Shown piece by piece: positions 1-60,149 of a DNA stretch of 60,149 bases. This DNA is from Syntrophobacterales bacterium. Its GTDB lineage: Bacteria > Desulfobacterota > Syntrophorhabdia > Syntrophorhabdales > Syntrophorhabdaceae. The position numbers and the translations under genes were made by a program. The DNA is taken from the NCBI GenBank assembly GCA_031274925.1, contig JAISPL010000040.1, forward strand, positions 1 to 60,149, written 5' to 3'. Position 1 is the stretch's first letter. Each line of letters starts with the position of its first letter. The notes below the pieces were generated by a model that had not been told where the DNA came from, searched no databases, and saw nothing but the letters and a program-made list of their open reading frames with translations.

Positions 1-127
1 TGCATCTATTATGCGTTTACGTAAGTCCTTCGATAATGGCGCTGGCGTCCTGTAAACACCCCTTCTTCTTGGATATTTACAGAATATTCTATAGTATGTG
101 TTTTGTTAAGTTGGTATAAGTTGGTAA

Positions 128-159
128 GGAGAATGGGAGAATGGGAGAATGGGAGAATG
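128..159. repeat. 8-bp tandem repeat, four perfect copies
   Basis: Four perfect head-to-tail copies of GGAGAATG lie about 50 bp beyond the stop codon of the NtrC-type regulator gene. The run is a simple-sequence tract of the kind that changes length by slippage. It overlaps no gene I accept, and I see no function for it. Confidence 0.85.
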
Positions 160-206
160 GAAAGCGAAACAGCGGGCGATAAGGTCTTGAGATATCAGGA
201 CCGGTA

Positions 207-1658
207 TTACTTCAGCCCGAGTCTTTTCATCTTTTCTATTAGAGTGGTCCTGTTCATATTTAGGGCTTGGGCTGCCTTGCTCTTGACTCCTTTGGTTTCG
301 TTGAGGGCCTGGAGGATCAGTGATTTCTCGAATTCAGTTACGAGTGTTTCGTAACCTTTCCCGATGTCGACGGGGACCTCCTCCTGTCTTTTGTCCGCGG
401 TATAAAATTTTTCCGGAAGATCTTCAACATCTATATACCCGGTTTTTTTCAGTACCACGAGCCTCTCTACGAGGTTCTGAAGCTCTCGTACATTGCCGGG
501 ATAATCATAGTCTATGAGCGCGTTCATGGCCTCTTCGCTGAAACCTTCTATTACGGCGTTATTCAACTTGTTAGACCTTCCAAGAAAGTAATCGAACAAC
601 AGGGGGATGTCCTGACGCCTTTCGCGTAAAGGAGGAATGTGGATTGGCACCACGTTGAGCCTGTAATAGAGATCCTCCCTGAACTTTCCTTCCGCCACAA
701 GATCTTCAAGCTTTCTGTTCGTCGCGGCGATAATCCTCAGATCAACCCTGATCGTTTTTGACCCGCCGATTCTCTCGAACGTTTTCTCTTGCAGGACTCG
801 CAGCAATTTGACCTGAAGGTTGGAGCTCATGTCGCCGATCTCATCAAGGAAAATGGAACCCCCGCTTGCAAGCTCGAACCGGCCGAACCTTGTGTTTATC
901 GCCCCGGTAAACGCGCCTTTTTCGTAGCCGAAAAGCTCGCTTTCCAGCAGGCTTTCTGGGATGGCCCCGCAGTTGACTATCACAAGAGGATTATCTCTTT
1001 TCGAGGAATTATAATGGATTGCCCGTGCCACCAGTTCTTTTCCCACACCGCTTTCGCCTGTGATGAGCACGGTGGCGTTTGTGTCGGCCACTTTCTCAAT
1101 GAGCTCGAAGACTTTCTGGACAGGAAAACTGATTCCGATAATGTTCTCAAACTTGTATTTATCCTTGAGGCAGCTCCGGAGCATCGTATTTTCCCTGGTC
1201 AATTTATTCTCAGAAAACCTACGAAGTAAATTTGCTTTTAAGGTAAGCCCTTTCGGAATATTCTCGTTCTTCAGGAGAGTGAAGTAGTGCATTGCTGAAT
1301 CGACGGTAGCGAGTACTTCCTCAAGTTTGAAGGGTTTCAGAAGATAATCGAACGCACCGCACCTCATGGCATTGATGGCCGTCTCAAGGCTTCCATACCC
1401 TGTCATGACGATGCCCAGAGTGTTGAGGAATTCTTTCTGTATGAAATTAATGAGTTGAAGTCCATCGATCTTAGGCATTACCAGGTCGGTGATGAGGACC
1501 TGGTAATTGTTGTTCTTGAGAGCCGCCAACGCTTTCTTGCTTTCAAAGAATGCATCGACTTCATACCCATTGGAGACCAAGAATTCCGTCAGCATAGTAA
1601 GAATGCTTTCTTCGTCCTCTACAATTATGATTTTACCCTTGTAAATGTTATCAGTCAT
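207..1658 (-). CDS. sigma-54-dependent response regulator, NtrC family
   Basis: This is a 483-residue transcriptional activator of RpoN promoters, controlled by phosphorylation. It has a receiver domain (about residues 8-120, phospho-acceptor Asp58 in LITDLVMP), a linker, an AAA+ ATPase domain (about 172-395) with Walker A GESGVGKE at 201-208 and the sigma-54 contact loop GAFTGA at 248-253, and a C-terminal Fis-type helix-turn-helix (SKAAQALNMNRTTLIEKMK). The length is normal for the family and all motifs are present. No sensor kinase lies in the window, so its signal and targets are unknown. It faces away from the decayed flagellar region; NtrC-type regulators often control flagellar or envelope genes, but a link here is only a guess. 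Confidence 0.95.
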   Translation of the reverse strand: MTDNIYKGKIIIVEDEESILTMLTEFLVSNGYEVDAFFESKKALAALKNNNYQVLITDLVMPKIDGLQLINFIQKEFLNTLGIVMTGYGSLETAINAMRCGAFDYLLKPFKLEEVLATVDSAMHYFTLLKNENIPKGLTLKANLLRRFSENKLTRENTMLRSCLKDKYKFENIIGISFPVQKVFELIEKVADTNATVLITGESGVGKELVARAIHYNSSKRDNPLVIVNCGAIPESLLESELFGYEKGAFTGAINTRFGRFELASGGSIFLDEIGDMSSNLQVKLLRVLQEKTFERIGGSKTIRVDLRIIAATNRKLEDLVAEGKFREDLYYRLNVVPIHIPPLRERRQDIPLLFDYFLGRSNKLNNAVIEGFSEEAMNALIDYDYPGNVRELQNLVERLVVLKKTGYIDVEDLPEKFYTADKRQEEVPVDIGKGYETLVTEFEKSLILQALNETKGVKSKAAQALNMNRTTLIEKMKRLGLK

Positions 1659-2258
1659 AAAGGATCATTTCAGGTCTAACTCAAACCTCATGGGGACCAT
1701 TATACAATTTTTTCATTGTTTTTTCATTGCCTGAAATTTAAATAAATTAAACTCGAAGACGATTTGACCGACCTATGGACCAGAGAGCGGTTTAGAATGT
1801 GGGATCTCCAGTGGAGGCCAAGGACAGTCCGCCCCGGCAGCAGTATTGTTTCTACCGTGGCCAAAGCAGTGATGCAGTGAAGGGTAAATATGGTGGCTCT
1901 TGCCCAAAGGAGGAGTCCAGAAACATCACCTCTTTTCTCTGCCATCCTTTATAAAAAAGTAGAAGGTTAACGGGATAATCGGGATTCTTGTAATGAAATT
2001 TGAGTTCCACGTTGTGACCGAACCACGATTGGTATTACCATACCTTCTTCAAGCTGATGCCAGCCTTTTCGAACTCTTTTCAGGCCTGCCCCGAGATAAT
2101 GTTCATCAAGTCACCAATTGAGTCGGCCGAGTCGGCCATTTCGAGGCCGATCTTATCGCTATGGCGCTTTCTTGTCGTCTGCGAGTCTTATATCTCTGGA
2201 TATGGCTACATGTTTTTTGAAGACCGCATGGACTGATGGAAATGGGATGCGGTGAACC
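1659..2258. other. gap with no recognisable gene
   Basis: About 600 bases upstream of the NtrC-type gene. Frames are short and broken, and no RNA gene or convincing promoter stands out. Because the next kilobase holds gene remnants, this stretch may be further decayed coding DNA, but I could not match any of it to a family. Confidence 0.5.
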
Positions 2259-2415
2259 GACATCACCGACACTGTGAACGGAGGCGAGCTTAAAGCCCTG
2301 ATTGATACGAGGGATAAATATACGCCATAGTTCCTTGAATGAAATAGACAACCTATCGGCAGCCTTCAGAGACAATGTGAAATGGGACGTGAACGGCTCG
2401 ACGGTTACCAACTAA
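2259..2415 (+). pseudogene. probable remnant of flgK (hook-associated protein 1)
   Basis: One frame reads VNGGELKALIDTRDKYTP, stops, and continues after a one-base frame change as FLNEIDNLSAAFRDNV. This matches the pattern of the FlgK region where a GG(E/K)L..L.D.RD segment is followed by a helix of the form L..L..A.. ..V. Only about 50 codons are left, with an internal stop and a frameshift, so it cannot make a working protein. Remnants resembling fliD and fliS follow at once, a usual neighbourhood for flgK, which supports the reading. The identification was made by eye and needs a profile search. Confidence 0.45.
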
Positions 2416-2535
2416 AGCTCATGAATGTAGTCGCATCCGATCTTACCGACAGGATAACATCCTACAGACCTTGGGCGTCATTAGGTGTCAAATTCAGCAA
2501 AGAATTAAGAATTACCTTGCCTATGTTGTTAACAG
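2416..2535 (+). pseudogene. possible remnant of fliD (flagellar cap)
   Basis: The frame reads DLTDRITSYRPWASLGVKF and then SKELRITLPMLL. FliD proteins commonly carry a segment of the type L..LGVKFSKDG.LTLD..KL, and this fragment looks like a worn copy of it. It sits between the FlgK-like and FliS-like remnants, as expected for a collapsed flagellin-cap-chaperone cluster. The match is short and could be chance. Confidence 0.3.
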
Positions 2536-2598
2536 TTAGACAAAAAGCAACAACAATCCAGCAGCAACAATCCATAGGAGGCCCGGTCGACTTTAGTA

Positions 2599-2747
2599 AA
2601 TCCATACAATCCATACAATGCCTATGGCAGGTGAACGTAATGGCTGACGAGTACGACAAGGGCGAGATCCCCAGGAGGAACATCTCTTTCCTTTACGGAT
2701 ATCTCATAAAGCGGCTAAGAGAAGTCCATGCGCCGCTTAAAAAATAG
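2599..2747 (+). pseudogene. possible remnant of fliS (flagellin chaperone)
   Basis: The stretch opens with NPYNPYNAYGR, like the usual N-terminus of FliS, meets a stop, and continues in another frame as ADEYDKGEIPRRNISFLYGY then LIKRLREVH. The second piece resembles the C-terminal part of FliS, where a Gly-Gly-Glu-Ile segment is followed by the LYdYm..RL..A helix. The middle of the protein is missing. Read together with its neighbours it suggests a flagellar cluster removed by internal deletions. The identification is tentative. Confidence 0.33.
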
Positions 2748-2962
2748 GGATACCCGTGATGACAAGGCATCTCTGTGCTGTGGTACTGTGATGGGTCGGA
2801 TGGTTGGGGTGTTTTGGCAGCATGGATTTACACTCCATACTTTCCCTTTTCCCGTTTGCAATGACACGTGGCAAAGATTTTGCAGATATATTCACAAGAG
2901 GATGACAAAAAGATTTTAAAAATGGTGAATGACAAACATATAAGATATATCGTATACTTATA

Positions 2963-3418
2963 ATGGATAACAATAAGGAGTTGCGTGAAATACTTGAGGG
3001 TTATCTAATCCAAAGGATGAAGGCGATTTCATAGACGGCGCCGGTGACGGGAAGGAGGCTCTGGAAAAGTATTAGACAAATCCGTACAACCTCATCATCA
3101 AAGACCTCAATACACTTTGAATGCCCGAATTTACGGGGACCTAACTTCTTAAGAGAGGTCGCGAAGTACAAGAGCAATACGGATTTATCATCATTACCGG
3201 CTATGTATCCCTTGATATGGACATAGAAGCGTTCAGAGGTTGGACTCGACTACATTGTGAAGCTTTTCAGGATGGAAGAACTGAAGATTGTAGTTGAGAA
3301 CGCCAGGGATAAGATCATGTTGAAGAAGGCGAATGCGCGGCTTTTCGAGAAGTTGACCCGCTTCTATGAGAGGCTTGCGCGGTACAGACGGCTGATAAGT
3401 CAGGGGTATCAAAACTGA
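2963..3418 (+). pseudogene. decayed response-regulator receiver gene
   Basis: Receiver-domain sequence can be followed through three frames. It begins with an ATG (DNNKELREILEGYLIQ), moves into a frame reading GDGKEALEKY, NPYNLIIKDLNTL, MPEFTG and YGFIIITGYVSLDMDIEAF, then shifts again to GLDYIVKLFRMEELKIVVEN and ends at a stop after GYQN. These blocks correspond to the beta1-alpha1, phospho-acceptor, T-loop and (G..DY..K.F...EL) regions of a receiver. At least three internal stops and two frameshifts are present, so it is dead. It directly precedes the intact HD-GYP response regulator, so it may be an old paralogue or partner. Confidence 0.75.
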
Positions 3419-3564
3419 TTGACGTGGAAGGAATCCTTAATGAAATGATGAAACTGGACCTGCTTAGAAAATGAAGGTTTTAGACTTGATGATGCGGCGC
3501 GGCATGGAGAGGATTTTATGAAAAAGTTACGGTATGAAACGTTGGCGCGGACAGAGGTTTGTGA

Positions 3565-5049
3565 ATGATAGAAGGTTCGAAAGTTCTGCTTGTTGATGAC
3601 AGTGAGGAAGTAATTGAGATTCTGTCCGATTTTCTCCAGATGAACGATTGTGAGGTGCGCGTTGCGTATACTGGGCGGATGGCCATTGACATCTTCGACA
3701 GAGAAGAGTTTGACATCGTTATCCTTGATGTAAAATTACCCGATACTAACGGCTTATCACTCCTTGACACTATAAAAGTCAAAAATCCGACAGTAGCGGT
3801 AATCATGATTACAGGCCATCATGAGCCTGATTTTATCGTAGAGGCGATGAAAAAAGGCGCTTCCGATTTCCTGATGAAGCCTTTTGAATGTGATAAGCTT
3901 ATGCTTTCCATGATGCGGGTTCTCCGCGAGAGGGAACTTCTCATTGAGAAGGACAGCATTCTCCAAAGCATTGAGGATAAGCAGAAAATCGAGATGCTAA
4001 ACAGGGAACTGCAGAACAAGATAAGAGAATTGACGACAATGTACCATATTTCCAACAAGTTCAATTCCCTCAACATATTCGATGACGTGTACGAAAAGAT
4101 GATCCACATCATAGGCGAGGTGATGGATACGAAATCGTGCGGGTACTATATAGTTGACAGGGAAAAGAAGGAGTTGATTCTTTACAGGGGCAATGGAGGC
4201 AAGAACGAGGTTTCCAATGATAAGAGAGTTGCCCTCTCTGATGAGTTTCTCGGGCATTCACATTTGTCGAAGAAGTTTTTCTACGAGGGCAGTAAACTCT
4301 ACCTGCCCCTTCTGATCAAGGGTGAATGTATTGGTTTCATTATGGTGGACGGTAAAGCGAACGGTATCGGAAAGGATGCGTTTCATCAAGGTGACCTGTT
4401 TTTTCTAAGACTTATCACTGAAAAAGCATCAACGCAGATCGAAAACCATATGTTGTACGAGAGTCTCTTCGAAAACGCACTCCAGACACTTACATCCCTG
4501 ATCACTGCTATCAATAAAAGAGATCTCTACACGGAAGGACATTGCAAGCGCGTTACGGAGGCGAGTCTGAAATTGGGGAGGGTAATAGGGGTTACCGATT
4601 ACGAAGAAGATGTCCTCAAGGTAGTTGGACCTATCCATGACTTGGGTAAGGTCGGGGTGCCCGATTCCATACTGCTAAAACCGAAAAAATTGACTTACGA
4701 CGAGTATCAGATAATGAAAGATCACTCCGCATGTGGCGAAGAGATAGTGAACCGGTTTGAAATATTGTCCAGTGAGGCAAAAATCATCCGTTACCATCAC
4801 GAGAGATTTGACGGCATTGGTTATCCCGATACTCTCCATGGAGACGAAATCCCGAAGTGTGCCCGGATCATCGCGGTGTGCGACGCCTACGACGCCATGA
4901 CAAGCGATCGACCTTACCGGAAGGCGCTCAGCAAGGATGTTGCCCTTGCTGAGATCAAAAAGTGCAAAGGTATGCAGTTCGACCCCGAGATATCGGACGC
5001 CTTTTGTACCATGCTGGGCGAAAGAGAAATGAGAGGTGGTGTGAATTAA
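3565..5049 (+). CDS. response regulator with GAF and HD-GYP domains (c-di-GMP phosphodiesterase)
   Basis: The 494-residue protein has a receiver (about 5-120, Asp55 in IVILDVKLP), a probable coiled-coil linker (125-160), a GAF-like sensory region (about 160-290) and a C-terminal HD-GYP domain (about 305-490). HD is at 358-359 in HDLGK and the family motif HHERFDGIGYP is at 411-421, so the metal-binding residues look intact. Known members hydrolyse cyclic di-GMP to GMP or pGpG. It stands in a signalling island with a broken receiver gene upstream, and a broken HDOD gene and a GGDEF gene downstream, so it probably sets c-di-GMP levels together with the GGDEF protein. Confidence 0.95.
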   Translation: MIEGSKVLLVDDSEEVIEILSDFLQMNDCEVRVAYTGRMAIDIFDREEFDIVILDVKLPDTNGLSLLDTIKVKNPTVAVIMITGHHEPDFIVEAMKKGASDFLMKPFECDKLMLSMMRVLRERELLIEKDSILQSIEDKQKIEMLNRELQNKIRELTTMYHISNKFNSLNIFDDVYEKMIHIIGEVMDTKSCGYYIVDREKKELILYRGNGGKNEVSNDKRVALSDEFLGHSHLSKKFFYEGSKLYLPLLIKGECIGFIMVDGKANGIGKDAFHQGDLFFLRLITEKASTQIENHMLYESLFENALQTLTSLITAINKRDLYTEGHCKRVTEASLKLGRVIGVTDYEEDVLKVVGPIHDLGKVGVPDSILLKPKKLTYDEYQIMKDHSACGEEIVNRFEILSSEAKIIRYHHERFDGIGYPDTLHGDEIPKCARIIAVCDAYDAMTSDRPYRKALSKDVALAEIKKCKGMQFDPEISDAFCTMLGEREMRGGVN

Positions 5050-5475
5050 GAGGCTAATATTTCGGAGGTAGAAGACAGTCTGCCGGTTGAATTCAGGCGC
5101 GTAGGTCACGAAGAATTCTTGAGACTCGAAAATATCCTGCGCCACAATTCTTCCTGTAAGTCGGGAAGGTTCCGTGTAACCGAGTTTCAGGGTGGCTTTG
5201 CCTGTATGCCTCCCCTACTGGGAGGGGAGAACAATGAGCTTTTTTTGTGTACCTTAACGTGTTCGACAGAAAGCCGGACATGATAATAAATCTCTTTAAA
5301 TCAAGGAAGAATGGGTCCCTTCATGCTCCATAGAAAAGCCGAGCGGGAAAGCCATTATTGAGATCATAGACGGCAGTCAGTCGGAGGAAATGCCCGCGAA
5401 GCAGCCGCTTTTGAGTATTTCCTATTATTTTTTGTGGTTTTTTCGCCTGTTGTGGTATATTAAAAAGAGTATTTT
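5050..5475 (+). other. gap, probably decayed coding sequence of unknown family
   Basis: One frame reads ISEVEDSLPVEFRRVGHEEF and continues through LRLENILRHNSSCKSGRF before stops appear. Another frame later reads GKAIIEIIDGSQSEEMPA. These look like protein-coding remnants rather than random translation, and the intact gene before and broken gene after both belong to c-di-GMP-type signalling. I could not name the family. A perfect 6-bp stem (5209-5225) lies inside, but no T-run follows it directly. Confidence 0.4.
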
Positions 5476-6304
5476 ATGCTCCGATTGATCCCGGATACGC
5501 TTCAGCCCGTAATGATTTTACCCAAATCGGTTATCAACGCCAATGGTGTCGTGTAATATTCACGGAGGATACCGAACTTACCGTCGCACTTATCGACAGG
5601 ATACACGACATGGATATAGAACCGTTTTTGTAAAAGGAATGCCTCAAGCCCCTGTCTTTTATTCACCAATCTATGGCTTTCCAGGCAGAATATCCTACAT
5701 GTCCCAAGGGGTTGTACCGCTACTCGGGTTAAAAGTGATAAAAGGCTTGTTCCTCGGTATCTGTGCTTTCAATCGGATGCAGAAAACCATGATAGGGCTA
5801 TGGGAATACTGCTTCGCCTGCCTGAGCGCCGCGAGGGTTCTGGCGAAGAAAAAGGAGATAAAAGAGTTTAAGGAGGTCTCCATTTCGGGGGGGCTTTTAC
5901 GATCCCGGGAAAGCGATCCTTGTGATCCAGTATACTGACGAATATAAAACTTTTAGGTGATGCTGAACGTAAAGATATACTGATTGACAAAACGGAAAAG
6001 GCATATTTCGAGGTGATCCGCGTGGAAGTCGTCACCTGGATAACTCAAAGAAGCGGAGTTTTTAAAGAATATGATTGAAATGACAGGGAAGCATAATCGA
6101 CTTGATGTTTCACGGTATACCTGCATGGAGATGGCAATCGTCCATCTGGCGGATGTTTTTGTGAAGGCCATGGGATTTGGTTTTGCGGGTGACCGTATCA
6201 TACCGGTTGTTAACTCGAATGTACGTAAACTTCTCGGCCTGACTGAAGGCGACCTCAAAGAGACGGAGGACGGCATGGAGGCTGCCGCCAACCTTTTTCA
6301 ATAG
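5476..6304 (+). pseudogene. frameshifted HDOD-domain signalling gene
   Basis: An HDOD (HD-like signal output) protein can be reassembled across several frames: an N-terminal segment LQPVMILPKSVINANGVV, then IFTEDTELTVALIDRIHDMD (the common L.PGM.L...V...G.VLL...T.LT..LI pattern); an HDOD core in the frame of 5543-5938 (SPIYGFPGRISYMSQGVVPL, GLKVIKGLFLG, GLWEYCFACLSAARVLAKKK); a remnant of the HD..GK segment (DPGKAILVIQYTDEY); and the C-terminal IVHLADVFVKAMGFGFAGD at 6071-6304. At least three frame changes and an internal stop make it non-functional. HDOD proteins act in bacterial signalling, often with c-di-GMP enzymes, which fits the neighbours. It ends 14 bp before the GGDEF gene, so the two were probably one operon. 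Confidence 0.85.
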
Positions 6305-6318
6305 CCTGTTCAATTACC

Positions 6319-7269
6319 ATGAAAACGATCGTTCTTATCTCTCTCGACATGGTCATGATCAGCATAATCGACAAAATCTTGGAGAAATTTTACAGGGTCG
6401 TTGTCTTCATGGATATGCGTTCGGCCCTGGACTATATCTATAACTCAATACCAGACCTGATGATCGTGGATATCATGAACCCTGATGATCAGACCATAAT
6501 TACCGTCCTCAACAGTCTGAAAGAAGATCCTATTTTCAGCCAGTTGCCTGTTCTCACCCTTCTTGCGGATACCAGGTTTTTACCTTCCTTTTGGGAAAGT
6601 TTACCCGTCGAAGATTTCTTGAGAAAATCAGATATTAAGAAAGAGTTAATCCTTAGAGTGAGCCTTGCGATCCTGAGGTCGGAAAGGGTTGTAGAGATAA
6701 ACCCCCTTACCCGCCTCCCCGGGAATATTGCGATCAACAAGCAGATACAGTCGAGGCTTGATGGTGGGCGTGAGTTTTCCCTTGCCTATGCCGACCTTGA
6801 TTATTTCAAACCTTTTAATGACTACTACGGTTTCAGCCGTGGCGACGAGGTGTTGAAAATGGCGGGCAGACTTATCGGTAATATGGTGAAAAGTAAACAG
6901 CCTAAGGACAGCTTTGTAGGCCACATCGGCGGAGATGATTTCGTGTTCATAATGAACCCGGAACTTGCAGGAGAGACTGCGAAAGAGATCATACGTGCCT
7001 TTGACAGGATAGTACCTACATTCTATAACGCAGAGGACAGAAAAACAGGACTAATCATGTCCCGTGACCGCCAAGGGAATAGGAGGAGTTTCCCAGTGAT
7101 CACCATCTCAATCGGGATTGCCCTGAGCAGGGTCGGGTCTTTCTCTCACTATGGCGAGTTGGCAGGGATTGCCTCGGAGATGAACTCCTATGCAAAACAC
7201 CTCGAAGGAAGCTGTTTCGTAATGGACAGGAGGCATAATAGGACATCGTGGCGCGGGAGCATCAAGTGA
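6319..7269 (+). CDS. receiver-like/GGDEF protein (putative diguanylate cyclase)
   Basis: The 316-residue protein has an N-terminal receiver-like domain (about 1-118, Asp51 in MIVDIMNP) and a C-terminal GGDEF domain (about 125-310) with NPLTRLPGN, DLDYFKPFNDYYGFSRGDE and the active-site loop GGDDF at 204-208. The third acidic position is Asp instead of the usual Glu, a conservative change whose effect on catalysis is unknown. The RxxD product-inhibition site normally five residues before the loop is missing. It follows the HDOD remnant by 14 bp. It probably makes c-di-GMP, opposing the HD-GYP protein upstream, though a degenerate sensor role is possible. No clear Shine-Dalgarno is visible. Confidence 0.85.
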   Translation: MKTIVLISLDMVMISIIDKILEKFYRVVVFMDMRSALDYIYNSIPDLMIVDIMNPDDQTIITVLNSLKEDPIFSQLPVLTLLADTRFLPSFWESLPVEDFLRKSDIKKELILRVSLAILRSERVVEINPLTRLPGNIAINKQIQSRLDGGREFSLAYADLDYFKPFNDYYGFSRGDEVLKMAGRLIGNMVKSKQPKDSFVGHIGGDDFVFIMNPELAGETAKEIIRAFDRIVPTFYNAEDRKTGLIMSRDRQGNRRSFPVITISIGIALSRVGSFSHYGELAGIASEMNSYAKHLEGSCFVMDRRHNRTSWRGSIK

Positions 7270-7343
7270 ATCGCATAGGGGAGAAGAAGAGCGAAGAACA
7301 TAGATAGTAAAACTTTTATTGCGAGAGGAGTGGAGAGAAATTA

Positions 7344-8501
7344 TTGAGTCCCCTCGCATTATTCTGGAATATCCGCAAAGCCCGCTTCCTGAGCCGCCCT
7401 AACCGGTTTCTCGTGCGATGCGAACTCGACGGACTGCCCGTGGAGGCGTTCCTTCCTAATCCGGGAAGGCTTCTGGAACTCCTGCTGCCCGATTCCATCG
7501 TGTATGTCACGGAAGACGAGGCGTTTAAACGGAGAAAAACATGCTTTACGGTCGTTGCTGTGGAGCGTGAGAATCGGCCGGTCATGCTCCATACCCATCG
7601 GACGAATGACGTAGTCCGTCATCTTATAGTGAAAGACAGAATCCCTGGGTTAGAGGGCATGCGTATCGTGAGGGCCGAAGTACCGGTTGAGCACAGCAGG
7701 TTCGATTTTCTCCTTGATGACGGGACCTCCTCGCCGGTCTACCTTGAAGTGAAATCATGCACGCTCGTAGGTGAAAGGGTAGCCATGTTTCCCGACGCGG
7801 TCACCGCGAGGGGCGCGAGACATCTCATTGAACTTAGAGAGCTTAAGAAGAAGGGTGCAAGAACGGCCGTGCTTTTCGTGGTCCACTGGCCCACGCCCAT
7901 TTTTTTCATGCCCGACTACCATACGGACATTCATTTTGCCCGGACCCTGTTGGAAGTGCGGCATGATGTTCAGGTAATCCCTCTGGCGGTGAAATGGCGG
8001 GATGACCTGACTCTCGATACGGAGGTGAGACTCCTTAGCGTACCGTGGGACTATATAGAAAAGGAGGCCCGCGACGGAGGAAGCTATCTGCTGGTCCTCC
8101 GCCTTAACGGGGGTCACAGGATTCCGGTTGGAAGTCTTGGGGATACATTTTTCAGGGAAGGGTACTACGTGTACGTGGGTTCGGCCATGACGAACCTTAA
8201 TAAGAGGATTGAACGGCACCTGAGGATAAGGAAACTCCACCACTGGCATATTGACGAGTTGAGGGCGATATGTGATGTGCGGGCCGCCCTTGCCATCCGT
8301 TCATCGGAGCGCCTTGAATGCGTTTTGGCAGAGGCAGTTTCCTCCATGGCAGGTTGGCAGGTGAACGGGTTCGGTTCCTCGGACTGCTCGTGTCCGACTC
8401 ACATTTTCGGCTTTGAGAGCGATCCCCTGGAGTCAAAGGCCTTCCACAAGATGCTTCAGTACTTCCGAATGGGCCGGTACGTGGACCGGACCGGTTTCTG
8501 A
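7344..8501 (+). CDS. SfsA domain fused to a GIY-YIG-like (DUF123) domain
   Basis: The 385-residue protein starts at TTG behind AGGAGTGGAG. Residues about 1-235 are SfsA, a DNA-binding nuclease-fold family named for sugar fermentation stimulation in E. coli (blocks FLVRCELDG, AFLPNPGRL, VYLEVKSCTL, FPDAVTARGARHL). Residues about 245-375 match the DUF123 group, distant GIY-YIG relatives (YLLVLRLNG, GYYVYVGSAMTNLNKRIERH, HWHIDELRA). Each half has normal length, so this is a true fusion and not a read-through. The order SfsA then DUF123 occurs as separate proteins and fusions in anaerobes. The biochemical role is unclear; a nuclease in DNA metabolism is likely. Confidence 0.88.
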   Translation: MSPLALFWNIRKARFLSRPNRFLVRCELDGLPVEAFLPNPGRLLELLLPDSIVYVTEDEAFKRRKTCFTVVAVERENRPVMLHTHRTNDVVRHLIVKDRIPGLEGMRIVRAEVPVEHSRFDFLLDDGTSSPVYLEVKSCTLVGERVAMFPDAVTARGARHLIELRELKKKGARTAVLFVVHWPTPIFFMPDYHTDIHFARTLLEVRHDVQVIPLAVKWRDDLTLDTEVRLLSVPWDYIEKEARDGGSYLLVLRLNGGHRIPVGSLGDTFFREGYYVYVGSAMTNLNKRIERHLRIRKLHHWHIDELRAICDVRAALAIRSSERLECVLAEAVSSMAGWQVNGFGSSDCSCPTHIFGFESDPLESKAFHKMLQYFRMGRYVDRTGF

Positions 8502-8955
8502 CGTTTCATGCCTTATTCATCATTAGTACGGGTCTGACCGTGGCTCCTTTCCTTGAATCATCAATAGGTTTTGTTGATTTCCCGAAACTCATAGAATCTA
8601 ATCGGGCGATTGAAGGGAAACCGTCTGTTGAGGTGGAACCGATTAGTTTGGAGATAAAGAACCAGGGCACATCTCCCTTAAATGATCCCCCTTTGCCGCG
8701 TACCTACGGCAGAGGCGTCCATGGAGAGGGCGAGATAAAGGACATGAAACCGGAATTAGCCTCAAAAATTTTTGTACACGGCATCACTTAGGCCGACTCC
8801 CAAGACGGACAAAGATTGTTTCTAAAAATCCTATCGATAGCAGACCTGACAATTTGCTTATGGTGTGTGTTGAACACCTTTAGCTTCCTTTGATTATTGG
8901 CAATTTCAGATGCCGACTGTCTTTAAGGGACCACTCTAAATTTTTGTATCCTTAT
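8502..8955. other. gap with no recognised gene
   Basis: About 450 bases between the convergent SfsA-fusion and nitroreductase genes. An 83-codon frame at 8540-8791 has no ribosome-binding site and an unremarkable composition, and I do not accept it. No terminator hairpin with a T-run was seen. Confidence 0.5.
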
Positions 8956-9567
8956 TCAGTCTATGATGATCTCTTGAACGGCGAGTCTTTTCCGTGGGGC
9001 AGGAGATTCGTCAGGGTAGCCCACGGCGAGAAGGGCGACCACATACAATGTATTATCGTCCCAGCTAAAGAGGTCCTTGATCTTTTGCCCGTCTATGAGG
9101 CGTACCCAACAGGTTCCGAGGCTGAAGTCGAGCGCCCTTAGCGCCATGTGTTCTATTGCTATGGCGACATTAAGTGCTAGGGTGGGGCCAAGTTCCGCCA
9201 CACTCATGGTTCTAAGCAAGTCCGTTCGCTTAAGGATTATCTCGACTACCCGATCTTCGATAGCGCCTATCTTTCCAAGGTCCTGTGTACCTGAAACCGT
9301 GCCGTTGAGGTAACCCATGACGTCGGCGCAGCAGACGAGGACGACAGGGGCTTCGGCAATAAAGGACTGTCCATAGGATGCGTCGGCAAGTTTCAGTCTC
9401 GTCTCCCGGTCTTTTACGACCTTGAAACGCCAGGGCTGGGCGTTGCAGCCGGAGGGGGCCAGGCGTGCCGAGTCCAGCAAAACGGTGATATGTTCTTCGG
9501 GGACCGGGACGGGTTTAAATTTTCTGATGCTTCGTCTCTGCGCTATGGCTTCTTTGACTGTCAACAC
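8956..9567 (-). CDS. nitroreductase-family FMN oxidoreductase
   Basis: The 203-residue protein belongs to the small single-domain nitroreductase family, which are FMN-dependent dimers. It has the FMN phosphate-binding RRSIRKF near the N-terminus, SARLAPSGCNAQPWRF, and a C-terminal VVALLAVGYPDESPAPR segment. The start is GTG with GGGAGG five bases upstream. Substrates in this family range from nitroaromatics to flavins and quinones and cannot be told from sequence. It is a single-gene unit with its own likely promoter. Confidence 0.93.
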   Translation of the reverse strand: MLTVKEAIAQRRSIRKFKPVPVPEEHITVLLDSARLAPSGCNAQPWRFKVVKDRETRLKLADASYGQSFIAEAPVVLVCCADVMGYLNGTVSGTQDLGKIGAIEDRVVEIILKRTDLLRTMSVAELGPTLALNVAIAIEHMALRALDFSLGTCWVRLIDGQKIKDLFSWDDNTLYVVALLAVGYPDESPAPRKRLAVQEIIID

Positions 9568-9627
9568 GAGAACCTCCCCGGGTGATGCATATGGTCTTAC
9601 GGATCCAGTAGATAAAATGTTTTGCTT

Positions 9628-9656
9628 TTTATAACTATATCATATCAACCGCTCAA
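9628..9656 (-). promoter_or_regulatory. predicted sigma-70 promoter of the nitroreductase gene
   Basis: Read on the minus strand, TTGAGC (9656-9651) and TATAAA (9633-9628) are separated by exactly 17 bp, about 60 bp upstream of the GTG start. Spacing and -10 box are good and the -35 box is fair. Confidence 0.45.
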
Positions 9657-9802
9657 GCCGCATGGGATCACCAAAGCCGTCATCCATTCCCTTGGTCGGT
9701 CCTTATGTAAGCAAGATTTAAACGTACTGCGCCGAACCGATTCTAATCCGCGAACTTTACCCAAGGGAAAGGCGGCACGGAAGTAAAGCCTAAAGAGGCG
9801 CC

Positions 9803-10552
9803 TCATGGCCTCCTGTTAAGACCGTCCGGGCTGGTCATTCTTTGCCTTCTTGCCTCACAGACTGCCGCCGCGAACGATGTCGCCACATTCAGCGAACGGA
9901 ACGCAGGGGAAGTAGGGATATTGAAAACCTCGTCGCACTTTTCTCTGGTAAGTCTTCGGAGTCCGCTCTCTCTGCCGAAGACGAGACAGACGGGACCGCG
10001 TAAATCGGCTTCCCACAATGGTCTGTCTGCGGCCTCGTCCAGGCCGTAACAGAAAACGCCCGATTCCTTTATCCGTTCAAGGTATCGCGAGAGATTGGTG
10101 ACTCTCACGAATTCAACATGGCTGAGCGCGCCTTTCGCTACCCTGGCAACGGTGTCGGTTACGCCGCACGACCGCTCCTTAGGTGCAATCAGGGCGTCCA
10201 CCTCGAAACAGGCGGCGCTTCTCATGATATTCCCCAGATTCTGAGGGTCCCATATACCGTCAAAGGCTGAGAGGAGCGGCGCTGCAAGCCCCTTAAGTCC
10301 TTTCAAGAAAACGTCCTGGTCGGTGTATGAAAACTCATCTGTTTCCAGGCAGAAGTGACACTTTTCGCCTTTGAATTGTCTTGCGAAAAGCTCTCTGGGC
10401 ATTACCTTGAAAGATATGCCCTGCTTCTTCGCGGCCTTAATAATCTCGTCGGAAAGTCTCTCATATCCTTTCTCGACGGAAAGCCTCCGGACCGTGTCGG
10501 GACGGTCCGAGATGGTCGAAAGGATGCTATTTCTGTCTGTAAGAAGCGGCAT
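9803..10552 (-). CDS. rlmB: TrmH/SpoU-family 23S rRNA 2'-O-methyltransferase (RlmB-like)
   Basis: This 249-residue SPOUT methyltransferase uses SAM to methylate a ribose 2'-OH in RNA. The N-terminal substrate-binding domain is followed by the SpoU motifs DGIWDPQNLGNIMRSAACF (motif 1), LVFGRESGLRR (motif 2) and IPTSPAFRSLNVATSFAA (motif 3), which form the trefoil knot with the SAM pocket. RlmB, acting on 23S G2251, is the best match, although TrmH paralogues are hard to separate by eye. The gene overlaps the end of pyrF by 26 bp, so the two are co-transcribed. Confidence 0.9.
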   Translation of the reverse strand: MPLLTDRNSILSTISDRPDTVRRLSVEKGYERLSDEIIKAAKKQGISFKVMPRELFARQFKGEKCHFCLETDEFSYTDQDVFLKGLKGLAAPLLSAFDGIWDPQNLGNIMRSAACFEVDALIAPKERSCGVTDTVARVAKGALSHVEFVRVTNLSRYLERIKESGVFCYGLDEAADRPLWEADLRGPVCLVFGRESGLRRLTREKCDEVFNIPTSPAFRSLNVATSFAAAVCEARRQRMTSPDGLNRRP

Positions 10553-11258
10553 CTCCCATATCCTTTGTTATTCTGGTCAGTAATTCTTTAGGGTTGTCTC
10601 CCGCCGTCACGGTCCTGCCGAGAACGATGTAGGTAGCCCCTTTAAGTATTGCCTCGCCAGGCGTGATGGTCCTTTTTTGGTCGTTCTTTTTCTCGTCCAC
10701 CCTGACTCCCGGCGTAACGATAATGAAGTCGTCGCCTGCGAACCTTCTTATCATTTCGATATCGTGACCGCTTGCCACTACCCCGTCAAGTCCTGCTTCC
10801 CGGGAGAGAAGGGCCAGTTTCTCGGTCAGTTCGTGGGCGGTCATCTGAAAACCCACCCGCTTGAGTTCATTGTCATCAAGGCTTGTAAGGACCGTAACGC
10901 CGATTATTTTCGGCCTTGATATTCCGAGATCCTTTGCCGTGTCGTTGATCGCGGTCTTCGCTTCCTTCATCATGGCGAATCCACCGGAGGAGTGGACATT
11001 AAGCATGTCGACGCCAAGTTTCACGGCTTCTATGGATGCTTTGGCCACCGTGTTCGGTATGTCGTGGTATTTCAAATCAAGAAATACCTTTGAGTTCTTC
11101 AGTTTTATGAAATCCACGATTTTCGGACCACAGTGCGTGAAAAGCTGTTTTCCTACTTTGAACATCCCCACATAGTCTCGGAATTCGAGGACAATTCTCT
11201 GGGCCTCTTCAAAGCGGTCCACATCAAGGGCAAGGATGATCTTTTCTTTTGGGTCCAT
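10527..11258 (-). CDS. pyrF: orotidine 5'-phosphate decarboxylase
   Basis: The 243-residue enzyme catalyses the last step of UMP synthesis, OMP to UMP plus CO2. The catalytic block appears as FLDLKYHDIPNTVAKA (Asp-x-Lys-x-x-Asp), with ILALDVD at the N-terminus and a C-terminal phosphate-binding part VTPGVRV and YIVLGRTVTAGDNP. The length is normal for bacterial PyrF. The ATG follows GAGGAGGCGAA. It is the first gene of a two-gene unit with rlmB and diverges from the porin gene. Confidence 0.97.
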   Translation of the reverse strand: MDPKEKIILALDVDRFEEAQRIVLEFRDYVGMFKVGKQLFTHCGPKIVDFIKLKNSKVFLDLKYHDIPNTVAKASIEAVKLGVDMLNVHSSGGFAMMKEAKTAINDTAKDLGISRPKIIGVTVLTSLDDNELKRVGFQMTAHELTEKLALLSREAGLDGVVASGHDIEMIRRFAGDDFIIVTPGVRVDEKKNDQKRTITPGEAILKGATYIVLGRTVTAGDNPKELLTRITKDMGDAASYRQK

Positions 11259-11413
11259 TTCGCCTCCTCATTCATTCGCCTGTACGTCTGTGTGCAAAAC
11301 ATCATATTTAGTTCTTTTACCCTATTTTTATCTCAGATGTAAAGAAAGCAGTCGATGGATTAATGGTGATCATCCGCCTTCCGAAATAATATTAAATTTT
11401 TTTAATTATTTGC

Positions 11414-11442
11414 TTGACAAAAAAATTAGGTGTTGCTATAAA
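11414..11442 (+). promoter_or_regulatory. strong predicted sigma-70 promoter of the porin gene
   Basis: A perfect -35 box TTGACA (11414-11419), a 17-bp spacer and TATAAA (11437-11442) lie in very AT-rich DNA. Transcription should begin near 11450, giving a leader of about 100 nt before the porin ATG. The near-consensus sequence suggests high expression, usual for a major outer-membrane protein. Confidence 0.8.
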
Positions 11443-11482
11443 ATTAAAAAGTTTTAATAAAAAGGAGGTGGAGTCACACATA

Positions 11483-11533
11483 AGTAGTACCAAATTAAGT
11501 AGTACCAAATTATAAAGTAGTACCAAATTATAA
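11483..11533 (+). repeat. three tandem copies of a 15-18 bp unit in the porin leader
   Basis: The unit AGTAGTACCAAATTA occurs at 11483-11497, and the unit extended with TAA at 11498-11515 and 11516-11533. The block lies between an upstream AAAGGAGGTGGAG (11461-11473) and the true ribosome-binding site (AAGGAGG, just before the porin ATG at 11548). It will be in the 5' untranslated region of the mRNA. Confidence 0.9.
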
Positions 11534-11547
11534 ACAAGGAGGCAGGA

Positions 11548-12909
11548 ATGAAGAAAACTGTTATTGTTTTACTTGCATTATTTCTTGCGTTACCGGCAGT
11601 TAGCTTCGCCGGCAGCGCAACCAGCAAATGGGATATGACCATCGGCGGTTACGTGAAGTTTGATATGGGCTGGGGAAGCCAGGCACAGGGTCAGGATGCG
11701 TACGTAGCCCAGAGAAAGGGTTGGGGACCTTTTGAGACCGCTGCTGACCAGACCGGCAACTTCTATATGTACGGCGGCGAGACAAGGCTCAACTTCCTCG
11801 TAAAAGGCCCGGATGCATGGGGTGCGAAGACGTCCGCCTTTATTGAAGGTCACTTCAGAGGAAACGAAACTTCCAACAGCGCCACCGCTCAAAACCAGGG
11901 TTCCTTCACCCTGAGGCATGCGTACATGCAGTTCGACTGGGCGAATACGAAACTGCTCATCGGCCAGACCTGGCAGAAGTGGGGCGTTCTTCCCACCTAC
12001 GCAGGCACTATCCTTGAGTACAATGGCATTGGCCCCTTCCTTAAGGGTTCCAGGCAGCCCCTCGTGAGAGTTGAGCAGAACTTCGCCAAAAACTGGAACT
12101 GGGCGTTAGGCGTTATCTCTTCAGCAAACACACTGGGTTCAGATCCCGGTTCCACGCCTACCGGCGTAGTGAACAGCTACACCAAGAGCCAGCTGCCTTT
12201 CTTCGAAGGTTCTATCGGCTGGACGACAGACAAGTGCGGCAGCATCGGTCCGTGGCAGATGCTTTTCAACTTGGAAGGTTTCTACGGACGTCAGAAAATG
12301 ACTTACAGTTTTCTTGACAGTTTGATTGGTGATACCAATTTATTGAGGGGCGATAAAGACGTTAACGCCTATGGTATCGCCTTCAAGGGCTTCATCCCTA
12401 TTATCCCGGAGAAGAAAGGCAACAAGCAAGGCGCCCTCTCTCTGTCAGGCGTTGTCTTCTATGCTCAGAACCCAGGATGGTTCATGGGTCCTGCAACCAC
12501 ACAGACTTATAATTACAACCCATATGGCGGCTATCTTGGTCTGTATCCTGCGTATCACACGCCTACTACCTACGGCGGATGGGGACAGTTGTCCTACTGG
12601 TTCACGGACAAGTTCTATGCCAATGGCTGGTTCGGATATACGAGAAACAACCTGAGCAGCTACTATGGTAATGGGGATGGCAGCTTCTTTGGAGCACCAG
12701 TCAATGCGAATGCGATCCAGAATACTACCCAGGTGATATTGAATCTTTCGTACGACGTAAACGCAGCGATCAGGTTCGGCATTGAAGGCGCCTATTTCAA
12801 CACCCGTTACGCGGGTTATCAAATGTCTAACCTCATCCCTGGTGTGCCTGTGGGTCAGAAAGACGGTACCTACTACACGGTCAGGGTCGGCGCATTCTAC
12901 TTCTTCTAA
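11548..12909 (+). CDS. outer-membrane beta-barrel porin
   Basis: The 453-residue protein begins with a classic Sec signal peptide (KKTVIVLLALFLALPAVSFA, cleavage probably after SFA), followed by a mature chain rich in Gly, Tyr, Trp and Phe with alternating amphipathic strands, such as GGYVKFDMGWG, HAYMQFDWANTKLLIGQTW and YYTVRVGAFYFF. It ends in Phe, the BAM-recognition signature. It is likely a general diffusion channel of a deltaproteobacterial porin family; substrate unknown. A strong promoter, AAGGAGG ribosome-binding site and perfect terminator make it a highly expressed single-gene unit. Supplying aromatic substrates to the adjacent degradation cluster is possible but unproven. Confidence 0.9.
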   Translation: MKKTVIVLLALFLALPAVSFAGSATSKWDMTIGGYVKFDMGWGSQAQGQDAYVAQRKGWGPFETAADQTGNFYMYGGETRLNFLVKGPDAWGAKTSAFIEGHFRGNETSNSATAQNQGSFTLRHAYMQFDWANTKLLIGQTWQKWGVLPTYAGTILEYNGIGPFLKGSRQPLVRVEQNFAKNWNWALGVISSANTLGSDPGSTPTGVVNSYTKSQLPFFEGSIGWTTDKCGSIGPWQMLFNLEGFYGRQKMTYSFLDSLIGDTNLLRGDKDVNAYGIAFKGFIPIIPEKKGNKQGALSLSGVVFYAQNPGWFMGPATTQTYNYNPYGGYLGLYPAYHTPTTYGGWGQLSYWFTDKFYANGWFGYTRNNLSSYYGNGDGSFFGAPVNANAIQNTTQVILNLSYDVNAAIRFGIEGAYFNTRYAGYQMSNLIPGVPVGQKDGTYYTVRVGAFYFF

Positions 12910-12931
12910 GAAGAACGATCTGTCTACCTGT

Positions 12932-12961
12932 GGGGAGGCTTATGCCTCCCCATTTTTTTTT
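12932..12961 (+). terminator. Rho-independent terminator of the porin gene
   Basis: A perfect 8-bp stem (GGGGAGGC and GCCTCCCC) around a TTAT loop is followed by A and a run of nine T residues, 22 bp after the porin stop codon. Confidence 0.95.
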
Positions 12962-13047
12962 AAGCTTCCCGCAGTCTCTCCCTTCACGGTGTTTATTGAC
13001 ATTGATCAATATTATTTGCTAAACTCTAATAGCTTATAAGACATAAG

Positions 13048-13132
13048 GCCGGAGTGGTGGAATAGGCAGACGCGCCGGACTCAAAATCCGGTGGAGCTTG
13101 GCTCTGTGCGGGTTCAAGCCCCGCCTCCGGCA
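13048..13132 (+). tRNA. tRNA-Leu (anticodon CAA)
   Basis: A complete 85-nt class II tRNA. The acceptor arms GCCGGAG and CTCCGGC pair fully, the anticodon arm CCGGA-CTCAAAA-TCCGG gives anticodon CAA (reads UUG), a long variable arm follows, and the T arm GCGGG-TTCAAGC-CCCGC is standard. The CCA end is not encoded. The gene stands alone after the porin terminator. Confidence 0.97.
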
Positions 13133-13534
13133 TTAACGCTCTTTTGTTGATTCCCGACTTTAACAGGACAACAGGCCTGCACCAGGAAAGCATTGTTTAG
13201 CGCGGGCGGTACTGACTGCATGAAGCAGGCGAACTCTAAAGCCACTGTCGCCAACATATAATAGACAAAATGTCGTTTCCCCAATGCTGTATGCTTTGCT
13301 TCTTTATGATTGACACGTGGTCAATAAGAGGGGATAAAAGAGCTTGATTTCCGCCTGATTGGTCAAGTATGAGGATATTCCATGCAGAACCTTGGGGATA
13401 GTAGAGATGAGCGCATAGGCAAGGAACGCGCATCTCCCCCGGGCGCTTTCAGCTCTTCCTGTTCCGGCGACTCACGACTGCCGTCAGGTGTCATGAAAAG
13501 CAGCACTTGTGAACATGTTTTTTAATCTTTTGTC
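13133..13534. other. gap with no recognised gene
   Basis: About 400 bases between the tRNA and the promoter of the aromatic ring-cleavage cluster. No coding frame with a ribosome-binding site and no clear hairpin terminator were found. tRNA genes are common integration sites, but I saw no repeat of the tRNA 3' end nearby. Confidence 0.5.
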
Positions 13535-13562
13535 TTGACATAATTTGACGTTCAAATATAAT
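13535..13562 (+). promoter_or_regulatory. predicted sigma-70 promoter of the ring-cleavage gene cluster
   Basis: TTGACA (13535-13540) and TATAAT (13557-13562) are separated by 16 bp and lie about 50 bp before the SDR gene. Both boxes match the consensus perfectly. This is probably the start of a transcript running through the SDR, had and oah genes to the terminator at 16713. Confidence 0.75.
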
Positions 13563-13610
13563 ATTATAGTTAATACTTTTTTTCACAATTAAAATAAAAG
13601 CGAGGTACCT

Positions 13611-14363
13611 ATGAAGCTAGAGGGCAAGAACGCCGTTGTCACTGGCGGTGGACGAGGGGTAGGAAGGGCTATTAGCTTAGCATTTGCCAAAGAAGGCGCG
13701 AATGTCGTCGTGAATTATGCTGGGAATCAGACTGCGGCCGACGAAGTAGTAAAGATGATTCAAGGCATGGGCAGAAAAGCTGTTGCCGTAAAGGGCGATG
13801 TAGGTCAGGAAGAAGATGCCAAGAGAGTGGTTGACGCCTGTGTGGAGAATTTCGGGTCTATCCATATTCTTGTCAACAACGCGGGTATTTCCAAACCGAA
13901 AATGCTGCATAAGCTTGATGTTCCCACATGGGACGAAGTAGTCAATGTGCAGATGAGAGGCCCCTGGCTTACGACCAAGGCGGCTTCGAAGTATTTCATG
14001 GAACAGAACTATGGAAGGATCATAAACGTCACCTCGGTGGCGGGTGTGGTGGGAACCATTGGCCAGATTAACTATGCTGCGGCGAAAGGCGGGGTGATAT
14101 CTTTGACCAAATCGGCAGCCAGAGAACTCGCGAAGTTTAAAGTCACGGCAAATGTCATCTCTCTCGGTATCGTCACCACCGAAATGACCCACACAATTTC
14201 AACGGATGAAAAATTGAAAGAAATTTACACAAGAAGGATCCTCCTCGGAAGATACGCGGAACCGGAAGATGTGTCGCCGGCATTTGTGTTTTTTGCATCA
14301 GATGACTCACAATACATTACGGGTCAGCTCCTGTGTGTAGACGGTGGCTACGGAATGACGTAA
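13611..14363 (+). CDS. short-chain dehydrogenase/reductase (FabG-like)
   Basis: The 250-residue protein is a classical NAD(P)-dependent SDR with the cofactor motif TGGGRGVGRA at about 11-20, NNAGI, a catalytic Ser in INVTSVAG and the YxxxK pair in NYAAAKGG. It is FabG-like overall. It is the first gene of the ring-cleavage cluster, 48 bp before the dehydrogenase gene. By context it may oxidise a hydroxyacyl-CoA formed from ring-opened or alicyclic CoA esters, but a fatty-acid reductase role cannot be excluded. The start is ATG after GCGAGGT. Confidence 0.88.
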   Translation: MKLEGKNAVVTGGGRGVGRAISLAFAKEGANVVVNYAGNQTAADEVVKMIQGMGRKAVAVKGDVGQEEDAKRVVDACVENFGSIHILVNNAGISKPKMLHKLDVPTWDEVVNVQMRGPWLTTKAASKYFMEQNYGRIINVTSVAGVVGTIGQINYAAAKGGVISLTKSAARELAKFKVTANVISLGIVTTEMTHTISTDEKLKEIYTRRILLGRYAEPEDVSPAFVFFASDDSQYITGQLLCVDGGYGMT

Positions 14364-14411
14364 GAAGCGAGGAGGGGGTGATGATTTTTAATTCAAATAC
14401 GGAGGTGTTTT

Positions 14412-15521
14412 ATGGCTGATGTACCAAAAACGATAAAACAGTGGCAGATGGTCCAACCGACTTCGGTTAACAGAGAGACGAAAGAAGTAACGCCCGGCAA
14501 GCTTGAGATTGCCGAGATACCGGTGCCCGAGTTGAAAGAAGGCGAAGTGCTGGTACAGGTGGCGGGTTGCGGCGTATGCCACACCGACCTTGGTTACTTT
14601 TTTGACGGTGTCCCGACTGTAAGTAAGCCACCCTTGGCCTTGGGTCATGAGATCGCCGGGACGGTCGTAGCAGGCGATGCCGCATGGATCGGGAAAGAGG
14701 TAATTATCCCTGCAGTTATGCCTTGCAGAAAGTGTATTCTCTGCAAAACAGGCAGAGGAAACAGATGCCTTGCCCAGAAAATGCCTGGAAACAGCATAGG
14801 CGTGTATGGCGGTTTCGCGAGCCACATCCCGGTACCCACGATTGACCTTTGTGAAGTCAAGAACAGAGGCGGCTATGCCCTTGAGCAGCTTGCCGTTGTA
14901 GCGGATGCGGTTACCACCCCGTACCAGGCATGCAAAAGAGCAGATCTCCAGCCCGGAGACAACGTAATTATCATCGGCGCAACTGGCGGAGTCGGCGTGT
15001 ATATGGCCCAGACCGCCAAAGCTCTCGGCGCGAAGAACGTGATCGGTATCGCCCGTAACCCTGAAAAGCTGAAAAGAGCTCTCGGATTCGGCTGCGATGC
15101 AGTAATCAGTACCTTAGATAAGACGAATAAGGACATTGTCGGCGAGTGGAGAAACTTCTGCAAAACGACCGGCGCCGTAAATACGGGCTGGAAGATATTT
15201 GAAGTAACAGGCTCGAAAGCCGGTCAGGACTTGGCTCTCGACCTTCTCTCCTTCGTAGGTAAGCTCATCCTCGTCGGCTTTGGAATGGCGAAGAGCGAGT
15301 ATATGTTCTCCAAGCTGATGGCTTTTGACGCTGAAGTTATCGGAACTTGGGGTTGTCTGCCGGAGTATTATCCGATCGTCCTTGACATGGTACTGAGCAA
15401 GAAGATACAGATCGACCCGTTTGTCGAGGTCAGAAAGATGAGCACGATCGCAGCAACATTTGCAGAGATTCATAAGGCGGGATCCCCTGAGAAGAGGGTA
15501 GTCCTTACGCCTGATTTCTAG
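14412..15521 (+). CDS. had: 6-hydroxycyclohex-1-ene-1-carbonyl-CoA dehydrogenase
   Basis: The 369-residue enzyme is a zinc-containing medium-chain alcohol dehydrogenase. It shows CGVCHTDLGYF, LGHEIAGTVV, the structural-zinc cysteine cluster CRKCILCKTGRGNRC and a Rossmann motif GATGGVGVYMAQ. In anaerobic benzoyl-CoA degradation this enzyme oxidises 6-hydroxycyclohex-1-ene-1-carbonyl-CoA to the 6-oxo compound using NAD+. Position directly before the ring-opening hydrolase and general similarity to Had/BamQ support that assignment over other alcohol dehydrogenases. ATG behind GGAGG. Confidence 0.92.
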   Translation: MADVPKTIKQWQMVQPTSVNRETKEVTPGKLEIAEIPVPELKEGEVLVQVAGCGVCHTDLGYFFDGVPTVSKPPLALGHEIAGTVVAGDAAWIGKEVIIPAVMPCRKCILCKTGRGNRCLAQKMPGNSIGVYGGFASHIPVPTIDLCEVKNRGGYALEQLAVVADAVTTPYQACKRADLQPGDNVIIIGATGGVGVYMAQTAKALGAKNVIGIARNPEKLKRALGFGCDAVISTLDKTNKDIVGEWRNFCKTTGAVNTGWKIFEVTGSKAGQDLALDLLSFVGKLILVGFGMAKSEYMFSKLMAFDAEVIGTWGCLPEYYPIVLDMVLSKKIQIDPFVEVRKMSTIAATFAEIHKAGSPEKRVVLTPDF

Positions 15522-15552
15522 TAACATTTATCAAATTTAAAGGAGGAAAATT

Positions 15553-16695
15553 ATGTTAGATTGGATGCCAAGAGAAGAATCAATGAAAGACCACAGCAGA
15601 CATGGCACGAACCACTGGGGAACGGAAGCCCCGTGTACCGTGTATGAGAAGAAGCCCCTTCTGGATGCAAAGGGCAACGTAGTTCCCGGTCTTTACGTAG
15701 CATGGATCAGACTCAACAACCCGAACCAGTACAACTCCTATACCACCGAGATGGTGAAGGGCGTCATCGCCGGTTTCGAGAATTCCTCCACAGACCGCTC
15801 GGTTGTTTCCGTAGTCTTCACTGGCACGGGTCCGAATGCGTTCTGCACCGGCGGCAACACGAAAGAATATTCAGAGTACTACAGCATGCGTCCTGAAGAG
15901 TACGGCTCATACATGGAACTCTTCAACAATATGGTAGACAGCATATTAATGTGCAAGAAACCGGTAATCTGTCGCGTAAACGGCATGAGAGTTGCCGGCG
16001 GCCAGGAAATCGGCCTTGCCTGTGACATCGCTGTATCCTCCGACCTCGCCATTTTCGGCCAGGCAGGCCCGAGACACGGTTCTGCCCCTGTGGGCGGCGC
16101 CTCCGACTTCCTCCCGTACTTCCTGAGCGCGGAAGACGCGATGTGGAACTGTGTAAGCTGCGAAATGTGGTCAGCATACAAGATGAAAGCAAAGAACCTG
16201 ATCTCCAAGGCTCTTCCTGTCCTCAAAGACGACAAGGGCGCATGGGTACGGAATCCTCAGGTCATCACCGACACATTCGTGAAAGATGGCGAAATCGTGT
16301 ACGGCGAGAACAAGGCCGGTCAGGAAGCAAAAGACGCGAGAGCATGGGTAAATGAGAAACTGAAAAACAACGCCTATGATTTCTCACTTCTCGATGGAGA
16401 AGTAAACCGCATCAGCTTGATCTTCGCGAATCTGTTCCCGGGCTGCTTGATGAAGTCAATTGACGGCATCCGCCAGAAAAAGAAATTCTTCTGGGATACC
16501 ATGAAGAACGATCACAGATATTGGCTGGCAACGAACATGATGGGCGAGGCTTACTTAGGCTTTGGTGCTTTCAATACCAAGAAGATGACCGGTATGGACA
16601 CCATTGATTTTATCAAATATCGTCAGCTCGTCGCAGACGGCGCGCTTGTGGACGACAATTTCATGGCAGCAGTTATGGGTAAACCGCAGAAGTAA
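15553..16695 (+). CDS. bamA: 6-oxocyclohex-1-ene-1-carbonyl-CoA hydrolase (ring opening)
   Basis: The 380-residue protein is a crotonase-superfamily hydrolase that adds two waters to 6-oxocyclohex-1-ene-1-carbonyl-CoA and opens the ring to 3-hydroxypimelyl-CoA. It has the long N-terminal extension of the Oah/BamA group (NHWGTEAPCTVYEKKP), the oxyanion-hole segment FTGTGPNAFCTGGNTKEYSE and GMRVAGGQEIGLACDIAVS. BamA is widely used as a marker gene of anaerobic aromatic degradation, and this sequence reads as typical. A strong ribosome-binding site (AAAGGAGG) lies 31 bp after the dehydrogenase stop. A terminator follows. Confidence 0.96.
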   Translation: MLDWMPREESMKDHSRHGTNHWGTEAPCTVYEKKPLLDAKGNVVPGLYVAWIRLNNPNQYNSYTTEMVKGVIAGFENSSTDRSVVSVVFTGTGPNAFCTGGNTKEYSEYYSMRPEEYGSYMELFNNMVDSILMCKKPVICRVNGMRVAGGQEIGLACDIAVSSDLAIFGQAGPRHGSAPVGGASDFLPYFLSAEDAMWNCVSCEMWSAYKMKAKNLISKALPVLKDDKGAWVRNPQVITDTFVKDGEIVYGENKAGQEAKDARAWVNEKLKNNAYDFSLLDGEVNRISLIFANLFPGCLMKSIDGIRQKKKFFWDTMKNDHRYWLATNMMGEAYLGFGAFNTKKMTGMDTIDFIKYRQLVADGALVDDNFMAAVMGKPQK

Positions 16696-16712
16696 CAACG
16701 AAAAAAGAGAAA

Positions 16713-16737
16713 GGGGGGATTTGTCCCCCCTTTTTTT
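16713..16737 (+). terminator. Rho-independent terminator after bamA
   Basis: A 7-bp GC-rich stem (GGGGGGA and TCCCCCC) with loop TTTG and a run of seven T residues starts 18 bp after the bamA stop codon. It should separate the SDR-had-bamA transcript from the hydratase gene downstream. Confidence 0.93.
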
Positions 16738-16827
16738 ATTACTGGTTCCTGGCTCCTGGTCCTCCCGCGGGGTCGCCCGATTCCGCTGGGAACCGGCGCT
16801 TGAACCTTATCCGAAGGGAGAATTACT

Positions 16828-17598
16828 ATGGCTTACAATTTTATAACTTACGAAAAAAAAGATAAAACGGCCCGCGTTACCCTGAATATGCCGCCCTCCA
16901 ACTGGATCACCATTTCCATGATGAATGAGATTAACGATGTGATCATCAATGCAAAGAAGGACCCGTCCCTGCAGCTCCTGATTTTTGACCATGCGGGAGA
17001 CAAGGCGTTCTGTGACGGTGTTGATGTGGCGGACCATACGCCGGATAAAGTAGGCGACATGATTGAGGCTTTCCACAGGATGTTCCGGCTTATGGCTGAA
17101 CTTGATTGCACCACCGTGGCGGTAGTAAACGGCCGGTCCCTGGGCGGAGGGTGCGAACTGATGGCATATTGCGACATCGTGATCGCATCAGAGAAATCGA
17201 GAATAGGCCAGCCTGAAATCGCGGTAGGTGTATTCCCTCCCGTGGCAGCGGCGTGGTTCCCGAAGATCATCGGCCTCAAGAAAACATATGAACTCCTCCT
17301 TACCGGCAAGATTATAAGTGCCAAGGAAGCAGAGGCGATCGGTCTTGTCAACGTGGTGCTGCCCGTTGAAGGCTTCAAGGAAGGAGTTGATAAGTTCCTG
17401 GCAGATTTCCTCAATAAAAGCAGACCCGTTGCCATGTGGACGAGACGGGCAATCAAAGCAGGACTCAATGTCGATTTCCTGGAAGCCCTCAAGGCATCGG
17501 AAATGATTTATCTCCACGACTGCATGGCCACCGAGGATGCAAGCGAGGGGATTTCTGCATTCATGAATAAGAGAAAAGCGGTCTGGAAAGACAAGTAA
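16828..17598 (+). CDS. dch: cyclohexa-1,5-diene-1-carbonyl-CoA hydratase
   Basis: The 256-residue crotonase-family enzyme adds water to the 1,5-dienoyl-CoA product of benzoyl-CoA reductase, giving 6-hydroxycyclohex-1-ene-1-carbonyl-CoA, the substrate of the dehydrogenase at 14.4 kb. The family blocks are RVTLNMPPSNWITI, DKAFCDGVDVADH (oxyanion hole) and VNGRSLGGGCELMAYCDIVIAS. The early MPP-NWI block is characteristic of Dch/BamR rather than of beta-oxidation enoyl-CoA hydratases. It lies after a terminator, so it probably has its own promoter, which I could not place with confidence. ATG behind AAGGGAG. Confidence 0.92.
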   Translation: MAYNFITYEKKDKTARVTLNMPPSNWITISMMNEINDVIINAKKDPSLQLLIFDHAGDKAFCDGVDVADHTPDKVGDMIEAFHRMFRLMAELDCTTVAVVNGRSLGGGCELMAYCDIVIASEKSRIGQPEIAVGVFPPVAAAWFPKIIGLKKTYELLLTGKIISAKEAEAIGLVNVVLPVEGFKEGVDKFLADFLNKSRPVAMWTRRAIKAGLNVDFLEALKASEMIYLHDCMATEDASEGISAFMNKRKAVWKDK

Positions 17599-17617
17599 AG
17601 AACTGCAATATTCCTCT

Positions 17618-18790
17618 ATGATATATGCACCACAGGAAGAGATTTACAACAGGATAGAGAAACTCAAGGTACTCATGGAAAAGGCCTCTCTGGACGGGGC
17701 CTTTTTCCATTATAAGATTGATTATTTCTATCTTTCTGGCACTATGCAGGATTCTCTGCTTTTCGTGCCGCTCAAAGGGGAACCTATCCTTTTCGTAAAA
17801 AGGGAGATGTCGAGGGCCGGAAGGGAATCGCCTCTTAGCGAGATGGTCCCCATGCGGTCCGTCAGGGACGTAATTTCCCACATCAAACCCATGAAAAGAG
17901 TGGGACTTCAGCTCGACGTGATTCCCTACAACGATGTGGTGAAGTTCAGAGACGTGACGGGCGATGCAAATCTGACCAATGTCTCGCCCCTTGTGAAAGA
18001 GTTGAGGAAAATTAAATCGCCCTTTGAAGTGCGCCTCATGGAGAGGGCGGCTGATATACAGAAGAAAGTGTACGGTATTGTTCCCCATGTGCTAAAAGAA
18101 GGGATGAGCGAGATCGAAGTGGGAGGTATTCTTGAGGCACATGCAAAGAAACTGGGACACGAAGGACTGCTCCGTGTCCGGTCTTATAACTACGAGGCCT
18201 ATACCTGGCACATCCTAAGCGGACGTACTGGAACCATCGTGAGCCAGTCGGACTCTCCCATGGGCGGTCTTGGGCTTTCGCCGGCATTTCCCGTGGGAGC
18301 GAGCATGAAAAAGATCAGGAAAGGTGAGCCGATACTGATCGATTTTGGTATATGCTATCACGGGTACCAGGTGGACCAGACGCGCATGTATGCCATCGGG
18401 TCAATGCCAGATCTCTTTGTGAAAGCCTACGAGGCGTGCCGGGAGATCCATTACCGTGTTCTCGACAAAGCGCTCACCGGGGCGACAAGCAAGGACTTAT
18501 TCGAGGAGTCGGAAAGGCTTGCCGTCGAGATGGGTTTCGGTGACGCCTACCTGGGTTACAAGCCCCATAAAGTGAGATTCTTGGGTCATGGAATAGGCAT
18601 TGAATTGGCCGAGTTTCCCTTTATTTCAGCAACACACGATTACCCTATCGTCGAGGGAATGACGTTTGCCATAGAACCGAAAATGGTATTCCCAAAGAAG
18701 GGGGCGTGCGGTATAGAGAACACTGTTCTCATGGAAAAGGATGGATACAGGATACTGACTGATATGGATGAGAAAATCGTCATTATATGA
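17618..18790 (+). CDS. M24-family metallopeptidase (Xaa-Pro aminopeptidase/prolidase-like)
   Basis: The 390-residue protein has a creatinase-like N-terminal domain (about 1-150) and a pita-bread catalytic domain. The five metal ligands can be seen: Asp in ILIDFG, Asp in YQVDQTRMY, His in FLGHGIGIE, Glu in FAIEPKMVF and Glu in GIENTVL. It probably removes N-terminal residues before proline or splits X-Pro dipeptides, though some family members act on other amides. It follows dch by 19 bp without a clear ribosome-binding site, so it may be translated from the same message. Its stop overlaps the ATG of a decayed gene downstream. Confidence 0.9.
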   Translation: MIYAPQEEIYNRIEKLKVLMEKASLDGAFFHYKIDYFYLSGTMQDSLLFVPLKGEPILFVKREMSRAGRESPLSEMVPMRSVRDVISHIKPMKRVGLQLDVIPYNDVVKFRDVTGDANLTNVSPLVKELRKIKSPFEVRLMERAADIQKKVYGIVPHVLKEGMSEIEVGGILEAHAKKLGHEGLLRVRSYNYEAYTWHILSGRTGTIVSQSDSPMGGLGLSPAFPVGASMKKIRKGEPILIDFGICYHGYQVDQTRMYAIGSMPDLFVKAYEACREIHYRVLDKALTGATSKDLFEESERLAVEMGFGDAYLGYKPHKVRFLGHGIGIELAEFPFISATHDYPIVEGMTFAIEPKMVFPKKGACGIENTVLMEKDGYRILTDMDEKIVII

Positions 18791-19171
18791 GAATCCTGTT
18801 TAGCGCTGGCTGTTTTTTTCATATTCCGGCAAGAGATTATCCATTGTTACCGGAAAAGCAGGTTTCAAAGGCTGCGATCTGGTGATCTACGGCCGCTATA
18901 TTGACAGGGCCAGGGAGTGTCTCAAGATGCTTCCCGCATCCCGTCCAGATATTTGGTGTACACTCCTTTCTGTCAAGATGAAGCCCTGAGGCGATGTGAC
19001 CGGCAAAAGTTCTTGGAATTTTTTGAGACGAAACGGCTGAAGCGTGTCCATATTAGTGATTACGTCAATTTCAGGAGCTGTTTATTCTATAAAAAGGAGC
19101 CGTTGTTGCCCATGGCCATATTCCTTAACGCCATGAGAAAGCTTGACTGTCAGGGATTCATTGCTTTATGA
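18787..19171 (+). pseudogene. probable frameshifted gene of unknown family
   Basis: An ATG overlaps the M24 stop codon (ATGA), normally a sign of translational coupling, and begins MRILFSAGCFFHIPARDYP. The frame soon stops. A second frame then reads GFKGCDLVIYGRYIDRAREC, and a third (from about 18917) reads YTPFCQDEALRRCDRQKF, ISDYVNFRSCLFYKKEPLLP and LNAMRKLDCQGFIAL. The three pieces join end to end like one protein of about 125-135 residues broken by two frameshifts. I do not recognise the family. Sequencing error is the alternative explanation. Confidence 0.5.
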
Positions 19172-19271
19172 GTTTGTTCTTTAAGAAACTGCCGAAGGCG
19201 TGGAAGTAGCTTATCGCCATGTTTTCTTATCAGGTTTCGTTTCTGAAACCGTGTTCATGGAAGGCTTTAGA

Positions 19272-20597
19272 ATGAAAAAGAAGACCGTTTTTGTATGCGA
19301 AGGCTGTGGCTATGAGACAGCCAAATGGATGGGGAAATGCCCCAGGTGCGCTGGATGGGACACGTTTAAGGAGCTCAGGGTAGAGAAGGACGAGACTACC
19401 GCCCCGGAAAAACCCGTACTTGTCTCCGATGAGGACCTGACGGAGGAACGGGTGGTTCTCGGTATTGAAGAAATGGACAGAGTGCTGGGGGGCGGCCTCA
19501 CGTGCGGTTCCGCCATCCTTCTCGGAGGCGACCCCGGCATAGGCAAGACGACCCTCTGTTTTGAGATAGCCTCCAGGATGGTCGAGCTGGGTCATGGCGT
19601 TCTCTACGTTTCCGGGGAAGAGTCTCTACGTCAGCTCTCCGCGAGACGGAAGAGGCTCATGCTTGGGAAACCGTTCCCCATACTTACCACCAACCGGCTG
19701 GAAGACATCCTAAGTGCGTTGAACGAACACAACTATAACCTCGTAATTATAGACTCTATTCAGTCAGTCTACAATTCCGAACTTCCCATGCTTCCAGGAA
19801 GCCCTACCCAGATCAGAGACGTATCGTCCAGGCTCATAAGGGAGATGAAAAGACAGGAGACGGCACACATTTTTATAGGGCACGTCACAAAGGAGGGCGC
19901 CATCGCGGGACCCAAGATCCTGGAGCATATGGTTGATACGGTGCTTTATTTTGAAGGAGATAAAACACTGTCTTACCGTATGCTCCGGGCGATAAAGAAC
20001 CGTTATGGATCGGTCGACGAGGTCGGTATTTTCCAGATGCAGAAGGGAGGCCTCGTGAGCGTGGAGAACGCCTCACAGTTCTTTGTCTCTGAAAGGAGTG
20101 ATATCGGCTCGGGCAGTACGCTATTCCCCCACATTACAGGGTCGAGGCCAATCCTGCTTGAGGTCCAGGCCATTACCCCGAAAACGAATTTTGCCATGCC
20201 CAAAAGACTCTCCCTTGGGTACGACATGAACCGTCTGTCGATCCTCATTGCAGTTATCGAAAAGGTGTTAGGCAAGACTCTGTTCGACAGGGACGTATAC
20301 GTGAACGTGACGAGCGGCATGAAGGTAGGTGAGACCGCCATTGATCTTTCCGTTGCCGGCGCCATCCTGTCGAGCTACTTGGACCTCAATATCGGGAAAG
20401 ACACGGCCCTCTTGGGAGAAGTCGGTTTGACCGGAGAAATAAGGAGGGTCGCAGGGGCGGACATGAGGATCAAGGAGTGCGAGAGACTGGGAATCACCAG
20501 GATTTTCTGTCCAAGAGGCGCCGAGGGTGTAACTGGCATGGATATTGTCCCGCTTAAAAATCTCAAAGACTTCCATGACCGCCTGATCAAGAGGTAG
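19272..20597 (+). CDS. radA: DNA repair protein RadA (Sms)
   Basis: The 441-residue protein is a RecA-like ATPase that promotes branch migration in homologous recombination. It has an N-terminal C4 zinc finger (CEGCGYETAKWMGKCPRC), Walker A GGDPGIGKTT, the RadA-specific KNRYG motif (usually KNRFG) and a C-terminal Lon-like domain (VAGAILSSYLD to RIFCPRGAEGV). I chose the ATG at 19272, whose product starts MKKKTVFVCEG, because the zinc finger follows at once as in other RadA proteins; the frame is open back to 19200 but that extension looks non-coding. Confidence 0.95.
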   Translation: MKKKTVFVCEGCGYETAKWMGKCPRCAGWDTFKELRVEKDETTAPEKPVLVSDEDLTEERVVLGIEEMDRVLGGGLTCGSAILLGGDPGIGKTTLCFEIASRMVELGHGVLYVSGEESLRQLSARRKRLMLGKPFPILTTNRLEDILSALNEHNYNLVIIDSIQSVYNSELPMLPGSPTQIRDVSSRLIREMKRQETAHIFIGHVTKEGAIAGPKILEHMVDTVLYFEGDKTLSYRMLRAIKNRYGSVDEVGIFQMQKGGLVSVENASQFFVSERSDIGSGSTLFPHITGSRPILLEVQAITPKTNFAMPKRLSLGYDMNRLSILIAVIEKVLGKTLFDRDVYVNVTSGMKVGETAIDLSVAGAILSSYLDLNIGKDTALLGEVGLTGEIRRVAGADMRIKECERLGITRIFCPRGAEGVTGMDIVPLKNLKDFHDRLIKR

Positions 20598-20687
20598 CCC
20601 ACCTTCCTTTGGAAAGAGAAACCTGTTGACGCAAAAGTTAACGTGGATTATTCTTTAGGCCAATTTTGAGATAAGGATTTCTTTTTC

Positions 20688-21314
20688 ATGCTTTTCAATT
20701 CCTACGAATACCTTCTCCTTTTTCTGCCCCTAAGCCTGATCGTCTATTTCGGACTGAACAGGTTGCACCTTACCCTTGCGTCGAAGATATGGCTGATCGT
20801 AACGTCTCTTTTCTTTTACGCTTGGTGGAACCCCAGATGCCTGCCTCTGCTTATCATATCAATCTTGATTAATTTCTCGATAGGTACCGCGCTCTCCCGT
20901 TCCGGCATCATGAGTGATCTTAACCGGAAGGTTCTCCTTATATTCGGAATATGCGTAAATACCCTCCTTCTTGGATACTATAAGTATACCGATTTTGTGA
21001 TCGCCAACCTAAATCAATTCTTTCACTTCGATTTCAGGCTTCAGCATATCGTTCTTCCTATCAGCATAAGTTTTTTCAAATTCACACAGATCGCGTACCT
21101 TGTGGACGCGTACAAAAAGACAGTCAACGAATACGATCTTCTCAATTATTCATTGTTCGTAAGCTTCTTCCCTCACCTCGGCGTTACAGGAGACCTGATC
21201 CTTGCCAGGATCTTTCATTATAATCCGCCGGCAGTACCTCCCGATTTCGGGATTCTGGTGACGAGAAGCAATATTGAAGAGTATCTTGCCGATTTAGAAA
21301 GACAGGCGCCGTGA
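20688..21314 (+). pseudogene. truncated MBOAT O-acyltransferase fused to another fragment
   Basis: Residues 1 to about 164 are the N-terminal third of an AlgI/DltB-type membrane-bound O-acyltransferase (MLFNSYEYLLLFLPLSLIVY, VLPISISFFKFTQIAYLVDA, FVSFFPHL). At the point where the family continues with IAGPI, the sequence switches to unrelated text: GDLILARIFHYNPPAVPPDF, LVTRSNIEEYLADLERQAP. The catalytic His region is absent. An internal deletion that joined the MBOAT gene to a neighbouring gene explains this best. By analogy with the intact pair at 24.3-26.9 kb the second gene may have been an SGNH-type partner, but the fragment is too short to prove it. The product could not be an active acyltransferase. 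Confidence 0.8.
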
Positions 21315-21315
21315 A

Positions 21316-21470
21316 ATGATAAGAGACTGTTTCAATCAATTGGATTTCCACGATTTGGCATGCAAGGTAAAAACTTTCCATCACCTCTCTTGGGGAGAGA
21401 GCGCCGGAGTGAAAAGATGAAGTTATACTTCGGCGATATCCCTCCGCGTGCCGCTTTGAGGTTCAAATGA
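21316..21470 (+). other. two tiny coupled frames, probably deletion remnants
   Basis: A 34-codon frame (21316-21420, MIRDCFNQLDFHDLACK at its start, TFHHLSWGESAG later) overlaps by ATGA a 17-codon frame (21417-21470), which itself overlaps by ATGA the start of the large membrane glycosyltransferase gene at 21467. HHLSW resembles the Asp/His end of SGNH hydrolases, so this may be the tail of the gene fused to the broken MBOAT. Functional leader peptides are the less likely alternative. Confidence 0.35.
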
Positions 21471-23398
21471 GACCTTCCAAGCAAGAGGTCCGGTTCCTGC
21501 TGTTATTTCTTCTGTTTGGCTGCGCATTCGCTGCAGCATTTTTTTTCCGTAATCTATTATCCCTTCCTTTCAGTAATCCCTGGAATGTGTTGGGGCCAAT
21601 GGCCATCGTGAAGCAGAACCCCAACAACAATATATTGCGCTTCCTGTTTATAATCGGTCTCCCTTCGCTGCTATTACTGCTTATCTCTTGTTTCTCCTCC
21701 TTAAGGAAATTCTTAGGTAATGAACCGGCGGAAACCGCTGAGTTTCCCGCTCCTGAGTGTGATAAGACATGGATAAGAACGGTCCTGTGGCTCGCGGTTA
21801 TCGCTGTTGTGGCCGTGGTGGCTGGAAATTATTACACCTACCATAAAACGTCCGTGTTGTTCGATGAATTTCACGAAGGGGAGACCTTGGGTGCCGCAAT
21901 CGACTATTTGAAGGGGAGAGTGCCCTTCAGGGATACCATATTTGTCCACGGTGTGTTTCAGGACCCGCTCCGCAGTGTGCTCGCTTTCAAGATATTTGGG
22001 AAATCAATCGCATCAGTTCGGACCCTCGAGTCATTGATGCAAATCCTTAGCCTGTTCCTCTTCTCGGCCTCCATCTTTTTTCTGTTCAGGAGAAATATCT
22101 ACTATTCGGCAGTTGCGCTGGCGGTCCTGCTCATCATCATGCTGGTAAATCCCTTTCATCTTTCCTTCATTATTATTACGCGGGACGTTTGTCTCTGGCT
22201 CTTTATCATCGTCTCGGTTCTTCTCGTAAGCCATATGAGAGACGACGCGGAAGAGACGTCGGCCGGAGGAGAAGGGCGTGTTCTTTTCTTTCTTTTCAGC
22301 TTTATTCCTATGCTGGCACTTGTTCATTCCGTGGAAAGAGGATTTTTCCTTCTCGCCGCATCGCTCATAAACGGCATCCTTATCTATCTCTTCCATTTTC
22401 ACGGAAGGGACCGGAAGGCACTGCTATGTCACGGCCTTGGATATGTTGCTGGCCTCCTTGTCCTCGGCTTCGCCATCGGCTGGGCGTACAGGGATTTTTT
22501 CCTGTACAACGTGGTTATTATGCCAAAATATAAGGGACTCCTTGATGCCTATCTCTATCCCTTCGAGAGGGCCAGGTATCTGCTGCCCGTAATTTTCATC
22601 GCAGCAATACTCTGGTTTCTCACCATCCGTTTCGTGAAATTGATGCGTTCTTCAAAAATGGGAGTCATTCAAAAACTCAAGGCCTTCTACATCAGGTATT
22701 TTATTGAGATAGTCCTGGCCATGGTCTCGGTCTTCTATTTCAGGAGTCCTCTCGGGAGAGCGGATACCATCCATGTGAAGTACGTGTCGGCCTCCATATT
22801 TATTGCCGGAGTGTATATCCTGATGAAGCACTATCTTGCGCCCATGCTTATGAGGAAGGGGTGGACGGGGGCAAAAGCCCTTGGAGTCGGAGCCTCCAGC
22901 ATGCTCGTTCTTTTTATTTCCTTGTACACGCCAGACCTGAATTGGAAAGAGTTCTATGACTTTCCGGCAGGAACTCCCGACGAAGAGATCGTATCTTCCG
23001 ACGACTTGGAAGTTGCCGCATACTTAAAGACTAACCTAAAGGATGATGAGTACTTCCTTACCATGACGAACGAAGCGACATGGTACTATCTTGTGGATAA
23101 GGCGAGCCCCACGAGGTTCCAGATCGTATGGCTCGCATTGCCTTACTTCTTTCAGAATGAGATAGTTGAGGATTTGAATAAGAAGAACGTCAAGTTGATC
23201 CTTTATGAGAACCGCAAGATATGGATGAAAATTGATGGGATATCGAACGAAAGAAGGCTGCCTATCCTTGTGGACTACATCAGACGCGAGTATGTGCCTT
23301 ACAAAAAGATCAAAAACAGCGAGATATGGATTCGCAGGTCAGCGTTGGAAGGGAAGCATCGGGACGGAGAATTCCTCATGCCGGGTACGGTAAGGTGA
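21467..23398 (+). CDS. polytopic membrane glycosyltransferase (GT-C type, putative)
   Basis: The 643-residue protein has an N-terminal hydrophobic helix (LLLFLLFGCAFAAAFF), at least ten further likely membrane segments and a soluble C-terminal tail. Between the second and third segments lies FDEFHEGETLGAAIDYLKGR, with acidic residues where GT-C enzymes carry their catalytic Asp/Glu in the first periplasmic loop. GT-C enzymes use lipid-phosphate sugar donors to glycosylate lipids or polymers outside the membrane. The exact sugar and acceptor cannot be told. ATG behind GAGG. The neighbouring GT2 enzyme, convergent, may supply a polyprenyl-phosphate sugar. Confidence 0.7.
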   Translation: MRPSKQEVRFLLLFLLFGCAFAAAFFFRNLLSLPFSNPWNVLGPMAIVKQNPNNNILRFLFIIGLPSLLLLLISCFSSLRKFLGNEPAETAEFPAPECDKTWIRTVLWLAVIAVVAVVAGNYYTYHKTSVLFDEFHEGETLGAAIDYLKGRVPFRDTIFVHGVFQDPLRSVLAFKIFGKSIASVRTLESLMQILSLFLFSASIFFLFRRNIYYSAVALAVLLIIMLVNPFHLSFIIITRDVCLWLFIIVSVLLVSHMRDDAEETSAGGEGRVLFFLFSFIPMLALVHSVERGFFLLAASLINGILIYLFHFHGRDRKALLCHGLGYVAGLLVLGFAIGWAYRDFFLYNVVIMPKYKGLLDAYLYPFERARYLLPVIFIAAILWFLTIRFVKLMRSSKMGVIQKLKAFYIRYFIEIVLAMVSVFYFRSPLGRADTIHVKYVSASIFIAGVYILMKHYLAPMLMRKGWTGAKALGVGASSMLVLFISLYTPDLNWKEFYDFPAGTPDEEIVSSDDLEVAAYLKTNLKDDEYFLTMTNEATWYYLVDKASPTRFQIVWLALPYFFQNEIVEDLNKKNVKLILYENRKIWMKIDGISNERRLPILVDYIRREYVPYKKIKNSEIWIRRSALEGKHRDGEFLMPGTVR

Positions 23399-23401
23399 CG
23401 G

Positions 23402-24133
23402 TCAGTTTCCTTTCAGGAGTCCGTATTTCATGATGCAGTAAAGGGCCCTCACGCCGTCCTTCCAGTTTATTTTTTTACCCTCCCGGTATGTCCTCCCATA
23501 ATAAGAAATGCCTACTTCGTAAATCCTGACGCCGGGAACGCGTGCGACCTTGGCTGTCACCTCAGGCTCAAAGCCGAACCGATTTTCCCTGAGTCTGATT
23601 CCCTTTATTATGTCGGTCCTGAAAAGCTTGTAGCACGTCTCCATATCCGTGAGATTGAGATTTGTAAGCAAATTGGAACAAAAGGTGAGAAACCGGTTGC
23701 CTATGGAATGGGAAAAGAAGAGCACCCTGTGGGCTCCCCCTCCCATGAACCTGGACCCGTAGACTACATCAGCATGTCCGTCCAAGAATGGCTTCAAAAG
23801 CAGCGCGTATTCATCGGGATCATACTCCAAGTCGGCGTCCTGGATGATGAGACAGTCTCCAGATGCCTCCATTATGCCTGTGCGTAATGCCGCTCCCTTG
23901 CCCAAGTTGGTCTCATGCTTCAGATAGCGTATCTCTGCTGCAGGATTTTCCCTCTGATACCTCTTGATTTCTTCCTCTGTATTATCGGAGGACTCGTCGT
24001 TTATGACAATGACCTCTCTGGCGATTCCGTTCGGGAGGCTGGCTTTATTGATTTTACCGAGGACGGCGAAGATCGTCTTCTCCTCATTGTATACCGGCAC
24101 AATTATCGACAGTTTTGATATCTGTTGTGGCAT
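23402..24133 (-). CDS. family 2 glycosyltransferase (polyprenyl-phosphate sugar synthase-like)
   Basis: The 243-residue GT-A enzyme resembles dolichyl-phosphate mannose/glucose synthases. It has LSIIVPVYNEEKTI at the N-terminus, VIVINDESSDNTEE, GKGAALRTGIMEA and the metal-binding DxD-type segment IIQDADLEYDPDE. No membrane anchor is visible. Such enzymes transfer a sugar from a nucleotide donor to a polyprenyl phosphate, which GT-C enzymes like that encoded at 21467-23398 then use. The two genes converge with 3 bp between their ends. Confidence 0.88.
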   Translation of the reverse strand: MPQQISKLSIIVPVYNEEKTIFAVLGKINKASLPNGIAREVIVINDESSDNTEEEIKRYQRENPAAEIRYLKHETNLGKGAALRTGIMEASGDCLIIQDADLEYDPDEYALLLKPFLDGHADVVYGSRFMGGGAHRVLFFSHSIGNRFLTFCSNLLTNLNLTDMETCYKLFRTDIIKGIRLRENRFGFEPEVTAKVARVPGVRIYEVGISYYGRTYREGKKINWKDGVRALYCIMKYGLLKGN

Positions 24134-24346
24134 AATTTTCTATTGCCCCTCGTATATTGTCGGCCACTCTGAGGTGAACCGGGTATGTTCGGGTCAGTAG
24201 TTTCCTGAGCAGTATGACGTACCGAACTTCCCTGCGTCAAGACAATTTTAGCTTGGGTGTAGCGATCCGGTGAAGACGGCGGGTCTGGTACCAGTCAACA
24301 AATTACATTCCATTCTTTATCGCTCAAAAATCAAGAAAATTATGTC

Positions 24347-25474
24347 TCAACGAGACTTAGGGGAGATTTTGCCCTCTTTCTTCCCGGATATGGCATCGGC
24401 CAGCAACTCTGCGGCTATCCTTACCCCTTCTGCGCTCCAATGGGTGTCGTCGGGCAGATATAGAACCGGACCGTTTCTTCTGTATGCCTCATCAAAGGCG
24501 CTCTGAAGGTCTATGGTTTCTATGCCCTTTTTCCTCATAGCGTCGATCGTTTGGCCGAGGAAGACAGGCTTTTTCTTTGATGGAAGAAGGTCGTGATAAA
24601 TATTCTCTTTGTTTGGAATAGGAAGGAAGATGAATCTTATGTCCATACTTTTGAGTAAGTCGTTGTAAGATTTGACCACTGTCAGGGCCCTTTCTAGTTG
24701 GTCGGGCGGGACATCCTGGACTGCCAGGTCTCCAAAAAGGAAATGCATTGAGGGGATGTTTTGTTTCGGAGGCGGGATCTTCTCTCCATGGAGAAAGACC
24801 ATCGTGATGGCCCTCCTCACACTTGCCCGATAATAATGGAGCATGTTGGCTTTGAACAGGCGGTCGACGGGTACCGCGACGCCCTGTAGTGAGCGGAACC
24901 CTTTTATGGCGGATCTAAGTTCCATAAACTTCCTCTCTAACACGGACGGGTATGTGAGTTCCGGCTTAAGAGTGCGGAGCGAAGGGACATCCCGTTCTAT
25001 TGTAGCCACTATCACCACGCGGGGTTTATCGTGCGTCAACTGCCGGTCCCGGAGGAATACGTTGAGGCTTGCCGGCGCAAACGAATAGACCCGTACCCCG
25101 AGTCGGCTCTCCAGGGCTACAGAGAGGGTATCACTTTGGGTAAGGCCGGTGCCCACCGTATTGGAGTCCCCAATAATCACAATTTCCGGTGCCCTGGTGT
25201 CATCCCTGTTCCTGTAACCGAACTGATCTGTATGCCACTCCACCGTTTTTTCGAGGGCGTAGACTGTATGGTGCGTGATATCGCCCTGCTCTGTCTTGGT
25301 TATGCTTATCCTCGGATAAAAGTATCCGGGGAGTATATTTTTGAGCGTGTCCACCTTCACGGACTCCCACACTCTGAACGTGAAAAAGTCCAAAGGGAGC
25401 GCGAATATCTCGACGAGCGCCAGAACTACGAACGGAGCAGCGAAAAGTATGGATTTTGTGACAAACTTCTTCAC
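24347..25474 (-). CDS. SGNH-hydrolase-like protein, AlgJ/AlgX-type O-acetylation partner
   Basis: The 375-residue protein has an N-terminal membrane anchor (about 8-27) and a periplasmic SGNH-type domain. The nucleophile block is VIIGDSNTVGTGL and the Asp-His pair is DDTHWSAEG near residue 350. It begins 8 bp after the intact MBOAT gene on the same strand. In alginate- and cellulose-type acetylation systems the MBOAT passes acetyl groups across the membrane and an SGNH protein attaches them to the polysaccharide. The pair here probably acetylates a surface polymer of unknown identity. Confidence 0.8.
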   Translation of the reverse strand: MKKFVTKSILFAAPFVVLALVEIFALPLDFFTFRVWESVKVDTLKNILPGYFYPRISITKTEQGDITHHTVYALEKTVEWHTDQFGYRNRDDTRAPEIVIIGDSNTVGTGLTQSDTLSVALESRLGVRVYSFAPASLNVFLRDRQLTHDKPRVVIVATIERDVPSLRTLKPELTYPSVLERKFMELRSAIKGFRSLQGVAVPVDRLFKANMLHYYRASVRRAITMVFLHGEKIPPPKQNIPSMHFLFGDLAVQDVPPDQLERALTVVKSYNDLLKSMDIRFIFLPIPNKENIYHDLLPSKKKPVFLGQTIDAMRKKGIETIDLQSAFDEAYRRNGPVLYLPDDTHWSAEGVRIAAELLADAISGKKEGKISPKSR

Positions 25475-25482
25475 GGGATCCC

Positions 25483-26949
25483 TTAAAATTGAAAATATAT
25501 AAATTGTTTGGAACCAAAATTGCTAAGGAGGAGTATTGCCGCAACAATGGCATAATAGGCGGCCCATCGCAGCCAGATTGGTTTAGAGCGGAGCATGTTC
25601 CGTACGTTCCCCCTCACCTGAAGCGTGTGGACCATCCCCATGACGGTGATGGAGACTATGGCCACGCAAAACTCAAAGAAGTGAGACGATACGAAAGATG
25701 CAAGCGTGTTGGTGCCCGCTGTTTCCGAGGCGCTCCCCCAGCCAGTAAAAAGCTTTGAGACTATATAGAAGGCGTCCGATATCGTGTTTGCCCTGAAAAA
25801 GATCCACGTAAAGGTCACGAGGCAGAACGTAATGGCCATCTGGATGCCCTGGTGGAGTCGGGGTAACCGGACAAGTCCGAGTGTGGCAACCGTTTTCTCT
25901 CTCGCGCTCTTGGTAAGGACAGACAGAATATAGTAACATCCATGAATGGCTCCCCATACTACAAAGGTCCAGTTTGCTCCGTGCCAGAGGCCGCTCACGA
26001 GAAATACGATCATAATGTTCACATGCCATCGGGGAATGGAAATTCGACTGCCCCCCAACGGTATATAAAGGTAGTCTCTGAACCATGTAGAAAGCGATAT
26101 GTGCCATCTTCTCCAGAATTCTGGAATTGAGCGTGAGAAATAGGGTCGTTCGAAGTTGTTTATCGACCCGTAGCCGAATACCTGGGCTATTCCTATGGCA
26201 ATGTCCGAGTAGCCGGAGAAATCACAGTAGATCTGAAACGCAAAGAAGAGCGTGGCCAAGGCGAGAGTGGGCGCATCATACTGACCCGGCTTGCTGTATA
26301 CCAGGTCGACCATGATGGTCAAGGTGCCTGCAATTACCATTTTTTGGAAAAAACCCCACAATATCAGTTTAAGTCCGTCTGAGACCCTGCGGTAGTCGAA
26401 CATCTGTTCTTCGCGGAACTGGGGAAGGAGTCTCGTCGACCGGTCAATGGGGCCTGCGATCAGTTGAGGAAAAAAAGCGACGTAGAGGGCAAAGAGGCCG
26501 ATATTCCTTTCCGGTTCTAGTTTTCCCCGGTAGACATCAATTGTGTAGCTCATTATCTTGAAAGTGTAGAAAGAGATGCCAACAGGGAGGGCGATGGAAA
26601 AGACCGGGATTGCCGCCGCCACGCCATGGTGATGGAATACCGTCCGAAGGGATTCCGCAAAAAAGCCTAGGTATTTCAGTGAAAAGAGCAAACCTGCGTT
26701 AATAGTGACGGTCAGAGCGAGGATTGTCTTCTTTCCCCTTACGGTGATGGATCGACCGAGTCTGATGGCCAGATAGTAGTTGACTACTGTGATGAGGCCG
26801 AGAAGCGCCGCATAGGATGGTTCCCATGACATATAGAATACATAACTGCCGAAAAGAAGGAGCATCCACCGGAAGCGAGCCGGTATTGCGAAATAGACGA
26901 AACCGATGCCGATGAAAAAAAGGAGGAACTCGACGGAATTGAATAACAT
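25483..26949 (-). CDS. MBOAT-family membrane O-acyltransferase (AlgI-like)
   Basis: The 488-residue multi-pass protein is a full-length AlgI/DltB-type acyltransferase. Family blocks are FFPQLIAGPIDR, DFSGYSDIAIGIA, the segment starting RRWHISLSTWFRDYLYIP at 280 and the catalytic-His block SGLWHGANWTFVVWG (His323). It is first in a two-gene unit with the SGNH protein. It is complete, unlike the broken paralogue at 20688, so it may now be the only working copy in this locus. Confidence 0.93.
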   Translation of the reverse strand: MLFNSVEFLLFFIGIGFVYFAIPARFRWMLLLFGSYVFYMSWEPSYAALLGLITVVNYYLAIRLGRSITVRGKKTILALTVTINAGLLFSLKYLGFFAESLRTVFHHHGVAAAIPVFSIALPVGISFYTFKIMSYTIDVYRGKLEPERNIGLFALYVAFFPQLIAGPIDRSTRLLPQFREEQMFDYRRVSDGLKLILWGFFQKMVIAGTLTIMVDLVYSKPGQYDAPTLALATLFFAFQIYCDFSGYSDIAIGIAQVFGYGSINNFERPYFSRSIPEFWRRWHISLSTWFRDYLYIPLGGSRISIPRWHVNIMIVFLVSGLWHGANWTFVVWGAIHGCYYILSVLTKSAREKTVATLGLVRLPRLHQGIQMAITFCLVTFTWIFFRANTISDAFYIVSKLFTGWGSASETAGTNTLASFVSSHFFEFCVAIVSITVMGMVHTLQVRGNVRNMLRSKPIWLRWAAYYAIVAAILLLSNFGSKQFIYFQF

Positions 26950-27223
26950 ACAATTAACGCAACGCCGTAGCCTGCCGCATCATACATGGCCGCAGGTCTT
27001 CGTGCATTCCTTATTACCTCTCCTTGCGGACGGGATCAGGCAGGACTTCCGGGTGGATGATTCGTTCCTGCCAACCGTACATCAAACCCTCCATTCTATC
27101 ATATAAATGAGAAACTTCAAGTGGTTTCTTCTATCTGCCAACATGCGTCCGGCGAGACCATTTACCCGGTTCCCCGAACACTCGCGGTTCCCTGCCACTC
27201 TGATACGTGTCCGCCCGTTGTCG

Positions 27224-27586
27224 TTACCTGGTGGGGAAAGGGCGCTTCTGTATCAGTTCAATATCGACTTGGTCTGCGAAGGATTCTTTCAGTGCCTGGG
27301 TGAGTTTATCGTAGTCATCCTGGCGTTCCATTTCCAGTACGAGCTCACTCTCATCCAGAACTTTCATTTTAGCATGCTTTTTGACCACCTCGATAACTTT
27401 CACCGGATCGGATGTTACCCACCCCTTCATGCGGCGAATGAGCTCTTCACCGGTGAAGGGCCGTTCAATCGTCATCTGTATTTCTCTTTTCTTCGCTTCC
27501 CAACCCACCAAGGCAGACCGGACGATCCTAGGCGTGACGGGGTCATGCATAGCCGCGCACCTGAACCATAATTTTGCTCTGACCAT
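27224..27586 (-). CDS. conserved-looking hypothetical protein, 120 residues
   Basis: I do not recognise the family. The ATG at 27586 has an excellent ribosome-binding site (TTGGAGGTGAGAGAA), so I prefer it to the upstream in-frame TTG/ATG. The product is soluble, mixed charge, with no signal peptide or membrane segment. It starts MVRAKLWFRCAAMHDPVTPR, and the middle part EELIRRMKGWVTSDPVKVIE looks alpha-helical. It diverges from bamB across the long control region, which makes a regulatory link to the bam operon possible but unsupported by any visible DNA-binding motif. Confidence 0.65.
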   Translation of the reverse strand: MVRAKLWFRCAAMHDPVTPRIVRSALVGWEAKKREIQMTIERPFTGEELIRRMKGWVTSDPVKVIEVVKKHAKMKVLDESELVLEMERQDDYDKLTQALKESFADQVDIELIQKRPFPTR

Positions 27587-27838
27587 TTCTCTCACCTCCA
27601 AGGTTAACATGAACGAATCATTCAGGATAAATGTTTTTCATGATTTTTGTCAAGGGTAACCAAGCCTTAGAGCGTTGCGCTAGATTTGGCTCCTGTGGGG
27701 CTGATATATCCTATATTTATCAATATAATAGATTATTGGTTAATTAAAAAGAATTTTAAGCAATAATGAGAAATGATATAATAATTGAAAGAATATTGGT
27801 CAAAATTAAATACATATCACATATAATGTATTCAAAAG

Positions 27839-27867
27839 ATAGTATTTAGGGCGGATAATAGTATTTA
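27839..27867. repeat. paired 10-bp direct repeat upstream of bamB
   Basis: ATAGTATTTA occurs twice with starts 19 bp apart (near two helical turns), separated by GGGCGGATA. It lies about 100 bp before the first predicted promoter. Spacing and location suit an operator or activator site, but the repeat is AT-rich and chance is possible. Confidence 0.4.
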
Positions 27868-27966
27868 TCTTTACTTGCAGGCAACTATTGCAATTAAAAG
27901 CCATTTAGAAGCCAATAAATGATGTTGCCCAACCGTGATGACAAGATTTATTGTGATAGAATTCAC

Positions 27967-27996
27967 TTGACAAATACCATTTTTTCAATGTATTTA
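27967..27996 (+). promoter_or_regulatory. predicted distal promoter of the bam operon
   Basis: TTGACA (27967-27972), an 18-bp spacer and TATTTA (27991-27996), in AT-rich DNA, about 355 bp before bamB. Confidence 0.4.
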
Positions 27997-28105
27997 AGTT
28001 ACTAAAATATTCCTATGACATAATTTGTGGTGAGCGCACCTGTTTATGGAGTGGCAAGTATATTATTTTTGACTTTGCGGGTAGAATTTAAAGTGAAGCG
28101 CTTAC

Positions 28106-28135
28106 TTGACGGATAAGCTTTGTTTGCAGTAGAAT
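28106..28135 (+). promoter_or_regulatory. predicted proximal promoter of the bam operon
   Basis: TTGACG (28106-28111), an 18-bp spacer and TAGAAT (28130-28135) lie about 218 bp before bamB. The leader transcript would be near 210 nt. I found no sigma-54-type -24/-12 pair in this region. Confidence 0.45.
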
Positions 28136-28352
28136 ATTGTTGCTTTCCTTATGAAAAAAAGATGTGGAATTGAAAGCATAACGAGTCTAAACGGATTACT
28201 TGCGGGAGAGACGAAAACGGTGTCGGTTAAAGCTTAAGTGCCGATATACTTCTCCATGTGAGAATTTGGACAAACTTACCCCTGCATGCCATGGCTTGGG
28301 GGAAGACATATAGATGCAGAGTCAATAAAGATAACGAAAAAGGGGCTAAGAG

Positions 28353-30317
28353 ATGAGGTACGCAGAGACAGGATATAATTTAGAGATTGATTTGGCAACA
28401 GGAAACGTTGAAAGGGTGGAAACAGACCCGCGACTGACGGAACTTCACCTGGGTGGTCTGGGCACCAACGCCAAGATGATATGGGACAGGGTCCCTGCGG
28501 ACGTTAAACCCTTTGACGCCGAGAATCTGCTTATATTCAGCAGCGGGCTTTTATGCGGCACACCTGCGCCGGGCGCCAATCGTACGATTGTAAGCGCCTA
28601 TTCCCCTCAGACCGAGTTATTCGGGTATTCAATGATGGGGGGATTCTGGGCGCCGGAATTGAAATATGCAGGCTATGACAAGGTGGTTCTTCGGAACAAG
28701 TCCCCGAATCTGGTGTACATATGGATAAACAACGATAAGGTGGAAATCCGTGACGCCTCTCATCTGAAGGGCAAGGGCGCTGTTGAAACTGCGGAGCTTA
28801 TTAAGAAAGAGATAAATGATCCTGGCGCACAGGTGGCGGCCATCGGTCTTGCCGGTGAAAATAGGGTTTTCATGGCGTCCATTGAGCAGGGCCGTTCAAG
28901 CGCCAGCCGGCTCGGGTTGGGTGCCGTCATGGGTGACAAAGGGGTAAAGGCAATAGCCGTCCGCGGGACCAAGGATGTAAACCTTGCGAAACCAGCCGAG
29001 TTTGTAAAACTTTGCGAAGAAGTCCTGGACTATATAAAGCTCCGCGAAGAAAACCCGGTCCCCGGCGTTATGCCGATTCTGGCCGGTCTTGGGTCGCCCC
29101 AGGAGATGAAGCACATTGATGAGAAGTGGCACACTGAAAACTTCATGTGGGGGAACTCCCGTGTCCGGAGAAAAGATTTCTGGACCAAGGAAATTGCAGA
29201 GAAATGGAAGGATGTCCAGCTGAACGTACGGACCAGGCTGATAAGCTGCTACAATTGTCCGATGAAATGCGGTGCCATAATCTCCGTGCCGGGTATCTCG
29301 ACTTACATGATGAAATGCTTCTCAAAACTGACGTATGCAATGGCGGCTTTTGTCGACGATCTGGACTTCGGTTTCAGGATCGCGCAGCGCGCCACTGAAT
29401 ACGGAGTAGATGGATTCTCAGTGCCTCAGGCCATGGCCTTTGGTTTTGAACTTCGAGAGGAAGGCATCTTGGGCGAGGAATATTTTGAAGGATGTCCATC
29501 AGACAACGAAGGGAAGTTTTATTGGATGCTCGACAGGCTTGTTAGACGCGAAGGGATCGGAGATATTCTTGCTGACGGTACTTACTGGGCTTCCAAGAAG
29601 ATCGGCAACGGCGCAGAAAAGTTCGCCCACAATAATATCAAGAAACATGAACAGTTGCCTCTCAAGCTCGGAATGCTGAACCCCGTTTATTATCTCATGT
29701 ATGCAACGGGCGAAAAGATCAATATCACGCAGATTGAAGGGCAGTTCCCACAGTCGCCTTTCCCTACCATGGAAGAGAGAGAAGCTTTTATAAAAGATTG
29801 GATTCAGTGTCCGGACGACAAATTTAAGAAATACCTCCTTGACTGGGAGTTAAGAGGAGAATTCGCGAATCCCACGTATCCTACCCCTGAGATTGCGAGT
29901 GATATTGTCGACTGGCAGGAGATGATACATTACTTTGACGATGCCCTCGGCATCTGTGCAGGTCTGTCGTCATTCCCCCTGAAGCCTCCGTACCATATCC
30001 ACAATTTCCCGAAGATTATCTCGGCGGGAACGGGCATGGAACTGGACGAAGAAGGCCTGAAGGAGATTTACAAGAGAAACAGGAATCTAGTCAGGTCCCT
30101 TAATGTAAGGCGAGGAATGCGGAGAGCCGATGAGGTTCCGCCTGAAGACCATTGGAAGAAGAGATTCCCCGAGCTTGAACAGAAGCTTCTGGATACCTAC
30201 TACGAGATGAAAGGTTGGGACAATGACGGTATCCCCAAGAAAGAGTCTTTAGAGAGACTGGGCTTGGATTATGTAGCCGAAGACTTTGAGAAGAGAGGTA
30301 TAATCAAAAATGGCTAA
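28353..30317 (+). CDS. bamB: class II benzoyl-CoA reductase, tungsten catalytic subunit BamB
   Basis: The 654-residue protein belongs to the aldehyde ferredoxin oxidoreductase family. In BamB a tungsten bis-pyranopterin cofactor reduces the benzoyl-CoA ring to cyclohexa-1,5-diene-1-carbonyl-CoA without ATP hydrolysis. The [4Fe-4S] ligands appear as Cys299, Cys302 and Cys306 (CYNCPMKC) and Cys535 (DDALGICAG). The N-terminal AOR signature is GGLGTNAKMIWD, and GAVMGDKGVKAIAVRGTKD follows. Length fits BamB. Other AOR-family enzymes (aldehyde oxidoreductases) are the alternative, but the seven genes behind it match bamC-I in order, which settles the call. Its end overlaps bamC by 8 bp. Confidence 0.96.
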   Translation: MRYAETGYNLEIDLATGNVERVETDPRLTELHLGGLGTNAKMIWDRVPADVKPFDAENLLIFSSGLLCGTPAPGANRTIVSAYSPQTELFGYSMMGGFWAPELKYAGYDKVVLRNKSPNLVYIWINNDKVEIRDASHLKGKGAVETAELIKKEINDPGAQVAAIGLAGENRVFMASIEQGRSSASRLGLGAVMGDKGVKAIAVRGTKDVNLAKPAEFVKLCEEVLDYIKLREENPVPGVMPILAGLGSPQEMKHIDEKWHTENFMWGNSRVRRKDFWTKEIAEKWKDVQLNVRTRLISCYNCPMKCGAIISVPGISTYMMKCFSKLTYAMAAFVDDLDFGFRIAQRATEYGVDGFSVPQAMAFGFELREEGILGEEYFEGCPSDNEGKFYWMLDRLVRREGIGDILADGTYWASKKIGNGAEKFAHNNIKKHEQLPLKLGMLNPVYYLMYATGEKINITQIEGQFPQSPFPTMEEREAFIKDWIQCPDDKFKKYLLDWELRGEFANPTYPTPEIASDIVDWQEMIHYFDDALGICAGLSSFPLKPPYHIHNFPKIISAGTGMELDEEGLKEIYKRNRNLVRSLNVRRGMRRADEVPPEDHWKKRFPELEQKLLDTYYEMKGWDNDGIPKKESLERLGLDYVAEDFEKRGIIKNG

Positions 30318-30849
30318 AGTAAAAAAGAAAATCAAAACAATCAAAATTGATCTTGATAAGTGTAACGGTTGCCGGGCATGTGAGGCGATATGCTCCGCCT
30401 TTCACGCTACCCCAAAATATAGCAGTAATAACCCGGCCAGGTCGCGCATCCGTATGATCCGCGACCCGCTGAGAGACGTGTATGTTCCCGTGTACGCGGG
30501 TGAGTATACAGCGGCAGAGTGTATGGGCAGGGATAAATATATAATTGACGGAAAAGAATATGATGAATGTGGTTTCTGCAGGGCTTCCTGTCCGTCGCGT
30601 GATGCTTTCAAAGAACCGGATTCTGGTCTCCCGCTCAAGTGCGATATGTGTGAAGATGACCCGCCTCTGGATAAACCCCTCTGCGTGAAGTGGTGCCTCA
30701 ACGATGCCTTGATTTATGAAGAGAGGGAGGAGGAAGTGGAGGAAGACATAAAGGCGGAAGATGTTCAGATAGGGTTGGAATCCATGGTTGACAAGTACGG
30801 AATGGAAAAAGTGATGGATACCATTGTCCGTATGTCGCAGAAGGACTAA
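30310..30849 (+). CDS. bamC: benzoyl-CoA reductase FeS subunit BamC
   Basis: The 179-residue ferredoxin-like protein carries electrons to BamB. Cysteine motifs are CNGCRACEAICSAFH, CGFCRASCP, CDMCED and CVKWC, arranged like the electron-transfer subunits of molybdopterin enzymes and enough for three or four [4Fe-4S] clusters. A Lys-rich start and an acidic Glu-rich tail flank the core. It overlaps bamB by 8 bp, so the two are translationally coupled, in line with the BamBC core seen in purified enzymes. Confidence 0.94.
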   Translation: MAKVKKKIKTIKIDLDKCNGCRACEAICSAFHATPKYSSNNPARSRIRMIRDPLRDVYVPVYAGEYTAAECMGRDKYIIDGKEYDECGFCRASCPSRDAFKEPDSGLPLKCDMCEDDPPLDKPLCVKWCLNDALIYEEREEEVEEDIKAEDVQIGLESMVDKYGMEKVMDTIVRMSQKD

Positions 30850-30883
30850 ACCACATTAAGGCAAAATAAAGAGGATAAATAAC

Positions 30884-32035
30884 GTGGAAACTGTAGCCCC
30901 CTTTAAAGAGGTAATCGACGAAATAAAAGAAAAAGGCGGAGATCAGGTCAGGTACTGCTACCAGTGCGGCAAGTGTGACACAGTCTGCCCTTGGAACAAG
31001 GTGACGAAGTTCTCAATGCGCAAGCTCATACGGGAAGCGACCTTCGGTCTCACAGAGATTGAGAGCGAAGAAATCTGGCGTTGCACCACGTGTGGCAAGT
31101 GCCCCCAACGTTGCCCAAGGGATGTGAAGCAGATTGATGACATGATGGCCCTGAGGAGGATGGCAACAAGTTACGGTGTCTTTCCTGGGACCGTAAAGCC
31201 AGTGAAGACGGTAGCCTCAGGTCTTAGCGCCCAAGGAAACCCCTTCAATGAAGAGCGTAGCGCCAGGACGGCATGGGCGGAGGGTCTCTCGGTAAAACCT
31301 TTCAAGGAGGAGATGGAGATACTATACTTTCCCTGCTGTTACGCCGCCTATGATCCGAGACTCAAAAAGGTAGCACAGGCCACCGCAAAGATTCTGAACA
31401 AGGCGGGCGTGAGTTACGGGATTTTGGGTGCCAAGGATAGCTGTTGCGGAGAGAGCGTCCGTAAGACCGGAAACGAAGACCTTTTCAAGAAACTCGCCAA
31501 GGAGAACATCAAAAATTTTATTGACAACGGAGTAAAGAAGATTCTTGTCTCTTCTCCCCATTGTTACCATACTTTCAAGAACGAGTATCCCCAGTTTATG
31601 GTGAACTTTGAGGTGATCCACATCTCCCAATACCTTTCTGAACTTGTAAACAGCGGGAAGCTCGAGATTAAGAAAGCTTATGAAAAGAAAGTTGCTTACC
31701 ACGATCCATGTTATCTCGGTCGCCATAACGGCGTATTCGATGAACCCCGGGAGGTCCTGCAGAAGACCCCTGGCATAGAGATGGTGGAACTTGCCGAGAC
31801 AAAACTCGACAGCACATGTTGCGGTATGGGTGGAGGCAGGGTCTGGATGGAGACGGAAAAACATGAGCGCTTCTCGAATATCAGGGTGGAACAGGCGATT
31901 GAGACTGGGGCGAAAGAGCTGGTTACTTCCTGTCCATACTGCATTGTTGCTTTTGAAGACAGTCGTCTGGTAATGAACAAGGCGGATGACATCGAGATCA
32001 AGGATATCACGGAGATTCTCCAGGAAATAATTTAG
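30884..32035 (+). CDS. bamD: BamD, HdrD-like FeS subunit
   Basis: The 383-residue protein has an N-terminal ferredoxin domain with two [4Fe-4S] motifs (CYQCGKCDTVC and CTTCGKCPQRC) and two CCG domains (around FPCCYAAYDP/DSCCGESVRKTG and HDPCYLGRHNG/STCCGMGGGR). This layout matches the catalytic HdrD subunit of heterodisulfide reductase, whose CCG cysteines bind unusual FeS clusters. In the Bam complex it likely links the BamE flavin module to other electron carriers. The start is GTG behind AGAGGA. It lies 34 bp after bamC and 24 bp before bamE. Confidence 0.93.
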   Translation: METVAPFKEVIDEIKEKGGDQVRYCYQCGKCDTVCPWNKVTKFSMRKLIREATFGLTEIESEEIWRCTTCGKCPQRCPRDVKQIDDMMALRRMATSYGVFPGTVKPVKTVASGLSAQGNPFNEERSARTAWAEGLSVKPFKEEMEILYFPCCYAAYDPRLKKVAQATAKILNKAGVSYGILGAKDSCCGESVRKTGNEDLFKKLAKENIKNFIDNGVKKILVSSPHCYHTFKNEYPQFMVNFEVIHISQYLSELVNSGKLEIKKAYEKKVAYHDPCYLGRHNGVFDEPREVLQKTPGIEMVELAETKLDSTCCGMGGGRVWMETEKHERFSNIRVEQAIETGAKELVTSCPYCIVAFEDSRLVMNKADDIEIKDITEILQEII

Positions 32036-32059
32036 AGAATGAAGATGAGGTGATAAGAG

Positions 32060-35000
32060 GTGGAAAACGTAATAGAGTTAAAGACAAATATTCAACAACT
32101 TCGTAAAACTCTCGGAGATGCGGATTTCGGAGATGTCATGGTTGTTGGCGGAGGTATCAGCGGCATTCAGGCTTCCCTTGACTTGGCCACCGCAGGGTTT
32201 AAAGTGTACTTGGTCGAGAAGGCTCCGTCGATCGGCGGCCATATGGCCCAGCTCGACAAGACCTTTCCGACCAACGACTGCTCCATGTGAATACTCGCAC
32301 CTAAACTGGTCGAGGTCGGCCGGCATCCAAATGTAGAGGTACTCACCTATACTGAAGTAAAAGATATAGAAGGAGATGTAGGAAACTTTAAGGTAACGTT
32401 AACAAGAAAGCCTCGGTATATTATTGAGGAGAAATGCACAGGTTGCACGAGTTGCGTGGAGTACTGCCCGGTTAAGTATCCAGATGAGTTCAACCAGGAC
32501 ATATCACAGAATAAGGCGGTCCACATATACTTTCCCCAGGCGATTCCCCTGGTTGCGTATATTGATGAGAGCTGTCTTTATCTCAAAGAAAAAAAGTGCC
32601 GCATCTGTGAAGGAGTCTGTAAGAACGATGCCATTGATCTCAATCAGGAACCTGAGAAATTAGAGATCAATGTGGGAGCTGTCATTCTGGCGGCGGGATT
32701 CGATTCTTTCGATCCCAAGGTACGAGAGGAGTACCATTACGGGGATTTCGAGAACGTGATTACCAGCATGGACTTTGAGAGACTCTTGTCCTCTACGGGT
32801 GCCTATGGCGGAGAAATACTGAGATCGTCAGATCTCAAGCACCCCAAGAAGTTAGCGTGGATCCAGTGCGTTGGGTCCCGCCAGGTTATTGAAGGAGGCA
32901 ACAGTTACTGTTCGGCTGTATGCTGTACGTACACGCAAAAACAGGTTATTCTTACCAAAGACCATCACCCAGAATCGGAGTGCACAATCTTCCATAATGA
33001 TGTCCGCTCCTATGGGAAAGACTTTGAACGGTACTACCAGAGGACGGAAAACCTCCCTGGTGTCCGTTTCTTTAGAAGCTATACCTCCATCGTGAGAGAG
33101 GACCCGGTGACGAAGAATATCTTCGTCAGGTACTCCACTGCGGAAGATGGGGTGAAAGAGGAAGAGTTCGACATGGTGGTGCTCTCCATCGGCCTTAATC
33201 CTCCGAAGCAGGCCAAAGAACTGTCCGATAAGTACGGCATTGAACTCACGGACCATAATTTCGCGAAAATCTCCGAAACCAACCCCATGGTTACCAACAA
33301 GGAAGGCATCTTTGTGACCGGTGCGTTCCAGGGTCCCGTTGACATCCCTGAGTCTGTGTTCAGTGCCTCCGGCGCCGGTTCTCAGATTGGTGAGCTTTTG
33401 GACTACCGTCGGGGTGCTCTTACGAAAGAAAGGATCTATCCAGAAGAGAGAGATGTCTCCCAGGAAGAACCGAGAATAGGAGTTTTTGTCTGCCATTGCG
33501 GTGCGAATATCTCAAGCGTTGTCAATATCTCCGACACAGTCGAATACTGCAAGACATTGCCCAATGTGGTCCACGCGCAAAACCAGGTATTCTCGTGCGC
33601 TACCAACTCGGCGAAAGAGATTACCGACATTACCAAAGAAAAAGGTTTAAACCGGGTAGTGGTCGCTGCGTGCTCCCCGAGGACCCTTGAGCCCCTTTTC
33701 AGGGACACCCTCCGTGAGGCGGGAATAAACCAATATTACTATGAGATGGCAAATATAAGGGAGCACAACTCTTGGGTCCACTCGAAAGAGAAGGAAGAGG
33801 CGACCAAGAAGGCAAAAGATATCATCCGCATGTCGGTGGCCCGCGCCTGCCATTTGGAACCCCTCCAGGAATTCGATCTTCCAGTTGACAAAAGGGCTCT
33901 TATAGTTGGCGGAGGGATGGCCGGTATGACGTCCGCCCTTTCCATTGCAAAACAAGGCCATGAGGTCTACCTTATTGAGAAAGAGAATGATTTGGGCGGT
34001 ATGGCCAATAAGATCCATACCACCTTAGAGGGGCTTGATGTTCAGGCCTACCTCAAGGACCTTAAGAAAAAGATCTACGAGAATCCGCTGATCCACGTCT
34101 ATACAAATGCGACGATCACCAATGCCACGGGTTACATTGGGAACTTTGTCACTACCGTGAAGTCCGACCGGGGAGTGACTGAGATCAAACACGGCGCGTC
34201 GGTTCTCGCCATAGGCGCCGAAGTCTATAAACCTACGGAGTACCTATATGGTCAGGATGAGCGGGTCATGACCCACTTGGAACTGGAAGAAAAGATATTC
34301 CAGGGAGACGAGAAGGTCGCGAACGCCCAAAGCCTCGTTATGATCCAGTGCGTGGGTTGCAGGAACGAAGAGAGAAACTATTGCAGCAGAATCTGTTGCA
34401 GCGAGTCTGTGAAAAATGGGTTGCTTCTCAAAGAGAAGAATCCGGACATGGATATTTACATCCTTTTCAGAGACGTGAGAACCTATGGTCTTCGGGAAGA
34501 CTTCTACCGCGAAGCGGCAGCCAAAGGTGTGCGGTTCATCCGCTATGAGCAGACGGACCCGCCGGTTGTGGAACCGGGTGAGGCTGAGGATGGACGGGAA
34601 GTCCTAAAAGTAACGTTGACCGATTACGTTCTTGGCAATAAAATTGAGCTTGATGCCGATGTGGTGGCCCTGGCGGCAGCTGTCATCCCCTCTTCAGCCA
34701 CCAAAGAGATTGCGGGATGGTTTAAAGTAGTCTTAAGCCCGGACGGATTCTTTAAGGAAGCCCATGTGAAACTGAGACCGGTCGAGTTTGCGACGGACGG
34801 CGTTTATCTCTGCGGACTTGCCCATTATCCCAAGTTTATGGCTGAGACAATCAATCAGTCCTATGGAGCTGCGGGCAGGGTACTCACACTCCTCTCCCAC
34901 GATACGGTCGTTGCCTCTGGCTCCGTCTGCGAGGTGGACGAGGATAAATGCGTCTCCTGTGGGGCATGCATCACTGCATGTACCTATGGAGCCATTGATT

Positions 35001-35200
35001 TCTACGAAAGTCCGAATGGAAGAAAGGCGCGGGTGAATCCTGTCCTCTGCAAGGGAGACGGTCTTTGCAATACGAAGTGTGCCACGAGCGCTATAATGTT
35101 GAAGCACTTTACCGATGAAGAGGTTTTAAGTGAGATTGATGCGGGAGTCTCCGATGAGGAGATCATACGCCAGATTGATAAAGCGATGGGAAACGCATAG
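32060..35200 (+). CDS. bamE: BamE, HdrA-like flavoprotein with selenocysteine (UGA at codon 77)
   Basis: One open frame of 1046 residues runs from the GTG at 32060 (SD GAGGTGA) to 35200 if the in-frame TGA at 32288-32290 is read as selenocysteine. The frame does not change across it, and the next residues ([10 protein letters not shown]) continue the HdrA motif TNDCSxCxLAPK, placing Sec77 at the conserved Cys near FAD. The order is FAD domain 1 ([12 protein letters not shown], about 29), ferredoxin clusters [11 protein letters not shown] (about 126) and CRICEGVC (about 180), VCHCGANIS (about 477), FAD domain 2 ([12 protein letters not shown], about 615), and C-terminal clusters [11 protein letters not shown] (about 964) and near 996. 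It is thus a double HdrA-type module, probably the electron-bifurcating flavin subunit. Naive gene callers would split it at 32290. Confidence 0.95.
32308..32321 (+). promoter_or_regulatory. predicted bacterial SECIS hairpin of bamE
   Basis: Starting 20 nt into the sequence that begins with the UGA, GGTCG pairs with CGGCC (five pairs, one G-U) around the loop AGGT. The loop lies 22 nt after the UGA, within the 16-37 nt range usual for bacterial SECIS elements, and AGGU resembles the apical loop of E. coli fdhF. SelB would bind here to deliver Sec-tRNA. Confidence 0.7.
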
Positions 35201-35227
35201 AAGAATAAAGCCGGGAGGTGAGAAAGA

Positions 35228-35995
35228 ATGAGTGCAGCACTTAAATTTAAACCGAAAATATTAGGTTTTGTCTGCCACTGGTGAGCGTACGGAGCTGCTG
35301 ACCTGGCTGGAGTTTCCAGACTGCAATATACAACTGAAATGAGGCTTATTCGTGTCATGTGTTCCGGCAGAGTGGATATGTCATTTGTACTCCGGGCTTT
35401 CTCGAAGGGAGCAGACGGTGTGTTTGTAGGGGCCTGTCATTTAAGCGAATGTAACTATATTACCCATGGTAATTACCATACCTTGAACATGGTGCTTCTG
35501 CTGAGAAAAGTGTTGGAACAGATGGAGATAAACCCGGAAAGACTCAGGATGTCATTTATGTCCGGGTCCGAAGCAAACCTGTTTGTCGAACATGTGAATG
35601 ATTTTGTCAAGAAGGTGAAGGAACTTGGACCCTTGGGTAAAAGCGAAGAAATAGACCCGGAGATCATGAAGTTCAGGCTTAATACGGCAACAAAACTTAT
35701 CCCTTACATAAGACTTGTTGAAAGGGAAAGGCTCCGGGCGCCCGTTATGTCGGAAGAAGAGTATTACAAGTTCTTTGCGTCTGAAGGGTTGGGGAAATTG
35801 TTTAACGAAACAATTGTGGAGAAATTGGCTATAGGCCAGATCGTCTCCCTCCTGAAGGGAGGGCCCCTTACCACGGCGGAAATTGCGACGGGCATAGGTC
35901 TTACCCCTTCGGAGGTTTCGAAGCACCTTAACAGTTCGTCAAGACAGAGACTGGTAAGGTACGATACAGAGCAGAATCGCTATGCCCTGGCGTGA
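35228..35995 (+). CDS. bamF: BamF, MvhD/VhuD-like FeS protein with selenocysteine (UGA at codon 19)
   Basis: The true frame starts at the ATG at 35228 (SD GGGAGGTGAG) and runs to 35995, 255 residues, when TGA at 35282-35284 is read as selenocysteine. The N-terminus reads ILGFVCHW-Sec-AYGAADLAG, matching the MvhD family pattern FxCxWCxYxxADLAG with Sec in place of Cys. Further family cysteines follow in VMCSGRVD and GACHLSECNY. MvhD-type proteins carry a [2Fe-2S] cluster and pass electrons between a donor complex and HdrA. Residues about 190-255 add a winged-helix-like tail (GPLTTAEIATGIGLTPSEVS). An annotation starting at 35339 would lose the first 37 residues. Confidence 0.94.
35307..35319 (+). 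promoter_or_regulatory. predicted bacterial SECIS hairpin of bamF
   Basis: CTGG pairs with CCAG around AGTTT (one further A-T pair can close the loop to GTT). The stem begins 22 nt and the loop about 26 nt after the UGA, the usual SECIS distance, and the loop holds the GU expected for SelB contact. The stem is short, so a fold of the whole 40 nt is needed. Confidence 0.55.
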
Positions 35996-36013
35996 GAGAA
36001 GAGGATAGAACAC

Positions 36014-36466
36014 ATGAATAACGAGAAAATCGACCAGATCATTGACAAACATCACAGCGAGGCGAGTTCGCTAATCCAGATACTGCTTGAGATCCAGAGC
36101 GAGTATCATTGGCTTCCCAAGGAAGCTTTGGAGAGAGTGGCTGAGAGACTCCAGGTCCCCATGACCAGAGTCCAGCACATTGCGACTTTTTACAAAGCCT
36201 TCAGTCTGGTTCCTAAGGGACGTCATGAGATCCACATCTGTATGGGTACCGCCTGCCACGTGAGAGGCGCTTCACGCGTTCTCGATACAGTGGAGGAACT
36301 GACAGGGATCAAGCCAGGAGAGACAGACCTCGACCTGAAATTCAGTCTGCAGACCGTGAACTGTTTAGGTTGTTGCGCCCTTGGGCCCGTGCTGGAGATA
36401 GATGGAAAGACCCACGGCAAGGTATCGCCCGCCCAGATGGCGGAAGTGCTAAAAAATTACGAGTAG
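36014..36466 (+). CDS. bamG: BamG, NuoE-like [2Fe-2S] subunit
   Basis: The 150-residue thioredoxin-fold ferredoxin resembles NuoE, the 24-kDa subunit of complex I. The four cluster ligands are seen in CMGTACHVRGA and CLGCCALGPV. The N-terminal helices (about residues 1-70) match the NuoE helical part. Together with BamH it forms a diaphorase-like module that exchanges electrons with NAD(H). It lies 18 bp after bamF and 10 bp before bamH. Confidence 0.94.
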   Translation: MNNEKIDQIIDKHHSEASSLIQILLEIQSEYHWLPKEALERVAERLQVPMTRVQHIATFYKAFSLVPKGRHEIHICMGTACHVRGASRVLDTVEELTGIKPGETDLDLKFSLQTVNCLGCCALGPVLEIDGKTHGKVSPAQMAEVLKNYE

Positions 36467-36476
36467 GAAGAACATT

Positions 36477-38402
36477 ATGGCGCGTATAAATTCACCATTT
36501 GAATTGGAAGAACTCAGGAAGCAGATTCTGTCGGTAAGAGACCCGAACAAACCTTGTATCACGCTATGCGCCGGATCGGCCTGTAACGCCTCCGGTAGCA
36601 GGGAGGTTGCCAGAAGCCTTGAAGAGGAGATTCAAAAGCAGGGCTTGAGCAGTACTGTGGATATCAGGCAGACGGGTTGCCACGGATACTGCGAGCGGGG
36701 TCCCATTATTGTCGTGGGCCCCGAGAAAATATGCTATTTTCAGATAAAGCCGGAGGATATTGCTGAAATAATCACCGAGACTATCGTGAACAAGAAGGTG
36801 GTGGATCGTCTTCTTTATGTTGATCCCGCCACCAACGAGAAAATTGTCCATGAGCACGACATTCCTTTCTATAAAAACCAGGAGCGTATCGTTTTCGGCG
36901 CTAATAGCAGTGTCGATCCGAAGAGCATTGACGACTATCTGGCGATCGGGGGTTACAGTGCCCTTGCTAAAGCCCTCTCCCAGATGACCCCGGATGGGGT
37001 GTTGCAGGAAGTGAAGAAGGCAAATCTCAGGGGTCGTGGCGGTGGAGGTTTCCCTGCAGGTGTGAAATGGGAAGGGTCCCGCAATGCGCCCGGAGATATC
37101 AAGTACGTGATTGTAAATGCTGACGAGGGTGACCCAGGGGCGTACATGGATAGGTCCCTATTGGAAGGGAATCCTCATGCGGTCTTGGAAGGTCTTGCCA
37201 TTGGCGCCTATACGGTAGGCTGTTCCGAAGGTTACATCTACGTCCGGCAGGAATATCCCTTGGCCGTTGAGAACATCTTTACCGCCATCAGGCAGGCTGA
37301 AGAGTACGGTCTCTTGGGCGAGAACATCCTCGGTACAGGCTTCAGTTTCAAGGTAATCGTTCATCAAGGTGCGGGCGCTTTCGTTTGTGGTGAGTCAACT
37401 GCCCTTATGACCGCCCTTGAGGGGAGGGCCGGAGAGCCACGACCCAAGTATATCCGTTCTAACGTTGTGGGCCTCTGGGGAAGACCGAGTGTGCTCAACA
37501 ATGTGGAGACTTGGGCGAATGTTCCCCTTATTATCAATAAAGGTGCCGACTGGTTTACCAGTATCGGTACTGAGACCTCAAAAGGAACAAAAATCTTTTC
37601 CCTCGTGGGAAAGATCACCAACACGGGCCTCGTTGAAGTGCCCATGGGTACCCCAATCAAAGATATAATCTATACGATAGGCGGCGGTATTCCAGGAGGT
37701 AAGAAATTCAAGGCAGTACAGACCGGAGGACCATCCGGAGGATGCCTCCCCGAGAGCCTTCTTGATCTGCCCGTCGGTTTTGATGAGCTCACCAAGGCAG
37801 GCTCAATGATGGGTTCAGGCGGCATGATCGTAATGGATGAAGATACGTGTATGGTGGACGTTGCCCGCTACTTCCTCGACTTTCTGACCGATGAATCGTG
37901 CGGCAAGTGTGTTCCCTGTCGTGAGGGTATGAGGCAGATGTTGAAGATCCTCACAAATATTACCCAAGGCAAAGGGAGGGAAGGCGATATTGAGCTTCTT
38001 GAGGAGTTGGCCGAGACCGCCATTGAAGGAGCCCTCTGTGCATTGGGTAAAAGCTCACCAAATCCGTTTTTGAGTACCCTCAAATATTTCAGAGACGAAT
38101 ACGAAGCCCACGTGAAGGAAAAAAGATGCCCGGCACTGTCCTGTAAGGAATTGATTTCCTTCTACATTGAGCCGGAGAAGTGCAAAGCCTGTATGACCTG
38201 CGCCAGGAAATGTCCCTCGGACGCGATTATAAGCGGCAAAAACCTGATCCATATCGTTGACCAGGAGAAATGTACGAAGTGTGGAACATGCTTCGACGTA
38301 TGTCCTCCTCGTTTTCGTGCGGTGACGAAAATCTCAGGCGTGCCTGTGCCGCCCCCCATACCTGAAGAAGCGAGAACGATAGTCAGGGAGAAACAAAAAT
38401 GA
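36477..38402 (+). CDS. bamH: BamH, NuoF-like NADH-binding flavin subunit
   Basis: The 641-residue protein is a fusion: an N-terminal thioredoxin-like [2Fe-2S] domain (CAGSACNASGS, CHGYCERGP), a NuoF core with the FMN/NADH site (LRGRGGGGFPAGVKWE, VCGESTALMTALEGRAGEPR), an SLBB region, the C-terminal [4Fe-4S] motif CGKCVPCREG, and two extra ferredoxin clusters (CKACMTCARKC, CTKCGTCFDVC). This layout occurs in HydB-type subunits of bifurcating hydrogenases and in BamH. It should oxidise or reduce NAD(H) for the Bam complex. Its TGA overlaps the bamI ATG (ATGA). Confidence 0.95.
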   Translation: MARINSPFELEELRKQILSVRDPNKPCITLCAGSACNASGSREVARSLEEEIQKQGLSSTVDIRQTGCHGYCERGPIIVVGPEKICYFQIKPEDIAEIITETIVNKKVVDRLLYVDPATNEKIVHEHDIPFYKNQERIVFGANSSVDPKSIDDYLAIGGYSALAKALSQMTPDGVLQEVKKANLRGRGGGGFPAGVKWEGSRNAPGDIKYVIVNADEGDPGAYMDRSLLEGNPHAVLEGLAIGAYTVGCSEGYIYVRQEYPLAVENIFTAIRQAEEYGLLGENILGTGFSFKVIVHQGAGAFVCGESTALMTALEGRAGEPRPKYIRSNVVGLWGRPSVLNNVETWANVPLIINKGADWFTSIGTETSKGTKIFSLVGKITNTGLVEVPMGTPIKDIIYTIGGGIPGGKKFKAVQTGGPSGGCLPESLLDLPVGFDELTKAGSMMGSGGMIVMDEDTCMVDVARYFLDFLTDESCGKCVPCREGMRQMLKILTNITQGKGREGDIELLEELAETAIEGALCALGKSSPNPFLSTLKYFRDEYEAHVKEKRCPALSCKELISFYIEPEKCKACMTCARKCPSDAIISGKNLIHIVDQEKCTKCGTCFDVCPPRFRAVTKISGVPVPPPIPEEARTIVREKQK

Positions 38403-39004
38403 GTGAAATCCTCTTTGAGATTGATGGAAAACAAGTAACGGCGAAAGAGGGGATGACCCTCCTTGAAGCAGCAAAGACTGTAGGGATAAAAATACCCACC
38501 CTTTGCTACCACGAGAAGCTTGAACCCTTTGGGGGTTGCAGGCTCTGCATCGTGGAGGTGGAGAGCCGCGGGTGGACTAAACTCGCTGTCTCCTGCGTCT
38601 ACCCCGTGGAGAAAAATATTATCGTAAGAACGAGGTCCGAGAAGGTGGATAGGATCCGAAGAATGATCCTCCAACTTCTGCTTGCCCATGCCCCTGATGC
38701 TTTTGATCTTCAGGATCTGGCAAAAGAGTACGGCGCGGATAAAGACCGTTTTGAGAAGGAACCTTCTTTCTGCGTCCATTGCGGTCTCTGCGTAAGGTAT
38801 TGTGATGAAGTGAAGAAAAAGAATGCTATTGGCTTTGTTGATAGAGGTATCCGCAAAGAGATTAACTTCATCCCTGATATTGCCGCAAAGGAGTGCTGGA
38901 ATTGTAAGGAATGCTTTCCCCTCTGCCCCACCGAGGCGCTCCAGGCAGCTTTCGTGCTTGTTGAGGCCCTCGCATTTCCGGCGGCTGAAGCCGCAAAAGG
39001 ATAA
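38399..39004 (+). CDS. bamI: BamI, NuoG N-terminal-like ferredoxin subunit
   Basis: The 201-residue protein matches the N-terminal part of NuoG: a [2Fe-2S] domain (LCYHEKLEPFGGCRLC, followed by SCVYPV) and a C-terminal pair of [4Fe-4S] motifs (CVHCGLCVRYC and CWNCKECFPLC). The molybdopterin-fold part of NuoG is absent. It would connect BamH with the rest of the complex. It is the last bam gene, coupled to bamH by an ATGA overlap. Confidence 0.93.
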   Translation: MSEILFEIDGKQVTAKEGMTLLEAAKTVGIKIPTLCYHEKLEPFGGCRLCIVEVESRGWTKLAVSCVYPVEKNIIVRTRSEKVDRIRRMILQLLLAHAPDAFDLQDLAKEYGADKDRFEKEPSFCVHCGLCVRYCDEVKKKNAIGFVDRGIRKEINFIPDIAAKECWNCKECFPLCPTEALQAAFVLVEALAFPAAEAAKG

Positions 39005-39385
39005 CGTATTTATATCTCCGGACCACCAGGCCCGGATGATTCACGATGTCAGCCGATGCGGGCCGTCTACGGGCGGACCGCATGCGGGCTTACCTGCTCT
39101 GCCATTTCAAACTAATCGTGGCCGTTGATTGAATCCTGCAGGATTAGAATTGAGGTTTGTTTTCAAGGAATGCGCTGCATAGGTCTTAAGGACGGGACAT
39201 TGAGAATGGACCCCGCATTCCGGCTCCATGAGGTGAAAGCTCCACAACCGTCTTGAGGAATCAGGCAATAACGGCAGGTAGGATGAAATCGCTTGGGGTG
39301 TGAGCCGGAGAACTTGACAACCGTGATGAGGATGAGATTAACTGAGTGTATATGTCATTCAAGAACCAAGTTTTGGAGGTGAACC
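39005..39385. other. gap after the bam operon
   Basis: About 380 bases without an acceptable gene. A perfect 14-bp palindrome, AATCCTGCAGGATT (39132-39145), is the only clear structure and could be an operator. A weak promoter (TTGACA at 39314-39319) may serve the small genes that follow. No terminator with a T-run was seen after bamI, so read-through is possible. Confidence 0.45.
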
Positions 39386-39568
39386 ATGAACGAAAACGAG
39401 AAGCTGATACTGAGTGCGGCAGTTGCCTGTGATGAGAAAAAAATGCTTTCCTGTGCAAAAGCGCATAGACTGGCGCAGGAACACGAAATCTCGTTGAAAG
39501 AGATCGGTGATACGTGCAATCGTTTAGGCATCAAGATAACCGAATGCGAACTTGGTTGCTTCAAGTAA
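39386..39568 (+). CDS. 60-residue conserved-looking protein next to a MobB-like gene
   Basis: The start ATG has a strong ribosome-binding site (TTGGAGGTGAACC). The product is small and helical, with AKAHRLAQEHEISLKEIGDT followed by LGIKITECELGCFK, which looks like a short helix-turn-helix ending in a Cys-x4-Cys-type tail. I cannot name the family; I believe similar small proteins occur beside molybdenum/tungsten cofactor genes, but this is from memory. It is separated by a single base from the MobB-like gene, so the two are one unit. Confidence 0.7.
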   Translation: MNENEKLILSAAVACDEKKMLSCAKAHRLAQEHEISLKEIGDTCNRLGIKITECELGCFK

Positions 39569-39569
39569 T

Positions 39570-40004
39570 ATGAAGGTTATTGTAGTATCAGGTGCACGGT
39601 CCAATGTGGGGAAGACCCATCTTGCACATGCGCTGGAGAAACTTCTGCCTGGTGCGGTGCGGGTAAAAATTGGTCATCATGTGCGCAAAGCTGGAGGTGA
39701 TCCCAATTTCTACGGTATGGGTACGAGTTTTTCAGCCATTGCAGCAGAGCATGGGAGCGCCCGCTTTGTGATAATTGAGAGTAACCGCATACTTGAGGAG
39801 ATTACCCCGGAATGTGTGATTTACCTTTCCGCCGATAGCCCTAAACCCTCGGCTGAGATTGCAGCCAGAAAGGCGGACATTATCCGAGGGGAAGCCGTTC
39901 CGGACTCCACGATATCGGATCTCGCGAAGCGGATGGGATGCAATAAAGCAGTCATCAGGAAAATCGTGGAATTGTCGGGTGCGTCGACCATCGTTGGATA
40001 TTAA
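39570..40004 (+). CDS. MobB-like P-loop NTPase
   Basis: The 144-residue protein starts MKVIVVSGARSNVGKTHLAH, a Walker A of the MobB type, and ends with a helix-turn-helix-like segment (STISDLAKRMGCNKAVIRKI). MobB binds GTP and helps form the dinucleotide molybdenum or tungsten cofactor. I chose the ATG at 39570 because the P-loop strand then begins at residue 1; an upstream in-frame ATG at 39552 lies inside the preceding gene. The location right after the tungsten-enzyme operon suggests a role in cofactor supply for BamB. It is shorter than standard MobB and may be a divergent relative. It converges with the next gene, overlapping by 4 bp. Confidence 0.72.
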   Translation: MKVIVVSGARSNVGKTHLAHALEKLLPGAVRVKIGHHVRKAGGDPNFYGMGTSFSAIAAEHGSARFVIIESNRILEEITPECVIYLSADSPKPSAEIAARKADIIRGEAVPDSTISDLAKRMGCNKAVIRKIVELSGASTIVGY

Positions 40005-41425
40005 GGGTTTGGACTCAAGCGGTAGATTTTCACAAATTCATTGTCATCGTCGAATTTTACAACCGGTTCCATTGTATTTAGACACTCCGCGATAAACGGG
40101 TTTTCTCTCGCTATTTTCTCGTCTACTGCCGCATAGGCGACCCCTTCCATCTGGGCTTGGGCGAAAAATTCGGGGCATGTATCCACCCCTTTTGCGAGCC
40201 AGGGAAGGTAGCTCCATTTCCCCCTTGAGTAGAAAGATATAAATGGAAGTCTTGATGCCACGATTGTGTGGGGATCATGGGATAGAAGATAGAGACCTGC
40301 CTTTTTATTGAATACGCGACCTTGATCGGGTAGATTGATCCCCTGAAATAGAGAGAAGCTGATGATAATGGCTACGATGGCATAGCAGGCCTTTGTGCCG
40401 GGACGGAATCTCTGTATTACCGACTTCAGCGAAAAGAGCCCTGCTACAAAAAACGGAATAAGCAGAGGAAACAGCTCGACATAGAACCTTTTTGAGAAGG
40501 CGGACATGGCGATCATTGGCATTACGTGAAAAAGAACCAGCAAACTTATAAGTATCCGGTAATCCTTTTTGGTCCGCTTGATCCCCCATACTGCCAGTAG
40601 AGCAAACTGTGGCAGTATGCCATTAAGTAAATCAATGAAAACACTATAACTGCGTATGGCGATGCGGGAAAACCCGGCGATGGGAAGGAGATATGCGTTG
40701 GGAGAGCCGCTGGTGATACTTTGTTGTTTGGCGAGAATCGCCTTCTTACTGAACACAATGAGACCCGTTTCCAATTTCATCCAGTAAATGTATGCACCCG
40801 TAAGGACGGCAAAGGAGAGGAGAAAGAGAAAGAAGTAAAGAAATCGTTTCCTTGCAAGGAGCAAGGCGGATAGGGGAATGCAATAGATCAGATACTCCGG
40901 TCTCGTCAGATAGGTGAGCGAAAGAAAGAATCCCGAGAGCACTATATGTTTTTGATTGCCTTTGCTCCACCCTGTGTAAAATGTAAAGACTGTCACAAGA
41001 ACAAGCAATGTGGCAACCGATTCGGTGAGGACTGAAGCTGAAAACTTCACCAAATACGGATTTATGGCGACAAAAAAAGCACCGTAAAGTGCCTGAACTT
41101 CCCCTATCAGTTTTTTGCAAAAGAAAAAGGAGAGGTACACCGTGAAAAGGCCTGCTGTAAAGGAGACAACGACGGCCGCTGTCTCAAGATCGGGAATAAC
41201 GAGATGGGTGAACCCGATGAGCATAGGGTAAACGGGCGGGAAAATCCCGTTCAAGCCTTCACGGAACGCCCCGCGGGAATAGGCTTCGCCTATATTGGCA
41301 TAGAACGTTCCGTCCATATCGATGGCGGAAGTGGTGAGAACATTAAGGACTCGCAGCGCTGAGGCGAGACATAGGATGAAGAACAGGATCAGACGGGGGT
41401 TCTGGACTTGAAAGTCTGTCTCCAA
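40001..41425 (-). CDS. PMT/ArnT-like membrane glycosyltransferase (GT39-type)
   Basis: The 474-residue protein has about ten membrane segments and the GT-C feature of an acidic residue pair in the first loop (MDGTFYANIGEAYSRG), followed by FPPVYPMLIGFTHLV. These features match the dolichyl-phosphate-mannose mannosyltransferase/ArnT group, which take sugars from polyprenyl phosphates on the outer side of the inner membrane. The acceptor is unknown. It is a single gene facing the MobB-like gene, with which it shares 4 bp at the ends. Confidence 0.82.
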   Translation of the reverse strand: METDFQVQNPRLILFFILCLASALRVLNVLTTSAIDMDGTFYANIGEAYSRGAFREGLNGIFPPVYPMLIGFTHLVIPDLETAAVVVSFTAGLFTVYLSFFFCKKLIGEVQALYGAFFVAINPYLVKFSASVLTESVATLLVLVTVFTFYTGWSKGNQKHIVLSGFFLSLTYLTRPEYLIYCIPLSALLLARKRFLYFFLFLLSFAVLTGAYIYWMKLETGLIVFSKKAILAKQQSITSGSPNAYLLPIAGFSRIAIRSYSVFIDLLNGILPQFALLAVWGIKRTKKDYRILISLLVLFHVMPMIAMSAFSKRFYVELFPLLIPFFVAGLFSLKSVIQRFRPGTKACYAIVAIIISFSLFQGINLPDQGRVFNKKAGLYLLSHDPHTIVASRLPFISFYSRGKWSYLPWLAKGVDTCPEFFAQAQMEGVAYAAVDEKIARENPFIAECLNTMEPVVKFDDDNEFVKIYRLSPNP

Positions 41426-41760
41426 CCTCAGCCATGGATATATTGCTTTCCGAAGTGTATCGATCGCTATTCCCTCCTACCGTATATTATGGAATGCGGA
41501 GAGCCGATCTTTGTTGATGCTGACAGATTCCTCTTTATTCATATTCTTAAAGGCCTGAAACGCTGCCGTGGATAATGCTGTAGAACATGGTTCATATCAT
41601 ACCATTTTTGAAAGTCCTTGGGAAGCTTAGATTCTATGCGGAGTTCGTAGCGTGACTCTTTCACGGAATGAGAACGGACTATGGCTGCTATTGACAGGCA
41701 GGGTCGCCTTTGAGTATATTCTGACTTATTATCCGCACTGTTTATTAGTGAGGTGGTATT
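41426..41760. other. gap between divergent genes
   Basis: About 335 bases between the divergent glycosyltransferase and methyltransferase genes. It presumably holds both promoters, but I found no box pair good enough to mark, and no other structure. Confidence 0.4.
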
Positions 41761-42453
41761 ATGTATGATGCTTCGGGAGGGAAGAATTTGAGGGGGATAA
41801 AGATTTATGCGCTCGGTCTTGCAAAGAGAGCCCTGGAAAAGGGTCTCGGTAAGTTTGGCTATGGGATTACCAAGATTGACAGGTGTGCCCTTGCGGCACG
41901 GCATGCAGGTCTCAACAACCTCGCCGGTAACAACAAGAGGATACATTATGCGTGCGGATTCCAAATGTTCAAAGGATGGCTCAATGTCGATGCTGAGTTG
42001 CTCTTTAAGACCAAGCCCGGATTTCTTTGCGAGACAGTAAATCTAGTGGGTCCTCACCCTTTCCCCGATAACTGGTTTGACTACGGCTTCTGCGAAGACT
42101 TTTTAGAACATCTGAATCAGAGCGATTCCATGATTTTTCTCTCCGAAACGTATAGGACATTTAAGCCCGGAGGAGTCCTCAGGCTTTCCTTCCCAGGGCT
42201 TGAAGGGGTTCTGGAGAGGCACTATCAGGGACAGACGTACGAGGCGTATAGAAAAGGCAAAACTGAAGCCTACACGTCGTGGAACCATGTGCATTTCTAT
42301 TCCAGGGAGGAATTGATCCTAGTATGCAGGCACATAGGCTTCATGGATATCAAGTTCGTGAGTTACGGCGAATCTGCCCATGAACCTTTAAGGGACCTTG
42401 ATCATAGAGAAGAACAGAAAGACTTGAATATCTACGTTGAGTTGACGAAATAA
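41761..42453 (+). CDS. SAM-dependent methyltransferase-like protein (type 11 group)
   Basis: The 230-residue protein has a class I methyltransferase layout: RIHYACGFQMFKGWLNVDAE replaces the common LxxGCGxxxxxGWxNvD, then FPDNWFDYGFCEDFLEHL (the usual F..V..S.vlEHl block) and TFKPGGVLRLSFPG (motif III). The Gly-rich SAM loop is weakened to ACG, so SAM binding is likely but not certain. Such proteins often sit in polysaccharide gene clusters. ATG behind GAGGTGG. Substrate unknown. Confidence 0.75.
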   Translation: MYDASGGKNLRGIKIYALGLAKRALEKGLGKFGYGITKIDRCALAARHAGLNNLAGNNKRIHYACGFQMFKGWLNVDAELLFKTKPGFLCETVNLVGPHPFPDNWFDYGFCEDFLEHLNQSDSMIFLSETYRTFKPGGVLRLSFPGLEGVLERHYQGQTYEAYRKGKTEAYTSWNHVHFYSREELILVCRHIGFMDIKFVSYGESAHEPLRDLDHREEQKDLNIYVELTK

Positions 42454-43042
42454 TTTTCCTCCGACTTAACAGCGACATTATTTAAGGAAGTCTTAATGCA
42501 CCCCGCAAACCCATAAACTTCGAGAGACTTGTACTCTTACTCCATGCTGACATACCACTATTGAGACGGCAAGGATGCCGTAGCGCTCCGTGCGGCATGA
42601 CGACAGTCTTGAGCGAATAGTGAAAACAAGAATAAATTGAGACTGCTGCAATTTTCTTTGGAAAGGAAGCCCGGCATCACTGCATACGAACTCTCGTTTC
42701 GTCTATTACGGCATGCTGTGTGCATTCCTGACGGGCGGTCCTCACCCACGAAGACGGTAAGTTTCGTGACGTTATGGATAAGACTTTCATTGGATGTAGC
42801 CTAAGGTATAGGCCATCATGGAGAGGCTTCCAAATGTTTTTCCATAACGAATACGCATCCTCAAGACCCAACGCTCCTTACGCGCCATTGCCGTTCCCAT
42901 CCCTTTTCTATTGAAATATTTGAAATCATATGGTAATTATTCCTAGAAATCAAATTTACACGTCCTTCAATTGGCCATAGGGTGCAGGCAATCTGTCTAT
43001 TGTCAAAAGGCGAAGGGCGGAAGAATAAAACTAGGAGGTCTC
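42454..43042. other. gap upstream of rpsB
   Basis: About 590 bases without an acceptable gene. The last 130 bases are AT-rich and hold the likely promoter of the rpsB operon. No leader hairpin or S2 autoregulatory structure could be assigned by eye. Confidence 0.45.
42911..42939 (+). promoter_or_regulatory. predicted promoter of the rpsB operon
   Basis: TTGAAA (42911-42916), a 17-bp spacer and TAATTA (42934-42939) lie about 105 bp before the rpsB ATG. The boxes are fair, not perfect. Confidence 0.35.
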
Positions 43043-43834
43043 ATGTCTAATCTTACCATCAAACAATTACTCGAGGCAGGCGTGCACTTTGGGCACCAGA
43101 CTAAGCGCTGGAACCCCAAGATGAAACCGTACATCTTCGGCGCCAGGAACGGCATCTATATCATCGACTTGCAGAGGACGCTAAAAATGTTCAAGGAAGC
43201 GTACAACTTCGTAAAAGAGGTAGCCGCCAGGAATGAATATGTCCTTTTTGTGGGTACAAAGAAGCAGGCCCAGGAAGCCATATCCGAGGAAGCAAAGAGA
43301 TGCGGGGCGTTCCATGTCAGAGTAAGATGGCTTGGAGGTACCCTTACAAACTTCCAGACAATCGAAAAAAGTCTTGACAGGCTGAGGAAATATGAGGAAC
43401 TGAAAGAAAGCGATATTTACAAAGTGCTTCCCAAGAAGGAGGCTATCGGTATAGAGAAGGAGCGGCAGAAACTAGAAAAGAACATAGGCGGCATCAAAGG
43501 CATGGACCGGCTTCCCGGGGTAATTTACATCGTGGATCCCAAGAAAGAATACATTGCAGTAAATGAAGCGAAGAAACTGGGGATACCGACAGTCGGCATA
43601 GTCGACACCAATTGCGATCCCGATGATATTGACTACATCATCCCCGGAAACGACGATGCCATAAGGGCAATAAAACTGATTACCTCAAAGATTGCTGATG
43701 CGGTCCTTGAAGGAAAGGCACTATATATTGAGGAGTTCCAGGCGAAGGAGGAAGGAGGCGAGGAGCCGAAGCCCTTCGTAGACGAGAGCATACTTGAAGA
43801 AAAATATGACGATCACACGAACAGTGGCAATTAG
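43043..43834 (+). CDS. rpsB: 30S ribosomal protein S2
   Basis: The 263-residue protein has the S2 signatures [48 protein letters not shown] and [20 protein letters not shown]. The ATG at 43043 has the ribosome-binding site AGGAGG; the longer frame upstream lacks one and does not match the family. It is the first gene of a nine-gene housekeeping unit. The acidic tail ([16 protein letters not shown]) is normal variation. Confidence 0.98.
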
Positions 43835-43848
43835 TGAGGAGGACACAA

Positions 43849-44454
43849 ATGGAAATCACTGCGGAACTTGTGAAGAAACTAAGAGAAAAGACAGGCGTAG
43901 GACTCATGGACTGCAAAGAGGCATTGAAAAATGCCCAAGGCGACATGGATAAGGCCATTGAGTATTTGAGGGAAAAAGGACTTGCTAAACTGCAGAAACG
44001 AATGGGAAGAGTCGCCTCTGAAGGTATAATTGCATCCTATATCCATACAGGCGGCAAGATAGGTGTTATGGTCGAAGTAAACTGCGAAACGGATTTTGTG
44101 GCAAATACCCCACAATTTCAGGAATTTGCGAAAGATCTGGCCATGCAGGTCGCCGCATCCAATCCCACGTACGTAAGAAGGGAAGATGTACCAGAAGAAG
44201 CAAAAGAGAAAGAGAAACATATTTACCGGGTCCAAGCCATTGAGTCAGGGAAACCGGAGAAGATTGTTGACAAGATCGCCGAAGGAAAAATGGAAAAGTA
44301 TTTTCAGGAAGTATGCCTTATCGAGCAGGCCTTCATAAAGAATCCTGATGTTACGATCAAAGACCTTCTGGAAGAGCTCATTGTAAAGATGGGCGAGAAG
44401 ATTATTGTCAACAGGTTCGTAAGATTTCAGCTTGGCGAGACGCTCGCCGCCTAA
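43849..44454 (+). CDS. tsf: elongation factor Ts (short form)
   Basis: The 201-residue protein regenerates EF-Tu-GTP by nucleotide exchange. It shows VKKLREKTGVGLMDCKEALK at the N-terminus and EVNCETDFVANTPQFQEF in the core. It is the short form with a single core subdomain, as in Thermus, instead of the near 280-residue E. coli type. The ATG at 43849 sits after GAGGAGGACACAA, 14 bp after the rpsB stop. Confidence 0.97.
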   Translation: MEITAELVKKLREKTGVGLMDCKEALKNAQGDMDKAIEYLREKGLAKLQKRMGRVASEGIIASYIHTGGKIGVMVEVNCETDFVANTPQFQEFAKDLAMQVAASNPTYVRREDVPEEAKEKEKHIYRVQAIESGKPEKIVDKIAEGKMEKYFQEVCLIEQAFIKNPDVTIKDLLEELIVKMGEKIIVNRFVRFQLGETLAA

Positions 44455-44458
44455 TAGT

Positions 44459-45163
44459 ATGAAGTATAAAAAAATTCTCCTAAAGCTGAGCGGAGAAGCC
44501 CTGATGGGTACTAAAGGACACGGGTTGGACCCTGATACCCTTTCAGCTGTCGCATCCGAGATTAGAGGAATAAAGGACCTTGGATGCGAGATTGCCGTGG
44601 TAGTGGGCGCAGGCAACATTATGAGGGGCGTCAAAGCGGAGACGCAGGGCATAGACCGGGTAACCGGGGATTATATGGGTATGATAGCCACGGTAATAAA
44701 TGCCCTTGCTCTCCAAGCTGCCTTCGAAAATGCGGGTATGCCGTCTTTGGTCCAGAGCGCAATCAGAATGGAAGGGATTGCGGAGCCGTACGTGAGGCGA
44801 AAGGCGATCTCACATCTTGCATTAGGTCAGATCGTCATATTCGCGGGCGGCACAGGAAATCCTTACTTTACCACCGATACGGCGGCAGCTCTCCGGGCGG
44901 TGGAGATTAAGGCTGATGTGATGTGCAAGGCCACTAAAGTTGACGGTATTTTCGACAAGGACCCGGAGATCCACAAAGATGCCGTGTTCCTGCCTGAGGT
45001 CACCTATATGGAAGCCATTGACAAAAACCTCGGGGTGATGGATGTAACCGCGATTACCCTTTGCAGGAATCACAAACTCCCGATCATTGTGTTTAATATA
45101 AGAGGGGAAAACATGAAGAAAGCGGTTATGGGGGAGCCCGTCGGGACTATCGTGAGGAGGTAA
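44459..45163 (+). CDS. pyrH: UMP kinase
   Basis: The 234-residue bacterial UMP kinase (amino-acid-kinase fold) converts UMP to UDP. Signatures are YKKILLKLSGEALMG, VVVGAGNIMRG, GTGNPYFTTDTAAALRA and KVDGIFDKDP. The start at 44459 lies 4 bp after the tsf stop. With pyrF elsewhere in the window it belongs to pyrimidine metabolism; the tsf-pyrH-frr order is widely conserved. Confidence 0.98.
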   Translation: MKYKKILLKLSGEALMGTKGHGLDPDTLSAVASEIRGIKDLGCEIAVVVGAGNIMRGVKAETQGIDRVTGDYMGMIATVINALALQAAFENAGMPSLVQSAIRMEGIAEPYVRRKAISHLALGQIVIFAGGTGNPYFTTDTAAALRAVEIKADVMCKATKVDGIFDKDPEIHKDAVFLPEVTYMEAIDKNLGVMDVTAITLCRNHKLPIIVFNIRGENMKKAVMGEPVGTIVRR

Positions 45164-45164
45164 T

Positions 45165-45722
45165 ATGAAAAGCCAGGTTATGGAGGAACTTGAGGACAAG
45201 TTGAGGAAATCGCTTATCACTCTCCAAAAAGATATGTCCAAACTGAGAACAGGGGTAGCCTCCGTTACTCTGCTTGAAGATATCAAGGTCAGTTATTATA
45301 ACCAGCCGACGCCCCTTAACCAAGTGGCAACTATCGGGGTGCAAGACAGCAGGACGATCACCATACAACCGTGGGATAACTCGGCAATCAGCGAAATAGA
45401 GAAAGCGATCCAGAAATCGGACCTCGGGGTAACTCCCATGTCAGACGGCAAAACCATCCGGCTTTCTTTCCCCAAACTTACCGAGGAACGAAGAAAAGAG
45501 TTGACCAAACTTGGAAGCAAGATGCTGGAAAGCATGCGGGTGGCAATGAGGAACGTGAGGAGGGAGATTAACGAGAAGATAAAGAAGTTGGAAAAAGATA
45601 AACTGATCTCAAAAGATGATCTTCATAAAGACCAGGAAGACGTTCAGAAACTGACCGACAGATATATAGAGATGGCGGAGAAGGCGTATTCGGAAAAGGA
45701 AAAAGAGATTCTGGAGATCTGA
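45165..45722 (+). CDS. frr: ribosome recycling factor
   Basis: The 185-residue RRF splits post-termination ribosomes with EF-G. Family blocks are LRTGVASVTLLEDIKVSYY, QPWDNSAISEIEKAIQKSDL and VRREINEKIKKLEKDKLISK, which cover the two domains. The gene starts 1 bp after the pyrH stop, so it is tightly coupled. Confidence 0.98.
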   Translation: MKSQVMEELEDKLRKSLITLQKDMSKLRTGVASVTLLEDIKVSYYNQPTPLNQVATIGVQDSRTITIQPWDNSAISEIEKAIQKSDLGVTPMSDGKTIRLSFPKLTEERRKELTKLGSKMLESMRVAMRNVRREINEKIKKLEKDKLISKDDLHKDQEDVQKLTDRYIEMAEKAYSEKEKEILEI

Positions 45723-45730
45723 CGCAAGGC

Positions 45731-46450
45731 ATGTTCAACTTAAAAACTGAGAGTCTTCCGGTCCATGTGGCAATTATCATGGATGGAAATGGGAGATGGG
45801 CGAAAGAACGAGGCTTGCCGAGAGTACATGGCCATGCGATAGGTATTGACTCGGTACGGGAAATAGTTACCGCAACAAGAGACCTCAACATTCCATACCT
45901 CACCCTTTATGCATTTTCTAGGGAAAATTGGTCAAGACCAAGAGAGGAGGTGCGCGCCCTGCTAAAATTCCTTGAATTTTATCTTGAAAAAGAATTTCCT
46001 CTGATGATGGACAAGGGCATACGGTTCAACGTCCTCGGCGAAATCGGGGATTTCCCCGGGCGTCTTCAGACTAAACTGGCCAATGTCAGAAATGCGACCG
46101 CAAAGAACAAGGACCTTCTCCTAAATATTGCTCTGAGTTACAGCGGGAGAAAGGAGATACTACGGGCCGTATCCGCGATTGTTGACGACGTGAAAGCGGG
46201 AAAAGTCAAAAGGATCGGAGAGAATACTTTTAAGAGATATCTTTATACGAGGGATATGCCTGACCCTGATCTTCTGATCAGGACTAGCGGTGAGATGAGG
46301 CTCAGTAATTTTCTTCTATGGCAGATGGCCTATACGGAGATATTCGTGACCGATGTACTCTGGCCTGATTTCAGAAAAGACCAATATTTCGAGGCTCTCG
46401 CTGAGTTCGCAAAAAGAGATAGAAGATTCGGGAGTGTAAAGGAAGACTGA
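45731..46450 (+). CDS. uppS: undecaprenyl diphosphate synthase
   Basis: The 239-residue cis-prenyltransferase makes the C55 carrier lipid for cell-wall and polysaccharide synthesis. Catalytic blocks are IIMDGNGRWAKERGLPRVHG (Asp and His-containing diphosphate site), LYAFSRENWSRP and the C-terminal DLLIRTSGEMRLSNFLLWQ. It follows frr by 8 bp, and its stop touches the GTG of cdsA. Confidence 0.98.
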   Translation: MFNLKTESLPVHVAIIMDGNGRWAKERGLPRVHGHAIGIDSVREIVTATRDLNIPYLTLYAFSRENWSRPREEVRALLKFLEFYLEKEFPLMMDKGIRFNVLGEIGDFPGRLQTKLANVRNATAKNKDLLLNIALSYSGRKEILRAVSAIVDDVKAGKVKRIGENTFKRYLYTRDMPDPDLLIRTSGEMRLSNFLLWQMAYTEIFVTDVLWPDFRKDQYFEALAEFAKRDRRFGSVKED

Positions 46451-47248
46451 GTGAGAGAGATTCGTAAAAGGGTACTGGCCGGACTGTGCCTTGCCCCCCC
46501 AATAGTCTTTATTTTTTGTTTCCTGCCCCCAAAGGGCTTCTTTATTTTTGTCGTTTTTGTTTCCGTGCTCGCGGTCCTGGAACTGGTCCGCATGGGACGC
46601 ATCAGGCACAAATACCTCCTTGCCCTCCTGGCGCTTTTGTGTCTCGTCCCTCTCTACCTGGAATCTCTTCGCGTATTCGTGCTATGGCTCCTATTTTCGC
46701 CAGTTTTTTACCTTTTTGCTGTTTCTCTTAAACTGCACGGCGAAAACGACAAAGTCAACAGAGACATCATGGCGGCATTAAACACCCTGTTTCTCGCTGA
46801 GCTGTTCGTGGTGCTTCCCCTTTTCTATTTTTACCTCCTCAAAGAGACTGGCGATTTTTATCCCCTGATCCTTCTCTTTGCCGTATGGGCAAGCGATATA
46901 GGAGCGTTCATTTTTGGGAAAAACTTCGGGAAAAAGCGGCTTGTGCCGGCCATCAGCCCAAAGAAAACCTATGAAGGCTTGGCAGGTGCCATAACAGGAA
47001 GCATGGTCATAGTGGGCCTTTCAGGCAGATTCCTCGGGCTTGGTGTTTCGGAGGCTTTAGCTCTTGGAGCGATGATAGGCATCCTGGGTCAGACAGGTGA
47101 CATTTTCGAGTCTATATGGAAACGGGTGGGCGAGGTGAAGGATTCTTCTTCCCTCATTCCGGGGCACGGAGGTATTCTCGACCGAATGGACAGCTTTATT
47201 TTTACTGCGCCCTTTCTTTACCATTATCTCGCGGGCCTAAAGGTATGA
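46451..47248 (+). CDS. cdsA: phosphatidate cytidylyltransferase
   Basis: The 265-residue integral membrane enzyme converts phosphatidate and CTP to CDP-diacylglycerol, the branch point of phospholipid synthesis. About seven membrane segments precede the CdsA signature SIWKRVGEVKDSSSLIPGHG (then GILDRMDSF) near the C-terminus. The start is GTG directly after the uppS stop. Its TGA overlaps the dxr ATG (ATGA). Confidence 0.97.
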   Translation: MREIRKRVLAGLCLAPPIVFIFCFLPPKGFFIFVVFVSVLAVLELVRMGRIRHKYLLALLALLCLVPLYLESLRVFVLWLLFSPVFYLFAVSLKLHGENDKVNRDIMAALNTLFLAELFVVLPLFYFYLLKETGDFYPLILLFAVWASDIGAFIFGKNFGKKRLVPAISPKKTYEGLAGAITGSMVIVGLSGRFLGLGVSEALALGAMIGILGQTGDIFESIWKRVGEVKDSSSLIPGHGGILDRMDSFIFTAPFLYHYLAGLKV

Positions 47249-48396
47249 AGAAAAAAGTTCTTGTGCTTGGATCGACAGGCTCGATAGGACGGGCGACTCT
47301 TGATGTGATTGAACATCTGGCCGACAAATTCGAGGTAGTGGGCCTTGCCTGCAAAGAGAACTTGGATCTTTTAACAGAACAGGTCAAGAAATTTCGACCC
47401 TCCTATGTCTCCATATACGGTAGCTACGGAAATACGACGAAGCAGATCGGGACGGCGAGGGTGCTTCGCGGTATGGATGGGATCAAGGAGATGATCGGTA
47501 TGGATGTCCACACTGTGGTAAATGCCATGCCTGGCAGTGTAGGACTGGAACCGACCATTGAAACCCTCAGGCAAAACAGGGTACTTGCCCTCGCAAACAA
47601 GGAGAGTCTCGTGATGGCGGGCCGTCTTGTCAGGCGTTTTCTGAAAGAGGGATCCGGGAAGTTGATTCCTGTCGACAGCGAACACTCCGCCCTATATCAG
47701 CTCCTTTGCCGTGTCCCGTCGGCAGAACTGAAGACCCTCGTGATCACCGCCTCAGGAGGGCCTTTCTGGAATCACAGAAAAGATGCCCTTAAAAAGGTCA
47801 GGTTGGAAGAGGCTCTTAAACACCCGACATGGAAAATGGGGAGCAAGATCACCCTAGACTCGGCGACCCTGATGAATAAAGGTCTTGAAGTGATTGAGGC
47901 CCGCTGGCTTTTCGACATTGAGGGGGATCGCATCAAGGTTCTTGTCCATCCGGAGAGTATAATTCACGGCATAGTCGAATTCGTCGATAACGGATTTATC
48001 TCCTATATGTCCTATCCTGACATGAGGATACCCATCTCTTACGCTCTGAACGAGGAAGAGAGGCATCCCCTCCCTTTCGGCAAACTGACCATGGAAGGAT
48101 CGTTCGGTCTGACCTTCCACCCCCCTGATCCAGACAGATTTCCGTGCTTGCGCATTGCGTACGAAGCTCTGAATTATGGCGACAGTGCCATGATCGCTAT
48201 GAACAGCGCTAATGAAATAGCAGCCCAGGCTTTTATGGATAGAAGGATCGGTTTTACCGACATCCCTTCCGTTATAGAGGATGCCGTTCAACACCACCCG
48301 ACATCAGCAGTTATTGACACTCTTGACGCAATATGGGAAATTCATGAGTGGACGAAAGATTATACGGAAAAGAAGATAGAGGAGCTCTATGATTAA
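47245..48396 (+). CDS. dxr: 1-deoxy-D-xylulose-5-phosphate reductoisomerase
   Basis: The 383-residue NADPH enzyme performs the first committed step of the MEP isoprenoid pathway. It has the dinucleotide motif LGSTGSIGRATLDVI, ALANKESLVMAG, PVDSEHSALYQLL, ITASGGPFWNH and MGSKITLDSATLMNKGLEVI. I chose the ATG at 47245, which gives the standard N-terminus; the frame is open further upstream inside cdsA. It supplies precursors used by UppS in the same operon. It overlaps rseP by 8 bp. Confidence 0.98.
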   Translation: MKKKVLVLGSTGSIGRATLDVIEHLADKFEVVGLACKENLDLLTEQVKKFRPSYVSIYGSYGNTTKQIGTARVLRGMDGIKEMIGMDVHTVVNAMPGSVGLEPTIETLRQNRVLALANKESLVMAGRLVRRFLKEGSGKLIPVDSEHSALYQLLCRVPSAELKTLVITASGGPFWNHRKDALKKVRLEEALKHPTWKMGSKITLDSATLMNKGLEVIEARWLFDIEGDRIKVLVHPESIIHGIVEFVDNGFISYMSYPDMRIPISYALNEEERHPLPFGKLTMEGSFGLTFHPPDPDRFPCLRIAYEALNYGDSAMIAMNSANEIAAQAFMDRRIGFTDIPSVIEDAVQHHPTSAVIDTLDAIWEIHEWTKDYTEKKIEELYD

Positions 48397-49471
48397 TGTT
48401 ATTTACGGCTTTATAGCGCTGAGTCTACTTATTTTGGTCCATGAATTGGGCCATTTTATTGTGGCTCGTCTTGCAAACGTGAAGATACTGACCTTCTCTC
48501 TCGGGTTCGGCAAGAAGCTTTTCACTTTTAAAAAAGGTGAAACTGAATATGCCCTTTCTCTTGTACCTATCGGTGGCTATGTGAAACTTTTAGGTGATTC
48601 GCTTGAGGAAGACATAGCAGATGAGGACATTCCTAGGTCTTACGTGCATAAGCCGCCTTGGGTAAAGATTCTGATAGCCGTTACTGGCCCCCTATTTAAC
48701 ATACTTTTCGCTTTTGTCATCTTCTACTTTGTGTTTATAAGCGGATTCTCAGTGCCTTCGACAAAAGTAGGCGGAGTTGAGGAATGGTCCCCAGCATATG
48801 AAGCAGGTATCCTGGTGGGGGATGTCATTGAGAGTATCGACGGAAAACTCGTGCAGGAGTTTGATGATCTCCTTGAGGTTATGTCTAAAGCATCGGCAGG
48901 TCCCCTCGGATTTACCATCAGGAGAGGAGACCATGTGTTCAATCTTACCATAACCCCGAAAGAAATTGAGGCCAAGAACCTTTTCGGGGAAACAATAACG
49001 AGGAAAATCATTGGCGTCAGATCTTCTACCGATTTGGTTAAGAAGCAAGAGACTCTGCTTGGGGCTGTACCCAAGGCATCGTACCAGACTTGGTATCTTT
49101 CCAAGGTCACCATTCTTGGCCTTGTAAAGCTTATTCAGGGGACCATTTCACCGAAAAACGTGGGAGGACCCATATTGATCCTGCAGGCAGCGGGCAAGCA
49201 GGCCAGGGAGGGAGCGGCCAACCTCATTTACTTCATCGGAATTATAAGTATAAACCTAGGCGTGGTGAACCTTATGCCCATACCTATTCTTGATGGTGGT
49301 CACATAATGATGCATGCAGCGGAGATGGTAACCAGGAGGAGGCTCTCGACCAAAGCCATAGACATTGCCCAGAAAATCGGTTTAGGTATCATCATTGTTA
49401 TCATGGTCTTTGCTTTCTATAACGATCTCGACAGAATTTTCAATTTTTCGAGGCTCCTAGGTGGAAAGTAG
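48389..49471 (+). CDS. rseP: site-2 membrane metalloprotease RseP
   Basis: The 360-residue zinc protease cleaves proteins inside the membrane. The zinc motif HELGH lies in the first membrane segment, a PDZ domain (about residues 115-195, GVEEWSPAYEAGILVGDVIE) follows, and the third zinc ligand is in MPIPILDGGH. There is one PDZ domain, where E. coli RseP has two; this is common outside gamma-proteobacteria. The usual role is release of envelope-stress sigma factors and clearance of signal peptides. Confidence 0.95.
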   Translation: MINVIYGFIALSLLILVHELGHFIVARLANVKILTFSLGFGKKLFTFKKGETEYALSLVPIGGYVKLLGDSLEEDIADEDIPRSYVHKPPWVKILIAVTGPLFNILFAFVIFYFVFISGFSVPSTKVGGVEEWSPAYEAGILVGDVIESIDGKLVQEFDDLLEVMSKASAGPLGFTIRRGDHVFNLTITPKEIEAKNLFGETITRKIIGVRSSTDLVKKQETLLGAVPKASYQTWYLSKVTILGLVKLIQGTISPKNVGGPILILQAAGKQAREGAANLIYFIGIISINLGVVNLMPIPILDGGHIMMHAAEMVTRRRLSTKAIDIAQKIGLGIIIVIMVFAFYNDLDRIFNFSRLLGGK

Positions 49472-50150
49472 GCTCATCCTCGGAATTGATAACTCCATTG
49501 ATTTTTTGAATATCGCCCTTTCGCTCGAAAACAGCCTGGTTGAGGAGAGATGCGTAAAGAGCACTCTTCCACCTTCTCAGATCATTTCAGGGCATGTTGG
49601 GCAGATCCTTAAGGGACACGGATATGCAGTGGATGACCTATCCCTTTTGACAGTGACCCTTGGACCAGGTTCTTTTACGGGCATGAGGGTAGCCATCGCT
49701 TTTGCAAAAGGCCTGAGCGCCGGCCGCGCTATTCCTCTTATTGGCGTGTCGACCCTGGACGTCTTGGCTGCTTCTTTCTCCTTCATGGAAGGCCACTATG
49801 CCTTCCCTCTTATCGACGCCAAGAAGGGTGAGGTTTTTGGCGCCCTTTACAGGGTTTCCGGGGGAGACATGAAACGGCTCAGCGACTATGGCGCGATAAA
49901 ACCGAAGGATGTGGCAGGCATAATCAGAACACCATGCATATGCTTCGGGACAGGCATCCGCATTTGTGAAGAATTCATATCCAAAATTGAAGGGGTCACG
50001 ATCATCAGAGATACATTTGCGGCGGTCTCGGCTTGGAGACTGATACTGGAAGCAATAAAACGAGCCGACACGAGGCCCGCGATGGATTTACAGCCGATTT
50101 ACGGCAGGAGGTCCGAAGCAGAGATCAATTTTAGTGTTACCGTCACATGA
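49461..50150 (+). CDS. tsaB: tRNA N6-threonylcarbamoyladenosine biosynthesis protein TsaB
   Basis: The 229-residue ASKHA-fold protein is the TsaD partner needed for the t6A modification of tRNAs. Motifs are LILGIDNSIDFLNIALS, VTLGPGSFTGMRVAIAFAKG and FPLIDAKKGEVFGALYR. The GTG start overlaps rseP by 11 bp. TsaB forms a complex with TsaD and TsaE, which are not in the window. Confidence 0.94.
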   Translation: MESRLILGIDNSIDFLNIALSLENSLVEERCVKSTLPPSQIISGHVGQILKGHGYAVDDLSLLTVTLGPGSFTGMRVAIAFAKGLSAGRAIPLIGVSTLDVLAASFSFMEGHYAFPLIDAKKGEVFGALYRVSGGDMKRLSDYGAIKPKDVAGIIRTPCICFGTGIRICEEFISKIEGVTIIRDTFAAVSAWRLILEAIKRADTRPAMDLQPIYGRRSEAEINFSVTVT

Positions 50151-50467
50151 ATGTACAGCTTCCTGGATTACATAACAGCCCGCCGCTGGCCCTTTTGTTC
50201 TTTCAAGGTAGGAGATGGGCCGTTGTCTTGGGGTGGCGTCAGTGCAGGCAGAATAGAGTGAGGTTAGGCGTTCCCGTTCCTAATCGTGCGCATTTCGCGA
50301 CCAATGCCCTGGAACTGGCCGGAACAACGCGAAAGTGAGGGGTGAAAATGTCTTGGAGAATTCTGCGGAGACTGCGGCGCAATGTAGTGGAAGACATTTG
50401 TGAGAGTAGTGTCGGGATTGAGTCCGGCGGATAGGTATTCTTCATGGGGTTGATCCTGGCGGCAATC
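50151..50467. other. gap between convergent operons
   Basis: About 320 bases between tsaB and larC, which converge here. No gene with a ribosome-binding site was found, and no perfect terminator hairpin with a T-run, although one or two terminators are expected. Confidence 0.4.
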
Positions 50468-51619
50468 CTAAATTTCTTTCTTCAGATTCTCAAGGGCCAC
50501 CCTGTAGGGTATGCCCTTTTCTTCAGCGATTTTTTTTACGTCTTCGAATTCGATGTGGGATTTAAGGAACTCTCCTTCCTCATTATAACCGTGTTTAACT
50601 CGTACGGGGCCGTACTTGGTTTCTACCGTCTTTTGATCTCTCCTGAGTACCCTCCTTCCTTCCTTCCTCAGTCTCATGCCGAAGGTGGAGGTCTCAAGAA
50701 AGACAGCGCTCACGAGGCGCTGAAGTCGCTCGTCGGGAACAGAGAGGGAAAGTCTCACGCCCACGCGCCCTTTCTTCATATACACGGGAAAATAGAGCAC
50801 ATCAATGGCTCCCTCTGCCTTCAATCTCTCGGCTACGGTGCCTAAATATTCCATCTCCATGTCATCAAGATCTGTCTCGATCACCCAGACTTCCTCGTCA
50901 CTTGAGGGCGATGTGGTTTCGCCAACAAATATCCTCAGGGCGTCTGGTTTTTCCGTTTTGTAGGAGCCGAGACCATACCCTACTCTTTGTACGGTCATGG
51001 ACGGCGCCATTCCGTGGTCCTTCACATAGTGTCTCACGATTGCGGCCCCCGTGGGCGTGGTGAGCTCAACGGGAATATCAAGAAACACCGTCTTGTGTCC
51101 GCTCAGTATTTCCACTGTTGCCGGTGCGGGATTAGGCACAATGCCGTGTGCCGTCTTTATGGTGCCCCTACCATGAGGGATCGGTCCCGAAAATACCTTG
51201 TCTATGCCCAGGTGGCTGATTCCTTTGGCCATTGAAAGCACGTCTATGAGAGTGTCGATGTGTGAGAGCTCATGAAAGTGGGTCTCCTCCTTCGTAACAC
51301 CGTGAACTTTTGATTCCGCGTCAACAAGGATGTCAAGCATGGCCTTCGCATCATTCTTTATATAGTCTTCTGTGGAAAGACCATCAATAAGTTTTATCAT
51401 ATCCCCGGGAGAGAGATGGATGTCCGAGTCATCAATGGCCATATGGGTGCCTTCTATCACACCCTGCCTGGCCTTCACCGGGACGATGGCTGGTATGGGG
51501 AGCGGCAGCTTGTTCAGAAGCGTCTCAATCTCGCCGAATGGTACGCCTGCGTCCACCATGGCTGCCATGGCCATATCGCCGCTTATTCCGAGGATCGGGT
51601 CCAAATAAAGGATCTTCAT
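50468..51619 (-). CDS. larC: LarC-type nickel-insertion protein (DUF111)
   Basis: The 383-residue protein matches LarC, the CTP-dependent nickel cyclometallase that inserts Ni into the pincer nucleotide cofactor of lactate racemase. It starts MKILYLDPILGISGDMAMAA and contains THFHELSHIDTLIDVL and GRGTIKTAHGIVPNPAPAT; a long C-terminal part follows. I placed the start at the ATG at 51619, which overlaps the larB stop by 4 bp; the longer frame reaches back inside larB and does not look like protein. LarA and LarE are not in the window, and homologues also serve other cofactor users. Confidence 0.92.
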   Translation of the reverse strand: MKILYLDPILGISGDMAMAAMVDAGVPFGEIETLLNKLPLPIPAIVPVKARQGVIEGTHMAIDDSDIHLSPGDMIKLIDGLSTEDYIKNDAKAMLDILVDAESKVHGVTKEETHFHELSHIDTLIDVLSMAKGISHLGIDKVFSGPIPHGRGTIKTAHGIVPNPAPATVEILSGHKTVFLDIPVELTTPTGAAIVRHYVKDHGMAPSMTVQRVGYGLGSYKTEKPDALRIFVGETTSPSSDEEVWVIETDLDDMEMEYLGTVAERLKAEGAIDVLYFPVYMKKGRVGVRLSLSVPDERLQRLVSAVFLETSTFGMRLRKEGRRVLRRDQKTVETKYGPVRVKHGYNEEGEFLKSHIEFEDVKKIAEEKGIPYRVALENLKKEI

Positions 51620-52356
51620 AATCTGTTTATGAGGGTCGCAAAATAGGCCGCGCCGAAACCGTTGTCGATGTTGAATACTGAAACGGTGGAGCACGAATTC
51701 AGCATGGAGAGCATGGCCGTAAGTCCGCCGAAACTTGCCCCGTAGCCTATGCTTGTGGGCACGCCGATGACAGGAACGCCCACCATGCCTGCCACTACGG
51801 ATGGTAGGGCGCCTTCCATGCCTGCCACTACGATGATTACCCGGGCACATTTCAGAACATCAAAATTATTGAACAACCTGTGGATGCCGGCAACACCCAC
51901 GTCATAGAGCCTCTCAGTCTTATTGCCGAAAAAAGAGGCGGTGACATAGGCTTCTTCCGCGACTTTGGAATCGCTGGTGCCGGCGGAGACCACGAGTATC
52001 GTACCATTTCCTTTTATAGTGTCATCCTGCTTTATATAGAAACAGCGTGCATTCTCATTGTAGACTCCCTCAGGAAACTTCTCAAGGATCTTTCTGCCCA
52101 CCTTTCCATCCACCCTGGTGACAAGAACATCCGTGTCATTTCTTCTCATGGAGTCGACTATATCGAGAATTTGTTTCGTAAACTTCCCTTCCCCGAATAC
52201 TACCTCCTGGAGCCCTTTCCTGACGGTCCTGTGATAATCAATCTTCGTATGCTTCAGATCTTCAAATGGCATCCCCTTTAAGACGTCATATGCCTCTGCG
52301 ACAAGAATTTTCCCCTCCCGCACTTTTGTAAGCAGTTCCAAGATCTTTTTATCCAT
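51616..52356 (-). CDS. larB: LarB-type pyridinium-3,5-biscarboxylate synthase
   Basis: The 246-residue protein has a PurE-like C-terminal fold (ILVVSAGTSDSKVAEEAYVT, VIIVVAGMEGALPSVVAGMV, VPVIGVPTSIGYGASFGGL). LarB carboxylates and hydrolyses nicotinic acid adenine dinucleotide in the first step of nickel-pincer cofactor synthesis. The ATG at 52356 is chosen; a TTG nine bases upstream is possible. It is coupled to larC by an ATGA overlap. Confidence 0.92.
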   Translation of the reverse strand: MDKKILELLTKVREGKILVAEAYDVLKGMPFEDLKHTKIDYHRTVRKGLQEVVFGEGKFTKQILDIVDSMRRNDTDVLVTRVDGKVGRKILEKFPEGVYNENARCFYIKQDDTIKGNGTILVVSAGTSDSKVAEEAYVTASFFGNKTERLYDVGVAGIHRLFNNFDVLKCARVIIVVAGMEGALPSVVAGMVGVPVIGVPTSIGYGASFGGLTAMLSMLNSCSTVSVFNIDNGFGAAYFATLINRL

Positions 52357-52384
52357 AATAGTCAAGAGCTATTTTTGTTTTGTA

Positions 52385-52750
52385 TCAGTTATTGTTCCAC
52401 TCTTCCACTATAAACGCGTGCTTAACCACTTTCGCTTGTCCACTGTCTATGCCCACTACATCAAAACGAATCTTCTTATCCAGACATTTGTGGTCCTTAA
52501 GGTAGTACGTGGCGGACCGGACCATATGCTGTCTCTTTTTCTTGTCGATGGCAAAAAGAGATTCGCCGAAGGTCGAAGAGTTTCTATTTTTTACCTCCAC
52601 AAAAACCAGGCAGTCTCCGTCTTCCGCGATAATATCAATCTCGCCCAAGAAGCTCCTGTAATTTCGTTCTATTATTTTATAGCCCCTGTGCTTCAACAGG
52701 GCAATGGCTGTGTCTTCTCCCTCTCGGCCTGTTTCTTTCTTATTTGGCAC
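52385..52750 (-). CDS. yraN: YraN/UPF0102 family nuclease-fold protein
   Basis: The 121-residue protein has the restriction-endonuclease-like core of the UPF0102 family: GREGEDTAIALLKHRGYKII at the N-terminus and GEIDIIAEDGDCLVFVEVKN with the Asp and Glu-x-Lys metal-binding residues. It is presumed to act in DNA metabolism; the exact role is not known. It overlaps the 3' end of rnhB by 11 bp, a common gene order. Confidence 0.94.
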   Translation of the reverse strand: MPNKKETGREGEDTAIALLKHRGYKIIERNYRSFLGEIDIIAEDGDCLVFVEVKNRNSSTFGESLFAIDKKKRQHMVRSATYYLKDHKCLDKKIRFDVVGIDSGQAKVVKHAFIVEEWNNN

Positions 52751-53330
52751 AATATTCCTTTACACCTCGGAATGTCTTCCTGTGTATGGGCAGGACGCCG
52801 TAATCTCCGATAGCTTTTTTGTGTTCCTTAGTGGGATACCCTTTGTGCTGCTTGAAATTGTATCGGGGATAGATATGGTGGTAGACCTCCATTATGGAGT
52901 CACGCACTACTTTGGCGATGATGGAAGCGCTCGCAATAAAGAAACACTTCCGGTCGCCTTTTACAATCGGTTTTCCATTGGGGAAATTTTTTATGCCCAC
53001 ATTGCCGTCGATAAGGAGGAGGTCTGGGGACCGGACGCATGCGTTTTGTACTGCCCGCTCCATAGAAAGAAGACTTGCCCTCAGGATATTTATCTTGTCG
53101 ATTTCTTTGTGGGTTGCAATTCCTACACCTATGGCGTAGGCATGTTCCGCGATCCACGGAAACAATTCCAACCTCTGCTTCTCGCTCAGGAGTTTCGAAT
53201 CTTTGACATTTCTTCTGCTTTCAGGCATCCCTTTCCATACTACACAGGACGAAACCACAGGACCAGCAAGAGGCGCCCGCCCCGCTTCATCTACTGCTCC
53301 TATCAGGCCTGTAAGCAGACAGCAACCCAT
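52740..53330 (-). CDS. rnhB: ribonuclease HII with altered GRG motif
   Basis: The 196-residue enzyme removes ribonucleotides from DNA. The N-terminal active-site block reads GAVDEAGRAPLAGPVV with the metal-binding Asp-Glu pair present; the other acidic residues lie in LLIDGNV and ASIIAKVVRD. The usual GRG motif, which in studied enzymes contacts the RNA-DNA junction, is GRA here through one base change. All else looks normal. The ATG overlaps the rplS stop codon by 1 bp. Confidence 0.95.
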   Translation of the reverse strand: MGCCLLTGLIGAVDEAGRAPLAGPVVSSCVVWKGMPESRRNVKDSKLLSEKQRLELFPWIAEHAYAIGVGIATHKEIDKINILRASLLSMERAVQNACVRSPDLLLIDGNVGIKNFPNGKPIVKGDRKCFFIASASIIAKVVRDSIMEVYHHIYPRYNFKQHKGYPTKEHKKAIGDYGVLPIHRKTFRGVKEYCAK

Positions 53331-53677
53331 TACACCCGTTTTTCTTTAAGTTTTGCCGCCTTGCCTCGCAGATTCCTCAGGTAATAAAGTTTAGACCTTC
53401 TTATTTTACTTTTGCTCAAAACATCTATCTTGTCGATAAGGGGTGAGTTTACGGGAAATGTCTTTTCTATGCCCACGCCGTATGAGACTTTCCTGACCGT
53501 GAAAGTTGCTCTCGTATTTCCGCCTCTTTTCCTGATGACCACCCCTTCAAACATCTGGATTCTCTCTTTATCCCCTTCAAATATCTTCGTGTAGACTTTC
53601 ACATTATCGCCCACGCCGATCTCAGGCAAGTCAAGCCTCATATGTTCTTTTTCTATCAAATCAATTATCTCGTTCAT
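53330..53677 (-). CDS. rplS: 50S ribosomal protein L19
   Basis: The 115-residue protein sits at the 30S-50S interface. Family blocks are [34 protein letters not shown] and [18 protein letters not shown]. The ATG at 53677 follows GAGGAGGATGG; the frame is open further upstream into the methyltransferase gene, with which it overlaps by 17 bp. Confidence 0.98.
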
Positions 53678-54236
53678 CCCATCCTCCTCTTTCGCCAAAT
53701 ATTCTATCGAGAATTATGCCAATTGCCACTCTCAGGGAAAGGTGGTTATAATTGCCTTTTCCCTTGATCGGCATAAGCATTTTATCGCACCTGTCTACCA
53801 CCTCTTCCGAAAGCCCCCATCCTGTCCCAAAAAGGATAAGAACGGGCCGATCTCCAGTCTCCATGCGGAGGAACAACTCGTCCGGGCTTATTGTCTTTCC
53901 TTGCCTCTCTCTTGAAGAGGTACCCACTATTAGTGGATCGCTCTTGATGTCGTGGACCATTGAATTAAAATCGCTGACGACTCTGACTTTTTTCAGGGCT
54001 TCACTTCTCCCGGGATTATACGTGGCCCCGTATCCATTAAGCCAGTGGTCCACCAGCTTGCCGACAATTTCCCTCTGTTTTGCGAGAGGAGTAACAATAT
54101 AGCATAAACCAATATCAAATGTCATACAAGTTCGCGCAATGTCATGTATTTCAAGATTAGTCACACTTGTGGCCACAATCGCGCCGTTCTTATCATACAC
54201 GGGATAGTGAATTACCGCTATGCTAACGTTATTCAT
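53661..54236 (-). CDS. putative SPOUT-type RNA methyltransferase (TrmD-adjacent family)
   Basis: The 191-residue protein belongs to the small SAM-dependent RNA methyltransferase family often found between trmD and rplS in deltaproteobacteria and Aquificae-like lineages. It has [36 protein letters not shown] near the N-terminus, and [20 protein letters not shown] (the loop that resembles a SPOUT SAM site) near the C-terminus. The target nucleotide is unknown. It overlaps the trmD 3' end by 8 bp. Confidence 0.82.
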
Positions 54237-54963
54237 GGATGTCCTCCATGGTTTTCCGGATGAAGCCTTCGTCCTCTTCCGTTGGAATGAATCTCTCCAT
54301 CAGGTCGGGGCGCTTCAGTATCGTCTTCTTTATAGCTTCCTGTCTCCGCCATTTTCTTATCTCTTCATGATTGCCTGAAAGAAGCACTGGTGGAACGGCC
54401 ATATCCTCCCATTCTTCCGGCCTCGTATACTGGGGGTACTCAAGCAGATGCTCGTGGAAGCTCTCGCTGACGGCGGATTGTTCATTGCCCAATACTCCCG
54501 GGATGCACCGAGAAATGGCGTCTATCAGCACCAGGGCTGCCACTTCGCCCCCCGACAAAATATAGTCTCCTATCGAAATTTCTTCGTCCACGAAAGTGAG
54601 CACCCTTTCGTCCACGCCTTCGTAGCGGCCACAGATCAGACTCACATGTGACAACATGGAAAACCGTTCCGCCATAGACTGGTCGAATATTCTGCCCTGG
54701 GGCGTAAGCAGTATGGTTTTTGATCTCCCTAAGTTTTTTTCCACATAATCTACGGCACGATGAATAGGCCCTACCTTCATGACCATGCCAGGACCTCCAC
54801 CATACGAACTGTCATCACATGTCTTGTGAATGTCCTCGGCAAAATCTCGTATATTCACTATGTTGAACTGCAGAATTCCTTTGTCCGCAGCTTTCTTAAT
54901 GATGCTCTCTTGGAGCGGCGATGCAAATAGACCGGGGAACAGCGTAAAAATGGTGAAGATCAT
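54229..54963 (-). CDS. trmD: tRNA (guanine-37-N1)-methyltransferase
   Basis: The 244-residue SPOUT enzyme methylates G37 of tRNAs to prevent frameshifting. Motifs are YGGGPGMVMKVGPIHRAVD, LICGRYEGVDERV and EISIGDYILSGGE (the SAM-binding knot), followed by a helical C-terminal domain. It overlaps rimM by 4 bp. Confidence 0.98.
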   Translation of the reverse strand: MIFTIFTLFPGLFASPLQESIIKKAADKGILQFNIVNIRDFAEDIHKTCDDSSYGGGPGMVMKVGPIHRAVDYVEKNLGRSKTILLTPQGRIFDQSMAERFSMLSHVSLICGRYEGVDERVLTFVDEEISIGDYILSGGEVAALVLIDAISRCIPGVLGNEQSAVSESFHEHLLEYPQYTRPEEWEDMAVPPVLLSGNHEEIRKWRRQEAIKKTILKRPDLMERFIPTEEDEGFIRKTMEDIHE

Positions 54964-55460
54964 GAGACAGTAGCGCTCCCGTCGACTATGATCGACGAAC
55001 CTTCAAGATCTATTTTCAAGACAACTTCTTCAATGAGGGGTATGAACAGTTCTTCATCGCCGACCGACACGGTCAGCAGGTCATTTGCTTTCGTATGAAC
55101 TATAGACTTCACTTTCCCGATCCTGTCGCCCTTCCGGTCTGTTACGTCGAGACCGACTAATTGATAATCATAGTATTCGTGCGATTCTAAACGAGGAAGG
55201 TCCATCTCTCTTACGAACAACTCCTTGTTCACGAGAGGGAAGACTTCCTCAGGGCTTTCCAATCCTTTAAATTTGATGTAGAACAGACCCTTTTGGAACC
55301 TTTTTCCTGTTACCTCAAGTTCCTCGTAAAGGTCATCTTTCCTGTGAAACAGAGAGCTATATCTCAGAAAATTTTCCTTTACCTCGTTGTAATATCTGAA
55401 TCTTATCTCACCCTTTATGCCGTAGGTTCCAAGCGCCCTACCGACAGAAATGTATTCCAT
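54960..55460 (-). CDS. rimM: 16S rRNA processing protein RimM
   Basis: The 166-residue ribosome maturation factor binds S19 and helps assemble the 30S head. The N-terminal RimM domain begins EYISVGRALGTYGIKGEIRF, and the C-terminal PRC-barrel includes YQLVGLDVTDRKGDRIGKV and FIPLIEEVVLKIDLE. Its ATG overlaps the khpA stop by 1 bp. Confidence 0.96.
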   Translation of the reverse strand: MEYISVGRALGTYGIKGEIRFRYYNEVKENFLRYSSLFHRKDDLYEELEVTGKRFQKGLFYIKFKGLESPEEVFPLVNKELFVREMDLPRLESHEYYDYQLVGLDVTDRKGDRIGKVKSIVHTKANDLLTVSVGDEELFIPLIEEVVLKIDLEGSSIIVDGSATVS

Positions 55461-55693
55461 TACTCAATTATTTCCAGTACCGCCCTTTTCTTCACTTTTG
55501 TTGAAGCTGTACTTAAGATGGTTCGCATTGCCCTCGCAGTCCTGCCCTGTTTACCAATCACCTTCCCAAGATCGTCTTTGGAAACATTTAATTCTATCAC
55601 GGATGTTTTCTCGCCTTCAATTTCGGAGACTTTAACTTGATCGGGATTGTCCACCAATGCCTTTGCGATGTATTCGATTAACTCTTTCAACAC
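55460..55693 (-). CDS. khpA: KH-domain RNA-binding protein (KhpA/YlqC)
   Basis: The 77-residue protein is a single KH domain with the GxxG loop in [19 protein letters not shown]. It is small, soluble and typical of the KhpA family located between rpsP and rimM. It binds RNA with broad specificity. Confidence 0.95.
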
Positions 55694-55716
55694 GATCCCA
55701 CCTCCATGATGATTTA

Positions 55717-55971
55717 TTATGCTGGCTCTTTGAACATTCCTTCCCTCTGAAATAGATTCTCAACGGTCTTTGTGGGCCTTGCTCCTTTTGTGTACCAAGC
55801 CTTGATCTTTTCTTTATCGAGTGTTATCTGTATTGGATCCTTGAGAGGGTCGTATGTGCCCACGTTTTCGATGAATCTCCCGTCTCTCGGGGACCTGCTG
55901 TCAGCTACTATAATTCTGTAAAATGGTTTCTTCTTTGAACCGTATCTTGCTAACCTGAATTTGACTGCCAA
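55717..55971 (-). CDS. rpsP: 30S ribosomal protein S16
   Basis: The 84-residue protein begins [20 protein letters not shown] and continues [20 protein letters not shown], the S16 signatures. It starts 11 bp after the ffh stop. Family length and spacing are normal. Confidence 0.98.
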
Positions 55972-55982
55972 ACTGTCACCTC

Positions 55983-57314
55983 CTATTTTAATAATAACTG
56001 CTTTTGAAGACCTTTCAAACCACCTTTTGTAAATTTTTTCATCATCTTTTTGGTTTCCATGAATTTTTTCATGAGATCGTTCACGTCCTGAACTTTAGTC
56101 CCGCTGCCTTTAGAGATCCTTATTCTTCGGCTTCCGTCGATGATATTGGGATTAAGACGCTCCTTCCGGGTCATGGAATTGATTATGGCCTCAATCTTTT
56201 TCATGTCTTTCTCGGCCGCTCCGAAGTCTATCGCCCCTTTCATTTTGTTGAGGCCCGGGATCATGTTGAGGATTGACTCCATTGATCCGAGTTTCTTCAT
56301 CTGCTTCAACTGATTTTTGAAATCCTCAAGGGTGAATTCATCTTTCCTGATCTTCCTCTCAAGTTCCTTGGCGTTTTTTTCATCAAAAACATCCTGCGCT
56401 TTCTCTACAAGGGAGACCACGTCTCCCATGCCGAGTATTCTGGATGCCATCCTTTCCGGATAAAAAGCTTCCAAAGCGTCGAGTTTTTCACCCATCCCGA
56501 CAAACTTTATCGGCTTGCCTGTCACCGCTTTTATAGAAATGGCGGCGCCACCTCTCGTGTCTCCATCAAGCTTGGTGAGAATAATACCGTCTACCCCCAC
56601 CTTCTCGTTGAAAGTTCCAGCAATGCTAACTGCGTCCTGACCGGTCATTGAATCAAGGACGAGAATGGTTTCTCGAGGGTTCAGGAATTTCTTTTGTTCC
56701 ACTATTTCTCGGACCATTCCGTCATCAATGTGGAGCCGACCGGCGGTATCAACGATCATGGTGTCAAACCCGTTCTTCATAGCATATGCCTTGGACTCCC
56801 TGCAGATGGCGAGAGGGTCTTTGACATCCTTAAGATAAAATGCAGCTACGTTGATCTGGTTGCCCAGTTTGATCAACTGGTCGATAGCTGCAGGTCTGTA
56901 CACATCCGTTGCAACCAGAAGGGGTTTTCTCCCTTTTTTCCTGAGCATGAGGGCAAGTTTTCCTGCTGTGGTCGTCTTTCCTGAACCTTGAAGGCCGAGA
57001 AGGAGAATGGCTACGGGAGGAGACCCTGCCACATCAAGGGGTTTGTTGGTACTGCCCAGAAGTTCGCACAATTCGTCAAAGACAATCTTTACGAATTGCT
57101 GCCCGGGGGTTATGCTTGAGAGTACTTCTTCGCCGAGCACCTTCTCTTTGACTTTGTCGAGAAAATTCTTGGCGACTTTATAATTGACATCCGCCTCAAG
57201 GAGAGCAATCCTCACCTCCCTCAGGGAATCCTTTATGTTTGCCTCTGAAAGTTTCCCGTAGCCTCTGAGTTTTTTAAATGTACTTTCTAATCTTTCCTGT
57301 AATTTCTCAAACAT
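55983..57314 (-). CDS. ffh: signal recognition particle protein Ffh
   Basis: The 443-residue GTPase targets membrane proteins to FtsY and SecYEG. It has an N domain, a G domain (G1 [50 protein letters not shown]) and a Met-rich M domain ([20 protein letters not shown], then [20 protein letters not shown]) that binds 4.5S RNA and signal peptides. It is the first gene of the rpsP-trmD operon. Confidence 0.98.
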
Positions 57315-57748
57315 AGCCTAATAACATAATAGAAAATAGGGTAATAGTCAACTGAAACGGCGCAGGCGCACTTCAGACAAACCGTACCAGTCATATTTCT
57401 GTTTAAACAAGCCTTCCAATAGGAAACTAAGGACATCATTGGAACGAAGCATCTGGGATCCCACGCCTTCCTGTAAGGTGCTGCTTAAAGCACCTGTTTT
57501 TGGTTGTCTTTAGCTCCCGATATATTAGAATAAGGAGAATGAGGCTATTTTACAAAGGCTGCTGGGTGGCGTCAATTAGATTTTATGGCGTGTAGGTCTC
57601 TATTGTATCCGGCAATGGCACGCGTGTAACCAGCAGTCAGACCTTGCTTTGTCTATGTTTATAATATTTTTCAATATCGGGTGCCTTTCCTTTGGCTCCA
57701 TCAAGCCCGTTATAGACCCGCAACCGGACAAGTTCCCAGTGGCGTGGA
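57315..57748. other. gap between argC and ffh
   Basis: About 430 bases containing no accepted gene. It should hold the promoter of the ffh operon. A GC-rich hairpin at 57476-57495 (listed separately) is the only clear structure. The 82-codon frame at 57649-57897 mostly overlaps argC on the other strand and is rejected. Confidence 0.45.
57476..57501 (+). terminator. hairpin with short T-run, possible terminator
   Basis: AGGTGCT and AGCACCT form a perfect 7-bp stem around GCTTAA, followed by G and five T residues on the plus strand. The genes on both sides lie on the minus strand, where no T-run follows, so its use as a terminator is doubtful; it may block antisense transcription or be a chance fold. 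Confidence 0.35.
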
Positions 57749-58771
57749 TCAAGGATATTGAGGTACTCCTGAGAGCCCAGCCTTTTCATCTATGCCGAGG
57801 GCAATATTCATATTTTGGATGGCCTGGCCTGATGCCCCCTTCACGAGATTGTCGATGGCGGAAATCATCACGATCCTCCCGTCATGAAATGCCTTAAGGC
57901 TCATATCGCAGTAATTGGAGTACCGGATAAAACGGGTATCGGGATATGTTCCTTCGGTAAGCACCCTGACGAAAGGCTCTTCGCGGTACGTTTCCTCGTA
58001 GAGCTCTTTTATTGTCTTTGTTGCAGCGGGATTTCTGAGTCTTCCGTAAATTGTTGTCAGGATCCCTCTGTTCATGGGAAGAAGATGAGGAACGAAAGCG
58101 ACTTTCAGATGGGAATACTTATGTACCTCTTTCTGAATCTCCGGCTCATGGCGGTGGACTCCAACACCGTAAGGTTTGAATCCTTCTGACACTTCGCAGA
58201 AGAGGCTTCCCAGTTTTGCTTCCCGCCCAGCTCCGCTTACCCCTGACTTTGAATCAATGAATACGTCGCCGTGAAGCAGATGTTCCCTTAAAAGGGGGTA
58301 AAGGGCAAGAATTGCGGAGGTGGGATAGCACCCCGGATTTCCGATTAGTTGGGTCTTTTTGATTTTTTCCCGATAGAGTTCTGGGAGACCATATACGAGG
58401 TGGGGCACTAGCTCCTGTGCCGTGTGAGGGACATACGCACCTTCATAGATTTCCACATCCTCGAATCTGAAATCAGCGCTCAAATCAATGATCACCGCAC
58501 GACCGTCGAAGATGGATTTTGCCATCTCCATCGATTTTCCATGAGGGAGACAAAGGAAATAGACATCGCATTTCCCTTTATGCAACTCATCTGTCGGCTC
58601 AAGACGCTCTTCAAAAATGCCCTTCAGGAGCGGGAAGACCTCGGAGATCTTCCTGCCCCTGTAAGTATTCGATGTGACAAGTGAAATTTTTACATGAGGA
58701 TGAGAAACAAGCGCCGATATAAGCACGAGTCCCGTATAACCCGTTGCTCCTATTATACCTACGTTCCACAT
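57749..58771 (-). CDS. argC: N-acetyl-gamma-glutamyl-phosphate reductase
   Basis: The 340-residue NADPH-dependent enzyme performs the third step of arginine synthesis. It has the dinucleotide motif GIIGATGYTGLVL, the catalytic Cys in IGNPGCYPTSAILALYPLL and the downstream block DSKSGVSGAGREAKL. It starts 7 bp after the rpsI stop, so it is probably co-transcribed with rplM-rpsI. No other arg gene lies in the window. Confidence 0.97.
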   Translation of the reverse strand: MWNVGIIGATGYTGLVLISALVSHPHVKISLVTSNTYRGRKISEVFPLLKGIFEERLEPTDELHKGKCDVYFLCLPHGKSMEMAKSIFDGRAVIIDLSADFRFEDVEIYEGAYVPHTAQELVPHLVYGLPELYREKIKKTQLIGNPGCYPTSAILALYPLLREHLLHGDVFIDSKSGVSGAGREAKLGSLFCEVSEGFKPYGVGVHRHEPEIQKEVHKYSHLKVAFVPHLLPMNRGILTTIYGRLRNPAATKTIKELYEETYREEPFVRVLTEGTYPDTRFIRYSNYCDMSLKAFHDGRIVMISAIDNLVKGASGQAIQNMNIALGIDEKAGLSGVPQYP

Positions 58772-58778
58772 GAGAGGA

Positions 58779-59171
58779 TTATCTCTTGGAGAACTGGAAG
58801 CTTGCCCTTGCGCCTTTCTTACCGTATTTCTTTCTTTCCTTCGATCTAGGATCCCTCGTGATGAGCCCCTGTTTCTTAAGAGTCACTCTTAAATTGGCGT
58901 TGAATCCCATAAGGGCTTTTGCGATGCCATGACCTAATGCCCATGCCTGAGCAGGTACACCTCCGCCATAAATGTTGGCTACCACGTCAAATTTCGCTAG
59001 GTGGCCAGTGAGGAGGAAAGGCTTGTTGACCATAAGCCGTAATTCTTCGAGGGGAAAGTACTGTTCAATCGTCCTGCCGTTAATGACGAAATTACCTGAG
59101 CCTTGTTTTATCCAGACCCTAGCCACGGCAGTCTTTCTTTTTCCCGTTGCGTAGTATTTTTTATCAGGCAC
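58779..59171 (-). CDS. rpsI: 30S ribosomal protein S9
   Basis: The 130-residue protein starts YYATGKRKTAVARVWIKQGS, contains GGGVPAQAWALGHGIAKAL and ends KKYGKKGARASFQFSKR, the C-terminal tail that reaches the P-site tRNA. It is 13 bp after rplM. The family match is complete. Confidence 0.98.
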   Translation of the reverse strand: MPDKKYYATGKRKTAVARVWIKQGSGNFVINGRTIEQYFPLEELRLMVNKPFLLTGHLAKFDVVANIYGGGVPAQAWALGHGIAKALMGFNANLRVTLKKQGLITRDPRSKERKKYGKKGARASFQFSKR

Positions 59172-59184
59172 CTTATATCTCCTT

Positions 59185-59613
59185 TTACTCTAATACTTTC
59201 GGTTGCTGAGCCTTGTGCGGATGTTCATTTCCTCTATATACTTTCAGTTTGCTGAGAAGTTTCCGCCCCAGGATGTTCTTTGGAAGCATCCCTCTCACGG
59301 CAAGCATGATCACGTCTTCCGGTTTCTTGGCAAGCATGGTCCGTGCGTTCTGGACCCTCAATCCTCCGGGATATCCGCTGTATTTCTCATAGGTCTTCTG
59401 ATCAAGTTTGTGACCCGTAAGTTTTACCTTCTCTGCATTGACAACTACAATAAAATCTCCCATATCGGAGTGGGGAGTATAGGTGGGTTTGTTTTTCCCT
59501 CTTAGTATAGAGGCCACCTTGGCGGCGAGCCGTCCCAGTGTTGCGCCGTCCGCGTTCACTACATACCAGTCCTTTTTTGCGATATCTTCTTCTGTTGGAA
59601 AATATGTCTTCAT
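59185..59613 (-). CDS. rplM: 50S ribosomal protein L13
   Basis: The 142-residue protein shows [40 protein letters not shown] and [20 protein letters not shown], the L13 blocks. It is first in the rplM-rpsI-argC unit on the minus strand, with a likely promoter 30-55 bp upstream. Confidence 0.98.
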
Positions 59614-59641
59614 TAGTTCACCCTTAAAAAATTTGTCTAAA

Positions 59642-59668
59642 ATAATACATTTTTAGAGGATAAGTCAA
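59642..59668 (-). promoter_or_regulatory. predicted promoter of rplM-rpsI-argC
   Basis: On the minus strand TTGACT (59668-59663) is followed by TATTAT (59647-59642) at 15 bp, or by the weaker TATTTT at 18 bp. The distance to rplM is short, as usual for ribosomal protein operons. Confidence 0.4.
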
Positions 59669-60061
59669 GCATTTTATTGCTTTATGGCAAGCAGTAGGTG
59701 ACGAGAAGGTTGTTTTGGCAAGTCTATATTTGTTTATGGCCAGTTGCACGGGACCGGAGACTCTATGCATACCACAATGAGAGGGTTGGAAGGCAGTAGG
59801 CGTATGGAGAGCCGAGATGGTGAAATTAAGAGATAAAAATGGTACGAAATAATCCGCATATGGACTCTCTTGATCTCACAAATATATATATGCGATGCTT
59901 TCAAAGCGATGGCCTGGAGAGACTGAGGGCCATATCCCAGTATTTGGAAAGGATGCTAAAGAGTTTGTAAAAAAGCTCTTCAAGATGAAAGATTTCATCA
60001 ATGGTTAATAAGGGCGATGACTGGGCTTATAGCGGTATCTGTCCGGAGTTTTGAAAAGTAT
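59669..60061. other. gap before the partial cas1
   Basis: About 390 bases with no accepted gene. A 44-codon frame from 59839 (start MVRNNPHMDSLDL) lacks a family match. Type I-C systems usually have cas4 directly before cas1, but no Cas4 sequence can be read here, so the upstream cas genes are missing, decayed or located elsewhere. No CRISPR repeat is visible. Confidence 0.45.
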
Positions 60062-60149
60062 ATGAAAAAGCACCTCAACACACTTTTTGTTACGACCCAG
60101 GGCGCTTATCTCTCGAAGGAGGGTGAAACCATTGCGGTGCGGATTGAAG
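60062..60149 (+). CDS. cas1: CRISPR-associated endonuclease Cas1, type I-C-like (5' part only)
   Basis: Twenty-nine codons are present before the window ends. They read [20 protein letters not shown] and GETIAVRIE. This matches the start of type I-C Cas1 proteins, which usually begin M+.LLNTLYVT.p.AYL..DGE.v.V+.E. Cas1 is the integrase that, with Cas2, inserts new spacers into CRISPR arrays. The ribosome-binding site is poor (GGAG about 13 bases upstream). Only the N-terminal beta domain is seen, so neither the active site nor completeness can be judged. Confidence 0.72.

Follow-up and report, generated by a model that had tools for sequence, protein, structure and literature searches.

A two-gene unit downstream of a bam operon

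The window analyzed here is the whole 60,149-nucleotide stretch of contig JAISPL010000040.1 from a Syntrophobacterales bacterium (GCA_031274925.1; order Syntrophorhabdales, phylum Desulfobacterota), whose genome is a draft with a completeness of about 97%. Two short genes follow the operon of a tungsten enzyme, and the relevant features are as follows.

28353-39004, + strand: upstream bam operon (context only), from the order of its open reading frames (ORFs) and the AFOR_N/AFOR_C match of bamB
28353-30317, + strand: AOR-family bamB, with a Pfam match to AFOR_N/AFOR_C
38399-39004, + strand: last bam gene, from ORF order
39005-39385, + strand: intergenic gap of 381 bases between the last bam gene and the small-protein gene, covered by Rfam, promoter, and terminator scans
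39375-39379, + strand: GGAGG ribosome-binding site of the small-protein gene, read from the sequence, 6 bases before the ATG
39386-39568, + strand: small protein of 60 amino acids, from its ORF and ribosome-binding site, family alignments, AlphaFold model, and context tests; modeled as helix-strand-helix-helix-strand, with a C-terminal CxLGCF
39570-40004, + strand: P-loop NTPase of 144 amino acids, from its ORF and a 70% identical copy in a congener; a predicted remote, shortened MobB relative with a helix-helix-strand C-terminus (low-confidence model)

The names bamC to bamI for genes of the upstream operon are assumed labels, taken in part from the original prediction, which was made on the letters of this DNA alone. 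That prediction described a 60-residue ORF with an excellent ribosome-binding site, a second ORF one base after the first, and a location following a tungsten-enzyme operon. All of these observations hold, with a single base between the small-protein stop codon and the NTPase ATG at 39570, and with 9 kb between bamB and the pair. A TTG-started frame of 150 amino acids from 39552 is the same frame as the NTPase ORF. The small protein is matched at E≤0.01 in 42 of the 46 genomes of the order, including that of the window, and a second genome of the genus (G032) carries an NTPase that is 70% identical in the same position after the small-protein gene. Therefore, both genes are real beyond chance.

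Regulatory elements in front of the pair (a riboswitch, a promoter, or a terminator) were considered and rejected, since scans of the 381-base gap found neither an Rfam match at the gathering score nor a sigma-70-type promoter, and no terminator on the + strand. Genome-wide searches revealed one credible copy each of the small-protein and NTPase genes. A candidate second NTPase copy was discarded, as its match had an E value of 0.23 and its frame lies opposite a longer, conserved-looking ORF that we take to be Sua5-like. We also rejected a phage or plasmid origin, given that the small protein of the window has no match in plasmids or phages. Likewise, plasmid searches with the NTPase and with the small protein of one distant locus (L085) returned no match, and pattern matches to the small protein in viral contigs were not confirmed on checking.

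Sequence and predicted fold of the small protein

The original prediction could name no family for the 60-residue protein, and the libraries used here do not name one either. The protein has no match in Pfam or NCBIfam at E≤1 and no credible match in PHROGs or among PDB sequences. When 24 relatives were searched, only weak and scattered Pfam matches emerged, the best of which was DUF7645 (7 of the 24 members at E≤1, best 5.7e-4), and the best NCBIfam match had an E value of 0.03. A PDB sequence search with the family profile reached E 0.07 at best. Moreover, no described small protein of moeA operons was found in the open literature library with the terms that were used.

Structure prediction of the small protein alone, as had been proposed originally, yielded a small helix-turn-helix-like AlphaFold model (pLDDT 78.9) with helices at residues 3-15, 23-33, and 37-47 and strands at 20-22 and 50-52, followed by a tail. 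Foldseek identified no significant structure match (best E 1.7). The best structural Z score of 6.1 is in the range of common arrangements, and the middling matches are generic ones to homeodomain, ribosomal L11 C-terminal, and Lrp/AsnC folds.

Residues C23, C54, and F59 are identical in 138 of 138 domain rows, an invariance that describes what the profile finds, as the rows were collected with a family profile that itself contains these residues. C58, the other cysteine of the tail, persists in 105 of the 112 single-domain rows (39/39 Bacillota-side, 27/32 Desulfobacterota, 35/37 from the order, and 4/4 from named genomes), and 107 of these 112 rows terminate within 0-1 residues past the aligned domain. 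The most conserved positions are the cysteines and the extreme C-terminus rather than a recognition helix. The protein in the window is slightly acidic (pI 6.1), within a family range of 4.4-9.9. Together, these features favor a C-terminus that engages in chemistry with a thiol, a metal, or a partner rather than a protein that binds DNA, without deciding between them.

Tandem two-domain forms of the family also exist. Proteins of roughly 145 amino acids with two tandem domains occur at loci L053, L054, L060, and L063 and in many genomes of the Desulfobacterota. The last tail cysteine is mostly lost in these tandem proteins, with C58 kept in just 5 of 26 rows. No cofactor gene lies within 5 kb of the four tandem loci.

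Linkage to cofactor genes on the Bacillota side

A search of named genomes that was blind to gene context returned 11 loci, six of them loci from the order that were already in hand. Beyond the order, the small-protein gene adjoins fdhD and molybdopterin-oxidoreductase genes in Ammonifex, moaA, moaC, and MOSC/moaB-like genes in a Syntrophomonadaceae genome, and moaA in Ca. Formimonas. No cofactor gene is near the copy from Dehalococcoidia, where the contig ends 530 bases beyond, or near a two-domain copy from Spirochaetes. The Moco/W riboswitch RF01055 lies 48 and 134 nt upstream of the small-protein gene at L084 and L085, and none was found at L082 or L083.

This linkage could be quantified in the phylum of Ca. 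Formimonas (Bacillota-side), where profile A4 matches 138 of 398 genomes, about a third, at E≤1e-9. MoeA is present in 137 of the 138 carriers vs 129 of the 260 non-carriers (Fisher p 4.5e-30, uncorrected for phylogeny). Among the MoeA matches listed, 97 carriers have one, which is on the contig of the small-protein gene in 82 and on other contigs only in 15. For 74 of these 82 carriers, the small-protein match lies 14-201 bp upstream of the listed MoeA match on the same strand, and for the other 8 the listed MoeA is not directly downstream.

We also inspected 40 Bacillota-side loci (L176-L215), hand-picked in uneven steps down the ranking rather than at random. A cofactor-biosynthesis or FdhD gene lies within 500 bp in 36 of these and within 5 kb in 38, the exceptions being L202 and L206. 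Our context counts come from one uniform rerun, with distances measured between ORFs called from their first possible start, and the gene order across these 40 loci partly reflects shared ancestry. An RF01055 riboswitch occurs 41-262 nt upstream of the small-protein gene on the same strand at 18 of the 40 loci, elsewhere in the stretch at 4, and not at all at the gathering score in the remaining 18. The arrangements vary, involving moeA, moaA, fdhD, or molybdopterin oxidoreductase, among the loci returned by the context-blind search of named genomes.

The small-protein family in the order and phylum of the window

Ten of the 46 genomes of the order, including that of the window, carry a close clade of the small protein, in which the other nine members are 53-70% identical to the window copy. 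These ten form one firm branch (support 100/100) in a tree of 137 domains and 58 columns that is otherwise mostly unresolved, and this branch is the only one relied on here. Genes for the cofactor, for AOR, or for a molybdopterin oxidoreductase occur within 5 kb of the small-protein gene at nine of the ten loci. The window itself is the exception, its only link to molybdenum or tungsten being the bam operon. At six clade loci, the small-protein gene precedes moeA and a radical SAM gene on the same strand. Another moeA faces them, and five of the six loci also have an AOR/BamB-type gene farther on. In G032, the pair adjoins moeA, fdhD, and an AOR gene, the last of which is 3.9 kb away. At two further clade loci, the small-protein gene is beside molybdopterin-oxidoreductase (formate-dehydrogenase-like) genes. 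No RF01055 riboswitch was found at the window or its nine nearest loci.

The wider family, present in 141 of 297 genomes of the Desulfobacterota, exhibits a different pattern. Genes of these three kinds (cofactor, AOR, molybdopterin oxidoreductase) come within 5 kb at only 4 of 40 sampled loci (L216-L255, likewise hand-picked in uneven steps down the ranking and not random), and for only 1 of the 31 other copies in the order of the window. A scan for RNA families at 12 of the 40 Desulfobacterota loci found no Moco riboswitch. MoeA is matched in 134 of the 141 carriers vs 134 of the 156 non-carriers (p 0.006), a comparison with little power, and 7 of the 141 carriers have no MoeA match. Either cofactor genes are scattered in these genomes or the small-protein family has a wider role.

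Other neighbors recur as well. Single-domain copies at seven loci of one genus (L044, L047, L065, L067, L070, L071, and L072) are beside a cysteine-synthase-like PALP enzyme (checked with Pfam for L065), and several of the PALP loci also adjoin an ODP-flavodoxin protein (checked with Pfam for L050). These neighbors hint at sulfur or redox chemistry.

The NTPase and its relation to MobB

Full-length matches to the NTPase, found with a profile built from two copies, are confined to 2 of 395 genomes of the phylum, namely that of the window and G032. In two more of the 395 genomes, the match is limited to about the first 35 residues. The P-loop noted originally is present as the Walker A motif ARSNVGKT, and the protein also has a Walker-B-like strand (FVIIESN). 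Both the Walker A motif and the acidic IIES are conserved in G032. The structural model made from the single sequence is poor (mean pLDDT 58.5), and a PDB search gave nothing at E≤0.001. The helix-helix-strand end of this low-confidence model fits the helix-turn-helix-like C-terminus that had been described.

The designation "MobB-like" in the original prediction stands only in the sense of remote similarity. The window NTPase matches no Pfam family at E≤1, including PF03205. However, two distant genomes (L074 and L075) encode relatives of roughly 200 amino acids, P-loop NTPases directly after moaA, that score under the Pfam MobB cut-off (E 1.1e-4 and 3.5e-4). The NTPase of the window aligns with one of these at 33% identity over 135 columns, and its match to the other covers the P-loop only. 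Because an alignment of the window and G032 copies with both moaA-linked relatives matches the MobBs of the order at 90% probability, vs 15% and coverage of the P-loop only for the two true copies alone, we consider the NTPase by sequence comparison to be a remote, shortened MobB relative that falls outside the family's own test. At L074, the moaA-linked NTPase gene is followed by a DUF1786 gene.

A search for an equivalent housekeeping mobB, raised originally as a possible objection, gave no PF03205 match at E≤0.01 in the genome of the window. PF03205 is over its cut-off in 38 of the 46 genomes of the order, and both NTPase genomes are among the other eight, which suggests that the NTPase replaces MobB. 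This suggestion is based on two genomes, and the chance of both being among the eight of 46 without MobB is about 0.027, a weak statistic. G031, the third genome of this genus, encodes MobB but lacks both the small protein and the NTPase.

Other genes of the window genome

The same genome carries a second bam operon (L136; G000:C41, 58000-68148), which begins near a contig end and whose last genes fall outside this interval. Its bamB is 52% identical to that of the window. The bamE-like (HdrA-type) gene of the window (32060-35200, + strand) is one frame broken by an in-frame TGA at 32288-32290 (NDCSM[U]ILAPK). The gene therefore probably encodes a selenoprotein. Its homologue in the second operon is an uninterrupted frame of 1037 amino acids.

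Elsewhere in the genome (L135; G000:C45, 4000-23000), two moeA genes (the second longer), moaA, moaC, and a MOSC/MoCF fusion form a row of housekeeping cofactor genes, among which no mobB was seen. The genes before this row are presumably involved in phosphate transport.

Possible functions of the pair

The original prediction raised the possibility that the pair serves tungsten cofactor insertion, perhaps as factors dedicated to BamB. The tie of the small-protein family to Mo/W cofactor genes, which is strong in one phylum and in the clade of the window, supports part of this idea, and both known copies of the pair are indeed near AOR-family genes. A maturation factor dedicated to BamB draws on this same evidence, namely the position of the window pair after the bam operon and of the G032 pair near an AOR-family gene, but such a factor is very improbable. 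The closest small-protein clade is present in 9 and absent from 31 of the 40 genomes of the order with a BamB match of at least 60% identity (partial matches included). Similarly, the NTPase is present in 2 and absent from 12 of 14 tested BamB genomes, which are those among the 17 genomes of the order in the phylum draw for the NTPase. We therefore reject the idea that the pair is conserved with BamB in general. Furthermore, the genome has a second bam operon, yet only one copy of each pair gene. The small-protein gene mostly occurs without the NTPase gene, beside moeA, moaA, fdhD, or molybdopterin-oxidoreductase genes. The best reading is that the role of the small protein is general and not specific to BamB.

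Perhaps the small protein instead regulates Mo/W cofactor operons by binding DNA or RNA, its helix-turn-helix contacting the leader while its cysteines sense metal, redox state, or cofactor. The predicted fold, with its middling resemblance to homeodomain, L11, and Lrp/AsnC proteins, and the location directly ahead of cofactor genes in most sampled Bacillota-side loci would suit such a function. However, a Moco/W riboswitch often controls the operon already (18/40), no structure match is significant, and neither the pI of the window protein, the spread of pI in the family, nor the concentration of conservation outside the recognition helix speaks for nucleic acid binding, and we regard a regulator as doubtful. 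Still less probable, in our judgment, is a general thiol, sulfur, or redox role for which the location near cofactor genes is local to one lineage and the window pair is unrelated to BamB. It is consistent with the Desulfobacterota sample, in which most copies are beside other genes and several are by PALP or ODP-flavodoxin genes, and with the carriers there that have no MoeA. Such a role is difficult to reconcile with the near-complete co-occurrence with MoeA and the riboswitch control in the other phylum, or with the variety of cofactor-gene arrangements among loci fetched blind to context.

We favor, with a probability of roughly one half, a joint reading in which the Moco-linked members of the small-protein family are an unrecognised accessory for the assembly or delivery of the Mo/W-pterin cofactor, and in which the NTPase of the window stands in for MobB. 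If so, these tiny helix-turn-helix-like proteins, an unnamed family ending in the cysteine motif CxLGCF, would most likely act alongside either MoeA, the insertion step for tungstate or molybdate, or FdhD. The conserved cysteine that opens helix 2 and the two within the C-terminal tail may hold or pass sulfur or metal, which could be likened to the function of sulfur carriers with a C-terminal cysteine tail. The window NTPase, whose translation directly follows that of the small protein, would substitute for MobB, and the pair might help to load cofactor into tungsten enzymes, the closest being BamB. PMC13197769 reports a MoeA1-MobB platform for tungstate insertion, and PMC10102598 infers that Aor of Desulfovibrio needs both moeA copies for its tungsten cofactor. 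A tiny protein that is paired with a MobB-like NTPase in the vicinity of a tungsten enzyme fits this picture. We also entertain, as a tentative proposal with the odds somewhat against it, that the small protein is a standard component of Mo/W-pterin assembly across many anaerobic bacteria, donating sulfur or metal from its cysteine tail at the MoeA/FdhD stage, and that this genus couples it to a minimal replacement for MobB.

The gene set for Moco biosynthesis is commonly regarded as complete. The small protein, nearly always accompanied by moeA on the Bacillota side and in most of the loci examined there encoded immediately before moeA or moaA, would be a missing part of it. It could also be relevant to the selection and insertion of tungsten in such bacteria. 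Recognition of the family would also be a gain for annotation.

Comparison with known systems

The Moco/W riboswitch operons (RF01055; PMC2408646) resemble the 18 Bacillota-side loci at which the small-protein gene is directly behind the riboswitch, and differ from the window and its nine nearest loci in this same element. MobB (PF03205), which works with MobA/MoeA in forming the dinucleotide cofactor, shares with the NTPase the P-loop, the strand after it, and a Walker-B-like acidic strand, and the remote profile similarity through relatives directly after moaA adds to this likeness. In contrast, the NTPase has 144 amino acids vs mostly 168-219 in the open frames of the order's MobBs over the cut-off, lacks a stretch after the first strands as well as a PF03205 match, and has its own helix-helix-strand end (low-confidence model).

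The small protein is similar to DsrC/TusE sulfur carriers in having a small helical or helix-turn-helix-like body and a conserved cysteine at the very C-terminus. However, it has no sequence match to them in the family searches, is much shorter, and ends in CxLGCF. With ModE and other helix-turn-helix molybdate regulators, the small protein shares a predicted helix-turn-helix-like fold and the Mo/W gene context. Because it has only 60 amino acids, it is without a molybdate-binding domain, and what it conserves instead are its cysteines.
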